From Thraustochytrium sp. TN22 (lineage: Eukaryota > Sar > Bigyra > Thraustochytrida > Thraustochytriidae), in assembly GCA_013306675.1 (NCBI GenBank), contig JABLUY010000039.1, positions 87,219-151,218 of the forward strand: a DNA stretch of 64,000 nucleotides, given 5' to 3'. Positions 1 through 64,000 of the stretch are shown piece after piece (position 1 is the stretch's first letter; each line of letters begins with the position of its first letter). The notes under the pieces are model-generated. The model was not told where the DNA came from and ran no database searches. It worked only from the letters and a program-made list of their open reading frames with translations. A program made the position numbers and the translations under genes.

Positions 1-1
1 G

Positions 2-1204
2 CTGACGACGAAGCACAACATCGCCCAAGTGCTGCAGGCCATGGGCCAGTACGAGGCGGCGCAGGCGCAGCTCAACGAGGTGCTGGAGCAACTAGTGGAG
101 CAGCTCGGGCCGACGCACCCTCACGTGCTGATTACGAAGCGCAACATCGCCGACCTGCTGCGGGACATGGGCCAGTACGAGGCGGCGCTGGCGCAGCTCA
201 ACGAGGTGCTGGAGCAAAAAGTGGAGCAGCTTGGGCCGACGCACCCGTGCGTGATGACTACGAAGCACAGCATCGCCCTAGTGCTGCAGGACATGGGCCA
301 GTACGAGGCGGCGGTGGCGCAGTTCAACGAGGTGCTGGAGCAACAAGTGGAGCAGCTCGGGCCGACGCACCCTTACGTGCTGACGACGAAGCACAACATC
401 GCCCAAGTGCTGCAGGCCATGGGCCAGTACGAGGCGGCGCTGGCGCAGTTCAACGAGGTGCTGGAGCAACGCGTGGAGCAGCTCGGGCCGACGCACCCGT
501 CCGTGCTGACGACGAAGCACAACATCGCCGGCGTGGTGCAGGCCATGGGCCAGTACGAGGCGGCGCTGGCGCAGTTCAACGAGGTGCTGGAGCAAAGCGT
601 GGAGCAGCTCGGGCCGACGCACCCTGACGTGCTGACGACGAAGCACAGCATCGCCCAAGTGCTGCAAAACATGGGCCAGTACGAGGCGGCGCTGGCGCAG
701 TTCAAGGAGGTGCTCAAGGGATTTGTGGAACAGCTCGGACCGAACCATGAGTACGTCGCGGAAGCGAGCTACAACATCGCGCTGACTCTCTGCGACCTCG
801 CCCGCTTTGGAGAGGCGCTCCCGTTCGCGGCGAGTGCCCTTGAGATCCTCACGGGAACCTTCGGCGCATACGCGGAGCACCCGCAAGTTGGCTTCGCGTA
901 CCTTGCCCAGGGGCGGGCGTTGCTGGGTCTCGGTCGCTATGGAGATGCTGTTGCGTCGTTGCAGCGTTCGCTGGCCATCCGTGAGGCGTGTTTGGGTTCG
1001 GACCACCCAGCTACGGCCGCCTCGCAGTACTACGTCGCTGAGGCGACTCACGATGTGTCGCTCGCGGCGCTGGCGCTGGCGACGCGTCGGTCCAAGCTGG
1101 GCGCGGCGCACCCGCTGACGAAGGCGTCGTCTTTGCAAGTGGAATCCCTCCACGAGGGCGTCAAGACTCGCGTCTGCTCGAGCGGCGCCCTCAAGGCGCA
1201 CTAG
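2..1204 (+). CDS. TPR-repeat protein of kinesin-light-chain type (5' end outside window)
   Basis: The frame is open from base 2 and ends at TAG 1202-1204, giving about 400 residues; the start lies outside the window. The first ~250 residues are six nearly identical 42-residue (126-bp) tetratricopeptide units, with helix A 'GQYEAALAQFNEVLEQ', the turn 'LGPTHP' and helix B 'TTKHNIAQVLQ'. Three degenerate units follow, ending near 'LGAAHPLTKASS'. The 42-residue period with G-P-x-H-P is the kinesin-light-chain TPR type (TPR_10/TPR_12), a protein-binding scaffold; no catalytic domain is visible. DNA identity between units is high, so the array expanded recently. A hydrophobic stretch follows the stop in the -1 frame (see findings). 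It converges on the pseudokinase-ARM gene ending at 1716. Cargo or partner is unknown. Confidence 0.85.
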   Translation: MTTKHNIAQVLQAMGQYEAAQAQLNEVLEQLVEQLGPTHPHVLITKRNIADLLRDMGQYEAALAQLNEVLEQKVEQLGPTHPCVMTTKHSIALVLQDMGQYEAAVAQFNEVLEQQVEQLGPTHPYVLTTKHNIAQVLQAMGQYEAALAQFNEVLEQRVEQLGPTHPSVLTTKHNIAGVVQAMGQYEAALAQFNEVLEQSVEQLGPTHPDVLTTKHSIAQVLQNMGQYEAALAQFKEVLKGFVEQLGPNHEYVAEASYNIALTLCDLARFGEALPFAASALEILTGTFGAYAEHPQVGFAYLAQGRALLGLGRYGDAVASLQRSLAIREACLGSDHPATAASQYYVAEATHDVSLAALALATRRSKLGAAHPLTKASSLQVESLHEGVKTRVCSSGALKAH

Positions 1205-1715
1205 TGCTGCTGTGCGGCGTCTACTTTTTCTACGCTTGCTACGCGATGAGCAGCTCGGAGTCCTACCGCGTGATGCTCGACCAGTTAGCATGATACTTCA
1301 ACAACTTTTTGGAATCGTGGATGCGGATGCGGATGTTGTCTCCTGAGTTGACTACATTGCACACGTTAAATTTTTGCTGCGGCCAGAGCGTACTCCAGGC
1401 GGCCGGAGGAAGCCGAATAGAGCATGACATTGGTGAGTCCCACCGTGAAGGGCTTCTTACGGTCGATCTTGAAGGCGCGAGGAGTGCGAGGGTCCCACGT
1501 GCTTCGCGCGGCCTCGATCTTCTGGGCGCTTCTTGGACAGCCTAGCATCTGCCATGACCGTGAGCGGCTTCACTCCGCACCCTGTCCTTGTAGCTGGTGG
1601 ATGACTTGGAGAACGCGCACGTCCCGCATCATCTCGTAGCCCAGAAGCTGTGCCTCGGCGCTCTCCAGGGCTCTCTCCGGGTGACCCTCCATTTTCTACT
1701 CTTTACTGCTCAGTA
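1205..1715. other. Convergent intergenic stretch
   Basis: This lies between the stop of the TPR gene and the stop of the first pseudokinase-ARM gene. Bases 1204-1293 encode a hydrophobic peptide in the frame -1 to the TPR gene, and 1366-1692 (minus) holds a possible relic listed separately. I see no tRNA or other RNA gene. Confidence 0.6.
1366..1692 (-). pseudogene. Possible protein-coding relic with one in-frame TGA
   Basis: Read on the minus strand from ATG at 1692, the frame gives 40 codons, a TGA at 1572-1570, then 67 more codons in the same frame to TAA at 1366. The second part has a protein-like stretch, 'RKKPFTVGLTNVMLYSASSG'. I do not recognise the family. It could be chance, a decayed gene, or a gene with an intron around the TGA. 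The composition is less GC-biased than the neighbouring genes. Confidence 0.3.
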
Positions 1716-4328
1716 CTACTCAAGGGTCACCAGGGTCCTCATCATGGCTTTGTCCGCGCGAGGCGATGGCAGACGTAGCCTATCCAGCACGCTCGGCATC
1801 CACCTGTTGTTGGGAAATCTGTCGAACGCCGCCTTGACAGCCGACTTGGCGCCAAACCTCCTAAGCGTCGCCCTCGCGGTGCTGCTCTGCGACGCCGCAT
1901 TGTCAATGAGGTGACAGCCAGCCTGCTGGACTTCCTCGTCATCCACGTGCAAGCGCATGCTCTCGATGACGTCCGGCAGCACGTAGAGGTCCTGTACAAT
2001 GATCAACATGTTGCGGACGTCGCAAGTGAAGTTGCGCAAGGCGCCTAGGACGGATGCCACCACCGCTGCCGAGGCCATGTGTTTGTGCAGCGCCGCAGCG
2101 AGGGGGGCGCCGGCTTCATCGTGTTGGACGAGCTGCACGGCGTTTCTCGGCACGGCCGCCAGATTCTGCAACACGCCGGCGGCGGTCGTCTGCAGCACTT
2201 CATGCTCCGGGTGCCGTCGCATCGCAGCCAACACGACGGGGCCGGCCTCGATCTGAAAGGTCAGATGCGCTGCGATGTCATCGTCAATGGAGAAGTTCCA
2301 GAGGCCATCGCAACCCTTGACCTGCACCTCGGCATTACCCGCGTGTGCGCGCATCGTCGCGAGAATGGCCTCACACACCTGCAGACTTCGGGCAAGTAGC
2401 ACAACGTTCTTGTGGCTGTCGAACGTGAACGGGGTCATGACCGCGCACGTTGCGCACACCAGGCGCGGGTCGTCGTTATGTGTGCGCATGAGCTCTAGCA
2501 CCGTGGCCCCAAGCATGTGATGCTGGACCGCCGCTTCGCGAAACGAAGACCCTCCAGGACCCGTCAGGACGAATCGAAGCGCCCACACGGTCGCCGCTAG
2601 CACTTCAACACGCGTGTCCGTCTCCAGGATACGCCGCAGGGACGAGAGTACGCCACGCGACAACGCTGACAGGCGCAGCGAGTCGTGCCCAGCCACCGCC
2701 CCATCGACGTCCCGCTCGCGCTCGCTCTCGCAGATCTCTCGCAGCGCTTGGAGCGTCCGCAAGCGATCGCCCGCGTCTTCCTCGAGATCCCGCACGAGGC
2801 CGATAATCGTGCTCCGGTCAGGCGGCGCCGCGGCCTGCGCCTCGCCGCGACGCCACCTCCAGAACACCAGCGAGCTGGCCAGCCCGCGCAGCACGCTCGC
2901 GGACCGCCGGCTGCTGCCGCTGTCCACAAAGCGCTGCAGCGCCTCCAACGCGCGCGGTCGCTCCTCCGGCTCGTGCTCCCAGCAGGCCTCGATCAGCCGC
3001 AGCACCCAGCCTGCAATGCCCTGGCCGTCCGGAGCAAGCGCAGGGCGTTCGCCCTGCAGGACACGCGACGCATCGAAGTCGCCGGCGAACGGCGTCTCTT
3101 GGTGATACACTTGCCACGCCACGACCCCGAACGAGTACATGTCCGCGCACGAGCTCCACAGCGCGGGCGCCTGCAGGACTTCAGGTGCCAGGTACCGCTG
3201 ATCGGCCGCGGTCGCGTCTGCGTCCAGGAGGCCAAAGCCCGACAGCTTCACCAGGCCCCGGTCGCGGCTCACGAGCACCTTGTCGGGCTGCAGCTGCCCA
3301 TGCATGGCGCCCTGCTCGTGCAAGTACACCAGCCCCCTCGCCACCCCGCGCATGATCGCGTCTCTGTCATCGAGCGAGAGTGCCTGGATCGCCTGGGTCT
3401 CGTCGCGGCCTGCGCTAACGTCCTCGTCCAGGAGCTCCTGCAGCGAGATGTCGCCCCGCTCCATGACGATCGCGAAGGAGTCGGACACCATGCAGCTCCC
3501 AAGGAGGCAGGCCAGGTTGGCGTGCTCGAGCCCGCGCTGCCGCTCAACCTGCTGCTCCGCCATGGCTTCCTGCTCGGCGAGCGCCGCTGCGACGCTCACA
3601 GCCACCTCTGTCTCCTCTTCTTGCCGCAGCACGGCCGCCAGGACCTCCCCAAACCTGCCTTTGCCGAGGACGACGCGCGGCTCGTGCAGCGTCACCTGCT
3701 CGCTCTGCAGCGAGACTGCCTCCGCGATGCGCGCATGGCGCAGGCCCACGAGCGCCTCGCCCTGCGGCTCCCCGCCTGCGGCCGCGACGAGCTCGGCCTC
3801 GTCCAGGCCGTCCAGCGCTGCAGCCGCGCCCTGCGCGCGCAACTCGCGCACGGACTCGGCCAGTTCACTCCTCGCGTCCGCGGCATCCTCTGCGTCCTGG
3901 CGGGCCTCCTCCGCCGGGTCGATGCTGCCGTCGCCGAGCCTCACGTCCACCCGCGCGAGCCGCGCCGCGTCGCGCACGCACTGCTCTGCGGCGACGAGCG
4001 CGTTGCGTTCCTCCTTGGCGGCGACCAGCTGCAGCGCCCTCGCGGCCGGGCCCTGCGCCCTCGGCCGCACGAGCTGCAGCACCTTCCTCGCGAGCGCCTC
4101 CACGCGCCACGCCGCCGCCGCCGCGCCCGAGTTCCTCGCGCCCGCGCCGTCGCCGCCGCCCTTCTTGCGCGCCTCCAGCGCGCTCGCGAGCTCCTCCAGC
4201 GCGTCGCCCACGCGCGCGCCCCTCCGCCGCCACCCGCGCGCGCCGCGCGCCGCCGCCGCGGCCAGCCGGGCGGCCTGCGCGGCGCCCTGCGCGGCGGCCT
4301 GCGCCTGCTCCTCGCCCGCGCGCGCCAT
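1716..4328 (-). CDS. Pseudokinase-Armadillo repeat protein (paralogue 1)
   Basis: The protein has 870 residues counting from ATG 4328. I chose that Met because 'MARAGEEQ' aligns with 'MRRASGPQ' of the paralogue; the frame stays open 92 codons further up to 4604, but that part is low-complexity and overlaps DNA repeats. Residues 1-200 are Ala/Arg-rich and probably helical. Residues ~215-470 are a protein-kinase fold: glycine loop GKGRFGEV (222-229), the expected VAVK lysine replaced by Ser245, HRD replaced by His343-Gly344-Gln345, DFG replaced by Gly364-Phe-Gly, and the structural APE (381-383) kept. This should not be a conventional kinase. Residues ~510-870 are ARM repeats ('ILATMRAH' type), ending in the family cap 'FGAKSAVKAAFDRF'. 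It is the last of five co-oriented ARM genes. A scaffold or sensor role is inference. Confidence 0.88.
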   Translation of the reverse strand: MARAGEEQAQAAAQGAAQAARLAAAAARGARGWRRRGARVGDALEELASALEARKKGGGDGAGARNSGAAAAAWRVEALARKVLQLVRPRAQGPAARALQLVAAKEERNALVAAEQCVRDAARLARVDVRLGDGSIDPAEEARQDAEDAADARSELAESVRELRAQGAAAALDGLDEAELVAAAGGEPQGEALVGLRHARIAEAVSLQSEQVTLHEPRVVLGKGRFGEVLAAVLRQEEETEVAVSVAAALAEQEAMAEQQVERQRGLEHANLACLLGSCMVSDSFAIVMERGDISLQELLDEDVSAGRDETQAIQALSLDDRDAIMRGVARGLVYLHEQGAMHGQLQPDKVLVSRDRGLVKLSGFGLLDADATAADQRYLAPEVLQAPALWSSCADMYSFGVVAWQVYHQETPFAGDFDASRVLQGERPALAPDGQGIAGWVLRLIEACWEHEPEERPRALEALQRFVDSGSSRRSASVLRGLASSLVFWRWRRGEAQAAAPPDRSTIIGLVRDLEEDAGDRLRTLQALREICESERERDVDGAVAGHDSLRLSALSRGVLSSLRRILETDTRVEVLAATVWALRFVLTGPGGSSFREAAVQHHMLGATVLELMRTHNDDPRLVCATCAVMTPFTFDSHKNVVLLARSLQVCEAILATMRAHAGNAEVQVKGCDGLWNFSIDDDIAAHLTFQIEAGPVVLAAMRRHPEHEVLQTTAAGVLQNLAAVPRNAVQLVQHDEAGAPLAAALHKHMASAAVVASVLGALRNFTCDVRNMLIIVQDLYVLPDVIESMRLHVDDEEVQQAGCHLIDNAASQSSTARATLRRFGAKSAVKAAFDRFPNNRWMPSVLDRLRLPSPRADKAMMRTLVTLE

Positions 4329-4420
4329 GCCGCCCTGCCTCGCGCGCCGCTGCGCCGCGCTGCCGCCCTCGTTGCGCTTTTGCAGCGCCGCGACCTCGAG
4401 CGCGTGCCGCTCTCCGACGT

Positions 4421-4462
4421 CGACTTCCACTCCGACTCCGACTCCGACTCCGACTTCGACTC

Positions 4463-4502
<40 letters not shown>
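4421..4502. repeat. Hexanucleotide low-complexity tract
   Basis: Runs of (TCCGAC)n followed by (GGCTCG)n. If the upstream start of the pseudokinase gene at 4604 were used, this would encode a Val/Gly then Arg/Ala run, which is one reason to prefer the start at 4328. Confidence 0.8.
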
Positions 4503-4540
4503 CGGGCCCGGGCTCCTTCGCTGCGCAGGCGGCCCGCGGC

Positions 4541-4960
4541 CGGTCGTGACGACGAGATGTGCTGCGCAGGGGCGCGACCTCGAGCGCGTGCCGCTCCAGG
4601 GCAATCAATCACCTGCTCTTCGCCATCGATGCGGACTCGGACTTCGGGCTCGGCCGCCTTCACCCTTATCACGACCGCCTTCATCTACTCACTGCGAGAT
4701 AAAGGCAGACCGCGCTCGGTCGTGATGATGAGATGTGCTGCGCAGGGGCGCGACCTCGAGCGCGTGCCGCTCCAGGGCAATCAATCACCTGCTCTTCGCC
4801 ATCGATGCGGACTCGGACTTCGGGCTCGGCCGCCTTCACCCTTATCACGACCGCCTTCACCTACTCACTGCGAGATAAAGGCAGACCGCGGTCGGTCGTG
4901 ATGATGAGCTCTGCTGCGCAGGGGCGCGACCGCGAACGCATGCCGCTCGAGGTCGCCGTC
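4541..4960. repeat. 176-bp tandem repeat, two full copies and a partial third
   Basis: Copies begin at 4541, 4717 and 4893 with 'CGGTCGTGA'. The first two are nearly identical over 176 bp; the third fades after about 65 bp. An earlier diverged piece ('GCGACCTCGAGCGCGTGCCG') sits at 4390-4409. The array lies just upstream of the first pseudokinase-ARM gene, in its likely promoter or 5' UTR. Confidence 0.9.
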
Positions 4961-5158
4961 CTGGGCTCAAGCGCATTCATCAAGGCTATTTCACCGTGCC
5001 AGGGAGGCAGAACCGCCGAGACCTGCTGCGACCGACGCGCAGGCTTGCTCGACGGCGTGTCGTCAGGCATCGGCAGAGCACAAGAATGAATCATGTTCAG
5101 TTCTTCGGTCGGAGATACTAAGGTCAGTAGAGGTCAAGTTCGCACGTCTTGCGATGCG
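4961..5158. other. Intergenic, nothing recognised
   Basis: Short unique stretch between the 176-bp array and the stop of the second pseudokinase-ARM gene. No gene or clear motif seen. Confidence 0.5.
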
Positions 5159-7723
5159 TTAGTCGAGCAGCTCGATGGTTGGTTGGCCAGAGGAGTTGCG
5201 ATGCCGACGCAGAGCTGTTAGAGCGGCGCGAGGTGCACCACTGTGCGGAAACCGGTCGCGCGCCGCCTTTACAAGGGGCTTGGCGCCCAGGCGGAGAAGC
5301 GTCACCTGTATCGTGGGATTTTCGGCGAGGGTGGCGAGGAGATTGCAGGCAGAGCTTTGCAGTTCGTTCGAGTCCGGGTGTGCCCGCATAGCTGCAAGCA
5401 CGTCGCTGCCGAGGTAGACCTGCTCGGCGAGGCGCTCGGCGCTGCGCGGCTCCATGCAGAGGACCCAGAGGACGTCACAAGCAGCCTTCACGATGCTCTG
5501 CGTGTCAAGGTGAGCACGCATGGCCGCTGCAATTTCAACGCCAGCGTTCAACTCGCACGCCAGGGTGTACTTGTTGACCGCATCGCAAGCCATGTTTTGC
5601 AGGGCGAAGCAGGCGAGCTCTTGGAGGTGGGCGTCTTCCGGATGTGCTCGCATCGCTTCCAGAACGACCGAGCCGACGTGCATTTCCTGAGCGAGGACCG
5701 TGGCGGTGCGCGAATCGATGGCAATGTTCATCAGAGCAATGCAGGCGGCCGCCAGCACCTTGCCGTCGGCCATGTGCGTGCGCATCGCCACGGCAACGTC
5801 GGTCCCTATGCGGAGCTCCAACCCGACGATCTGCCTGTTGCGCTCGTCGTCCACCGTAAAGTTGGCCAGCGCGGTGCACGCGCGCAGCTGCAACGGGCCG
5901 TTGCTTGGATGCATGCGCATGGCCGCGAGGATAGCTTGAGACGCACGCAGCTCCTGAACAAGCTGGATGCGGTTGCGGTGAATATCATAGGTGCAGGCGG
6001 TCATGACGCCGCATGCAGCCATCTGCAAGTCGGCGCACTCGGGGTGCGCGCGCATCAGTTCCAGCAGGAGCGGCCCGAAGCCGTAGGTCTGCATGGCCGC
6101 GGTGCGGTGCATCATGCCGCGGGCGCCGGTCAGCGCGAATCTGAGCACCTGGACAATACCCGCGAGCCGGTCCGGGTCCTCCTCGGCCAACATCAGCCGC
6201 TTTAACGTGGCGACAATACCCCTCGCACGGGCCAGCTCGCGAAGTTCGTCAACGTCCGAGTTCTCCGCATCCATGTCGTACTCATGCTCGAAGGTCTCGG
6301 CCAGCGCCGCCAGGGTGCGCACCATGTCGGTCTCCGCGTTGTTTGCAATGTCTTGCAGGAGCCCCAGGACCGTGGCAGCAGTGGCTTCTGCAGCGCCACG
6401 CGCCTCGCCGCGCCGCTGCCGACTTGCCATGACGCGGCTCGCAAAGCTGCGCAGGAGACCCATCGACCGCCGGCTCGTGCCGCGCTCCACACACTGCTGC
6501 AGCGCCTCTGCCGCCGCCGGCCGCTGCGGCGGGTCGTGCCTCCAGCACTGCTCCACGAGGCGCAGCGCCCACGCCTCGCCCTGCCCCGGCTCCAGCGCCG
6601 GCCGCTCGCCCTGGACCACGCGATCGGCGTCAAAGCCCGAGTTCTCGTAGGGCGGCTGACCCTGCAACACCTCCCATGCCACCATACCGAATGAGAACAT
6701 GTCGGCGTGCGAGCTCCAACGCACAGGCGCCTGGAGAGCTTCCGGCGCCGTGTACGGGCTGGGCGCGTCGCCCGGCGGGAGAGCGAAGCCGCCGAGCTTG
6801 ACCCGGCCCAGGTCGCGGCTGAGTAGCACCTTGGCGGGCCGCAGATTGCGGTGCAAGACGCCCTCCCCGTGCAAGTACGCGAGCCCCCGCGCCATGCCGC
6901 GCAGGATCGAGTCCTTGTCGTCACGGGTGAGCTGCTCCAGCTCCGCAGAGTCCCCCCCCTGCCGCTGCGCGCTCAGCACGTCATCCAGCGTCAGGTCGCA
7001 CAGCTCCATGACCACCACGAAGCGGCCGTCCACCTCGCAGGTGCCCAGCATGCCCACCAAGTTCACGTGGTCCAGCGAGCGCTGCAAGTTCGCCTGCTCC
7101 ACCAGCGCCTCCTGCTCGGCCGCCTCGTGCGCGCGTTTGACTGCCACGGGCGACTCGCCTGACGACGCCCACGCGAGCACGCCGGCGACCACCTCCGTCC
7201 CGAAGCGGCCCTCGCCGAGGACGACCTCGGGCTCGCACACGCGCACCCGCTCGCTGGCGATCTCGGCGTCCGTGCAGACGTCCGCGTCCTCCTCCTCCGC
7301 CTCCTGGCCTTCGTCGCGGTCCTCCAGCTCCTCGTCCAGCACTCCGCGGTCCTCGTCCCCCGCCACCTCCTCTACGTCCGCGGGCGGCAGGTCCACCTCG
7401 CACACCTTGGCCAGGCCCAGCACGGCGTCCTCCACGTCCTCGAGCGCCCGCCGCTGCTGCGCTAGGTCCAGCACCTCGCGCAACCTCGCCTCGACCATCC
7501 ACGCCTCCTCGCCGCCGCGGGCGCCGCCCGCGCCGCCCGCGAGCGCCGCGGCCACGGCGTCGAGCGCCGCCGCGGCGCGCCCCGCGCGGGCTCGGCCCCC
7601 CTCGCCGCCATGCTCGCGCCGCGCGCCTCGCAGCGCCGACCCCGCGCCGCGCGCCAGCCGCGCGAGCGCGGCCTGCGCGGCCTGCGCAGGCTGCGCGGCC
7701 TGCGGGCCCGACGCGCGCCGCAT
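5159..7723 (-). CDS. Pseudokinase-Armadillo repeat protein (paralogue 2)
   Basis: The protein has 854 residues from ATG 7723 (homologous to the start of paralogue 1; the frame is open to 7999 but that part is built of DNA repeats). Residues 1-150 are Ala-rich then strongly acidic. Residues ~160-410 are kinase-like: glycine loop 'GEGRFGTEV' (170-178) with one extra residue, ATP-site Lys196 kept in VAVK, HRD changed to His291-Arg-Asn293, DFG changed to Gly312-Phe-Ala314, and APE kept at 326-328. The catalytic-base and metal-binding aspartates are thus both gone, so ATP binding is possible but classical phosphotransfer unlikely. Residues ~450-854 are ARM repeats ('LLELMRAH', 'AILAAMRMH'), with the cap 'LGAKPLVKAARDRFPH'. 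It lies between paralogue 1 and the ARM-TIR gene on the same strand. Confidence 0.88.
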   Translation of the reverse strand: MRRASGPQAAQPAQAAQAALARLARGAGSALRGARREHGGEGGRARAGRAAAALDAVAAALAGGAGGARGGEEAWMVEARLREVLDLAQQRRALEDVEDAVLGLAKVCEVDLPPADVEEVAGDEDRGVLDEELEDRDEGQEAEEEDADVCTDAEIASERVRVCEPEVVLGEGRFGTEVVAGVLAWASSGESPVAVKRAHEAAEQEALVEQANLQRSLDHVNLVGMLGTCEVDGRFVVVMELCDLTLDDVLSAQRQGGDSAELEQLTRDDKDSILRGMARGLAYLHGEGVLHRNLRPAKVLLSRDLGRVKLGGFALPPGDAPSPYTAPEALQAPVRWSSHADMFSFGMVAWEVLQGQPPYENSGFDADRVVQGERPALEPGQGEAWALRLVEQCWRHDPPQRPAAAEALQQCVERGTSRRSMGLLRSFASRVMASRQRRGEARGAAEATAATVLGLLQDIANNAETDMVRTLAALAETFEHEYDMDAENSDVDELRELARARGIVATLKRLMLAEEDPDRLAGIVQVLRFALTGARGMMHRTAAMQTYGFGPLLLELMRAHPECADLQMAACGVMTACTYDIHRNRIQLVQELRASQAILAAMRMHPSNGPLQLRACTALANFTVDDERNRQIVGLELRIGTDVAVAMRTHMADGKVLAAACIALMNIAIDSRTATVLAQEMHVGSVVLEAMRAHPEDAHLQELACFALQNMACDAVNKYTLACELNAGVEIAAAMRAHLDTQSIVKAACDVLWVLCMEPRSAERLAEQVYLGSDVLAAMRAHPDSNELQSSACNLLATLAENPTIQVTLLRLGAKPLVKAARDRFPHSGAPRAALTALRRHRNSSGQPTIELLD

Positions 7724-7882
7724 CCCCCTGCCGCGAGCGCGCCGCGAGCGCGCCGCGAGCGCGCGGGATGGAGGTTTGGAGGCGCCATCCCGCGGCGCGA
7801 GCAGGCGGAGAGCGCCCGGCACGTGCTCGCGCGCGTGCAGCAGCACGACGCGGCTCGCCAGGCCTGCAGGGCATGGAAGCCG

Positions 7883-8062
7883 TGCACCGATCACGGCGCA
7901 GCTCGTTTGCGGGGCACGCGGCGCAGCCGCTGCACGAATCACGAGGCAGCTCGTGCGCATGACGATGCAGCTCGTGTGCAGGGCACGCAGCCACTGCACG
8001 GATCACGATGCAGCGCGCGTGCGTGGCATGCAACCAATGCACCGATCACGATGCAGCTCGCT
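7883..8062. repeat. Degenerate ~45-bp tandem repeat
   Basis: Four diverged units begin 'TGCACCGATCACG', 'TGCACGAATCACG', 'TGCACGGATCACG' and 'TGCACCGATCACG', each followed by a variant of 'ATGCAGCTCGTGTGCAGGGC'. It sits upstream of the second pseudokinase gene. Confidence 0.75.
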
Positions 8063-8109
8063 GCAGCCATCCAGTCAGGCCTGTCTTCGAGATCGACATT
8101 GCCTGATGG

Positions 8110-8292
8110 GCTTCCGGGGGCGCTCGCCTTGATGAGAGTCGAGACCGAGGTCCGCATCCGTGCGAGCGCGACCTGGGAGTCGGCGGTGGCTCGAGCGGAT
8201 ACCGTGCGTCTGCTCCGCGCGTATCCTCTCGTTGCACTCACGCTCGCCAAGGTCCAAGGAAAGGTGCTTGCTCAGAAAATTTACATTGCGGC
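8110..8292. repeat. 3'-flank segment shared with 12664-12859
   Basis: Shares long blocks, including 'GAGAGTCGAGACCGAG' and 'CGCTCGCCAAGGTCCAAGGA', with the sequence just beyond the stop codon of the ARM-TIR-ARM-TIR gene. It is the downstream flank of the paralogous ARM-TIR gene, so the duplication that made the pair included the 3' flank. Confidence 0.8.
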
Positions 8293-11200
8293 TCAGTCGG
8301 CAGGGAGGCGGCGGCTCACGCGGTCAGCGCGGCCGGAGGCCGGGAGGGCTGCGAGAGGAGCTTGAGCGAGAGAACCGAGGGGGCTGAGGCTTGTAGGCTG
8401 CGACCTGCGATCCGCGGCCGCCCTCGGGCTCGAAGCCGGGAAGCGAAGGATGCTCCTCCTCTTTGGAACCACCGTCTCCGCTGCTCGCGCCGCCTGTGAG
8501 TCATCGACGGCTTCGCGGAGGCGCTCCGCAAGAGTGGCGATCTCCTCGGTGGTGCCGCCACTGGTCATGCGTGCGTAGAGCAGGTTACATGTACCCATAC
8601 CAAAGGCTCCGGTCCACGTGTTCTGGCTGGTCATGGCTTCTTCAAGCACGCACGGGATCATGCGCTTGCCCCGACTGCGGATATAGTTGAACTCGGCCTT
8701 GCAGTAGTTGTCCTTGGAGACTGGACCGTTTACCTTGTCCATGTAGCTGCGCGTCACGAAGATGACAATCACCTCGGAGTCGTCGATGCCCTTCGCCAAC
8801 ACATCGTGGATCTCGTGGCCGGACTTGCGCGGCGCCTCTCTCTGGTCCAGCCAGCAGCGGATGTGATAATCGAGCTCCAGTGCTTCAGCGACCTTCGCCA
8901 CTACCTTGTGCGTTTCGTATTCGGGAGCCTCGCCCCAAGCATGCGAGAGAAAGACGTCGAAGGCCTTGCTTGTCGGATGCGGAGTTTGGTTCAAAGGCGG
9001 AAAGAGACTGTCCATCGCGCGCTGTGGCTCTGCGAGGTCCTTGAACTGGTCGCGCGCCTTCTTGACGGCCGATTTGACAGGGTTGCAAGCCAGGAAGCTG
9101 CGATGCTTCGCGTCAGCGGCCAGTGCAGCGAGGGCTCCACAGGCGCGCGCTTGCACACGTTCATTGCGGCGAAATCGACGCATCGCCTCTAGGACGGTAC
9201 GGACAAAGCATGAGTTCGGGGTGAGACAGGTCGAGACGCTCGGATCTGCGGCGAAGACTTCCAATGTGCGACATCCGGACTCTTGTACTTCTGCGGAGGT
9301 CGCGTGCTGGCGCATGGCTTCAACGATCGTCTCGCCAGCCTTTTGCTCGGGACCGAGGAGGTGACGGCAGCCCTCGTGACGCGCAACGTGAAGGCGCGCG
9401 CACCACGCATGGTGCTGTAGCACGGTATCAGCCTGGTGTTCACGCATGGCGTAAAGCACAGCATCGCCAATCTCTGGCAAATGGCCAAGCGCAGCTGCGT
9501 TTTCCTCGCTGCGCGTTAGCACTGCAAAGACCTCGCACACGTGGCGCTGCACCTCGGGGACTCTCAGATGGAAGTCCGCCGTCTGAAGAATGACGTCACT
9601 GCAGTCTGGCCGCCTGCAGAGCTGCTCTTGGTAGTGGCCCGTCTGACGAATGAGTCTCGTGAGCGTCTCAAGCCCCGCCACCTGAATGTCAGCTTGCTGG
9701 TCGTATATGCACATGTGTGCGAGGATGCAGTCGAAGGTGGAAGGGCTGACGGCATCCTCGTCCTCGCAATGGTGGCGAGCGGCGAGCGCTCCTAAAACTT
9801 CGAGAGCGCTCTTGACTACATCGGCGCTACTATCGAGCTGCGAGATTGCCTCAAGCGCGGCTGCGTAAGCGCCGCGGTCATGATCTTGCGTTCCCTGGGG
9901 CAGCTTGCTGAGGAGGTGCAGACATGCAGACTTCACGCCGTCGTGACTGGTGTGATCGACCGTGCTGATCACAACGTCGTACGTCTCAAGGGGAAGCGAC
10001 CCCGCGGTGGTATCATTGCCCGCCAGAGCAGCCAAGGCCCCGCTCGCGTACATGACGACGCCCGGGTCATCCATGTGCTCACGTATGCAATCCAGGACGT
10101 AATGGCAAGCATCCGTCTTCTCGCGCAACAGCTGTGCAGCCTCGCAGTTTGCTGCCAGCATGCACAGTGCGGCGCAGGCATGAGCCTGAACGTCGCGATG
10201 CCGCAAATGCCTCCGGAGGACCGCAAAGACACAAGCGTTGGCAGCCTTGTGTAGACGGGTTGCGAGATGCAATCGAATGCGCTTGCAGGACGCGAGGCTC
10301 TCGAGCGCGGCCCAGGCGTTGGCCTGAGCAGTCGCATCTTTGCTGAAGGATTGCATCACTCGGATGATGTCGGGCCCTGCGCTGTTCGTCTGCCCGATGG
10401 AGATGCAGATGTCGTCAGTGACGGCAAGGTACCCCAAGGCGCCACACGCTTGCGCCTGGACTTTGCTGTCGTCCCGGTGACGTCGCATGGCTTCAATGAT
10501 GCAGCCGTCGACCTTCAGCGCGCCGAGGTACTCTGCGTGGTCAGTGCGAGCCCTTGATAGCTCTTGTAGCGCCTTGCAGGCTTCCTCTTGCACATCGCTG
10601 GCATCCTGATGGCCACGCATCGACTCCAAAATGCCCGCACCGGCGCCAAGCTCCATGAGGACCGTCGCGCTGCGCGCGTCCCTCGCGAGGGCGTAGAGGG
10701 CTCGGCACGCTTTGGCTTGAATGGTGGGGTCGCTGCGGTGTGCGCGCATGGCCTGAAGTATGACCTCACCGATGTAGAGGTCCAAGCCGAGCTGAGACGC
10801 GTTGCCCTTACCCAGAGCGAGGTTGCCGACTGCGGCGCACGCATGGGCCAGCACGATCGGGTCGGAGGGATGTTCGCGCATGGCGTCCATCACGTGGTGA
10901 CCAGCCTGGAGATCTCGCTGAAAGGTCCTTTGATTCTGCCGATCATGCTCGGTGCAGACAGCCAGAAAGGCGCAGGCTGCCGCCTGAAGGTCTGCGTGGC
11001 GTTGGTGGGTGCCCATGAGCTCCAACACGCGCTCTGCCGGCCTCACTGCGCGTCTGCAGAGGTCCCTGCCTTCTTGACCTGCATACAAATAGCTCAGCAC
11101 CCAAAGCGCGACTGCAAGTAGGCGCGGGTCGCTGACCTTGCCCGAGCGCACGACCTTTTGAACCTTTGCGAGGACACCACCGGGCTGTTTGTACCTGAGA

Positions 11201-11676
11201 CACACCTCGCGCAGCTCATCGCAATTGGCCGCCCTCCGGAGTTCCTCGTAGACATGGTGGAGCGCTTTCGCTCTGAAGTTGGGATCCTTGATTTGGCGAG
11301 CAAGCTCTAGTTGGGAAATACTCGCGACCTTGTCGGGGCCAAGCTCCGCCCTTGCCGCCTGAAAGGCGAGACTCAGGCGTTCAGCATCGGCGGCCAAGTT
11401 CATCGTCCTGTAAGGCGTCGCCAGCAACTCGTGGCCCCAGGCCAGCCACCCCTGTTCGCCCGCAGCCTTGGGTGTCCAGACCTCGCAGATGCCCTGCATA
11501 AGCGCGACGAGCTGCGCGACAAGGACCTCCTCCGCCTCCAAGGGCCGCAGCAGCGCTGCGGCCTGCTCCAGCGTCTGGCTCAGCTCCAGCGCGTCCTCGC
11601 GGAACACCGTGGCATCCTTGAGACTCCTGGCGGCCTCGTCCGCGCGCGCGGCCAGCTCCGCGTACGGCCCCCTCAT
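8293..11676 (-). CDS. ARM-repeat protein with C-terminal TIR domain (SARM1-like layout)
   Basis: The protein has 1127 residues. The start at 11676 is supported by 'MRGPYAELAARA' matching the start of the next gene. Residues 1-200 are a helical region with a conserved 'CEVWTPK...GEQGWLAW'. Residues ~200-890 are ARM repeats of the 'MRAH..D..IQAKACRAL' kind, closed by 'KSAVKKARDQFKDLAEPQRA'. Residues ~904-1056 are a TIR domain: 'FDVFLSHAWG' (first strand), 'CWLD' and 'GIDDSEVIVIFVT'. 'NYCKAEF' places Glu995 where plant TIRs have W-C-x-x-E-L and SARM1 has its catalytic Glu642. TIR enzymes cleave NAD+, so such activity is possible. The last 40 residues ('RSQPTS', 'RVSRRLPAD') are shared with the neighbour. 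No SAM domain is seen, unlike SARM1. Confidence 0.9.
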   Translation of the reverse strand: MRGPYAELAARADEAARSLKDATVFREDALELSQTLEQAAALLRPLEAEEVLVAQLVALMQGICEVWTPKAAGEQGWLAWGHELLATPYRTMNLAADAERLSLAFQAARAELGPDKVASISQLELARQIKDPNFRAKALHHVYEELRRAANCDELREVCLRYKQPGGVLAKVQKVVRSGKVSDPRLLAVALWVLSYLYAGQEGRDLCRRAVRPAERVLELMGTHQRHADLQAAACAFLAVCTEHDRQNQRTFQRDLQAGHHVMDAMREHPSDPIVLAHACAAVGNLALGKGNASQLGLDLYIGEVILQAMRAHRSDPTIQAKACRALYALARDARSATVLMELGAGAGILESMRGHQDASDVQEEACKALQELSRARTDHAEYLGALKVDGCIIEAMRRHRDDSKVQAQACGALGYLAVTDDICISIGQTNSAGPDIIRVMQSFSKDATAQANAWAALESLASCKRIRLHLATRLHKAANACVFAVLRRHLRHRDVQAHACAALCMLAANCEAAQLLREKTDACHYVLDCIREHMDDPGVVMYASGALAALAGNDTTAGSLPLETYDVVISTVDHTSHDGVKSACLHLLSKLPQGTQDHDRGAYAAALEAISQLDSSADVVKSALEVLGALAARHHCEDEDAVSPSTFDCILAHMCIYDQQADIQVAGLETLTRLIRQTGHYQEQLCRRPDCSDVILQTADFHLRVPEVQRHVCEVFAVLTRSEENAAALGHLPEIGDAVLYAMREHQADTVLQHHAWCARLHVARHEGCRHLLGPEQKAGETIVEAMRQHATSAEVQESGCRTLEVFAADPSVSTCLTPNSCFVRTVLEAMRRFRRNERVQARACGALAALAADAKHRSFLACNPVKSAVKKARDQFKDLAEPQRAMDSLFPPLNQTPHPTSKAFDVFLSHAWGEAPEYETHKVVAKVAEALELDYHIRCWLDQREAPRKSGHEIHDVLAKGIDDSEVIVIFVTRSYMDKVNGPVSKDNYCKAEFNYIRSRGKRMIPCVLEEAMTSQNTWTGAFGMGTCNLLYARMTSGGTTEEIATLAERLREAVDDSQAARAAETVVPKRRSILRFPASSPRAAADRRSQPTSLSPLGSLAQAPLAALPASGRADRVSRRLPAD

Positions 11677-12385
11677 CTCGCTCGCCGCTAGCCCGTCCTG
11701 GGCTAGCTAGCTGGAGACCCCGCGCGCCTCGTTGCCAGTCTGCCTGGCAGTGACTCCCTCGCAGCCGCGCGGCGGCCGGGCCTGGGCGGCTCCCAGCGAT
11801 CACGATCAGCTCGCGCACCAATGCCTGCCGGCCACTTTCGTAGCCTACTAGCCTAGGCCTAATGTTAGGTGTGTGGTTGATGATGATCGACTCGCGTCTT
11901 AGCTCTAGAGTTAGCGCGTGCACGGCGTGCACGCGCTGCGCAGCACCGCGGTAGGTAGCCTCACTGTGAGTGCCAGGAGCTGCGCAGCCTTGACCGCGGA
12001 GGCGGGGCGGCGCGGGCCTCCACGCGAAGTCCGGGCGCAGTCCGGCGGGCAGCTAGCTCTCTCATTTGGTTTGCTCTCTCAGAGGAGATCAGGCTCGAGT
12101 GCAGCGCGGCGCAGTGTGGATCGCCGCCCGGCGCCGCAACTCGGAACCGAGAGGCACGACTGGCACGACGCGGAGGCGCAGGAAGAAAGGCTCCGTGGCA
12201 AGAGCGGCTGAGCGGAAGATGCGGGGCAGGCTGCGCAGGGTCTGTGGGCCCGACGAGGGCCGGAGGAAGGCCCGCAAAGCTTGAGCGAAAGCCTGGAGCG
12301 AACGCCTTGTGCTTTGGTTGCTTCCGCAACGCCTTGCGCGCCTCGCGGCGCGAGTCTTGCTGCGAGTAAGTTAGGGGAAGGCGCA

Positions 12386-12505
12386 CGAGGTTGCCACGCG
12401 GTGCGACGCAGTGCAGGCAGCTCGGTATTTTACTTTCTGTGCCAGCGAGGTTGCCACGCGGTGCGACGCAGTGCAGGCAGCTCGGTATTTGACTTTCTGT
12501 GCCAG
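12386..12505. repeat. 60-bp tandem duplication
   Basis: Two adjacent copies, 12386-12445 and 12446-12505, differ by one base ('GGTATTTTACTTT' versus 'GGTATTTGACTTT'). Each starts 'CGAGGTTGCCACGCGGTGCG'. Confidence 0.9.
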
Positions 12506-12663
12506 CGAGGCCCGGGGCCAGCTGACCTCCAGCTAGCTAGCTCACTGCACTGGCAGTAGCCAGCTACCCTTGAGAGAACTCGCGGCGGCTTTGGAGAGGG
12601 AGAACACGAGCAGCGCAATCGGGCTCGCCTTCGGGTTCGGGGATCGCCTCTTCAGCTTGGCTG

Positions 12664-12859
12664 CTGAGGGCGCTCGTCTCGAGAGTCGAGACCGAGCTTC
12701 ACCGAGGTCTGCGTCCGTGCGAGCGCGACATGGGCTCGAGCTGATCGGCGCGCCTCGTCCGTCTGCTCCGTTTGAACCCTCTCGTTGCACTTCCGCTCGC
12801 CAAGGTCCAAGGAAAGGCGCTCGCTCATCAAGATTTTTAAAATTTGTGTACATTGATGA
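12664..12859. repeat. 3'-flank segment shared with 8110-8292
   Basis: Homologous to the downstream flank of the ARM-TIR gene at 8293. The similarity runs straight into the last codons of both genes ('RRLPAD'). Confidence 0.8.
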
Positions 12860-15800
12860 TCAGTCGGCAGGGAGACGGCGGCTCACGCGCTTGGCGCGGC
12901 CGGAATCCGCGAGAGGCACTCTCGCGAGAGAACCGACGGGGCTGATACTTGTGGGCTGCGACCTGAGATCCATGGCCGGACTCGGAGAAGCTGAGGTCGA
13001 AGTTGAGGTGCGCAGATTGCTCTTCATCTTCATCTTCGAAAGCGATGCTTTCGCTGCTGCTGGGGCTGGGGCTGGCGACGAGTCGCCGATGACATCGTAA
13101 ATGCGATCCGCAAGTCTGGCAATCCCCTCGGAGGTATTGCCAGCGAGAAGGCGCGTGACGTGCCGGTTGCTAAACTTTGCGCCGAAGACCCCCCACCATG
13201 CGCCGGTGTCTGCCATCTCCACGTCCAGTACACAAGGGATCATGCGCCGGAGCTTGTGCTTCGTCTGGATGTAGGCAAAGTCGGCCGTGCACTTGTCGTC
13301 CTCAAAGTTGTTCACCTTCTCCATGTAGCTGCGGGTCACGAAGATCACGCTCGCCTTGGAGTTGTCGATGCCACGCGTCCTGGCGCCTTGCTCCGCGCCT
13401 TGCGAAAGCGGTACCTCGGCCTCGTCCAGCCAGCAGCGGAGGTTGTACTTGCGTCCCAGCTCCGTCGCAATCTCCTTGATCCTTGCGCTCGTCTCGGAGT
13501 CTGGTCCTCCGGCGTGCGAGAGAAAGACATCATGCAGCTCCGTGGTGTAGGCTGGTAGTGAAGCTGGGTTGCGAGCAGGACAGAACCTCTCCAGCGCGCG
13601 CTGGGGCTCTGAGTGTGCCTTCAACCTTTTGCACGCCCGCTTGACGAGAGCCTTTGCTCCGAGCGAAGAAAGAAAGCTCCGGCTGTGCGCATCTCTGCCC
13701 AGTGTTGCGAGGGCGTCGCACGCGCAACGCTGGAGGAGGACGTCTGTTTCGAAGTCCTGCATGGCGCCAAGGACGGCGCCACCTGCTTCCTGCTCCTGGA
13801 CGAGGATGATCGATGTGCGCAAGTCCGTAGCAAGCGCCCGTAGCGCGCCGCAGCCAGCAATTTGCACGAAGCGGTCGTCCCTGTGCGTGCTCATGGCTGC
13901 AATGACATCTTCGCCGGCTCGTTGTTCGCGCCCGAGAGACTGGCAATGATCTCTGAGACGCGCGATGTGTCGGATTGCGTGGCACGCGTGCACCTGCAGC
14001 ACGGCGTCCTTCGGGAAAGCACGCATGGCGCCGAGCACAGCTTTGCCTAGGCCGTGCAGATCGTCGAGAGAGGCTGCGTTGCGCTCGCTCTGCGTTAGAG
14101 AGGCGACGATCTCGCACAAATGGCACTGGATGCCGACGGACTTGCAGTAGCTTGTCGCAATCCGAAGAAGGACCTCGCCATAGGCGGGCTGGCCACAGAA
14201 AAGATCCTGGTAGCTCGGCTGGCGAACGAGCTCACTGAGCAGCTCCAAGGCCGCCATCTGCACCTCAGCTTGCTGCGGATTCGCGTGCACGACTTCGAAG
14301 ATGGAGTCGAGGGTCCCAGCGTCCAATCCCTCGCCTAGGCGCTCGCGAGCGGCGATTTTTCGTAGGGCCTTGAGTGCCTTCGCGCGCCTGGTGTGACCCA
14401 GGTCGGTCTTGCGGGCAGCCTCGTCGGGCTTTCGGGCAGCCTCGCCGGTCTTGCGGGCGGCCTCGCCGATCTTGCGGGCAACATCGCCGGTCTTGCGGGC
14501 AGCCTCGCCGGTCTTGCGGGCAGCCTCGCCAGTCTTGTGTACGCGGTCAAGGTTTTCACTGGGCACTCTGGGCGTGCTGACGAGACGCACAGCTGCAGGC
14601 TGCTCGCCGACGTCAGAGAGGTAGTCGTCCGAGCGCTCGGCAGCCATGCTTCGCATTTTACGTGCATGGGATCTCGCGCCGGTGGACTTGGCACCGCCAG
14701 CAGCGGGAGCAATCCGCGATTTGCGAGCCGCGGGTGTGGAGGGGCGCGGCTTGGGAAGCACGGGCGTCGAAGAAGGCGGTCCGTGAGTTGCGGGCGGCGA
14801 AGGGCGCGGCTTGCGGGGCGCTGACGTGGATGTGTGCGACTTGCGAGGCCCGGACGCGGAAGGTCGCGAAGTGGAGGGCAGGCGCGTGCTCGACAGATCC
14901 GTAGGCATCACTGGCGTACTCGGCAGTGCCGTAGAGGTCATAGGCCTGCTTGGCAGAATCGTGGAGGGTGCGGGCGTGCTCTGCAGAACCGTGGAGAGCA
15001 TGGGCGTGCTCTGCAGAACCGGGGAGGCAGGACGTGAGGTTTGAAGGCGGCTGCTCTTTCTCGCCAGGGTGGAGTCGCCCGACTCCGTCCTCCTCGTGGT
15101 TGTCCTCCTTGGCCTCTCCGTCAGCGTAGGACTTGCCCTGGTCCTTTGTTCAGCCTGGTCTGCCGTGTCAAACTCGGTGAAAATGCGGTTCGCGAGCCTG
15201 GTGACCTCACTCGTACTGCCGCCGTCGAGCATTTTTGTGATGCGTCGATCGCCTACTGTATAGAGCAGTTTACCGTCCCACGTTTTGGGGTCGGCCATGT
15301 CTGCCTCGAGGGGGCAGAAAATCATCCGCGCACGCGTGTGCTTCCTAATAATGTATTGAAGCTCGTCCTTGCAGAAGTCCGATTCGGAGTCCTTCGAGTT
15401 CACCTTGTCCATGTATTCGCGTGTCACGAAGATGACGCTCCCCTTGGACTGCTCGATGCCTTCCCTGATTCCGTCCGAAATATCGCGGGTTGCGGTGGTG
15501 CCGCGCGACAGCTTGTCTTCGTCAAACCAGCAGCGGATGTTGTGCTTGGATCGCAGCTTCTTCGCAATGGACTTGACCGCATCGTGTGTCCTGCCCTTCT
15601 CACCCCAGGCGTGTGCGAGAAAGACGTCGTACTGCGGACCTGCATGTGTGGTCGGTGCAGGGTCAGGGTGGAGCTTCGCGAGCGCGCGCTGGATCTCTTC
15701 GCGATTCCTGAATCGTTTACTTGCCACCTCAACGGGATGCTTGGCGTCGATATTGAGCAGAAAATCGCGGTTTTCTGCGTCTGCGGCCAGCGACGCGAGC

Positions 15801-25197: not shown

Positions 25198-25249
25198 TTC
25201 GGCACAAGGTCGATCGCGACACGCGTAAAGGATATTCGTCTTCTTTGCA

Positions 25250-26102
25250 ATGTGCCGTTGGCATTTGTTGCTGCTGTTCCTCGTGCTGGCCTTGACGGGC
25301 TGCGCGGCGAACGCGGACGCGGACTTGGCAGTGACGGACGATGCGATAGTGGACGAGAAGCGCTTCCCCGTAGCGGTCGACGCCCACAAGAACGAGCGCC
25401 CATAGCTGCTCGCGCCCGTCAAGGACCAGTGCGACAGGGCGTGGAGGGGCTTGCGGGAGAACATCGCCGAGGCCAAGCACGTTCAATTCCAAGTCGAGGT
25501 TTATGCAGAATCGCGCGGCCATGCGTTCGTGCACAACTCCTCCCACCCAGGGCGCCGCGCCGTGAATCCTTCGGCGGGCGGTGCCATCATCCTCCCGGCC
25601 GGCGTGGATCCGGACGTCCTGAGGAGCCGCAGCACGACGCCGCTCGACGTGGAGGAGATGCAACTGGTCTACCACTGCGCGGACGCGTCTCGGACACGCG
25701 GGGCGCACTGCACGCCGGACAGTCAGTGTTGGGAGGGAGAGGGCACCTACGGCGCAGACAACGGGTGTGCCGGCGCTCTGGTCTGCGCGCAGCGGCGAAC
25801 GCTGCTGGTCCTACGATGGCGCCTACCGCCACCGCCACCCCCGTGGCCAGCACGCCACTGCAGCCGACCAATCCGCCCAGTGCTGCGCCAAGTGCTTGTC
25901 CCACTTTGGTCGCGTTTTCGCCGCACCTACCGGCCATCATGGCTTCTTCTGTGCCAGCGCTGGCGTCATTGTGCTGGGGCTGGCGCCCACCTTGCTCGTC
26001 ATCAGCAACTTGCTAGGCGGCAGCGCCGGGGCTGCGGTCGACAAGGTGGCACACACGAATAAGAAACAAGGTCTAGTACCTGCGCGTGGACCGCCATGGT
26101 AA
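25250..26102 (+). pseudogene. Decayed gene for a secreted or membrane Cys-rich protein
   Basis: ATG 25250 starts a clear signal peptide ('MCRWHLLLLFLVLALTGCAA'). The frame meets TAG at 25403-25405 but goes on in the same frame as credible protein ('VQFQVEVYAESRGHAFVHNS', a Cys-rich part 'CTPDSQCWEGEGTYGADNGC'). At about 25789 it must shift by one base to continue as 'SGERCWSYDGAYRH', then a hydrophobic segment ('GVIVLGLAPTLLVISNLLGG') and a stop at 26102. The intended product would be ~280 residues with a signal peptide, paired cysteines and a C-terminal membrane segment. A 36-nt GT-AG segment covering the TAG exists but is very short for an intron. The family is not recognised. Confidence 0.55.
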
Positions 26103-26107
26103 GTGAG

Positions 26108-26700
26108 TCACCCTGCGTGGCCAAAGCGCTTCGTCCACTCTTCGCAGTTGGCCAGGTCGGTGTCGCGCACGGACGGCTTTGTTGCGCGAGACGGCGACAT
26201 GGCGAGCGGGTCGGATGAGCTGGAAGCCAGGACGAGGGCGCCGCTGCCGAAGCCAATGCTGCCAACACCACTGGCAGTGCACGGCCGAAAGTAGCGCGCG
26301 GTCTGGCAACGCCTCACGGGCGGCGTCTCGGACGAGGACGCTCATGTCCGCGCCGCTCATGCCTGCCGTATCCTTGGCGACGCGGAGCAAGTTGGCGTGT
26401 TGCCATGGACCCAAGGTGGATGTGGAGCAGTGCCTCCTGCGCGGCGTTGTTGGGCAGCGGCACGTAGACGCGCTTCTGAAAGCGGCGACGAAATGCGGGT
26501 TCCAACGACCACGGCGTATTGGTAGCTGCGACGACAACAATAACAACGGCGACTGCTGCCGGCGCTGCTTGACGCCTTGCATTTGCACGGGCAGCTCATT
26601 CTTGATGCACATCGTGAAATCGTTGTCGTCGTCCGCCCTCTTGCCCACCAGCGCCTTGGCCAGGTAGCTCCTGCCTGAAAAGTACGCAGCGTTCATGAGG
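26108..26700 (-). pseudogene. VPS4-like AAA ATPase remnant
   Basis: On the minus strand from ~26690: 'GRSYLAKALV' (Walker A end), 'IKNELPVQMQGV', 'VVAATNTPWSLEPAFRRRFQ', 'KRVYVPLPNNAAQEALLHIH', 'AGMSGADMSVLVRDA', and a C-terminus 'TKPSVRDTDLANCEEWTKRF', each closely matching VPS4/SKD1. VPS4 disassembles ESCRT-III. Three frameshifts (near 26555, 26415 and 26295) break it. About 65 residues between Walker A and 'IKNEL' are missing (junction ~26655), including the Walker B acidic residues, and the N-terminal MIT domain is absent. An acceptor-like 'TTTTCAG' precedes the Walker A piece, so the parent gene had an intron and this is not a processed copy. Confidence 0.75.
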
Positions 26701-27203
26701 GGCGCGGCGCAGCACAAAGGCAACGCGACGCAACGCGATGCGACGCAGCGCTTACAACGAATAGCAACACGATGCGCGAATCTTGCCACGCGGCTCGAAG
26801 AGGCGCGTCCTGTACGTGGCGTCGTCCTGTGATGACCTGTGCAAGAAGGAGCGCTTCATCGCGGACGCTACGGGTCACGTCACCGCGGCACATCATCTTG
26901 ACGCTGGATGATGTCATGTACGACTTCGACGACAGAGCGCGGCACGGGGCAGCGCGGCGTCGTGGACCAGCACCGTTGCTCCCTCCTGCGGAAGAAGTTT
27001 GCTCCATCGCCTCCATCGACCATGGCGACTGCGGCAATCGACATTCATCGGAAATCGATCCATCTTTGGGGTGGGTGTGCGCTAAACTAAGCTAAAGCTG
27101 AAAAAAGACGCCGAGACAAGGAGGCCATTCATGCGACCATGCATCCATCCATCGTGCCAGTGCATACATCGAGACGTGGTCGTGTCGCGTCGCGACCAGC
27201 TCA
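26701..27203. other. Intergenic, nothing recognised
   Basis: Between the VPS4-like remnant and the 3' end of the helicase gene. No coding similarity to the missing VPS4 N-terminus could be read here. Confidence 0.45.
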
Positions 27204-29981
<2,778 letters not shown>

Positions 29982-30679
29982 GTCGCCGCGCCGCGCCGCG
30001 CTCCCGCGCTCCGCCGCCGCCGCCGCCGCCGCCGCCGCGCGCGCGCTCCGCCTCGGCTTGGGCTTTGAATTTGAATTCGAATTCGCCTTTCGTTCCTCGT
30101 TTGCTGCCTCTGCTTGCTCGCCGCCACCGACTCGCCGAAGGTTCCGAACGCCGTCGCGGACCGTCGCCGCCGTCGCGGACCGTCCGCGACAGCGCGCCGC
30201 GCCGCGGCAGGACCGGGCCGGGACCGGGCTGCGAGGCGCGGCGCGGCGCGGCGAGGCGCGGCGAGCGAGGCCGCAGCGCGCTCCCATGCAGAACGGCGGC
30301 ATGCAGTGCTCCTTCAAATTGATTGACACTGCTCCGTGCACGAGAATGACTCGAAGGCCTTCTTGACGTGACGGGTCTGGAGCGAAAACCGTGATGCGTT
30401 ATCATGAGCTTGACTCGGCCAGAGCCTCCCTGCCTCGTTGCTGCAGGTGGCGGTCGCCACATTCGCGGCTGCGAGCACGATGGCGCTGGCCTCCGACCTT
30501 GGCGCCAGCCTGCAGGTGCAATGCAGCTGCTCCCGCAACGGCGGCAAGAGCAGCAGCAAGAGGCAGTGTAGTCACGACTGCCTCGGCCTAACGTCACGGC
30601 AGCGGCCCGGCGGCGAGAGGGCATAACCTTTCCGCGTGTCGGCCGCCGGAACGCGCGCGCGCGCGGGTGGGCGGGCGGC
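29982..30679. promoter_or_regulatory. Divergent promoter region, helicase / phosphatase
   Basis: About 700 bp between two diverging starts. It contains an AT-rich 'GAATTTGAATTCGAATTC' element at 30066-30083, 85 bp upstream of the helicase ATG, and a 19-bp inverted repeat at 30172-30190 (GTCGCGGAC-C-GTCCGCGAC). The right half includes ACCGTCCGCGAC, which recurs in the Utp5/Vma22 promoter. Regulatory use is inference. Confidence 0.5.
30172..30190. promoter_or_regulatory. 19-bp perfect inverted repeat
   Basis: Arms GTCGCGGAC and GTCCGCGAC with a one-base spacer, in the divergent helicase/phosphatase region. It is a candidate dimeric transcription-factor site. Confidence 0.4.
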
Positions 30680-32662
30680 ATGGCGGCGGCAACGGAGGAC
30701 CCGGCGGGCCGCGGCGAGAGCGCACGCGGCGGCGCTGCGACACCTGCGTCCGCGGAGAGCCTGTGCGTGCGGGCGTTGGCGTGCGTGGGCGCGCTGGCCA
30801 TCGTGTACATGGCGATCGTGCTGGGCCACCACTACTACACGACGGAGGACGCCATGCCGACGCTGCCGGGCGCACAGCACCTGAGCGGGCTGCTAGAGCG
30901 TATCTCGGCACCCCAAGTGGACGACGTCGGCGGCCCGAGTGCCACGACGGAGGCGGCGGCGACGGCGACGACAACGAAGACGTCGACGGCGACGGCGACG
31001 AGCAGAGCACCAGCCGCGTCAGAGCTTGAACGCAAGCGCATGAAGCGCCTGGTTCTGGACCTGGACCTGCGGCGCACGCCACGCATCTCGCAGGTCTCTC
31101 TCGTGCTGGGCGCGACGGCGCGCGACCTGGCGGTGAGCTTCGTGGTGGAGGAGCCCGAGCGCAAGCGGAGCGAGCGCACGTGCCAGGCGCTGGAGGGCCC
31201 GGCGTTTGTGCTGCAGGCGTGGCCCGAGGACGGCACGGAGGACGAGGGCGCGGTGCTGGTGGGCGAGGCGCGGCAGTCCGGCTGCGTGGTGTCGCAGACC
31301 ACGGGCACATACGTGTGGCACTACTTTATAGCGAGCGTACACGAGGTGGAGCCAGGGCGACGATACGCGTACGAGCTGGGGCAGTTGCGAAGTGACGTCG
31401 GGGAACTGGCGCTGACGGCGGCGACCGCGCCGGGCGTCTTCCGCAGCAGCCTGTACTCGATGCCAACGACGGGGGTGGCGACGAAGCATCCGCCAATTCT
31501 GGTCATCGGCGACTCGGGGCCAAACGAGCGAAAATCGGTGCTTGCGGCCGCCGCGGCAAGAATCGACGCGGAGCGCATCCCACTCGTGCTGCACATGGGC
31601 GACATGTCTTACGTGTCAAACCGTGGCGATTGCTGGGGGTTGGATCTGCAGGCGAGGCACGAGTGCGCATGGAACTGCCTGCGGAACGAGAGTTGCCACG
31701 GCCGCGATCGCGTGGAGGACCGCGACTTCATGGACTGGGCCGCCTTCGCGGACGAGTTTGCGGCCGTGTCGAGCCGTGCGCCCATGGTGATGACCATGGG
31801 CAATCACGACAACGACATGCACTGGTTCCACCGGTACAGACCAGCCGTGCCGGAGGCCTTCCCGCATGTGAATATACAGCGGACGCGCAAGCACGAGGTC
31901 TCTGACTTTGCCCTGCAGCGTATCCACGAGTTGCAGACCTCGGCCATGGGCGCACGAAGCGTGGAGCAGCAGGCCATTATCAACGAGTTGCTGACGGAGC
32001 CCTACTTCTTCAGTGTTGACGCCGGCCCTTTCCACGTGATTTCGTTCCAGTCCGAGGACAACGCCATCAACGCATACGAGCGTGCTGTGGGCGAGCGGCC
32101 GCTGAACGAGAAGGAGCTCGCGCGTTTCGAGGCGCATTTTGGGGAGGAGTCCTTCCAGTTCAAGTGGTTGCGGCGCGACTTGGAGAGCGTGGACCGTACG
32201 CGCACGCCCTGGGTCATTTCGCTGTCACACCGGCCCTACTTTTCCACCTCGCGCCACCACCCGAACTGCCGCGAGACCGGCGATTGGTACCGGTGTGCGA
32301 TGCGCGAGTTGTACGCGCCCCTCATGGAGAGGGCAGGCGTCAACCTCGTGCTGAATGGCCACTCGCACCACTATGCGCGCTCGCGCCCGCTGCACTACGA
32401 GGAGTCGACACGACTCTCCTCGGCCGCGGTGCACGATGCGACCAAACGCGACGCGCCGGTCTACGTTGTCATTGGCACTGGCGGTATGGCTTTGGAGGGT
32501 GGCTTTCTCAGCATGCCCGACTGGCTCGCCACGCGTTCTGCGGGCGACTATGGTTATGCGCTTTTGCAAGCGCACAACGTCTCGCATTTGGAATGGTCTT
32601 ACTATTCCGTCACCAAGGGCGACGTGGTCATTGATCAAGCGTTGCTGTATCAGCCGGAGTAA
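30680..32662 (+). CDS. Membrane-anchored purple-acid-type metallophosphatase
   Basis: 660 residues. Residues 25-49 are a signal anchor ('VGALAIVYMAIVLG') nearly identical to that of the TPR gene at 23221. A Thr/Ala-rich spacer follows, then a beta-rich domain (~115-260, like the N-terminal domain of plant purple acid phosphatases). The metallophosphoesterase domain (~270-655) has all five metal-binding motifs: GDSG (277-280), GDMSY (307-311), GNHD (374-377), the histidine of 'SLSHRP' (His517) and GHSH (560-563). Enzymes of this family hydrolyse phosphate monoesters with a Fe-Fe/Zn/Mn centre; the Tyr of GDxxY gives the purple colour. The active site should face the lumen or outside. Several cysteines at 318-340 may form disulfides. 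Substrate is unknown. Confidence 0.9.
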   Translation: MAAATEDPAGRGESARGGAATPASAESLCVRALACVGALAIVYMAIVLGHHYYTTEDAMPTLPGAQHLSGLLERISAPQVDDVGGPSATTEAAATATTTKTSTATATSRAPAASELERKRMKRLVLDLDLRRTPRISQVSLVLGATARDLAVSFVVEEPERKRSERTCQALEGPAFVLQAWPEDGTEDEGAVLVGEARQSGCVVSQTTGTYVWHYFIASVHEVEPGRRYAYELGQLRSDVGELALTAATAPGVFRSSLYSMPTTGVATKHPPILVIGDSGPNERKSVLAAAAARIDAERIPLVLHMGDMSYVSNRGDCWGLDLQARHECAWNCLRNESCHGRDRVEDRDFMDWAAFADEFAAVSSRAPMVMTMGNHDNDMHWFHRYRPAVPEAFPHVNIQRTRKHEVSDFALQRIHELQTSAMGARSVEQQAIINELLTEPYFFSVDAGPFHVISFQSEDNAINAYERAVGERPLNEKELARFEAHFGEESFQFKWLRRDLESVDRTRTPWVISLSHRPYFSTSRHHPNCRETGDWYRCAMRELYAPLMERAGVNLVLNGHSHHYARSRPLHYEESTRLSSAAVHDATKRDAPVYVVIGTGGMALEGGFLSMPDWLATRSAGDYGYALLQAHNVSHLEWSYYSVTKGDVVIDQALLYQPE

Positions 32663-33185
32663 GATTAGAGTGGGAGAGTACTGGTAGACGACTGAATGGA
32701 GCTGAACAAGGCCTCTTTGTAAATTTATCCAGGGCGGAGGCTCACTCACACGTGGTGCGGCAAAAAGTAGTCATCATCGTCGTCATCCATCATCATTCAT
32801 TATCCAGCGCTCTGCAGCTACTACAGCCCGGGACACGCTCGGACAAAGGGTCTGTTTGTGTGTGGTGTATGGTGTGTGGTACGTGCGATGGCTACAAGCC
32901 ATGAAGAAAGGAAGAAAGGTAGGCAGGCAGGCAGGCAGGCAGGTAGAGAGGTTGCCGCGGTCCGTTTGCTTGACTGGGAGAACACGTGTGCACGCACGGC
33001 CTGACTCTTGATGCGCGCAAGCACGATGAGGTGCTTGGTTTGAATGGCGCTTCTTCATTAAGAGGCGACTGGCTCTCCTCGCTCGCTCGCTCGCTCGCTC
33101 GCTTGCTTGCTTCACTTCGCTGCGGTTCAATTCGCTTCGCTTCGATCCGATCCGATCCGATTGGATCGCCCAGCGCTGGGCGCAC
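32663..33185. other. Convergent 3' region with microsatellites
   Basis: Between the convergent phosphatase and carrier stops. It holds (GGCA)n at ~32921-32942, (CGCT)n at ~33077-33101 and (TTCGC/TCCGA)n at ~33127-33163. No gene seen. Confidence 0.6.
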
Positions 33186-34232
33186 TTAAGAGCGCTGCTT
33201 GAAGAGGGTGGACTCGAACTGCTTCCAGAGCACGGTGAAGAGCATGCCCTGAAGGCCGTTGGCAAGAATCTTGGTCTGCAGGCCGCGGAAGAAGAGGCCG
33301 GAGAGACCGTCCTTGTCAACGACCATGCGGAAGGCCTGCGGGTAGGTGATGGGGTCGAGGCTGGTCTGCTTGGTGACCTTGAGCACGCGGATCGAGTTGG
33401 AGACGGTGTCGGAGACGGCCGAGGCGGAGAAGCCAATGACGGCGTTGCGCGAGAGCTTCTTGAGCGTGAAGTTGGGGTCGCTGTCCTCGGGCATGGGGAT
33501 CATGGTGTTGAGCGTGTTGTAGGTGAAGAACCACGGGTAGTGGCCGACAAAGGTGGCGGAGGCGGAGCCGAGGGCACCGGCCCAGAGCACGGTGGGGCCG
33601 CCGACGCGCATCTTGTTGCCGAGCACCTTGAGGCCGTCCTTGCCGTTGACCTGGAGCGAGGTCTTGGCGGCGTCAATGGGCATGAGGAAGATGCGGAAGG
33701 TAGCGGCCGAGAAGGAGGCGGCGGCGGTCTTGACGGCCACGGGCAGCGTCTGCGTGGTGGGCGAGGCGTCGAGAAGCGCGAGCATGCCGGCGTTGGAGGC
33801 GGTATCACCGAAGCGCGAGAGCGGGCCCTGGAAGAGCGCCGGGCCGACGCCGCGGTAAAAGCGGATCACGCCGCCCTCCTTGTACAGGGTGGAGAAGGCG
33901 TTGGTCATGGACCCACCGTTGCGGTACTGGTAGTTGACCGTCGTGCGCAGCCACATGAGCGAGAGCACCTGGACGCCCATGGCCATGGCGCCCGGCAGGC
34001 CGCCGCCGATAGCGCGCTTGCCGGCGCGCTGCAGGATCTCCTGCAGGCTCTCCTGCTTCTTCTCGGGCACCGGGGCCGCCGCGGCGGCGGCCACGCCGCC
34101 CTCCACGCCCTTCTTCACGTCATCGTCCAGGCCCGGGTCCGTGCCCTCCATCTCAAAGGTCGTCTCGTCATCGCGGCCAGACACCTGCCGCTGCAGGACG
34201 GCCTTGAGCTCCCTCTCATCGTCCGCGCCCAT
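33186..34232 (-). CDS. Mitochondrial carrier family protein with degenerate signatures
   Basis: 348 residues. About 65 hydrophilic N-terminal residues precede three ~90-residue carrier repeats with six predicted membrane helices. The canonical P-x-[DE]-x-x-[KR] signature is intact only in repeat 2 ('PIDAAKTSLQ'); repeat 1 has 'LSLMWLR' and repeat 3 'VSNSIRVLK' in its place. The [FY]-x-G elements survive as 'FYRGVGPALFQGPLSRFGD' and 'FFRGLQTKI'. Family members exchange metabolites across the mitochondrial inner membrane; the weakened matrix salt-bridge network suggests an unusual substrate or mechanism. Substrate not assignable. Convergent with the phosphatase and divergent from the next carrier. 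Confidence 0.85.
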   Translation of the reverse strand: MGADDERELKAVLQRQVSGRDDETTFEMEGTDPGLDDDVKKGVEGGVAAAAAAPVPEKKQESLQEILQRAGKRAIGGGLPGAMAMGVQVLSLMWLRTTVNYQYRNGGSMTNAFSTLYKEGGVIRFYRGVGPALFQGPLSRFGDTASNAGMLALLDASPTTQTLPVAVKTAAASFSAATFRIFLMPIDAAKTSLQVNGKDGLKVLGNKMRVGGPTVLWAGALGSASATFVGHYPWFFTYNTLNTMIPMPEDSDPNFTLKKLSRNAVIGFSASAVSDTVSNSIRVLKVTKQTSLDPITYPQAFRMVVDKDGLSGLFFRGLQTKILANGLQGMLFTVLWKQFESTLFKQRS

Positions 34233-34249
34233 CTTTGCTGTGTCGCTGC

Positions 34250-34250
<1 letters not shown>

Positions 34251-34298
<48 letters not shown>
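34251..34298. repeat. (CAG)16 repeat upstream of carrier gene
   Basis: Sixteen uninterrupted GCT/CTG triplets on the plus strand, i.e. (CAG)n on the sense strand, 18 bp upstream of the carrier ATG. It lies in the presumed 5' UTR. Confidence 0.9.
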
Positions 34299-34299
<1 letters not shown>

Positions 34300-35008
34300 G
34301 CGGATTTGGCTAGCTAGCTGGCCGTCGCTTGCAGGTCTGTCTGCGCCTCGCGTCAGCCCGCCTTGTCCTGCCTCTCCGCGTGCCCCCCCCTGTCTTACTG
34401 CCGTGCAGCTGGCAGCCAGCATGCAAGCAGGCCGGCCAAGTAACAACTTGCTGCCGACCGGCCACAGCAAGGCTGAGCCTGCGCGTCTTCGAGCTTGCAC
34501 GCACGCACGCACGCGCGTACGTAGCCTTCTTCGAGGGAGGGGAGGAGGAAAGAAACAGCCGCGTCCTTGTGACGCGGCGCTCGCGGCTCGCGTCGCCTCG
34601 CCGGCGGCCGCAAATTTCTCCCCGCCTCGCCTCGCCTCGCCCCGCCTCGCCTCGCCTCGCCTCGCCTCGCGCCGCGGCTCGCAACTCACGCTCGGCCGCG
34701 TCCGCCGCCGCCCAGGATCGCCCGCCGCCGGCCGCGCGCGCGCTGCCGCTGCCGTCGCCGCCTGACGCTCTCGCGCCGCGAATTCGGAATTGCCGCCGCG
34801 AGCCTTGAAATCCAGGTCGACCCCGGCGCCCGCGCCCTGCCGTGGGCACGACGAGGCGCCCGCGCGCCGCGCCCCCGCGCCCTGCGGCTGCGCGCCACGG
34901 CGGCCGGAAGAGGCAAGCCAAGGCGCGCCGTGACGTCGCGCGCGCGAGGGAGGCAGAGGATCCGACTTTGAATGCGCTTGGACTTGAACGTGGACCTCGA
35001 TTTGAATT

Positions 35009-35065
35009 TTGAGATCGAATTCGAATTCGAATTCGAATTCGAATTCGAATCGAATTCGAATGCAA
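35009..35065. repeat. GAATTC hexanucleotide array
   Basis: Begins 'GAGATCGAATTCGAATTCG' and continues with consecutive GAATTC units, strikingly AT-richer than its surroundings. Similar short arrays lie upstream of the helicase (30066) and OGDH (48487) genes. Confidence 0.85.
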
Positions 35066-37133
35066 AGTCGAACTCGAGCGCCCGCCGGTCGCCGACGCCG
35101 AGCGCGGGCTCGCGAGGCAGCCCGCCGGCGCCCGGGCTCGCGAGGGCCACGTCGCGGTCGCGCAGCGGCCTGGTGCTGCCAGGCGGCTAGCGCGCTGCCG
35201 GGACCCGGCTGCAGCGGACCGAGCCGAGGCGCCGGACTCGCCGGAGCGGCCGGGCTGAGGGATGACGTCGTCGGCGGCGGCGGCGATGACATCACCCCTT
35301 GTGACACGCTCTGCATAGAGGCCTAGCCTAGGTGCAGTGGCGTGGGCCCGGCAAGCGTGCAGTGCCGCGAAACAAGAGGCGAAGACCGGCCCGGTCCGAG
35401 TCAGCTGGATCGTGACGGAACCGTGGCGGCGCGCAGGCTGGCAGCAGCAAGCTAGCCACCGCGCCCGTCCGTCTGGCTGCCGCAGCTGGGGCGCAACGGT
35501 GAAGCGAGGCTTGCCTTCACAGTTAGTTGACCGCCAAGGAGGGAGACTTCGCCGGCCTGACTGTGAGTGAGCAGCTCGCTCAACTAAGTTACTGCTGGCT
35601 GACGTGCGCCGGCGGGCAGAGACCGTGACTCGGACGCAGGCCCGCTGCGCTGCTGCGGTGAGGCTCGCCATGACGCCGTGCTTCGCTTCTGCGAGCAGCG
35701 AGCGTGCCTGGTACGGCTGGCCCGGGCTGGGCCGGCCAGTGCGGCGACGCGGCGGTGCTGGCTGGCAGCGCGGCCTGGGTCTGGGCCGGGGCGTGACGCG
35801 TTAAGGTCTCCCGCGCTTTGTGCCGGTGACTCGTCGAAGACTTGGGACATGTTTTTCGTGATGACGCACGACGCGAGGCGGAGGCCTAACCTTGTGCTGC
35901 ACTGCTGCGCAATGGCCACTTGCAGTGCCGCAGGCAGATTGTTGGGTTTCCAACGGCATGTACAGACTCAAAGTCTCCCCATTCATGAGGGCGGTGATCT
36001 ATATTTCTTGCTTGGGACGCTCGGCAAGCACGGGCTGCCAGGTATGAGCTTGACCAAGAGCTTCATTCATTCAAAGGTTGCGTCGTCGTCCGTGGACGGT
36101 GAACTTCGACTGGCGAGCGAGCCGCCTCGGCACGCTCACCCGGGCCTGTCGCAATTTTCACAACAAGTCTTCGGAGTGGTGGTAGTCACCCGCAACCAAG
36201 AAGTTGAAGAAACCATCGTTTGGTCGGTTGCTTGCTTTCTTGGCCAGTGCTAGCCACTTGCTTTTGCTTTCCTTGTTGCCCACCTGCACTGCAGTGCGGC
36301 TGGCCGTGCAGTGGTTGGTCGCGTCCAACTAGCTAGGGAACCATGGGGTGTCGAGATTGCTTCGGAGGCCCTTGCAAGCACCAGCGCGAGCGCGAGCGCG
36401 AGGCGAACAAGCAAGTCCAAGACGGCTGATTAAGCTCCCTGCTCACTGACTCAGCAGGCGCCTGGCTGGCTGGTTGCAACGCCCCGCGAGCGCCGCGCCG
36501 ACCTCCTCTTGCTAACCCACAAGTCCGCGCCGCTGCTCGTCCATCCCGGTCCCGCCCTGGCCCGCCCTGCTGCTTGTCCACATTCGCCTCCGCGCCTCGC
36601 GGCGCCTCGCACAACGCCGCACAACAGCGTCCTGGCGGTTCGCGCGCCGCGTCACCGCTGGCCCTTCTGATGATCTGATCAAGGTTCTCTCCGAGTCCGA
36701 GTCCCTGGCCCTGGCCCCTGCGCCTCGTCCAACCTCGGAAACGGCGCCACGCGCCGCGCAGGACCTTGGTTGCTTGGACCAATGGACTCGAGGCCGTGGC
36801 CGCAGTGCGCTGGCAGTGCGCTGGCAGTGCGCCGCAATGCTGCATAGGTAACTAACACCAGCAGGCACAGGCGGCGCTGCACAGCCAGGCTCCGCGACTG
36901 CGCTGCAATCGCTTGCATCGCTTGCAATCGCTGCGGCAGCCAGTCGAGCGAGCGACTGCGCGCGCGCCGCGGGCCTCGCGCCTCCGACGGCTCGCGAGGC
37001 TCGCGAGGTCGCTCGACCGGGTTGGTGCCCGGGTCGGCTCGACTCGGCTCGGCTCGGCACGGCACGGCACTGGTGGCGGCGGCGCGCAGAGGCCGAGGCA
37101 GGCGGCGCGCAGTCGCGGCGCGCAGCGAGGAGG

Positions 37134-38191
37134 ATGGCGGAGGGCGGCGTGGTGCAGGCGGAGGCGGGCGGCGTGCAGGCCGCGGCCGCGGACGGCAAGG
37201 TGCGGTGGTTCTCCGGGTCGCCGTCCAAGGACTCAGCGAGGGACCTGCTGTCCGGCATGCTGTCAGGGTACGTGCGCGCGAGGCGGGGCCAGGCGGGGCC
37301 AGGCGGGGCGGGGCGGGGCGAGCGCAGCGGCGAGACTGACGAGTTGGACATGCGCGCGACAGCTTCGTGTGCAAGGTGGTGGAGTACCCGTTTGACACGA
37401 TCAAGGTGCTGCAGCAGACCGGCGGCAAGTCGCAGTTCACGGGCCCGGTGGATGCCTTCGTGAAGACCTTCCAGCGCGGCGGCGTGCCGGCGCTGTACCA
37501 GGGCCTGACGAGCCCGCTGCTCGGCGCCATGGCGGAGAACGCCACGCTCTTCGTGGCGTACGGCATGATGAAGAAGGCGCTGCAGGTGAACCCGTCGCCG
37601 ACGCTCTCGGACCCGGTGCCCATGTGGAAGTACCTGCTGGCGGGCGGCGGCAGCGGCATTTGCTCGGCCTTTGTGCTCACCCCCGTGGAGCTCGTCAAGT
37701 GCCGCCTGCAGATCCAGCAGGGCGGCGCCGCGCGCCTCTACAGCGGCCCGCTCGACGTCGTCGGCAAGACCATCCGGGCCGAAGGCATCCAGGGCCTCTG
37801 GCGCGGCAACCTCAGCTGCCTGGCGCGCGAGATCCCGGGCAACATGGCCTGGTTCGGCGTCTACGAGCTCGTGCGCAACCAGATCCAGCGCACCTTTCAC
37901 ATCGAGAAGCAGAGTGACGTGCCGCTGCCCTACATTGCCTTCTCCGGCGCCTGCGCCGGCGTCTCCTACTGGGCCGTGCCTTACCCGGCGGACACCATCA
38001 AGAGTCTGCTGCAGACCAACCCCAACTACGCCGGCATGAGCTTCTTTCAGGCCGGCCGCATGGTGCTCAGGACTCAGGGCGTTGGGGGCCTCTACAACGG
38101 TCTCGCCATCACCTGCATCCGTGCCGCACCCTCGCACGCGCTCATCTTTTACTTTTACGAGCTCACCAGTGGCTTTCTTGCCACCCTCTGA
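37134..38191 (+). CDS. Mitochondrial carrier, ornithine/basic-amino-acid type, two exons
   Basis: Exon 1 is 37134-37267, the intron 37268-37362 (95 nt, GTACGT...CGACAG), and exon 2 37363-38191; together 320 residues. The splice joins '...SGMLSG' to 'FVCKVVEYPFDTIKV', restoring the first carrier repeat. All three signatures are canonical: PFDTIK, PVELVK and PADTIK. 'EYPFDTIKV' and 'REIPGNMAWFGVYE' (Arg-Glu at the second contact site) are typical of the SLC25A15/ORT1 and SLC25A29/A20 branch. That branch moves ornithine, other basic amino acids or acylcarnitines across the mitochondrial inner membrane. The exact substrate is inference. The retained frame through the intron gives only low-complexity Arg/Gly, which supports splicing. 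Confidence 0.9.
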
Positions 38192-38243
38192 TTGTCTTCG
38201 GCCGATTGTCCATGCGGTGCTGTCTTGCGAGATGGCAAGCCAT

Positions 38244-38274
38244 TGGGAGGGGGAGGGGGAGGGGGAGGGGGGAC
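38244..38274 (+). repeat. G-rich tract, G-quadruplex candidate
   Basis: Runs of three to six G separated by single A ('GGGAGGGGGAGGGGGAGGGG') about 55 bp after the carrier stop codon. They could form a quadruplex in the 3' UTR RNA. Confidence 0.6.
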
Positions 38275-38283
38275 GAGGAGTGC

Positions 38284-38557
38284 CTTGCCACGACATCTAT
38301 TGCAGGGCAAGAAGCGTGCGCTCCATCCCCTCTTTACATTGTGTAGGTAGACTCCGTCCGTATGCTCATGCAACATTCCATCTGTCATTGCAGTGCCGTC
38401 TTGACTATTGTTGTTTCCTTCTTGCCACGACATCTATTGCAGGGCAAGAAGCGTGCGCTCCATCCCCTCTTTACATTGTGTAGGTAGACTCCGTCCGTAT
38501 GCTCATGCAACATTCCATCTGTCATTGCAGTGCCGTGTTGTTTCCTTCAGCCGGTGG
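38284..38557. repeat. 137-bp tandem duplication
   Basis: Copies start at 38284 and 38421 with 'CTTGCCACGACATCTATTGC'. They are nearly identical except for a short deletion ('CTTGACTATTG' missing) near the end of copy two. Confidence 0.9.
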
Positions 38558-38696
38558 CCGCAGTGCTCCGATCCGTTCCCATTCAAGACTCTTTTTTGTG
38601 GAGTCAGCAGGCGTTACTCAGCTCTGTTCCCTCTTTTTTCGTTGTCATTTCCTCCAAGGACCAAACATGATGCTCAAGACATGTTGACACCTTGTG

Positions 38697-38958
38697 TGTG
38701 ATGATGGTGTTCCGCATGTGATGATGGTGTGTCGCATGTGATGATGGTGTTTCGCATGTGATGATGGTGTTCCGCATGTGATGAAGGTGTTCCGCATGTG
38801 ATGATGGTGTTTCGCAGGTGTTTCGCATGTGATGATGGTGTTTTGCATGTGATGAAGGTGTTCCGCATGTGATGATAGTGTTCCGCATGTGATGATGGTG
38901 TTTCGCATGTGATGATGGTGTTTCGCAGGTGTTTCGCATGTGATGATGGTGTTTCGCA
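38697..38958. repeat. 20-bp minisatellite
   Basis: About 13 units of GTGATGATGGTGTTTCGCAT, with minor variants (GTTCCGCAT, GATGAAGG, TTTTGCAT) and two places where a ten-base partial unit is inserted. It lies between convergent genes. There are no spacers, so it is not CRISPR-like. Confidence 0.9.
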
Positions 38959-39166
38959 CGCAAGAGACATCCTTTTGAGTCAGTGTGATGTTTCGCATGC
39001 AAGCTTTTGTTCTACTACCCTAGCAAAGTGGTGGCTGCCTGCACCTTCGCGGGCTATAGCTAGCACACACACAAACACACGCAGCAGCAAGGTCGGCCGG
39101 CACGTCGGCGCTGCAACTACTCCCTCTGGCCTTGGCCTGTCTTCTGGACTCCTCGAAATCGCCTTC

Positions 39167-41374
39167 TCACGCCTTGACCTGCTTCTTGTGCTTGGAGGCC
39201 TTCTTGGCCTTCTTGGGCGTGGGCTCCTCCTCCTCCTCTTCACCCTCCTCGTCGTCCTCCTCCTCCTCCTGGTCGGCCTCGTCAAGGTCCATCTGCTCAG
39301 GCTCGGCCTTGTCCTTCTTGGACTTCTTCTTCTTCTGCTGCTTCTTCTTCTTCTTCTTGGTGGCGCTCTCGCTGGGCGCCGCCTCGGGCTCCTCCTCGTC
39401 GTAGACAAGGGAAGGCGCAGCCTTGCGCGCCGCGGCCTCCTCGTCCGGGCCGGACTGCAGCGCGACCTGCGCGAGGAGAAAGTCGACGCGGCCAGAGAGC
39501 TTGACGAACTTGTCATAGACCGAGATGCGCGCGTCGATGACCTGGTAGAGCTCGCCGAGCGCATCCTGCAAGTCCGGGATCGTGACGAGGTGCATGGCGT
39601 GCTGCTCGAGCACCGCGCGGATCCAGAGCAGCAGCGCGTGGCCGCGCGCCGGGCGGCCCTCGAGCTTGCCGACGACCGTCTTGAGGAACTGCACAGCGCG
39701 GCGCGGCGAGAGACGCTGCACCGTGGCGTTGACCACCTTCCTGTCCTGGTTACCCAGGACCACCTCGAGCAGCTGGTCGTCGTTGCTCTGCAGGGCCTGC
39801 TCCAGCACGGTGCTCAGCGAGCCGGCCGTGGGCTGCTCCCGCGGGCGTTTCCTCCGCTTGCCGTCCTCGTCGGCATCGCCGGCATCGCCGCCGTTGAGCA
39901 TCTTCTGCTGGCTCTCCTGCCACGCGAGACGCTCCTCACGGCGCTCCACGCGGCTGCGCTCGCGCTCGCTGTCCATGTGCTCCTGCAGCGTCTGCGTGAG
40001 CTCGCGCACGCGCTCGCCAAGCGGCCGCTCGTCCTCGTCCTCGGCGTCGCCCGCGCCCTTGGACTCCTCCATCTCCTCGTCGTCGTCGTTCTCGCCGGCC
40101 GCCGCGATCACCTGCGGCTTGGCGGCCACCGCGGCGCCCTTGGCGTCCTTGACCACGTGCACCTTGTCGCTGCCTTTGGCCTTGGCCTTGAGGTCGCTGT
40201 CGGCGGCCTTGGCCTCCTCCTCGGCCTCCCCGGCCTCCTCCTCCTCCTCCTCGCCTTCCTCGTCGTCGTCGTCGATAAGGGCGCCGCCCGCCTCCAGCAG
40301 GCGCGCGCTGGCCGAGGCGTCGCGTAGCGTCTTCTTCGCCGGGAGCTTGGCCAGGGCGAGGCGCTCAAAGACCGGGCGCAGCGAGGTGGCGCGCGCCAGC
40401 ACGACCTCGTCGTCCTCCTCGGCCGCCGAGGCGGCGCGCAGCAGGCCCACGGCCACCACGCGGCCGGCCGCCGGGCCCGGCGCGCGCAGCTCGTGGTGCG
40501 GCGTCGCCAGGCGCAGCGCCTCGCTGCCCGCGGCGGGCACCTCGGCGCGGAAGAGCGAGGCGCGGCCGTCCTCGCTGCACACGCCCACCAGCAGGCTGTC
40601 GGCCGCGCCGCGCAGCGCCAGGTGCACCGGCGCGCTGGCCACCGAGAAGGTGGCGGCCGGCTCGCGCTCCAGCGGCACCTTGCCGTCGTCCTCGCCACCG
40701 GTCGCCGCCCCACCAGCAGCAGCAGCCGCCGCCGCCGCCGAGACCCTCCACAGGGTCACGACACGGTCGTCGCAGCACGAGACGAAGCTGGCGCCATCGT
40801 CCGCGAAGGCCATGTCGCGCACGGGCGTCGGGTGGCCCGCGAAGCGCTGCAGGCGCGCGCCCGAGGCCAGGTCCCACAGCTTGATGCCCGTGGTGGCCGT
40901 CAGCATGCGCTTGCCGTCGGGGCTCACGCAGATGCGCGCGCAGCCCTGCTTGCCCACCTTGAACTTGCGCGTCGGCGTCGGCTCGCCGCTCTCCAGGTCG
41001 AACTCGTACACGTAGCGCCCGCTGGCGCCGCACGCGAACAGCCGGCCGCCGTCTGGCGCCAGCGCCACGGCCGCCACCGCCTCGGCCTCGGACGTCTGCG
41101 GCAGCTGCACGGCCGACAGCACGCGCTGCGCGCGGCTCATGTCCCACACCGTCACCTGCCCGCGCGCGTTGCCCGTGGCCACCAGCTGCTTGCCGCCCAC
41201 GCACCGCATCGCCACGCACGCGTACCGCTGCGTCAGGTGGTCCTTCTCGTGCCGCGCCTGCTTGAGCGCCCCGGACTCCACATCCCACACCGCCAGCCGG
41301 TTGTCCGCCGTCACCTGCACCAGCACGCCCGCCTCGGCGTCCAGCACGCCCAGCGCGCCCACCTCCGCGGCCAT
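39167..41374 (-). CDS. Utp5/WDR43-like small-subunit processome protein
   Basis: 735 residues. Residues 1-330 are WD40 repeats ('NRLAVWDVESG', 'GQVTVWDM', 'GIKLWDLASG', 'VVTLWRV'). Residues ~375-520 are an acidic, charged region. Residues ~525-645 are a Utp12 domain ('LSTVLEQALQSNDDQLLEVV', 'RAVQFLKTVVGKLEGRP', 'LLLWIRAVLEQH'). Residues ~680-735 are a Lys/Glu tail with poly-Lys, a likely nucleolar targeting signal. WD40 plus Utp12 at this length is the plan of Utp5/WDR43, a t-UTP subunit needed for pre-rRNA transcription and 18S maturation in the nucleolus. Other WD40-Utp12 members (Utp4, Utp9, Utp12, Utp13) are longer or differ in the tail. It diverges from the Vma22-like gene over a 476-bp promoter region. 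Confidence 0.85.
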   Translation of the reverse strand: MAAEVGALGVLDAEAGVLVQVTADNRLAVWDVESGALKQARHEKDHLTQRYACVAMRCVGGKQLVATGNARGQVTVWDMSRAQRVLSAVQLPQTSEAEAVAAVALAPDGGRLFACGASGRYVYEFDLESGEPTPTRKFKVGKQGCARICVSPDGKRMLTATTGIKLWDLASGARLQRFAGHPTPVRDMAFADDGASFVSCCDDRVVTLWRVSAAAAAAAAGGAATGGEDDGKVPLEREPAATFSVASAPVHLALRGAADSLLVGVCSEDGRASLFRAEVPAAGSEALRLATPHHELRAPGPAAGRVVAVGLLRAASAAEEDDEVVLARATSLRPVFERLALAKLPAKKTLRDASASARLLEAGGALIDDDDEEGEEEEEEAGEAEEEAKAADSDLKAKAKGSDKVHVVKDAKGAAVAAKPQVIAAAGENDDDEEMEESKGAGDAEDEDERPLGERVRELTQTLQEHMDSERERSRVERREERLAWQESQQKMLNGGDAGDADEDGKRRKRPREQPTAGSLSTVLEQALQSNDDQLLEVVLGNQDRKVVNATVQRLSPRRAVQFLKTVVGKLEGRPARGHALLLWIRAVLEQHAMHLVTIPDLQDALGELYQVIDARISVYDKFVKLSGRVDFLLAQVALQSGPDEEAAARKAAPSLVYDEEEPEAAPSESATKKKKKKQQKKKKSKKDKAEPEQMDLDEADQEEEEDDEEGEEEEEEPTPKKAKKASKHKKQVKA

Positions 41375-41850
41375 GCTCTCCTCCCGCGCTCCTGCGTGCT
41401 CCAGCGCCTGCTAAGCTTTCACTGGCTGGCTGGCTGTGGCTGCGGCGTCGAGTCCCAGTTCCGCGCGCCTCGCGCCGCCTCGCGCGCGCCCCTGCCCGCC
41501 GCCGGGCCCCGCGCCGCCGCGGCCCGCCGCGAGCGGGTCGCCGCCGCCGCCTCCGCGCGCGCCGCCGCCCGCCGCCGCCGCCGCCGCCGCCCGCGGCCCG
41601 CCGCCGCGCCCGCGCCGCGCTCCGCTCGGGTCTGCTCTGCCGCCGCCACTCGTCTCGCGCCGCCGCGACCGTCCGCGACCGTCCGGAACCCGCGGCGGCG
41701 TCCGAAAAGGCCTTTTCAAAAGGGCGCGGCGCGCGGGCGGCAAGCAGTCCGCCTCGCTCGCTGCGTGGCGCGCGACCGCGGCGGCGCGAGGGCCGCGAGG
41801 AGCGCGGCGGCGAGAGCGCCCGCGCGCCCGCGCCCGCCCGCCCCGCCGCC
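41375..41850. promoter_or_regulatory. Compact bidirectional promoter region
   Basis: 476 bp between the diverging Utp5-like and Vma22-like genes. It contains direct repeats of CGACCGTCCG at 41665-41685 (including ACCGTCCGCGAC, shared with the helicase promoter) and the perfect palindrome GAAAAGGCCTTTTC at 41704-41717. No TATA box seen. Confidence 0.5.
41704..41717. promoter_or_regulatory. 14-bp perfect palindrome GAAAAGGCCTTTTC
   Basis: Lies ~135 bp upstream of the Vma22-like ATG and ~330 bp upstream of the Utp5-like ATG, an A/T-rich island in otherwise GC-only sequence, followed by 'AAAAGG'. A candidate protein-binding site. Confidence 0.45.
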
Positions 41851-42450
41851 ATGGGCGACGCGGCCGTGGCGCGCGCGCTGGAGGCGGCCGAGCGCGGCGT
41901 GGACCTCGCCGCGGAGCTCGAGGCCGTGCTGCGCCGCGGCTTCGTGGAGCTCTCCAGCGCGCGCGCGTCCAAGGGCATCGGCGGCGCGGCGTACATCGCG
42001 CCGGAGAGCTTCCCGGCCGAGGCCACGGCCGCCAGGACCGTGCGCGCGGACCGGGCCGCGGGCGCCTGGCGGCTCCAGGTGCGCGAGCTCGACCCCCAGC
42101 TGCAGGACGCGGCGCGGGGCGAGGCCGCCAAGGACGGCGACCAGGCGCCGCGCAGGCGGCGCCAGGCGCCGGGCGACGCCGGCGCCGACGCCGACGGGGA
42201 GCCGGCTGAGGACGAGGCGGCGGCCGCCCTGCGCAGGCTGCGCGCGGACCCCGTGTACAGGTGGCTCCGCATCAAGCCGCGCGGCGCGCTCGAGCGCTCG
42301 CAGACGGCCTTTGTGCAGGCGCTCGCGCTGGCTGTGGAGCTCGCGGAGCACAACCGCGCGCTGCGAGTGGCGGCGCGCGAGCTCGAGGAGGCCGTCAACG
42401 CCGAGGAGGAGCTGGCTACGGACGCTGCGTCCGAGGCTGCCGTCGCGTGA
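41851..42450 (+). CDS. Vma22/CCDC115-like V-ATPase assembly factor
   Basis: 199 residues. Helical residues 1-45 lead into 'GFVELSSARASKGIGGAAYI', matching the L..AR...G......Y block of CCDC115. A variable Arg/Gly/Asp-rich middle follows. Residues ~140-185 have 'DPVYRWLRIKPRGALERSQT' and a helical 'VQALALAVELAEHNRAL', matching D-P-x-x-W-F-x-x-x-x-P-x-x-L-R-x-A-Q-x-x-F in that family. Vma22/CCDC115 works at the ER with Vma12 and Vma21 to assemble the V-ATPase Vo sector. The match is by motif order in a poorly conserved small protein, so a different helical protein remains possible. Confidence 0.68.
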   Translation: MGDAAVARALEAAERGVDLAAELEAVLRRGFVELSSARASKGIGGAAYIAPESFPAEATAARTVRADRAAGAWRLQVRELDPQLQDAARGEAAKDGDQAPRRRRQAPGDAGADADGEPAEDEAAAALRRLRADPVYRWLRIKPRGALERSQTAFVQALALAVELAEHNRALRVAARELEEAVNAEEELATDAASEAAVA

Positions 42451-42738
42451 TGGATGGCCTTGTGTGTGTATCAACAGGCTGGCTGCCGGTGGCAGGCATT
42501 GACAGTGAGTTCCACGTCGTCAAGACCTGCGCCAGGCAAAGCCGATTTGGAGCGGACTGTGAGAAGGGGAGATCTGAGGCGGCGCAGCGTGCATGGCACG
42601 CCGGCGAGCGAGAGCCCCCCCGCGCCTGGGTCAAAGGTGGCGGCCGTCTTGCGCAGCTGCCCGAGGATGATTGAGAGACGGCGGCCACGCGTCTTGTGGC
42701 CGCCACGTGATCTTTACAATAACAAGAAAAAGCTTCTG

Positions 42739-42773
<35 letters not shown>

Positions 42774-42800
42774 TTCGTCTCTCATTCCTCGTCTTCGCCG
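42451..42800. other. Convergent 3' region with (GCGT)n microsatellite
   Basis: Between the Vma22-like and carboxypeptidase stops; (GCGT)n occupies ~42738-42774. No gene seen. Confidence 0.65.
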
Positions 42801-44735
42801 TCATGACTTGCGGCGGCGACGCGAAGACGACTTCTTGCACTTGATCCAAGGCTTGAGCTTGTTCTTGGCGCACGGGTCGGCCGGCGTAAGGTCGGGCTTG
42901 CCCGGCACCGCGCACGTGTACAGGTCAGCCATGGTGGTGGTGGCGTTGCGCGTGTCGAGAAAGCCCCAGGGCGAGAGCTCTAGGTCGCGGTCCGCGCCGC
43001 GCGACGATGACAGGCGTAGCGCGCCAGCCACGAGGCCAGCGTGGGCCAGCGTGGCGCGCGCCATCTCGGCAGCCACCGGCGCAATGTCCTTGCCGTCGTC
43101 GGCGGCCATCTTGGCACGCAAAGACTCCTTGCGCTGCTGCGCAACGCTAAGCCCGCTGCTGCTGCTGCTGCTGCTGCCACCGCCGCCACCTTCGTCGTCG
43201 TCGTCGTCAAAGGTGACCCCGGCCAGCTTGGCCTGTCGGCGCGCCTCGATGAAGGCCTTGGACGAGCTCGTCTCGATCATGAGTGGGTACGGGATGAGCG
43301 CGTCGTAAAAGGCCCAGTCGATGGAGATGCCGGACGAGGAAATCTCCAAGGTCTTGCGCCGCGGCTTGAAGGAGTACTCGCCGTGGCCCACGGCGTTCAT
43401 CTGGTCGCACAGGTGGCGGCCCACCGCCGAGTGCGCGCGCTCCGCCTGCTGCGCGACGTGGCAGTAGTTGCGCGGCTGCAGGACGCCGCCGATACAGCAG
43501 TGCACAGCCAGCAGGCCGGAGACCGCCGTGCCGAGACGGCGATGTCGCGCTTGCGCGCGGCGCACGCGCGCATCGCGGGCCAGACCGCCCGGCACGCCGG
43601 CGCCCGTGATCCAGTCACGGAAGGCGCGCGTCTCCGCCGCCTCAAAGGGCGCCGCGCCCATGTACACCTCGCTCTCGGTCCACGTCTGGCCGTGGCCCCA
43701 CGTGAAGCCGGCCGACCCCCAGTTCCGGTTCAGGTCGATGCCCACCGTGCCGTCCGCGTTGCGCTGCCGGTTCTTGCGCCAGAAGCGCTTCTGCTTCTCC
43801 TCCTCCGCCTCACTGTCGGCGCGCGCGCCGTGCGTGTACGCGTAGCCGTCCGGGTTGAGCACCGGCACGATCCACACGTTCACGAGCCGCAAGAGCGCCG
43901 CGGGCGCCATGCTGGCGTCCGCGCCGTCCACCAGCGCGGGCGCCTCGCCCGTCAGCAGCAGGCGCGCCGCCTCGGCCAGCGCCATGGGCACCATCCACTC
44001 GCGCCCGTGCTCCGTGCCGAGAACGACCACGTTCGGGTTCGTGTTGGCCGCCGTCGACGACGCCAGCCGCAGCGCCACGAGCGGCCGGCCCTCGGCGGAG
44101 CTGCCCAGCTGGCCCAGCGACACCTCCTCCGGGAACGCCTCGCGCAGCCACACAAAGAACGCCAGCAGCGAGTCCCAGTCCCTAAAGTCGCTGAAGAACT
44201 CGCCGCTCCCGCTCGCGCCAAAGGAGGTCTGCAGCAGTCGCGCCGTCGCGGCCCGCGCCTTCTTGGCCGCCAGGGGCCGCAGCCCCTCCAGGAGCACGTC
44301 GCCCTGGCCCTCCTTGAGCTTGACCCGCTTCGGCGTCACTGAGGCGGGCTGCAGCGCAAAGGTCTCCTTGATCTTGGCGGCCGTGGGCTCCTCGCCGCCC
44401 CGCAACTGCTGCTGGGCCTCCTTCTCGACGAGCTCCTGCGGCAGGTCCTGCGACGACCTTCGGCCTGCGACCGCCAGCAGCACGAGCACCGCTGTTGCCG
44501 CGGCCAGCAGGGCCAGGACGGCTTGTGCGCCGCGAGGCAGTGCCTCCGCGCGCGCGCGCAGCCGCCTCACGCGCAGCAGGAGCCCGCGGCGCGCATGGAG
44601 CGGCCCCGCGTCTTCGTCGTCCGTGGCTGTCGTGCCGTGCTCTGGGTCAGGCTCGTCCGCTCCTGCTCGCGCGCTGCGCGGCGGCGCGCGGCGCTTCGCG
44701 CGGCGCGCCGTTGTCGACTCGGCCGTGCCGCTCAT
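42801..44735 (-). CDS. M14 zinc carboxypeptidase, type II membrane protein
   Basis: 644 residues. A basic cytosolic tail, then one membrane segment (~70-91, 'AVLALLAAATAVLVLLAVAG') and a lumenal or extracellular M14 peptidase domain (~175-600). Visible active-site elements are the zinc ligands His243 and Glu246 ('HGREW'), 'NPDGY', the Asn336-Arg337 carboxylate-binding pair ('GIDLNRNWG'), His412 as third zinc ligand ('AVHCCIGG') and the catalytic glutamate Glu488 ('IPYPLMIET'). Residues ~380-405 before His412 are Arg-rich and atypical. A low-complexity insert (Asp5, Gly5, Ser7; ~510-527) separates Glu488 from the last helix. The enzyme should remove C-terminal residues from peptides. A/B versus N/E class specificity cannot be assigned. 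Confidence 0.88.
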   Translation of the reverse strand: MSGTAESTTARRAKRRAPPRSARAGADEPDPEHGTTATDDEDAGPLHARRGLLLRVRRLRARAEALPRGAQAVLALLAAATAVLVLLAVAGRRSSQDLPQELVEKEAQQQLRGGEEPTAAKIKETFALQPASVTPKRVKLKEGQGDVLLEGLRPLAAKKARAATARLLQTSFGASGSGEFFSDFRDWDSLLAFFVWLREAFPEEVSLGQLGSSAEGRPLVALRLASSTAANTNPNVVVLGTEHGREWMVPMALAEAARLLLTGEAPALVDGADASMAPAALLRLVNVWIVPVLNPDGYAYTHGARADSEAEEEKQKRFWRKNRQRNADGTVGIDLNRNWGSAGFTWGHGQTWTESEVYMGAAPFEAAETRAFRDWITGAGVPGGLARDARVRRAQARHRRLGTAVSGLLAVHCCIGGVLQPRNYCHVAQQAERAHSAVGRHLCDQMNAVGHGEYSFKPRRKTLEISSSGISIDWAFYDALIPYPLMIETSSSKAFIEARRQAKLAGVTFDDDDDEGGGGGSSSSSSSGLSVAQQRKESLRAKMAADDGKDIAPVAAEMARATLAHAGLVAGALRLSSSRGADRDLELSPWGFLDTRNATTTMADLYTCAVPGKPDLTPADPCAKNKLKPWIKCKKSSSRRRRKS

Positions 44736-45234
44736 GTCGCGAGACTAGCTAGGGTCTTGCGGCTCTGCGCGGAGATGAGGTGAGCGCGAGCCCGACAGTT
44801 GAGCAGGCCAGGCTGCCGCCTTGAACCATCTTCTTGTCCTTGTCATGACGACGCGCCGCCGGGCTTCTGCAGTGAGGTCTATATTGCACTGGCACTGCAG
44901 GCGGCCGTGGCGCAGGCCTCTTTTGTCAGGCCTAACCAGGCCTAACATAGCGTAGTGGGCGACGAGCGGAGAGGCCCACGCACGCGATCCTGACAGTGAG
45001 TGACAGCCCATGCGCTGCCGACAAGCCTGCGCTGCCAACTTGCCTTGCCTGCACTCACTGTCACTCATCAGGCTGCCGACCCGAGTTCATCAAGTGAGCA
45101 TAACGGATTTCGTGACTCTGTGCGCTGCAGAGCACTGGCAGTGGCAGTCAGTCACCTGGCTGGTGCAAGGCAGAGAAAAAGCGAACCAGCCAAGCATGCA
45201 CTCACCCACTCATCGCGTCAATCAAGGCAAGAAT
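44736..45234. other. Divergent intergenic region
   Basis: About 500 bp between the carboxypeptidase start and the small ORF. Mixed composition; no repeat or clear promoter motif supported. Confidence 0.5.
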
Positions 45235-45522
45235 ATGGAGGAGCGGCCCGACCTCGGCGTGCCGAGCGTGTCGGCCGTGGAGGCGGGCCACTGGTCGCGG
45301 CGCGGGCTGCGGTCTGTGAACACCGTCGGGAAAGGCGGCGGCGCTTCTCGGCCCCGGTTCGCGAGCACCGCGTGGGACGAGCAGACCGTGAACTGGGAGC
45401 GCGTGTTGGGCACACTGGAGAAGCTCGACCTGCCATACCCCAAGACAACCCTGGCAACGGCGCTCGAGGACCAGCCAGCGCAGCCGCGGAGGGGGTGCGC
45501 CTCCAAGCGGCTGCTCGGTTGA
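45235..45522 (+). CDS. Small protein of unknown function
   Basis: 95 residues from ATG 45235 (the frame is open upstream to 45010 but that part has intergenic character). The C-terminal half reads like real protein ('WDEQTVNWERVLGTLEKLDL', then 'PYPKTTLATALEDQ'). The L-P-Y-P-K motif after an acidic/helical lead resembles the extreme C-terminus of ETHE1-type sulfur dioxygenases, but no metallo-beta-lactamase domain is present, so this is only a resemblance. The N-terminal half is basic (SRRGLRS). It fits the strict strand alternation of the neighbourhood and ends 106 bp from the convergent NIP30-like gene. It could be spurious. Confidence 0.4.
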   Translation: MEERPDLGVPSVSAVEAGHWSRRGLRSVNTVGKGGGASRPRFASTAWDEQTVNWERVLGTLEKLDLPYPKTTLATALEDQPAQPRRGCASKRLLG

Positions 45523-45628
45523 AACGCCCCCCAACCCTCTGCGATGAAAACGACGCACTTCGCGCTGCGCTGCTACGACGCTGTGCCGCTGCGCTGCGCG
45601 CGCTTATTGTCTGCATGCATATACGATG

Positions 45629-46686
45629 TCAGTAAGGTACAAGCCCCGATCGCTTGGAGGCATCAGTCTCCTCGTCGCTCTCGCTCTCGCTGTCACTATG
45701 GTTGCCGTAGTTGACGAGCCCTGTGGGCTTATCGTCGTTGATTGGAGGGGGCGCGCTATCCGCGCTGCCATCGCCGCCCTTTGGCTCGGCGTCGCTGTCC
45801 TTGTGGACGTCGTCGGCGGCGGCGTCATCGCCGGCAACGGCGGCGGCGACGCCGGCGTCCTCGCTCTCATCCTTGGACTCCTTCTTCGCCTTTTTGTTCT
45901 TCTTGCCGGCGGCCCCCCTTTTCTTGCGTCGCTTCTTGCCCTTGACGGCGAGGACGCGCGGCGCGCCCCAGCCGCTATCGGACTCGTTGTCGTCGGCGTC
46001 GTCCTCGTCGTCGTTGTCGCCATCGGCGACCTGGCCCTTGTCGACGGATGGCTGCGGGCCGGCTGTGTCCGGACCGACGGCGGCGGCGCGCTCGGCCTGG
46101 TCGGCTCGCTGTCGTTGTGCTTCGGCTGCGTGTGCGGGTGGGTGTGCGGCAAGACGAGGAGGTTAGTTGTCAATCGGACGGAGGAGGAGGAGGAGGAGGA
46201 GGAGGCGCGCTCTCCTTGCGTTTGCGGTGCGAGAGGCACGAGGCACGTACCGAAGGCGGCGAGCTGGGACTCTTCCTCGCGGCGCGCCTGCAGGTCTTTG
46301 GCGCGCTGTCGCTGGTGGTATTCAACCAAGAAGCTTTTGTCTTCCGCGTCGAGCTCGGCCGGGAGGTCTGCGCGCAGCGTGGCGGGCGTCAGCGCGGGCG
46401 CCGCGGTCTTTTCCCTCCTCCCTCACCTACCTTGGGCGGCCCTGCGCTGCTCCCACTGGGCCTGCTGCTCGTCGCGCTGCGTCTTGAGCTGCTCGTAGAG
46501 CGATCCCTCTGCGCCGCGGCGCGCCAGCAGCTCGCGGTCCCTGTCGAGCGCCGACTGGTTGGTGTCGCCGGGCCCCAGGTCGATGCGCTCCACCTGCTCC
46601 TCTGTGTGGTCGCCGTCCTCGCCGCTGCGCAGCACGGCGGTGCGCACGAACTGCAGGCCGGTGCGGCCCGACCCCTCGTCCCCCAT
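45629..46686 (-). CDS. NIP30/FAM192A-like nuclear protein, three exons
   Basis: 289 residues after splicing. Exon 1 is 46686-46431, intron 1 46430-46368 (63 nt, GTAGGT...GCGCAG), exon 2 46367-46251, intron 2 46250-46126 (125 nt, GTACGT...ACGCAG), exon 3 46125-45629. The spliced N-terminal domain has 'GSLYEQLKTQRDEQQAQWEQ', then 'LDAEDKSFLVEYHQRQR' and 'ARREEESQLAAF', which is the NIP30 domain order (L-Y-E-x-L-x-x-x-K/R ... L-D-x-x-E/D-x-x-F-L ... R-R-E-E-E). Exon 3 encodes Lys-rich nuclear-signal-like and acidic Ser/Asp-rich stretches. In animals FAM192A/PIP30 binds the proteasome activator PA28-gamma through an acidic phosphorylated C-terminus; whether that holds here is inference. Unspliced, each exon ends in nonsense. 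Confidence 0.82.
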
Positions 46687-48632
46687 GCTGCGCCGCCCGC
46701 CGCGGGCCGCGCGGCCGGAGTGAGCCCGGCCCGAGCCCGGTCTTGGCTTCAGGCTGGTTTGCTTTGGTGATGAGATTAGGACAGACGCGGACACCGCCAG
46801 TGACTGGCAGACGGACGCGGTGGCGAGCTGACTGGGAGTCAAGGCGAGGCGAGCCATTGGAGCCAAGTTCAACGCGAGGGCGACGCGAGGACGCGCGAGG
46901 GCACACGGGGCGAGGGCGCGCGAGGGGCCAGGAGCTGGCAACCCACGCGACGAACGGCTCGAGCACACGTTTGAGGTAAAGGGCCCGGGGCGTGGCAGCC
47001 TGAGCGGCAGGTCAAGACCGTCAAGTCCGGGTCCTCGCTGGATGACGTACGCTCAAGAGTGACTCGGACGCAAGGTACAGACAAAAAGCAGCTGATCTCT
47101 CTCAGCAGTCAGCAACCCAAGCTGATCTCTCTCAGCAGCAACCCAAGCTAATCTCTCTCAGCAGCAACCCAAGCTGATCTCTGCGCAGAGAGGCTTAGAT
47201 GACATGATGACATGACAACAAGCAAGAACGCGATCAATGCCAGCTCACGGACGCTCACAACTGGGGCCTTGGCTCCTCCGGCCGTCCTCGTCAGCCATGG
47301 CCAGCGCGCAGCGCTGGCAGAGTCACTGATCAGTGACTCGGAGGCCAGGAAAGGCGAATGTCCAAAACCTGCGTCAGCGGCGGCTCACGTGTCCATCCCT
47401 CGAACTTCGTTGCCACATGCGTCCGAAGCTGTCCTTGCCAAAACTCCACCGAGCGAGGCCGAGCGCCGAGCTCGCACGCCACACGCCGCTAATCATTCCG
47501 CGCAGCTCCGCAGCCTCAGTCCGCGCAGCTCCGCTCCGCTCACTCATGTCAGCGGCGGCCGGCGCGGCCCTTCGCGTGCGTCGCGGCGACCTGTGGTCAT
47601 CAACTTGGTCGCCGCCGTGCAGTGCAGTGCCAGTGACAGCACGCAGTGCAGTGCCTGCCGGTGTCCGCGCCGACGTCATCATCCTCTCAAGCCACGCAGT
47701 AGCTTACAGCTACCACGTCTCGTGCTCCGAGTCCGTGCCGGGTCCGTGTCCGCGTCAAGCGTCGAGCCGGGTCCTCCCGAGCTTCTCGTTTCCCCCTCCA
47801 GCCCTCTCTCTCGGCTCGCTCGCCCGCTCGCTCGCTCGCTCACTCGCTCGCTCGTCGCAGGCGGCCTGGCGGCGGCGGGCCAGGCCGTGAGACGCGGCGC
47901 GCCGACGCAGGGCGGCGTACGCTCGCACGCCAGCCACGGCCGAATCCGCGAACGCAGAGCTCTGCCAATCTTTTGCCAGGCTCTGCCAGCTTGCAGTGAA
48001 GGCTAGCTAGCTAGCTAGTAGCTACCTGCGATGAGCGCTGACTGGTCAAAGCTCAGCCTCGGCCGCTGCGGCGCGAGCGCGGCTGCAGCGGCGCTGCGGC
48101 TGCGCGCGTCGGGCGCGGCGAAGGCCAGCCTCGAGCTGCTCCGCGCGGGGCTGGCCGCGCCGAGCGGAGCCGAGCGGAGCGGAGCCGAGCCGAGCCGAGT
48201 CGAGCAGGCCTGACAGGTCCGTCTCGCGTTGCGTCTGGATTTGCTCTGCCCTCGCTCGCGCGACGGCGACGGCGAGCTCTTGCGAGAGCGCGCGGCGGGC
48301 TGCGCGAGCCTCGGCCAGAGTCGCTCGCGGCGCCAGGCAGGCCAGCGCTGCTCGGGCTCTGCGCTCAGCCTGGCAGCTGCTGCCTGGTTCGCCGCTCGCG
48401 GGCGGCGCGTGTTGACGTTGGCGTGCACGGCGCAGGATCGCGGGTGGCTGCGCAGGTCTGCTGACTGTGATCAGCAGCGAGGCGAAGGAATTCGAATTCA
48501 AATCGCGCGCGGCGCGGGCGCGGGCGCGGGCGCGGGCGGCGCGGCGGCGGCGAGCGAGCGAGCGGCCCGGCGCGCGGCGGCGCGCGGTTCGGCCCGCGGT
48601 TGGCGGCGGCGGCGAGCGGCGGCGGCGGCGGG
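46687..48632. other. Divergent intergenic region, NIP30-like / OGDH
   Basis: About 1.9 kb. It holds a 26-bp tandem repeat (47090-47186), (CTCG)n at ~47816-47856, 'GCTAGCTAGCTAGCTAG' at ~48003-48019, a GGAGCCGA/GAGCC tract (~48165-48205) and a GAATTC pair (48487-48500). Open frames here have no recognisable protein. Confidence 0.5.
47090..47186. repeat. ~26-bp tandem repeat, four units
   Basis: Units of AGCTGATCTCTCTCAGCAGC followed by AACCCA; the first is longer by a 'TCAGC' insertion and the last is truncated. Confidence 0.85.
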
Positions 48633-51600
48633 ATGATGTGGGCGGCCGGAGGGTCGGCGCGCGGGCGCGCCGCAGCCAGGGCGCGCGGCGGCGCCAGGCT
48701 GCTGGCGGGCGTGGCGCGCAAGGCGCCGCACCCGAACGAGTCGTTCCTGCAGGGGACGAGCGCGGTGTACCTGGAGCAGATGTACGAGCTGTTCAAGAGC
48801 GACCCGAGCAAGGTGGACGCGTCGCTGGCGACGTACTTTAGGAACGTGGACAACGGGATGGACGCCGGCGCCGCGTTCCAGCCGTACCCCGGGCTGACGA
48901 CGCAGCTGTCGGCCGCGGCCTCGTCCGTGTCGACCGGGTCGTCGCTGCAGGAGCACAAGGCGCTCAAGGACGCCATGAACATCACCTTCCTGGTGCGCGC
49001 CTTCCAGGTGCGCGGCCACGAGCAGGCGAACCTGGACCCGCTGGGCATCGCCAAGCCGGCGGCGCTGCCGGACCTGGACTTCCGCACGTACGGGTTCACG
49101 GACGCGGACCTGGACCGCGAGTTCGACCTGGGCGGCCTGGAGAAGGAGATGGCCGGCGTGCTGGGCGCGCACAAGCCGCAGAAGCTGCGCGACGTGGTCA
49201 ACACGCTGCAGGAGTCGTACTGCGGGTCCATCGGCCTCGAGTACATGCACATCCAGGACCGCGAGAAGTGCAACTTCATCCGCGAGCGCTTCGAGAAGCC
49301 CAACGCGGTGCGCGAGGGCCTGAGCAAGGAGGAGCGCCTGCAGATCCTGGAGCGCCTCACCTTCGCGGTCATGTGGGAGAGCTTCCTGTCCACCAAGTGG
49401 AACACGGCCAAGCGCTTCGGCCTCGAGGGCGCCGAGTCCTTCATCCCCGGCTTCAAGTCGCTCATCGACCAGGCCACGCTCAACGGCGTGGAGAACGTGG
49501 TCGTGGGCATGCCGCACCGCGGCCGCCTCAACGTCATCGCCAACGTGGTGCGCAAGGACCTGTACAAGATCTTTCTGCAGTTCAAGGGCCTTAGCGTGCA
49601 GAACGAGCAGCTCTTCAAGTCGCTCAAGGACGACTACGCCATCAGCGGCGACGTCAAGTACCATCTGGGCATGACGTACCAGCGCATGTACCCGGACGGC
49701 CGCAAGGTGGAGCTCTCGCTGGCCGCCAACCCGTCGCACCTCGAGGCCGTCGACCCGGTCGTCATCGGCAAGGCGCGCGCCAAGCAGTACTACGCCGGCG
49801 ACGAGGAGGGCACGCGCACCATGCCGGTGCTCATCCACGGCGACGCCGCCTTTAGCGGCCAGGGCGTCGTGTACGAGACCATGAACATGAGCGGCCTCCC
49901 CGGCTACAAGACCGGCGGCGTCATCCACATCATCGTCAACAACCAGATCGGCTTCACCACCGACCCGCGCGACGCGCGCTCCACCAAGTACTGCTCGGAC
50001 CTCGGCCGCGCCTTCGACTGCCCCATCTTCCACGTCAACGCCGACGACCCGGAGGCCGTCGCCTACGTCTTCAAGGCCGCCGCCGACTACCGCCACAAGT
50101 ACCACAAGGACGTCATCATCGACGTCATCGGCTACCGCCGCAACGGCCACAACGAGATGGACCAGCCGCTCTTCACCCAGCCCAAGATGTACCAGATCAT
50201 CAAGAAGACCCCCTCGGTCCTCGACAAGTACGCCAACCAGGCCGTCCAGGAGGGCCTCTGCGACAGCGGCCACGTCGCCTCCGTCAAGAACATGGTCATG
50301 GAGATCTACGAGGAGGAGTTCCGCAAGTCCACCGAGCCCAACCTCGTCGTCGACGACCACGAGTGGACCGACTCCAAGTGGGAGGGCCAAAAGGCCATCG
50401 GCGAGTTCTCCGTGCGCCAGCCCACCCGCGTCGACGAGGACGTCCTCAAGTCCATCGGCGAGGTCATCTTCCAGCCCCCCGAGGGCTTCGCCCCGCACCG
50501 CACCATCAAGAAGCTCACCAAGGACAAGCTCGAGATGTGCCGCAGCGGCAAGGCCCTCGACTGGGGCTGCGCCGAGCTCCTCGCCTACGGCTCCCTCCTC
50601 CTCGAGGGCAAGCACGTGCGCGTCTCCGGCCAGGACGCCCAGCGCGGCACCTTCTCCCATCGCCACGCCGTCCTCCACGACCAGAACGAGCCCTACGGCA
50701 CCTGGGTCGGCCTCAACGAGCTCGCTGAGTCCGGCCTCAAGCCCGTCGGCCCCACCGACCACATCGCCAAGATGTCCGCCTGCAACTCCCTCCTCTCCGA
50801 GTACGGCGTCATGGGCTTTGAGCTCGGCTACGCGCTCGAGGACCCTAACGCCCTCATCATCTGGGAGGCCCAGTTCGGCGACTTCTCCAACGGCGCCCAG
50901 ATCATCGTCGACCAGTTCATCTCCTGCGGTGAGACCAAGTGGAACCGCCAGTGCGGCCTCACCCTCTTCCTGCCCCACGGCTACGACGGCCAGGGCCCGG
51001 AGCACTCCTCCTGCCGCATCGAGCGCTTCCTCCAGCTCTCCGACGAGGACCCGGACACCATCCCGGAGCACTCCGGCCGCGAGCAGAGCATGGCCATCCA
51101 GAACAACAACTGGCAGGTCTGCAACGTCACCACCCCGGCTCAGATCTTCCACCTCCTCCGCCGCCAGGTCCACCGCGGCTTCCGCAAGCCCCTTGTCGTC
51201 GCCACGCCCAAGAGCATGCTCAAGGATGACCTCGTGCGCTCCGACATTGAGGACTTTACCGGCCCCGACGCCTACTTCCACCGCCTGCTCTTCGAGGTCG
51301 ACCCCGAGATCAACGCCACCCCGGACGAGGACATCCGCAAGGTCATCTTCTGCGTCGGCAAGATCTACTACGAGCTTGCCAACTACCGCAAGAAGAACGA
51401 CATCAAGGACGTCGCCATCATCCGCATCGAGCAGATCACTCCCTTCCCCTTTGACCGTGTCGCCGAGGTCTACGAGAAGTACCCCAACGCCAAGCTCGTC
51501 TTCGCCCAGGAGGAGCCCAAGAACATGGGCACCTGGTACTTTTGCGATGACCGCATCTACACTGCCATCCGCAGCGTCCGCCTCGCCCGCGGCGACCCCG

Positions 51601-51779
51601 TCGACAGCGAGCCCGAGCTCCGCTGCGAGTACATTGGCCGCTCCACCATGGCCTCCCCTGCCGTCGGCTACGGTGGCGTCCATGCCCTCGAGCAGCAGGA
51701 CATCCTGGAGCGCGCCTTTGCGCCCAACGATGCCCCGCACCAGGGCGACACCGTCATCGACCCGGCTTCCCTCGAGTAG
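48633..51779 (+). CDS. OGDH: 2-oxoglutarate dehydrogenase E1 component, mitochondrial
   Basis: 1048 residues from ATG 48633 (a second Met follows at once). The first ~35 residues are Arg/Ala-rich without acids, a mitochondrial presequence. 'SFLQGTSAVYLEQMYELFKS' is the E1 N-terminal domain. 'GMPHRGRLNV' begins near residue 292; the thiamine-diphosphate motif GDA-x30-NN starts near 402 ('HGDAAFSGQGVVYE' ... 'NNQIGF'). The pyrimidine-binding domain is near 650-850 and the C-terminal domain ends 'GVHALEQQDILERA'. The length agrees with the family (~1000-1020 plus presequence). It decarboxylates 2-oxoglutarate in the TCA cycle, passing succinyl groups to E2. Intron-less here. Codon third positions drift from G to C along the gene. 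Confidence 0.97.
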   Translation: MMWAAGGSARGRAAARARGGARLLAGVARKAPHPNESFLQGTSAVYLEQMYELFKSDPSKVDASLATYFRNVDNGMDAGAAFQPYPGLTTQLSAAASSVSTGSSLQEHKALKDAMNITFLVRAFQVRGHEQANLDPLGIAKPAALPDLDFRTYGFTDADLDREFDLGGLEKEMAGVLGAHKPQKLRDVVNTLQESYCGSIGLEYMHIQDREKCNFIRERFEKPNAVREGLSKEERLQILERLTFAVMWESFLSTKWNTAKRFGLEGAESFIPGFKSLIDQATLNGVENVVVGMPHRGRLNVIANVVRKDLYKIFLQFKGLSVQNEQLFKSLKDDYAISGDVKYHLGMTYQRMYPDGRKVELSLAANPSHLEAVDPVVIGKARAKQYYAGDEEGTRTMPVLIHGDAAFSGQGVVYETMNMSGLPGYKTGGVIHIIVNNQIGFTTDPRDARSTKYCSDLGRAFDCPIFHVNADDPEAVAYVFKAAADYRHKYHKDVIIDVIGYRRNGHNEMDQPLFTQPKMYQIIKKTPSVLDKYANQAVQEGLCDSGHVASVKNMVMEIYEEEFRKSTEPNLVVDDHEWTDSKWEGQKAIGEFSVRQPTRVDEDVLKSIGEVIFQPPEGFAPHRTIKKLTKDKLEMCRSGKALDWGCAELLAYGSLLLEGKHVRVSGQDAQRGTFSHRHAVLHDQNEPYGTWVGLNELAESGLKPVGPTDHIAKMSACNSLLSEYGVMGFELGYALEDPNALIIWEAQFGDFSNGAQIIVDQFISCGETKWNRQCGLTLFLPHGYDGQGPEHSSCRIERFLQLSDEDPDTIPEHSGREQSMAIQNNNWQVCNVTTPAQIFHLLRRQVHRGFRKPLVVATPKSMLKDDLVRSDIEDFTGPDAYFHRLLFEVDPEINATPDEDIRKVIFCVGKIYYELANYRKKNDIKDVAIIRIEQITPFPFDRVAEVYEKYPNAKLVFAQEEPKNMGTWYFCDDRIYTAIRSVRLARGDPVDSEPELRCEYIGRSTMASPAVGYGGVHALEQQDILERAFAPNDAPHQGDTVIDPASLE

Positions 51780-52085
51780 ATCTGGGTCGCTGGCACCAAC
51801 GCATGGCGCACCAAAGCAACCTACTACAACTCAACCCTCTAGCCAAACAACAATAACCTGTTTTCACGCTGACAACCTGCGTGCCTCAGGCGCCTGCCCG
51901 GGCTGTCCAACCAGGGGCATAAGTTCACCTCTTCGAGTCCCAGTGACAACACCTACAGGTACAAGACACACAGCAGGTCGAACGGTATCTTCAACACACG
52001 TGATGCACCTATTCTTATACTTGTGATCCGCGCGCTTCCCCTCCTTCCCCTCCCCCCCCCCCGGCCTGGCGCCGAAAGGACAAAA
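51780..52085. other. Convergent 3' region
   Basis: 306 bp between OGDH and the protease-E1-kinase fusion stops; it holds a C-run near 52055. A B-box-like 'TTCGAGTCCC' at ~51936 has no accompanying tRNA cloverleaf. Confidence 0.6.
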
Positions 52086-55000
52086 TCATGCTTGCACATC
52101 CTTGGTCTCAATCAGTGCCAGCACGACAATGGCACGAGCCGCAGCCGCACTGGCCACATCTGCAAAACCCTGGTCCGAAACGTGTGGCTGCGCCGAATCC
52201 AAAGCTTCGTCAAAGCCCTTGACCAGCGTGTCGCGAAAGGCAAACCGAAAGACGCGCAACGCCTCGACGCCGTCCAAGGCCGCGCCACTGTTGCTCACGC
52301 CTGTCGAAGTAAAGTCAGATCCTGCAAGCGACGTGCGCATGCCCATCTCTGCGATCACACGCAAGCACGTTTTCACTCTCTCTCTCTCTCTGTCAGTCTC
52401 CGTGTGTCCTCGCGTCGCCCGCACCCGTTCATGCCCAAGTCCCTCCACAAACCTACGCTGCTCCATGCTGACAAGGTCGGCCCAGGCACGAGGAAAGAGC
52501 TTCTGGTGCGCCCTGTCCAGCACAGAGGGGTCGAAGGCGTCCTCTTCAAAGGCCATGTCAAAGTCCACGGGCGCCAGCAGGTCCTCCTGGTCTGCACTGG
52601 CGTCCAACACAACCATGTTGTTGGCATGCGCATTGCAGTGAATGCCCGTCTCGTCCGGGTAAGTGCCCCACGAAACGGCGTTGGAAGCGAGCGCGTGGCA
52701 AGCAACGCCGCACTGCCAACCAAGGACAAAGGCGAGCTGCAGCAAGACGCTCGGCGCGGCCTCCTCGACGTGGGCCAGTGCCTCGGCCAGCTCGCGCGCC
52801 GCAGGAGCCCAGGCAGGGTGGTCTGAAGCCGCCGGGTCCGGCGCTGACTCCCGCAGGTCAACCAGCCCGCGCATATCGCACACCGGCATGCCGCATTCTG
52901 CCACGGTGGCCGTGTCCCAGATCTCGTCCCCATCCATGCCGCGCGCACCCTGCAGGGCGGTGCGCCACGCCTTGCTTCTCGCGTCTGCCGCGGCGCCGCC
53001 GCAGAGCGAGGGTAGGAGGCGCTCGATGCCGCCCAAGAGGTGGTCACCGAGCCGGCGGTCGCCTAGCGTCTCGTACACGTTGCAGAGCGCCATGACATGC
53101 GCCGGCAAGTGCGGCGTCTCGTAGCGATAGAAACACGCAGGCCGGTTCCCGGCGCGCAACCCGCGCGGCGCCAAGACCTCGTGCACGCGGTCGCTCATCC
53201 GCATCTCCGTGGCGGCCGTGCGGTCGAAGAGGCAGCCGCGTACCATGCGCTCGCCGTGGTCGCCGCGCGCCTCCACGATGAACCCGTCCGTGTTGTTGCC
53301 GCAGCCCTTGAGCCGATACGAGCGGTCACCCACGCGCACGACGGCAGATCGCACGCCCGAGGCGCTGCACCGCAGCGCGCTGGGCTCGCTCGCCGCCTCC
53401 TCCTCTGTGCACTTGATCAGCGGCGTCGTGGCCAACGCGCTCGGTGCGAGCGTGCGCCGCGGCGGCCCAGGCGGCACGTACATGGGGGCGGCTCGCGCCG
53501 GCAGCCGCGGTTCCACGAGCAAATCGGCTCCACCGGCAGTCTGCGCAGCCTCCGCCTCCTCGTCCGTCTCGTCGTCCGCGCAGGCCAGGCCGGCCACGCC
53601 CGCGCCCTGCAGAAAATCCGGCAGCCCGAAGACGCGGCCTGGCGCCGGCTTGAGCCAGACCTTGCCCTCGGCGCCCAGGAACACGTCCGCGCGCGCGTGC
53701 AGCAGGGCAGCCGCGGCGCAAAGCCCGCAGTTCGGACTGGGCGATGCGTGCACGAAGGAGCGGTCGCTCTTGTCGAGGCCGAGGCCGATCTCGTAGCTCA
53801 TCTGCTCCTCCGAAGTCATGCCCTCGTCCAGGTTGAACACGATGCAGGTCGGCGGGTCGCGCGCCGTCGGGCCCGTCAGCGTGTTGAGCCAGTGCGAGAC
53901 CATGAGGGTGCCGCACGCCAGGCAAGGGCACACCCACGACCCAAAGAAGCGCGTCTGCGGCAGCATGGGCCGCGGCACAAAGCGCAGGTCGGGCAGCTGC
54001 GAAATGCGGCCCGGCACCAAGCGCTCCATGGCGCGCGCGTGCATGCATTCCAGGAACCCCGCAAGCGCGTCCTGCGCCTCCAGGTCGCCCACCGACACCG
54101 CGCCCACGTCATCGAGCGCCTCGCGCACGATCGCGTCTGTGGTGGACCCCCAGATCCGGAACTGGCGGTCCTCGCGCAGAAAGGCCGCCGTCGCCTCCGG
54201 CAACGAGGAGTCCGGCTCCGCGCCGGCGACAAAGTCGCGCCAGCGCGCGCTCACCTCGGGCATGTTTTGCAAGCCAAATGAGCTGCGCGTGGATTCCTGA
54301 CAGAATGCGCAAGAGGCCGTGGGCTGGCCCAGGTAGCACTCCGACATGAACTTCCACGCGAACGACTGGCCCGTCGCCACCGGCACACCCAGTTCCTTGC
54401 CAAGCGCCGCCACGCAGTAGTCGAACATCACGCCCACGTCGGCGCAATTGAAGATGACCGTGGCCTGGCGCGCCCATCGCACGACCTGCGGCCACAGCTC
54501 CAGCACGTCGCCATGCATGGTGAGGATACGCGATCGGAGGTTGTGCTGCGCCAGCAGGTTGGCGCGCGCCGCCTCGACCTTGGGCAGGCCCACGTCGGCG
54601 CGCGTCGTCAGGCACTGCCGGGTCAGGTTCGATGCATCCACAGCGTCGTAGTCCAGCAGGATAATACACTCCACGCCGGCGCGCGCCAGCGTCAGAGCCG
54701 TGTTCTGGCCCACACCGCCTGTACCCACAACCAGGCACACCTGCCGCTCCACGAGGCCCTGGTCAAAGTCCACCATCACGCGCTGCCGGTCGAAGATGTC
54801 GCCGCCCACCTCGGGCGGCGGCGGCTTCTTACGGTGCTCCACGCTGCGCCCGCTTCTGTACTCCTCGCTGTCCGTGGGCCACGACTCGTCGCGCCGCACG
54901 AAGCCAGGCGCCAGCGCTGCAGACGCCGGCGCCGGCTCCGTCTGCGCCGCGCACCACGCGCGCAGCGTGCCAACGCGCAGATCCACGCTCGCCTCGGCCG

Positions 55001-56222
55001 TCGCGCTCGCGGGAGCACCGCTCCCGGCCTCCAGCTCCGGCAGCAGCCCGCCGAGGTGGTCCAGGAAGGCGGCCACAGCGTCCACTTCCGTGACGAGGAG
55101 CGCCACACGCACCTCGCGCGGGCGATGCGTCCACCAGAGCTCGTTCTTGGTGCGCCCCTTCCAGTACTCGGGCACGCCGTGCTCGTAGAACTGCTCAATC
55201 GCGTCCTCCGGCATGTTGGCGTACACGGGGTGGCTCGCGCGAAGCTTTGCAAAGAACTTGGGCCGGTACCCCGCCATGACCGCGTCCGCCAGCTCGTGTG
55301 GGCTCCCGAAGCGGTCGCGCTCCGCCAGCGTCTCGCTCGCGCGCTCGCGCCGCGCGTACGCCGAGGTGAACTGCATGCACGTCTTGTCAAAGGACTCCGC
55401 AAAGTACACCGTGCCCAGGCCCGCATCCACGGCCGCGGCCGCCCAGTGCGTGACACACCCAAAGACCATGACGCGCGGCAGCCGCGTGCCCTGCGCCTGC
55501 GCCTCCTCGAGGCCGCCGAAGACGCCGATGCGCCCGCGCAGGCGCCAGTCGCGCTCCACCAGGTATCGCATCTGCATCTGGTCCAGCGTCACGGACCGCA
55601 GCCCCGACGCCGACCACCGCTTGCTCACCGCGTTGTACTCGTGCAGCAGCCGCAGCCACTTCATCACTTGCGCGTAAAAGTGCACTTCGTCCGTCTTGAC
55701 GGCCTGCGCCTCCGGGTCCAGCAGCCGCAGCGCGTTGTACAGGGCGTGAAAGCCGCACGCGTTCGGGTGCCACTGCCGCAGCGTGCGCGGCTGGCAGTAC
55801 GTCACGCCCTCCGCCTCGAACCAGTGCGCCAGCTCCGCACTTCCGCCCTCTCGCGCCTCGCCCTCCTGGGTCTCGTCCTGGTCCTCCTCCCCGTGCTGCG
55901 TCAGGTCGCCGACCTCTGCGGGCAGCGAGCGCACGAAGGCGTGCAGCAGCACGTCCAGGCGCGCCGCCTCGCAGTTGCAGGGCAGCTCCAGCTCGTTGGC
56001 CAGCTCCACGCCGCGCACGCGGGCCCGCACGCGCAGCTCCAGCCGCGTGTCGCGCTCCGCGTCCTTGCGCTCGCGCGCGAGCTCCGCGGTCACCAGGATG
56101 GTATCGCGGTCGGCGCCATCGCGCCCCACGCTCCGCACCTGCTGCACCTCCGCCACTTGGCGCGCGGCCTGGGCCTCCAGCGCCGCCGCCAGCGCGCCGC
56201 CCCACCCGCGCAGCCCCTCCAT
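52086..56222 (-). CDS. Papain-like protease / ThiF-E1 / SelO-like kinase-fold fusion protein
   Basis: 1378 residues, uninterrupted. (1) ~140-350: cysteine-peptidase-like domain with Cys156 in 'NACGFHALYNAL', His259-Trp in 'CVTHWAAAAVD' and Glu276/Asp279 in 'VYFAESFD', the order of papain-fold deubiquitinases. (2) ~480-800: ThiF/MoeB/E1 adenylation domain with GTGGVG (500-505), 'LLDYDAVDASNLTRQ' (Asp524, Asn532, Arg535, Gln536), Lys548 and paired zinc cysteines C638-x2-C641 and C767-x2-C770, as in UBA5-class E1s. (3) ~960-1250: a kinase-like fold resembling SelO, with Lys972 in 'RLKGCGNNTDGF', Glu1006, 'HCNAHANN' (1195-1202) and Asp1220-Phe-Asp1222. It could process, activate and regulate a ubiquitin-like modifier in one chain; that is inference. 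The start at 56222 is the first Met of the frame. Confidence 0.8.
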   Translation of the reverse strand: MEGLRGWGGALAAALEAQAARQVAEVQQVRSVGRDGADRDTILVTAELARERKDAERDTRLELRVRARVRGVELANELELPCNCEAARLDVLLHAFVRSLPAEVGDLTQHGEEDQDETQEGEAREGGSAELAHWFEAEGVTYCQPRTLRQWHPNACGFHALYNALRLLDPEAQAVKTDEVHFYAQVMKWLRLLHEYNAVSKRWSASGLRSVTLDQMQMRYLVERDWRLRGRIGVFGGLEEAQAQGTRLPRVMVFGCVTHWAAAAVDAGLGTVYFAESFDKTCMQFTSAYARRERASETLAERDRFGSPHELADAVMAGYRPKFFAKLRASHPVYANMPEDAIEQFYEHGVPEYWKGRTKNELWWTHRPREVRVALLVTEVDAVAAFLDHLGGLLPELEAGSGAPASATAEASVDLRVGTLRAWCAAQTEPAPASAALAPGFVRRDESWPTDSEEYRSGRSVEHRKKPPPPEVGGDIFDRQRVMVDFDQGLVERQVCLVVGTGGVGQNTALTLARAGVECIILLDYDAVDASNLTRQCLTTRADVGLPKVEAARANLLAQHNLRSRILTMHGDVLELWPQVVRWARQATVIFNCADVGVMFDYCVAALGKELGVPVATGQSFAWKFMSECYLGQPTASCAFCQESTRSSFGLQNMPEVSARWRDFVAGAEPDSSLPEATAAFLREDRQFRIWGSTTDAIVREALDDVGAVSVGDLEAQDALAGFLECMHARAMERLVPGRISQLPDLRFVPRPMLPQTRFFGSWVCPCLACGTLMVSHWLNTLTGPTARDPPTCIVFNLDEGMTSEEQMSYEIGLGLDKSDRSFVHASPSPNCGLCAAAALLHARADVFLGAEGKVWLKPAPGRVFGLPDFLQGAGVAGLACADDETDEEAEAAQTAGGADLLVEPRLPARAAPMYVPPGPPRRTLAPSALATTPLIKCTEEEAASEPSALRCSASGVRSAVVRVGDRSYRLKGCGNNTDGFIVEARGDHGERMVRGCLFDRTAATEMRMSDRVHEVLAPRGLRAGNRPACFYRYETPHLPAHVMALCNVYETLGDRRLGDHLLGGIERLLPSLCGGAAADARSKAWRTALQGARGMDGDEIWDTATVAECGMPVCDMRGLVDLRESAPDPAASDHPAWAPAARELAEALAHVEEAAPSVLLQLAFVLGWQCGVACHALASNAVSWGTYPDETGIHCNAHANNMVVLDASADQEDLLAPVDFDMAFEEDAFDPSVLDRAHQKLFPRAWADLVSMEQRRFVEGLGHERVRATRGHTETDRERERVKTCLRVIAEMGMRTSLAGSDFTSTGVSNSGAALDGVEALRVFRFAFRDTLVKGFDEALDSAQPHVSDQGFADVASAAAARAIVVLALIETKDVQA

Positions 56223-57334
56223 GCTCGCGCGGGGCCTTGGTTTGCCTTGGCTCGCGACTTCGTTCTGCTTCCACGGATCGCGAGAGCGACGTGACCCTCA
56301 TGACACTGACAGTGAATGTGAGAGCCATAAGTGATTATGGCTGGACGCACGCGCGCGCTATGAGCTTGAGAGGAGCGGCACGGACGCGCGTCCTCCTTTC
56401 GTGGCGCACACGCGTAGCATCTTTGCGCGCATCATTGCATCGCTTTGCTCCGTCGAGAGCTGTGCATGCACGTCATGGCTGTGCACGGACAGACGCGCGC
56501 CGGGACGTCATCGCCTCGTGAACTCTTTGGCGACCGGACGTACGTTCGTGTCGGCTCCAGACCTCAGCCGGGCCCTGGTTGCTTGTTCTTGACCTTCAGA
56601 CGGACCCAAATCGCGGTGCTGTCGCAAACACCTCGCCGTTCGGCGACGCTCTCTAGTCATATCTCGCGGGTCTTTGATCATGAACGAGGCCGCTGACTGT
56701 ATCGATCGCAGCGAGAAAACGTCGACTGCGAGAGAACCAAGAGCGCTAGAGCGACGCTGCCCCGTTCGCCAGGCGCGCCAGCGACGAGCACGACACGATG
56801 AAGATCGACTGTGACGTGCCTCGTATCTTCCTGGTCGACCACGCCTGACCAGCCACGTGGTGTCGCAGGCGTGCTGCGAGTCTCAGGCCAAAGAGAATCA
56901 GAAGCAGTCGCGCCTATTTTCGCCAGAGGCTTGGTACTTTCGTGTTGCATTTCCAGCATGCCTCCGCCGGCGTGCTGAGCAACTCAAAATGGACGGCCTG
57001 CACGTACTCTGTCTGTATGGCGAGCAAAAAATCCTGGCGCTCAACACTTGGGTACCGCGTACCAAGGCAAGGTCGACACCCTGCATGACAACGGCAGCGG
57101 GGTACTCGCCATCTCCATTTCAAGCACACCAAAACGGCAGACCTCAAAGAAGTAGGTGCGGCTCCGTAATCTGGGCTGCCAGTCGGCTACTTGGCAAGGT
57201 GGGCGAAGGCGGGGGGGTCTGGCCCCATGTAAGACGCCGCCGCGCGACGAGGCCGCGGTACCAGCCGATTGCTGCCTGCACTCAACTAGCAGTCACAAAC
57301 ACGTGACTTCTGTTGTCGCTTTATGCTCGGCTGT
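56223..57334. other. Intergenic, nothing recognised
   Basis: Upstream of the fusion-protein gene; it should hold its promoter. Composition is more balanced than the rest of the window. No gene, repeat or RNA supported. Confidence 0.45.
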
Positions 57335-57690
57335 CAGACTAGATGCTCGGCGAGCTCGGGCTCGCCTAGGGCGGCCCTGCCCCGCTCCACCTGCTCGGCA
57401 AGTACTAGCAGGAAAGAGGGAAGATGGTTGAGCTATTCTTGGTCTCTCTGCGGCGCTGGTCAAGCAGTCGGACTCGGCAGCCAGTGATGACGTTGCCTGC
57501 CTGGCCGGGTACGGCCGTGTGTACGCTAAGACGGTCACAGGGGCGGTCACGCCTGTCCCTTGCCCTGCAGCCTGGGCCAGATCGCGGCGCTGTAGTAGCT
57601 GGCGAGCACCTTGCCAGTGGTGTTGTGCAAAATCCCGTCCTTGCCGCCGTACTTGGCCTTGAGTGCAGGGACTTGCTGGTGGTTAGCCGT
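57335..57690 (-). repeat. Inverted copy of the 59940-60305 segment
   Basis: On the minus strand this reads 'AAGTACGGCGGCAAGGACGG' then, further on, 'GTACTTGCCGAGCAGGTGGA' and 'GGCGAGCCCGAGC'. The plus strand at 59950-60270 has matching 'AAGTACGGCGGCAAGGGCAG', 'GTACTTGCCGAGAAGGTGGC' and 'GGCGAGCCCGACC'. Protein-like remnants ('KYGGKDGILHNTTGK' versus 'KYGGKGSTVHITTDG') suggest decayed coding sequence. Confidence 0.7.
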
Positions 57691-57699
57691 AACATTGCG

Positions 57700-58860
57700 G
57701 CCATCATGCATACGAGCGGGCATTTCAGCCACTCTCAAAGCTTCTACGCCGAGAGCAAGCCATCTCAGGACCGCTGGCACCTCCCAGCAGCTTTCCCCAT
57801 CGAGTGGATCATCTCTGGAACCTCCCGGCGACTTCTAGCTCAGCTCTCAGCAACAGCGGTGACTTCGGCTCCCCGCTCTGGCCGAGCTACCCCATCGCCG
57901 TCCACTACACCAGCGTGGACACCGCCTTGCAGGCTGCGCCCCTCAACAGGCGCAGAGTGGACGCGCACGCGAGCCAGCCGCGACCCGCTAATGTCTTAGC
58001 AGTCCGCCGCCGCCGTCGTCGAGGCGCGAGAGGGAAGCAAAGCCGCCAGCATAACCGCACGATGAGGCGTCTCTGGCGCCAGGTGGGCGACATCACCTCC
58101 CAGGAGTACCCCTCGTTTATCACGCCCTCCTCCAGCCACAGCAGCAACATGGGCAGCAACATTTTTGCTCCGCCGCTGTCAAGCTCCTGGCCGACCTGGG
58201 CGCCTCCTGGAATCTGAGGGTGCCGCTGGTGTGTGCTGGTAGATCAACTCTCAAGGCTCTTACGGCAAAGAGCGTACAGGCAAATCCGCGCCCCGAGGCG
58301 ACGAGAACGAGGCAACCTCCGCCCGGGACGCAGCCTGCACCACGTCGCTGCGCGAAACGCCGCATTGACGTGCACCGCCTCCTCACAGATGAGCGACTTC
58401 GCTTCGACGATTCCGACCAAGGCAAGCCGCCCCTCTACTGCTCTCTGCGCTAGCAGCAGAGGCAGAGGGTACAGATTCCTGTGACTTCTTCTCTCATTCT
58501 TTCTGCAAGCCTGCCGCAGCGCCGCCCTCGCTACCTCCTCTGAGGGCCGCGCCGCTGGCCAAATGCCGACGGCAAGCAATCCCTCAACTAGCTGCTCAGA
58601 CAAAGTCTCTCCGTGTGCTGAGCAAGCTCAACAACTAGCAGATAAGTTCATCGTTTGTTTCTCGCCATTGCCGCAGGCCGTCGACCACGGGTCGACGGCC
58701 CTCGCGAAGTGATCTGCGAGCGCCGCCAGCTCGGACGCGAGCAAGGCCGCCTTCGCGCCGCTGCACCGCCTCGTCGGCTACGAGGTGAGCTGCACGGCTG
58801 CGTCCTCGCAGTCAGATTGCGCGCCACATCGAGGGATTGTGGCCGCCCGTAATGCAATCA
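57700..58860 (+). repeat. Decayed repeat unit, copy A
   Basis: Shares long blocks with copy B, in order: 'CTCTCAAAGCTT', 'ACCAGCGTGGACACCGCC', 'CGCCAGCATAACCGCACGAT', 'AGCCACAGCAGCAACATG', 'AAGTCTCTCCGTGTGCTGAG' and 'GAGGGATTGTGGCCGC'. The differences include stops and indels in every frame, so no gene is supported. It may be a decayed mobile element or gene family. Confidence 0.7.
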
Positions 58861-58864
58861 ACAC

Positions 58865-59021
58865 TTATATTTAAATTAAATTTCCTATATATTCTGTTTA
58901 AAATCCAAAATATTACTTTTAAAATTATTTTACGTTCAGAAATGTCATTTTTGATTTAAAAATTATATTTGTTGATTTTTGGTTTCAATTTAAATTATTA
59001 ACTACAAAATAGCATCAACAC
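58865..59021. mobile_element. AT-rich island, possible insertion
   Basis: About 150 bp of strongly AT-rich DNA ('TTATATTTAAATTAAATTTC' onward) inside GC-rich sequence. Its edges carry the 8-bp direct repeat ATCAACAC (58857-58864 and 59014-59021), like a target-site duplication. Repeat copy B has no such insert at the matching place (~59935). No terminal inverted repeats or coding potential seen. Alternatives are a small non-autonomous transposon or an inserted organelle DNA fragment. Confidence 0.45.
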
Positions 59022-59069
59022 AGCGTAATAGCTCATGTCAGCCAGAAGGTCCCCTATTACGAACGGACA

Positions 59070-59940
59070 TTCCAGCCCCTCTCAAAGCTTGTACGCCAAT
59101 ACCATACCGCCTCAGGGCCGCTGGCACCTTCCAGCGCCTTTGCTCATCGCGTGGATCATGTCTGGGACCTCCCGGCGACCTCTGGCTCAGTTTTCAGCAA
59201 CAGCGGCGACCTCGGTTCATCGCAGTTCGCTACACCAGCGTGGACACCGCCTCGCAGGCTGCGCCCCACAGCAGGCGCAGAGTGGAAGCGAAGCGCGCGA
59301 TAGCCAGCCGCGTCCGGCTAATATCTTCGTGGATCGCCGGCGCCGGCGCCGTGGCGCGAGAGGCAAGAAACGCCGCCAGCATAACCGCACGATGAGGCGC
59401 CTCTGGCGCCAGGCGGGCGCCGTCACCTCCCATGAGTGCCCCTCGGTCATCACGTGGACGGCCTCCTCGAGCCACAGCAGCAACATGGACAGCACTTTTT
59501 TGTTCCGCTGCTGTCAAGCACCTGGCCAGCCTTGGCTCCTCCTGAAATTTGCTAGATTCTTGTGACTCCTTCTCTCCTTCTTTCTGCAGGCCAGCCGCAG
59601 CGCCGCCCTCACTTTATCCTCTGAGGGCCGCGCTGCAGGCCGATTGCCGCCTTCAATCCATCCCTCAACTCGCTGCTCAGCCAAAGTCTCTCCGTGTGCT
59701 GAGCAAGCTCAACAGTTAGCAGATAAGTTCGGTAGTTTGTTTTCGCCATTGCCGCAGGCCGTCCACCTCGGATCGATGGCCTTCGTGAAGTGATCTGCGA
59801 GTGCCGCCGGCTCGGGCGCGAGCAAGCCCGCCTTCGCGCCGCTGCACCACCTCGTTGGCTACGAGGAGAGCTGCCCGGCTGCGTCCTCGCAGTCAGATTG
59901 TGCGCCACGTCGAGGGATTGTGGCCGCACGTAGTTTTCAC
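59070..59940 (+). repeat. Decayed repeat unit, copy B
   Basis: Same block order as copy A over ~870 bp. A central part (~270 bp in A, around 58220-58470) is missing here. Runs directly into the 59940-60305 segment. Confidence 0.7.
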
Positions 59941-60305
59941 TCAAGGTCAAGTACGGCGGCAAGGGCAGCACTGTGCACATCACCACCGACGGGGGGCTCA
60001 CCACGTACTGTAGAATCGCGATTAGCATGGGACCGATATAGCCGGCCCTGTGACGCCTGCCCGAACATTTGGCCGACTCCAGCCGCGAAGCGACGACGTG
60101 TGCGGCTGCCGCGTCCAGCCGGACAGCAAGATTTCTTCTTGACCAGCGCCGCAAGGTCGGGCGGCCAGCAGACCAGGCTTAGCTCAAGTTTACCTTCTTC
60201 TCTTCCTCTCTCATGCTTCCAGTACTTGCCGAGAAGGTGGCACAGGGCAAGGCCGCCGTGGGCGAGCCCGACCGAGCCCGCCGAACATTCAGTCTGACTT
60301 TGCCG
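59940..60305 (+). repeat. Segment homologous (inverted) to 57335-57690
   Basis: Follows copy B directly, so the full unit appears to be A/B-type sequence plus this segment; the copy next to unit A is inverted. See the partner entry for the shared blocks. Confidence 0.7.
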
Positions 60306-60389
60306 TGAGGGATGGGGGATTCAGCCGGTGGAGCGGTCATTCAGCCGCTGTAAGGGCTCGTACACTGTAATCGTCGCCACGCCTCTGTG

Positions 60390-61135
60390 CTGCAAGGCCC
60401 GGTGCCTGTGCGCATTGGGTGGACCCGGTCGCGTCTGAGATCCACCGGCGACCTCCGGCTCCGGCTCCAGCTCTATCAGCTACGTCGGGCTTGGCGCTCC
60501 GCGCTGGACAAGCTTCCCGGTCGCCGTCCAATGCAGAGCGTGCACGCAATCTGCACTGACAACATTGACTAGCCACTTTGAGGATGCGAGAACAGTCCAA
60601 GCTTCGCCCGGGACGAGCCATGCGCCATGTCGCCGTGCACAACGCCGCACTGGCCGCCAGTGCATGCTCAGAGCATCCGCACGGATGAGCGAGTCCGCCT
60701 TGTTGCGTCCGACATGGTAAGCCGACCCTCTATCTACTTGTCTCTGCGTCACTGGCAGAGACAGAGGGTTAATATTCCCTTAGATCGCGGGCTCGTGCAT
60801 GGGCTGCGGCGCGGCCCTCTCATTTGGGGTTGGGACCGCGCCATAGGCCAGCTGCCGCCTGCAGTCAAGCCCTCAGCTAACTGCCCAGACAAGATCTTGC
60901 CGTGTGCGTTGCAAGCTCTCTCCGAAAAGACATTTCTTTGCCTCTACCCGTTGCCGGTGGCCGTGGATCACGGGCCGGTGGCCGCAGGGGACCGACCTGC
61001 GTGCACTGACGCGAGCAAGGCCGCCATCGCTCGCGTCCCTGCGCCATCTCGTCGGCTTGGAGGTGAGCTGCACCGCTGCGTCCACAGAGTCAGAATGCAC
61101 GCCACGTCGAGGAGCCACGGCCGCTGGCACACTCT
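60390..61135 (+). repeat. Decayed repeat unit, diverged copy C
   Basis: Weaker similarity to copy A: 'CGCCCGGGACG', 'CAGAGACAGAGGGTTAATATTC' versus 'CAGAGGCAGAGGGTACAGATTC', 'GACGCGAGCAAGGCCGCC' and 'GAGGTGAGCTGCAC'. The most diverged of the three. Confidence 0.55.
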
Positions 61136-61891
61136 TTGAAGAGGAGCCAGCCAGTCTGTTCGTGGCTTTTGTCGGTGCTCGCCAAAACGTGTCGTTCCTA
61201 TCATCACAGAAAAGAACACAAAATCATTCTAGCCTTAGCTTCATCTCGAGAACCTAGAACAAGTGTATACGCAACGAAGAGGAAATAAGACTGCCTTTAG
61301 CAGGAAGGGTTCGGATTGACGCGATTCAGTACAGCAACCCAAAGAGCGGCTCGCACTGCGCGTAGTGACCAACATTTCTCGGGACAGCCGAAAGCCCCAT
61401 GTGTATTTTCATACCTCTACGTTCGCTGGACGAAGTGGAGTAGCGTGCACGCTGACCTTCGGTGTGGAGCGATTGCTCTCGATGCGCGCTTGGCGGACCT
61501 GTATCTCAGAGCGCCCCGTGGAATTCCACCCAGCCTTTTGTCCTCCTCACTCTTCTCGTTGAGGGCGGAGGTCTAGGGGCACGGGAGCTGCGCGTCCGCC
61601 TTTGCGAGCTGCGCCTCGGCGCCGCTGGCTAGTGGCAGCCTGCGGTGCGGGCCCCGGTTTTCCCAGGGAGGGGCCTGGCCGGCTGGCTGCAGCGTCGCGC
61701 GTGGGAAAAAACTGCCTCGCGCGGCCACGAGCAGAGCGCGACCAAGCAATCCACCGCGAGCGGGGCGGCGAGCAGCTGCGCGCGAGGGGATCGCCCGGGG
61801 TGGGCGGGGCGGGCGGGGCGAGCGGCGGCGAGGCGCACAAAGCGCGGCTAGGGGCGCACCCGCGGCAAGGCCGGGTGCTATCGCGAGAAGC
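61136..61891. other. Intergenic upstream of zinc-finger gene
   Basis: The first half is AT-richer and featureless; from ~61570 it is GC-rich with 'GGGGCGGGCGGGGCGAGCGG' (~61804), likely the promoter/5' UTR of the zinc-finger gene. No gene supported. Confidence 0.5.
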
Positions 61892-64000
61892 ATGGCGCCG
61901 CGCGGCCTCCTGGCCTGGCTCCGCCGCGGCGCCCGCGCCGGGCCTGACGAGAACGGCGACACGGCTGCAGCGCCGCGCGGCGTCAAGCGACGAGCACGTG
62001 CGCGCAGCCCACCTCGCCAACGCTGCGAAAGCCCCGCGGCGGGCGCAGACGTCGTGGACCTCGTGAGCGACGCAGACTCCGACTCGGACGACGCGCGTGA
62101 CGCTGTGCGGCTTGGCAAGCGCGCTCGCGCTGCGGCCCTGCCGGCACCGCGCGAGCTACTGGCTGACGTCAAGCCGGAGCCGCTTGGATTCCCGGGTCAC
62201 TTCGTGGACGCGGCAGAGCTGCACCAAGACTCCACTGGCGATAACTTCGTCAAAATGGAGGTGCTCGCTGCGATGGATGACGCCGCAGTGGACCGTCGGC
62301 AGCTTGGCGCCAGGGAGGTGGATGACGAGCGCAAGCTGACCGGCCGCGATGAGTCCGCGTCCGAGGCGACGAGCGGCACTGCGGTCAGGATCAAGCCTGA
62401 GATGCTTGGCTTCCCGAGCCACTTTGTGGACGCGGCAGAGCTGGATCAGGACGGCATTGGCGGCAGCTTCGTCAAGATGGAGGTACTTGCTGCACTGGAC
62501 GACGCGGCGCGCGACGCTGCGGACGCGTTAGCTCACGGCGAGGCGTCGCGGGACGCACTGAATGCGGCCTCTTCGCAAGATGCGCGAGGCACTGTTCGAC
62601 GGAGAGTATCTGGGACGGGTGCTGCAGCGGCGTCTGCACGCAAGCGCTGCAGCATTGACGGATGCGGGAGACCGATAGGCCCTAGTGGCCGGCCGTTCTG
62701 CGGCGCACACGGAGGCGGACGTCGCTGCGAGCGTCTGGACTGCAAGAAGAGCGCCGTGAGTGGTGGCAGGCCCTTTTGCAAGGCCCATGGAGGCGGACGT
62801 CGCTGCGAGCGTTTGGACTGCAACAAGAGTGCTGTGAGGAGCGGCAGTCCCTTCTGCATTGCACATGGAGGCGGGCGTCGCTGCGAGCACCCGGCCTGCG
62901 ACAAGAGAGCCCGCAGCCGCAGCCATCCCTTCTGCAAGGCGCATGGAGGCGGGCGTCGCTGCGAGCACCCGGCCTGCGACAAGAGCGCCGTCAGCGGCGG
63001 CAGTCCCTTCTGCACCGCTCATGGAGGCGGGCGTCGCTGCGAGCACCCGGCCTGCGACAAGTGTGTCGAAAGTGGCGGCAGGCCCTTCTGCATCGCACAT
63101 GGAGGCGGGCGTCGCTGCGAGCACCCGGCCTGCGACAAGAGCGCCCGCAGCGGCGGCAGGCCCTTCTGCAAGGCGCATGGAGGCGGGCGTCGCTGCGAGC
63201 ATCCGGCCTGCGACAAGGGCGTACAAAGTGGCGGCATGCCCTTCTGCAAGGCGCATGGAGGCGGGCGTCGCTGCGAGCACCCGGCCTGCGACAAGAGTGC
63301 TGAAGGCGGCGGCGGGCCCTTCTGCAGGGCGCACGGAGGCGGGCGTCGCTGCGAGCATCCGGCCTGCGCCAAGAGCGCCGTCAGTGGCGGCAGGCCCTTC
63401 TGCAAGGCGCATGGAGGCGGGCATCGATGCGAGCACCCGGCGTGCGACAAGAGCGCCGTCAGCGGCGGCAGGCCCTTCTGCATCGCTCATGGAGGCGGGC
63501 GTCGCTGCGAGCACCCGGCGTGCGACAAGAGCGCCGTCAGCGGCGGCAGGCCCTTCTGCGTTGCGCATGGAGGCGGGCGTCGCTGCGAGCACCCGGCGTG
63601 CGACAAGAGCGCCGCCAGCGGCGGCAGGTCCTTCTGCGTTGCGCATGGAGGCGGGCGTCGCTGCGAGCACCCGTCCTGCGACAAGGGCGTCCAAAGTGGC
63701 GGCAGTCCCTTCTGCATTGCACATGGAGGCGGGCGTCGCTGCGAGCGCCCAGCCTGCGACAAGAGTGCCCGCAGCGGCGACAGGTCCTTCTGCATTGCAC
63801 ATGGAGGCGGGCGTCGCTGCGAGCATCCGGCCTGCAACAAGATCGCCATCCGCGGCGGCAGGCCCTTCTGCATTGCACACGGAGGCGGGCGTCGCTGCAA
63901 GCATCCGGCCTGCGATAAGAGCGCCATCAGCAGCGGCAGGCCCTTTGCAAGGCGCATGGAGGCGGGCGCCGCTGCGAACACCCGGCCTGCGACAAGGCCG
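61892..64000 (+). CDS. WRKY19-like zinc-finger repeat protein with SUMO-type motifs (3' end outside window)
   Basis: ATG 61892 opens a frame that stays open to the window end. Residues ~1-60 are basic and Arg-rich, a likely nuclear signal. 'DVVDLVSDADSDSDD' (~50-65) matches a SUMO-interaction motif followed by acids and serines. Two copies of a ~40-residue block ('GFPSHFVDAAELDQDG ... FVKMEVLAALDD', preceded by VKPE or IKPE) lie at ~90-200 and give four psi-K-x-E sites. From ~residue 245 come at least 17 fingers of 26 residues (78 bp), C-x4-C-x11-C-x2-H ('RRCEHPACDKSAVSGGRPF', then C-K-A-H). Such 'WRKY19-like' fingers are common in oomycetes and related protists; DNA binding is presumed, not shown. 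At ~63942 one base is missing against the repeat, shifting the frame for the last ~60 bp. Confidence 0.85.
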   Translation, partial: MAPRGLLAWLRRGARAGPDENGDTAAAPRGVKRRARARSPPRQRCESPAAGADVVDLVSDADSDSDDARDAVRLGKRARAAALPAPRELLADVKPEPLGFPGHFVDAAELHQDSTGDNFVKMEVLAAMDDAAVDRRQLGAREVDDERKLTGRDESASEATSGTAVRIKPEMLGFPSHFVDAAELDQDGIGGSFVKMEVLAALDDAARDAADALAHGEASRDALNAASSQDARGTVRRRVSGTGAAAASARKRCSIDGCGRPIGPSGRPFCGAHGGGRRCERLDCKKSAVSGGRPFCKAHGGGRRCERLDCNKSAVRSGSPFCIAHGGGRRCEHPACDKRARSRSHPFCKAHGGGRRCEHPACDKSAVSGGSPFCTAHGGGRRCEHPACDKCVESGGRPFCIAHGGGRRCEHPACDKSARSGGRPFCKAHGGGRRCEHPACDKGVQSGGMPFCKAHGGGRRCEHPACDKSAEGGGGPFCRAHGGGRRCEHPACAKSAVSGGRPFCKAHGGGHRCEHPACDKSAVSGGRPFCIAHGGGRRCEHPACDKSAVSGGRPFCVAHGGGRRCEHPACDKSAASGGRSFCVAHGGGRRCEHPSCDKGVQSGGSPFCIAHGGGRRCERPACDKSARSGDRSFCIAHGGGRRCEHPACNKIAIRGGRPFCIAHGGGRRCKHPACDKSAISSGRPFARRMEAGAAANTRPATRP
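62630..64000 (+). repeat. 78-bp coding tandem repeat (zinc fingers)
   Basis: At least 17 units of 78 bp, each with 'GGAGGCGGGCGTCGCTGCGA'. The first unit (~62630) is diverged, the rest are closely similar, and the array continues beyond the window. It is the finger array of the gene at 61892. Confidence 0.95.

Follow-up and report, generated by a model that had tools for sequence, protein, structure and literature searches.

A conserved single-chain protein of a thraustochytrid joins a probable papain-like protease, an E1-type domain and a kinase-fold domain

Introduction

The window analyzed here, a stretch of 64,000 nucleotides from Thraustochytrium sp. TN22, contains a long open reading frame (ORF) originally predicted to carry three enzymes in one chain: a papain-type cysteine protease, an E1-type adenylating enzyme and a SelO-like kinase fold, which together would form a self-contained system for a ubiquitin-like protein (Ubl). 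This raises the questions of whether the ORF encodes one genuine protein, what each of its parts is, and which pathway it would serve. The architecture was not described in any of the titles and abstract openings surveyed, a set covering few subscription papers.

Results

The window belongs to a genome of 37.9 Mb in 453 contigs and is crowded with long overlapping ORFs on both strands. The ORF under study (Table 1) begins with an ATG at position 56222 of the minus strand and has five homologues with 37–59% identity (P0002, 59%; P0003, 57%; P0004, 46%; P0005, 41%; P0006, 37%), whose alignments span 89–97% of its length; it is thus more than a chance reading frame. The nearest named relative, P0002, comes from the thraustochytrid Hondaea fermentalgiana and bears the record name MOCS3; the record of another homologue names it an MMETSP transcript, type complete. 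An alignment of the window protein with the five homologues (A1, six sequences) was collinear across all domains, with P0003 stopping before the final 90 residues. Each segment is separately conserved: identity to the window protein reaches 50–69% in the E1 part, 40–69% in residues 936–1255 and 30–61% in the protease part, and is lowest in residues 851–935 (25–38%) and in the first 130 residues (18–38%). The predicted three-domain ORF, 1378 amino acids long, was thereby confirmed.

A repeat search employing A1 returned only three sequences, all among the same homologues. Within the genome itself, no paralogues of the protease or kinase-fold domain were detected at E≤1 beyond the gene itself. 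Matches in PHROGs and PADLOC were confined to the E1 region (for PADLOC, among the best 25 of 29), and no relative turned up in viral contigs when the full-length protein, its protease part or the kinase-fold family served as query, nor in plasmids and phages.

The window protein (P0001) has 36 extra residues near 1256–1291 that are missing from the homologues reading past that point. The corresponding DNA, from 52456 to 52349, reads GTAGGT...CGCAG in frame, and the joined exons would encode EQQMGMRTS, the very letters of P0004. The P0002 and P0003 records likewise change near this position, which is compatible with an intron at the same site. After splicing, the mature protein should comprise about 1342 amino acids, and the inferred intron leaves the protease–E1–kinase-fold architecture unsplit.

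Table 1. Features of the three-domain ORF, in window coordinates; residues are numbered on the unspliced translation.
Feature	Position	Strand	Basis or remark
Whole ORF, protease + E1 + kinase-fold protein	52086..56222	(-)	1378 aa as read, ~1342 aa after inferred splicing
Probable papain-like cysteine protease domain, residues 131-396	55035..55832	(-)	Q-C-H-acid layout, structure model
Predicted nucleophile C156 codon (Q150 at 55773-55775)	55755..55757	(-)	kept in 6/6 sequences
H259 codon (acid E276 at 55395-55397)	55446..55448	(-)	H in 6/6; residue 276 is E in four, D in two
E1/ThiF-type adenylating domain, residues 471-842	53697..54812	(-)	PF00899 and MoeB/ThiF PDB chains
GxGGxG nucleotide loop, residues 500-505	54708..54725	(-)	invariant in A1
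First zinc-type CxxC, residues 638-641	54300..54311	(-)	6/6; aligns with UBA4-like CxxC
Second zinc-type CxxC, residues 832-835	53718..53729	(-)	6/6; aligns with UBA4-like CxxC
C-terminal kinase-fold domain, residues 843-1378	52086..53696	(-)	no Pfam match; stand-alone in other protists
K972 codon, beta-3-type Lys (E1006 at 53205-53207)	53307..53309	(-)	K in 64/64, E in 62/64 rows of A6
HCNAHANN loop, residues 1195-1202	52617..52640	(-)	H1195, N1197, H1199, N1202 in 64/64 rows of A6
D1220-F-D1222, metal-binding-type motif	52557..52565	(-)	both Asp in 64/64 rows of A6
Inferred in-frame intron, 108 nt, 36 codons without stop	52349..52456	(-)	GT..AG and absence from homologues

The central part matched PF00899 over residues 491–647 (E=5e-25; 88.5 bits against a curated cut-off of 28.1). 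Its NCBIfam and PDB sequence matches comprised MoeB, ThiF, MccB and the SUMO and NEDD8 E1s; among PDB chains, MoeB/ThiF ranked best (E 3.3e-10), followed by MccB (1.2e-8) and PaaA (2.5e-6). In NCBIfam, the protein scored far under the MoeB and ThiF equivalog cut-offs. In line with the original prediction of a complete ThiF/E1 nucleotide site with two CxxC pairs, the latter and GxGGxG (500–505), D524, D526, N532, R535, Q536, K548 and D595 were invariant in 6/6 sequences. We assume the usual adenylation roles for the glycine loop, the Asp, Asn/Arg/Gln, Lys and second Asp positions and the Arg finger, R479, so that adenylation by this part appears well supported from sequence. When aligned to the UBA4-like protein of the same genome, R479-Q480 fell on its RQ, and by hand count the residue that we take to be the catalytic Cys of UBA4 corresponded to Thr757; a thioester step is therefore not assured. 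An invariant cysteine, C767, lies ten residues further on.

Like ThiF/MoeB/UBA4-type E1s, the window protein has a Rossmann adenylation core, the nucleotide-site residues and two CxxC pairs. Unlike them, it is flanked by the protease and kinase-fold domains, has Thr757 (hand count) at the catalytic-Cys position and lacks a rhodanese domain (none in Pfam at E≤1); in addition, its CxxC pairs are 191 residues apart, an extra stretch compared to the UBA4-like protein. The genome holds 18 ThiF places, with eight loci identified by Pfam: one UBA4-like with rhodanese (L001; rhodanese E 2.8e-6), one UBA2-like, three UBA1-like, one UBA3-like and two ThiF proteins without an E1-specific domain. The window E1 is an additional one beside those eight.

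The N-terminal segment had been proposed to use C156, H259 and either E276 or D279. Q150, C156 and H259 were invariant in 6/6 sequences, residue 276 was always acidic (E,E,E,E,D,D), and residue 279 varied (D,D,D,R,N,N); of the two options, position 276 is therefore the one retained as an acid. The structure model, of middling confidence, gave weak PDB fold matches to the USP-like 8q00 and to prostaphopain B (1x9y). The segment resembles papain-like deubiquitinases in its Gln-Cys-His-acid layout and in these weak fold matches, but differs from them in that no Pfam protease family was recognized in any of the six members at E≤10. It is probably a papain-like cysteine protease, a class that we infer from layout and model. 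Profile searches of Pfam and PDB with both end domains yielded nothing significant (best E 0.074).

The C-terminal domain adopts a protein-kinase-like fold, as predicted, and its Lys/Glu pair (K972, E1006) and D1220-F-D1222 were invariant in A1. We also aligned 61 of 84 family matches with the corresponding piece of the window protein, P0004 and P0005 (A6, 64 rows). In all 64, Asn replaced the catalytic Asp of HRD/HGD, at variance with an active kinase; P0073 and P0076, outside A6, have the loop FCSAHYNN, with Ser at that place. Conservation of the nucleotide-site residues argues for nucleotide binding, perhaps with catalysis of the SelO kind; the absence of the catalytic Asp suggests either an atypical transfer reaction or a regulatory function. 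Among the matches listed, relatives of this domain were mostly of stand-alone length. A tree of 88 rows (80 of the 84 family matches, without the short P0020 and P0089 and without P0091 and P0092, plus the six fused proteins and two bacterial loci) grouped the six fused proteins (support 99) with ten rows read as stand-alone, some of which are possibly truncated models (P0009–P0013, P0072, P0075, P0077, P0078 and P0081).

SelO is an AMPylase with the loop motif HGVMNTDN, which differs from HCNAHxNN in the window family. Of the proposed SelO-like kinase fold, the protein-kinase-like character held, and a match to the SelO profile was not seen: no Pfam family, PF02696 included, matched any of the six members at E≤10, and hhalign comparison of the family with SelO gave a Prob of 0.1–0.3%, which is not significant, the best alignment pairing non-equivalent parts. 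As a SelO–HipA control scored equally low (0.2%), a remote kinship with SelO may still hold. HipA itself gave a Prob of 0.15% with an alignment on the catalytic loop, which is not evidence of kinship. Separately, the genome encodes a true SelO (L011; PF02696, 1.1e-76). PRPK/Bud32 and WaaP kinases are different too, with much smaller chains of about 230–240 residues and no sequence match. According to one study, SelO likewise has no HRD Asp, and mchC, which acts in microcin maturation, is its remote relative (PMC3281104).

When 28 stand-alone kinase-fold sequences (A7) were used to scan prokaryote genomes, 103 pattern matches resulted, of which two were relatives, both on short contigs: L012 in a Ca. 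Aminicenantes metagenome-assembled genome (MAG) and L013 in a Cellvibrionales MAG. The L012 row consists of a 75-aa ORF with AAGGAGGT ahead of it, a ThiF-domain E1, a 142-aa protein and a 669-aa protein, with operon-like spacing (39 and 13 bases, or overlapping). The first part of the 669-aa protein contains HTHP...SGTDE, which we take to be JAMM-type, and resembles JAB (PADLOC, 7.9e-5; weak in Pfam, 0.03–0.2), and the kinase-fold domain forms its second part. The 142-aa protein had no significant match anywhere searched and is a putative E2 by its position and a suggestive Cys motif. The 75-aa protein weakly matched ubiquitin residues ~6–61 (E 1.1–1.3 with single-copy entries); lower E-values against poly-ubiquitin chains were due to repeated copies and are not evidence. 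As a whole, the L012 row resembles an operon for ubiquitin-like tagging in bacteria. At L013, the kinase-fold gene has a hydrophobic N-terminus and contains a 10-N gap. The 225-aa protein after it matched Peptidase_C78, the UFM1-protease family, with E=1.4e-4, below the Pfam cut-off, and had no PDB or PADLOC match.

Among 297 genomes of the L012 phylum, six matched the whole L012 protein: five aligned through the JAB part alone, and the sixth was the known MAG. Among 398 genomes of the L013 phylum, one matched the family alignment, again the known MAG. The kinase-fold family thus seems rare in bacteria. By eye, neighbouring genes were bacterial-looking. In the tree, the two bacterial rows were long and stood apart among other rows, so that transfer and misplacement look alike, and the fused-versus-bacteria count was not informative. 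The L012 row appears to be of the type of the bacterial Ubl-E1-E2-JAB operons of PMC1779556 (rows 6a–6e); the passages on these, however, describe JAB as fused or next to the E1 rather than fused to a kinase-fold domain, and in the protist gene a probable cysteine protease stands where JAB would be and an E2 is missing.

The search of the window genome for an orphan Ubl yielded no cognate candidate: of 30 ubiquitin-family places, seven were read and none stood out. Overall, the original interpretation is partly supported.

Discussion

With moderate confidence, we propose that the ORF encodes an enzyme that, in one chain, serves a Ubl or a sulphur-carrier-like protein in a thraustochytrid-like protist. 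A Ubl-type pathway fits best because the kinase-fold domain accompanies an E1 and a JAB-like domain at L012, lies next to a C78-type match at L013, and is fused in the protists to a probable cysteine protease and an E1. For its substrate, catalysis and order of steps, we infer the following scheme. The papain-like domain would trim the modifier, or strip it from targets; the ThiF/MoeB-type E1 would adenylate the modifier C-terminus using ATP; and the kinase-fold domain would bind a nucleotide and have the modifier, the E1 or a substrate as its target, working either by nucleotidyl or phosphoryl transfer or as a nucleotide-dependent regulator. Several findings weigh against this proposal: the seven ubiquitin-family places read gave no cognate Ubl, the bacterial linkage comes from two short MAG contigs of a rarely seen family, the C78, JAB and Ubl matches are weak and the putative E2 is unmatched, Thr757 (hand count) occupies the catalytic-Cys position, the kinase-fold domain has lost the catalytic Asp, the protease model is of middling confidence, and most of the kinase-fold relatives listed have stand-alone length.

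The kinase-fold domain might instead be a pseudokinase that binds nucleotide or modifier and switches the E1 and the protease, the only enzymes of the chain. The Asn in all 64 rows of A6 and the joining or juxtaposition of this domain to different proteases in three contexts speak for such a regulatory fusion, which we nevertheless regard as unlikely, given that the nucleotide- and metal-site residues (Lys, Glu, Asn and the two Asp) are retained almost without exception in A6 and that the AMPylase SelO also does without the HRD Asp (PMC3281104). The E1 could also be of the MccB/PaaA kind and activate a peptide or a small protein by a route that skips the thioester, with the other two domains finishing a natural product or peptide modification. 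The MccB and PaaA chains among the PDB matches, Thr757 at the apparent catalytic-Cys position and the role of mchC in microcin maturation (PMC3281104) are consistent with it; MoeB and ThiF outscore MccB, however, the invariant C767 could substitute for the catalytic Cys, and the bacterial relative shares its row with an E1, a JAB-like domain and proteins that may be an E2 and a Ubl. None of ten neighbouring window ORFs scanned was biosynthetic, which carries little weight in a eukaryote. We consider this reading improbable.

It is very unlikely that the protein is a plain MOCS3/UBA4 orthologue with extra domains: the Hondaea record name and the ThiF/MoeB similarity suggest it, but the genome has its separate ThiF-rhodanese protein, and the window protein shows no rhodanese at E≤1 and falls far short of the equivalog cut-offs. 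The database name MOCS3 is not supported. An artefact, whether a random ORF or distinct genes read through as one, might be suspected from the overlapping ORFs of the window and the in-frame intron; being refuted by five collinear homologues from several sources, including the one recorded as a complete MMETSP transcript, it has a negligible chance of being right.

Returning to the single-chain modifier enzyme, we suggest, more tentatively, that the HCNxHxNN family could be an undescribed Ubl-system component common to bacteria and protists, either a nucleotidyl transferase or a nucleotide-gated partner of a deconjugating protease, which in the thraustochytrid lineage would have been fused with a protease and an E1 into a one-protein modifier machine. 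If true, this would add a kinase-fold module to the known parts of ubiquitin-like systems and give the first functional lead for a protist family that has no Pfam match, and the protease, the E1 and the third enzyme could be assayed together on a single polypeptide.

Gene neighbourhood of the three-domain protein

Within the group of five ORFs with ARM/LRRK2-type repeats, a protein kinase domain was present in two, a TIR domain in another two and repeats alone in the remaining one, an arrangement suggestive of signalling genes clustered in tandem. The 2-oxoglutarate dehydrogenase E1-like ORF is convergent with the gene encoding the protease–E1–kinase-fold protein, with roughly 300 bases between the end of the ORF and that gene's 3' end. 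As judged by eye, the repeat unit of the ORF near the window end is about 26 residues long; other frames are likewise open across this ORF.

Other features of the window
Feature	Position	Strand	Identified by
Five long adjacent ORFs with ARM/LRRK2-type repeats	1716-22261	-	domain scan
DEAD-box helicase gene	27204-28769	-	domain scan
WD40 + Utp12 gene	39167-41374	-	domain scan
Peptidase M14 gene	42801-44735	-	domain scan
2-oxoglutarate dehydrogenase E1	48600-51779	+	by eye
Long ORF built from imperfect repeats	62528-63904	-	by eye

Related loci and divergent relatives

A ubiquitin-like place in the same genome (L076, C104:400-1000) appears to encode two tandem ubiquitin-like units and ends in RGGC, an unusual C-terminal tail.

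At the Cellvibrionales MAG locus (L013, 3136-5680), both the kinase-fold protein and the C78-like protein carry a hydrophobic, signal-like N-terminal stretch, and both may be exported. Finally, two kinase-fold relatives, P0073 and P0076, have FCSAHYNN instead of HCNAHxNN and could represent a divergent branch of the family.
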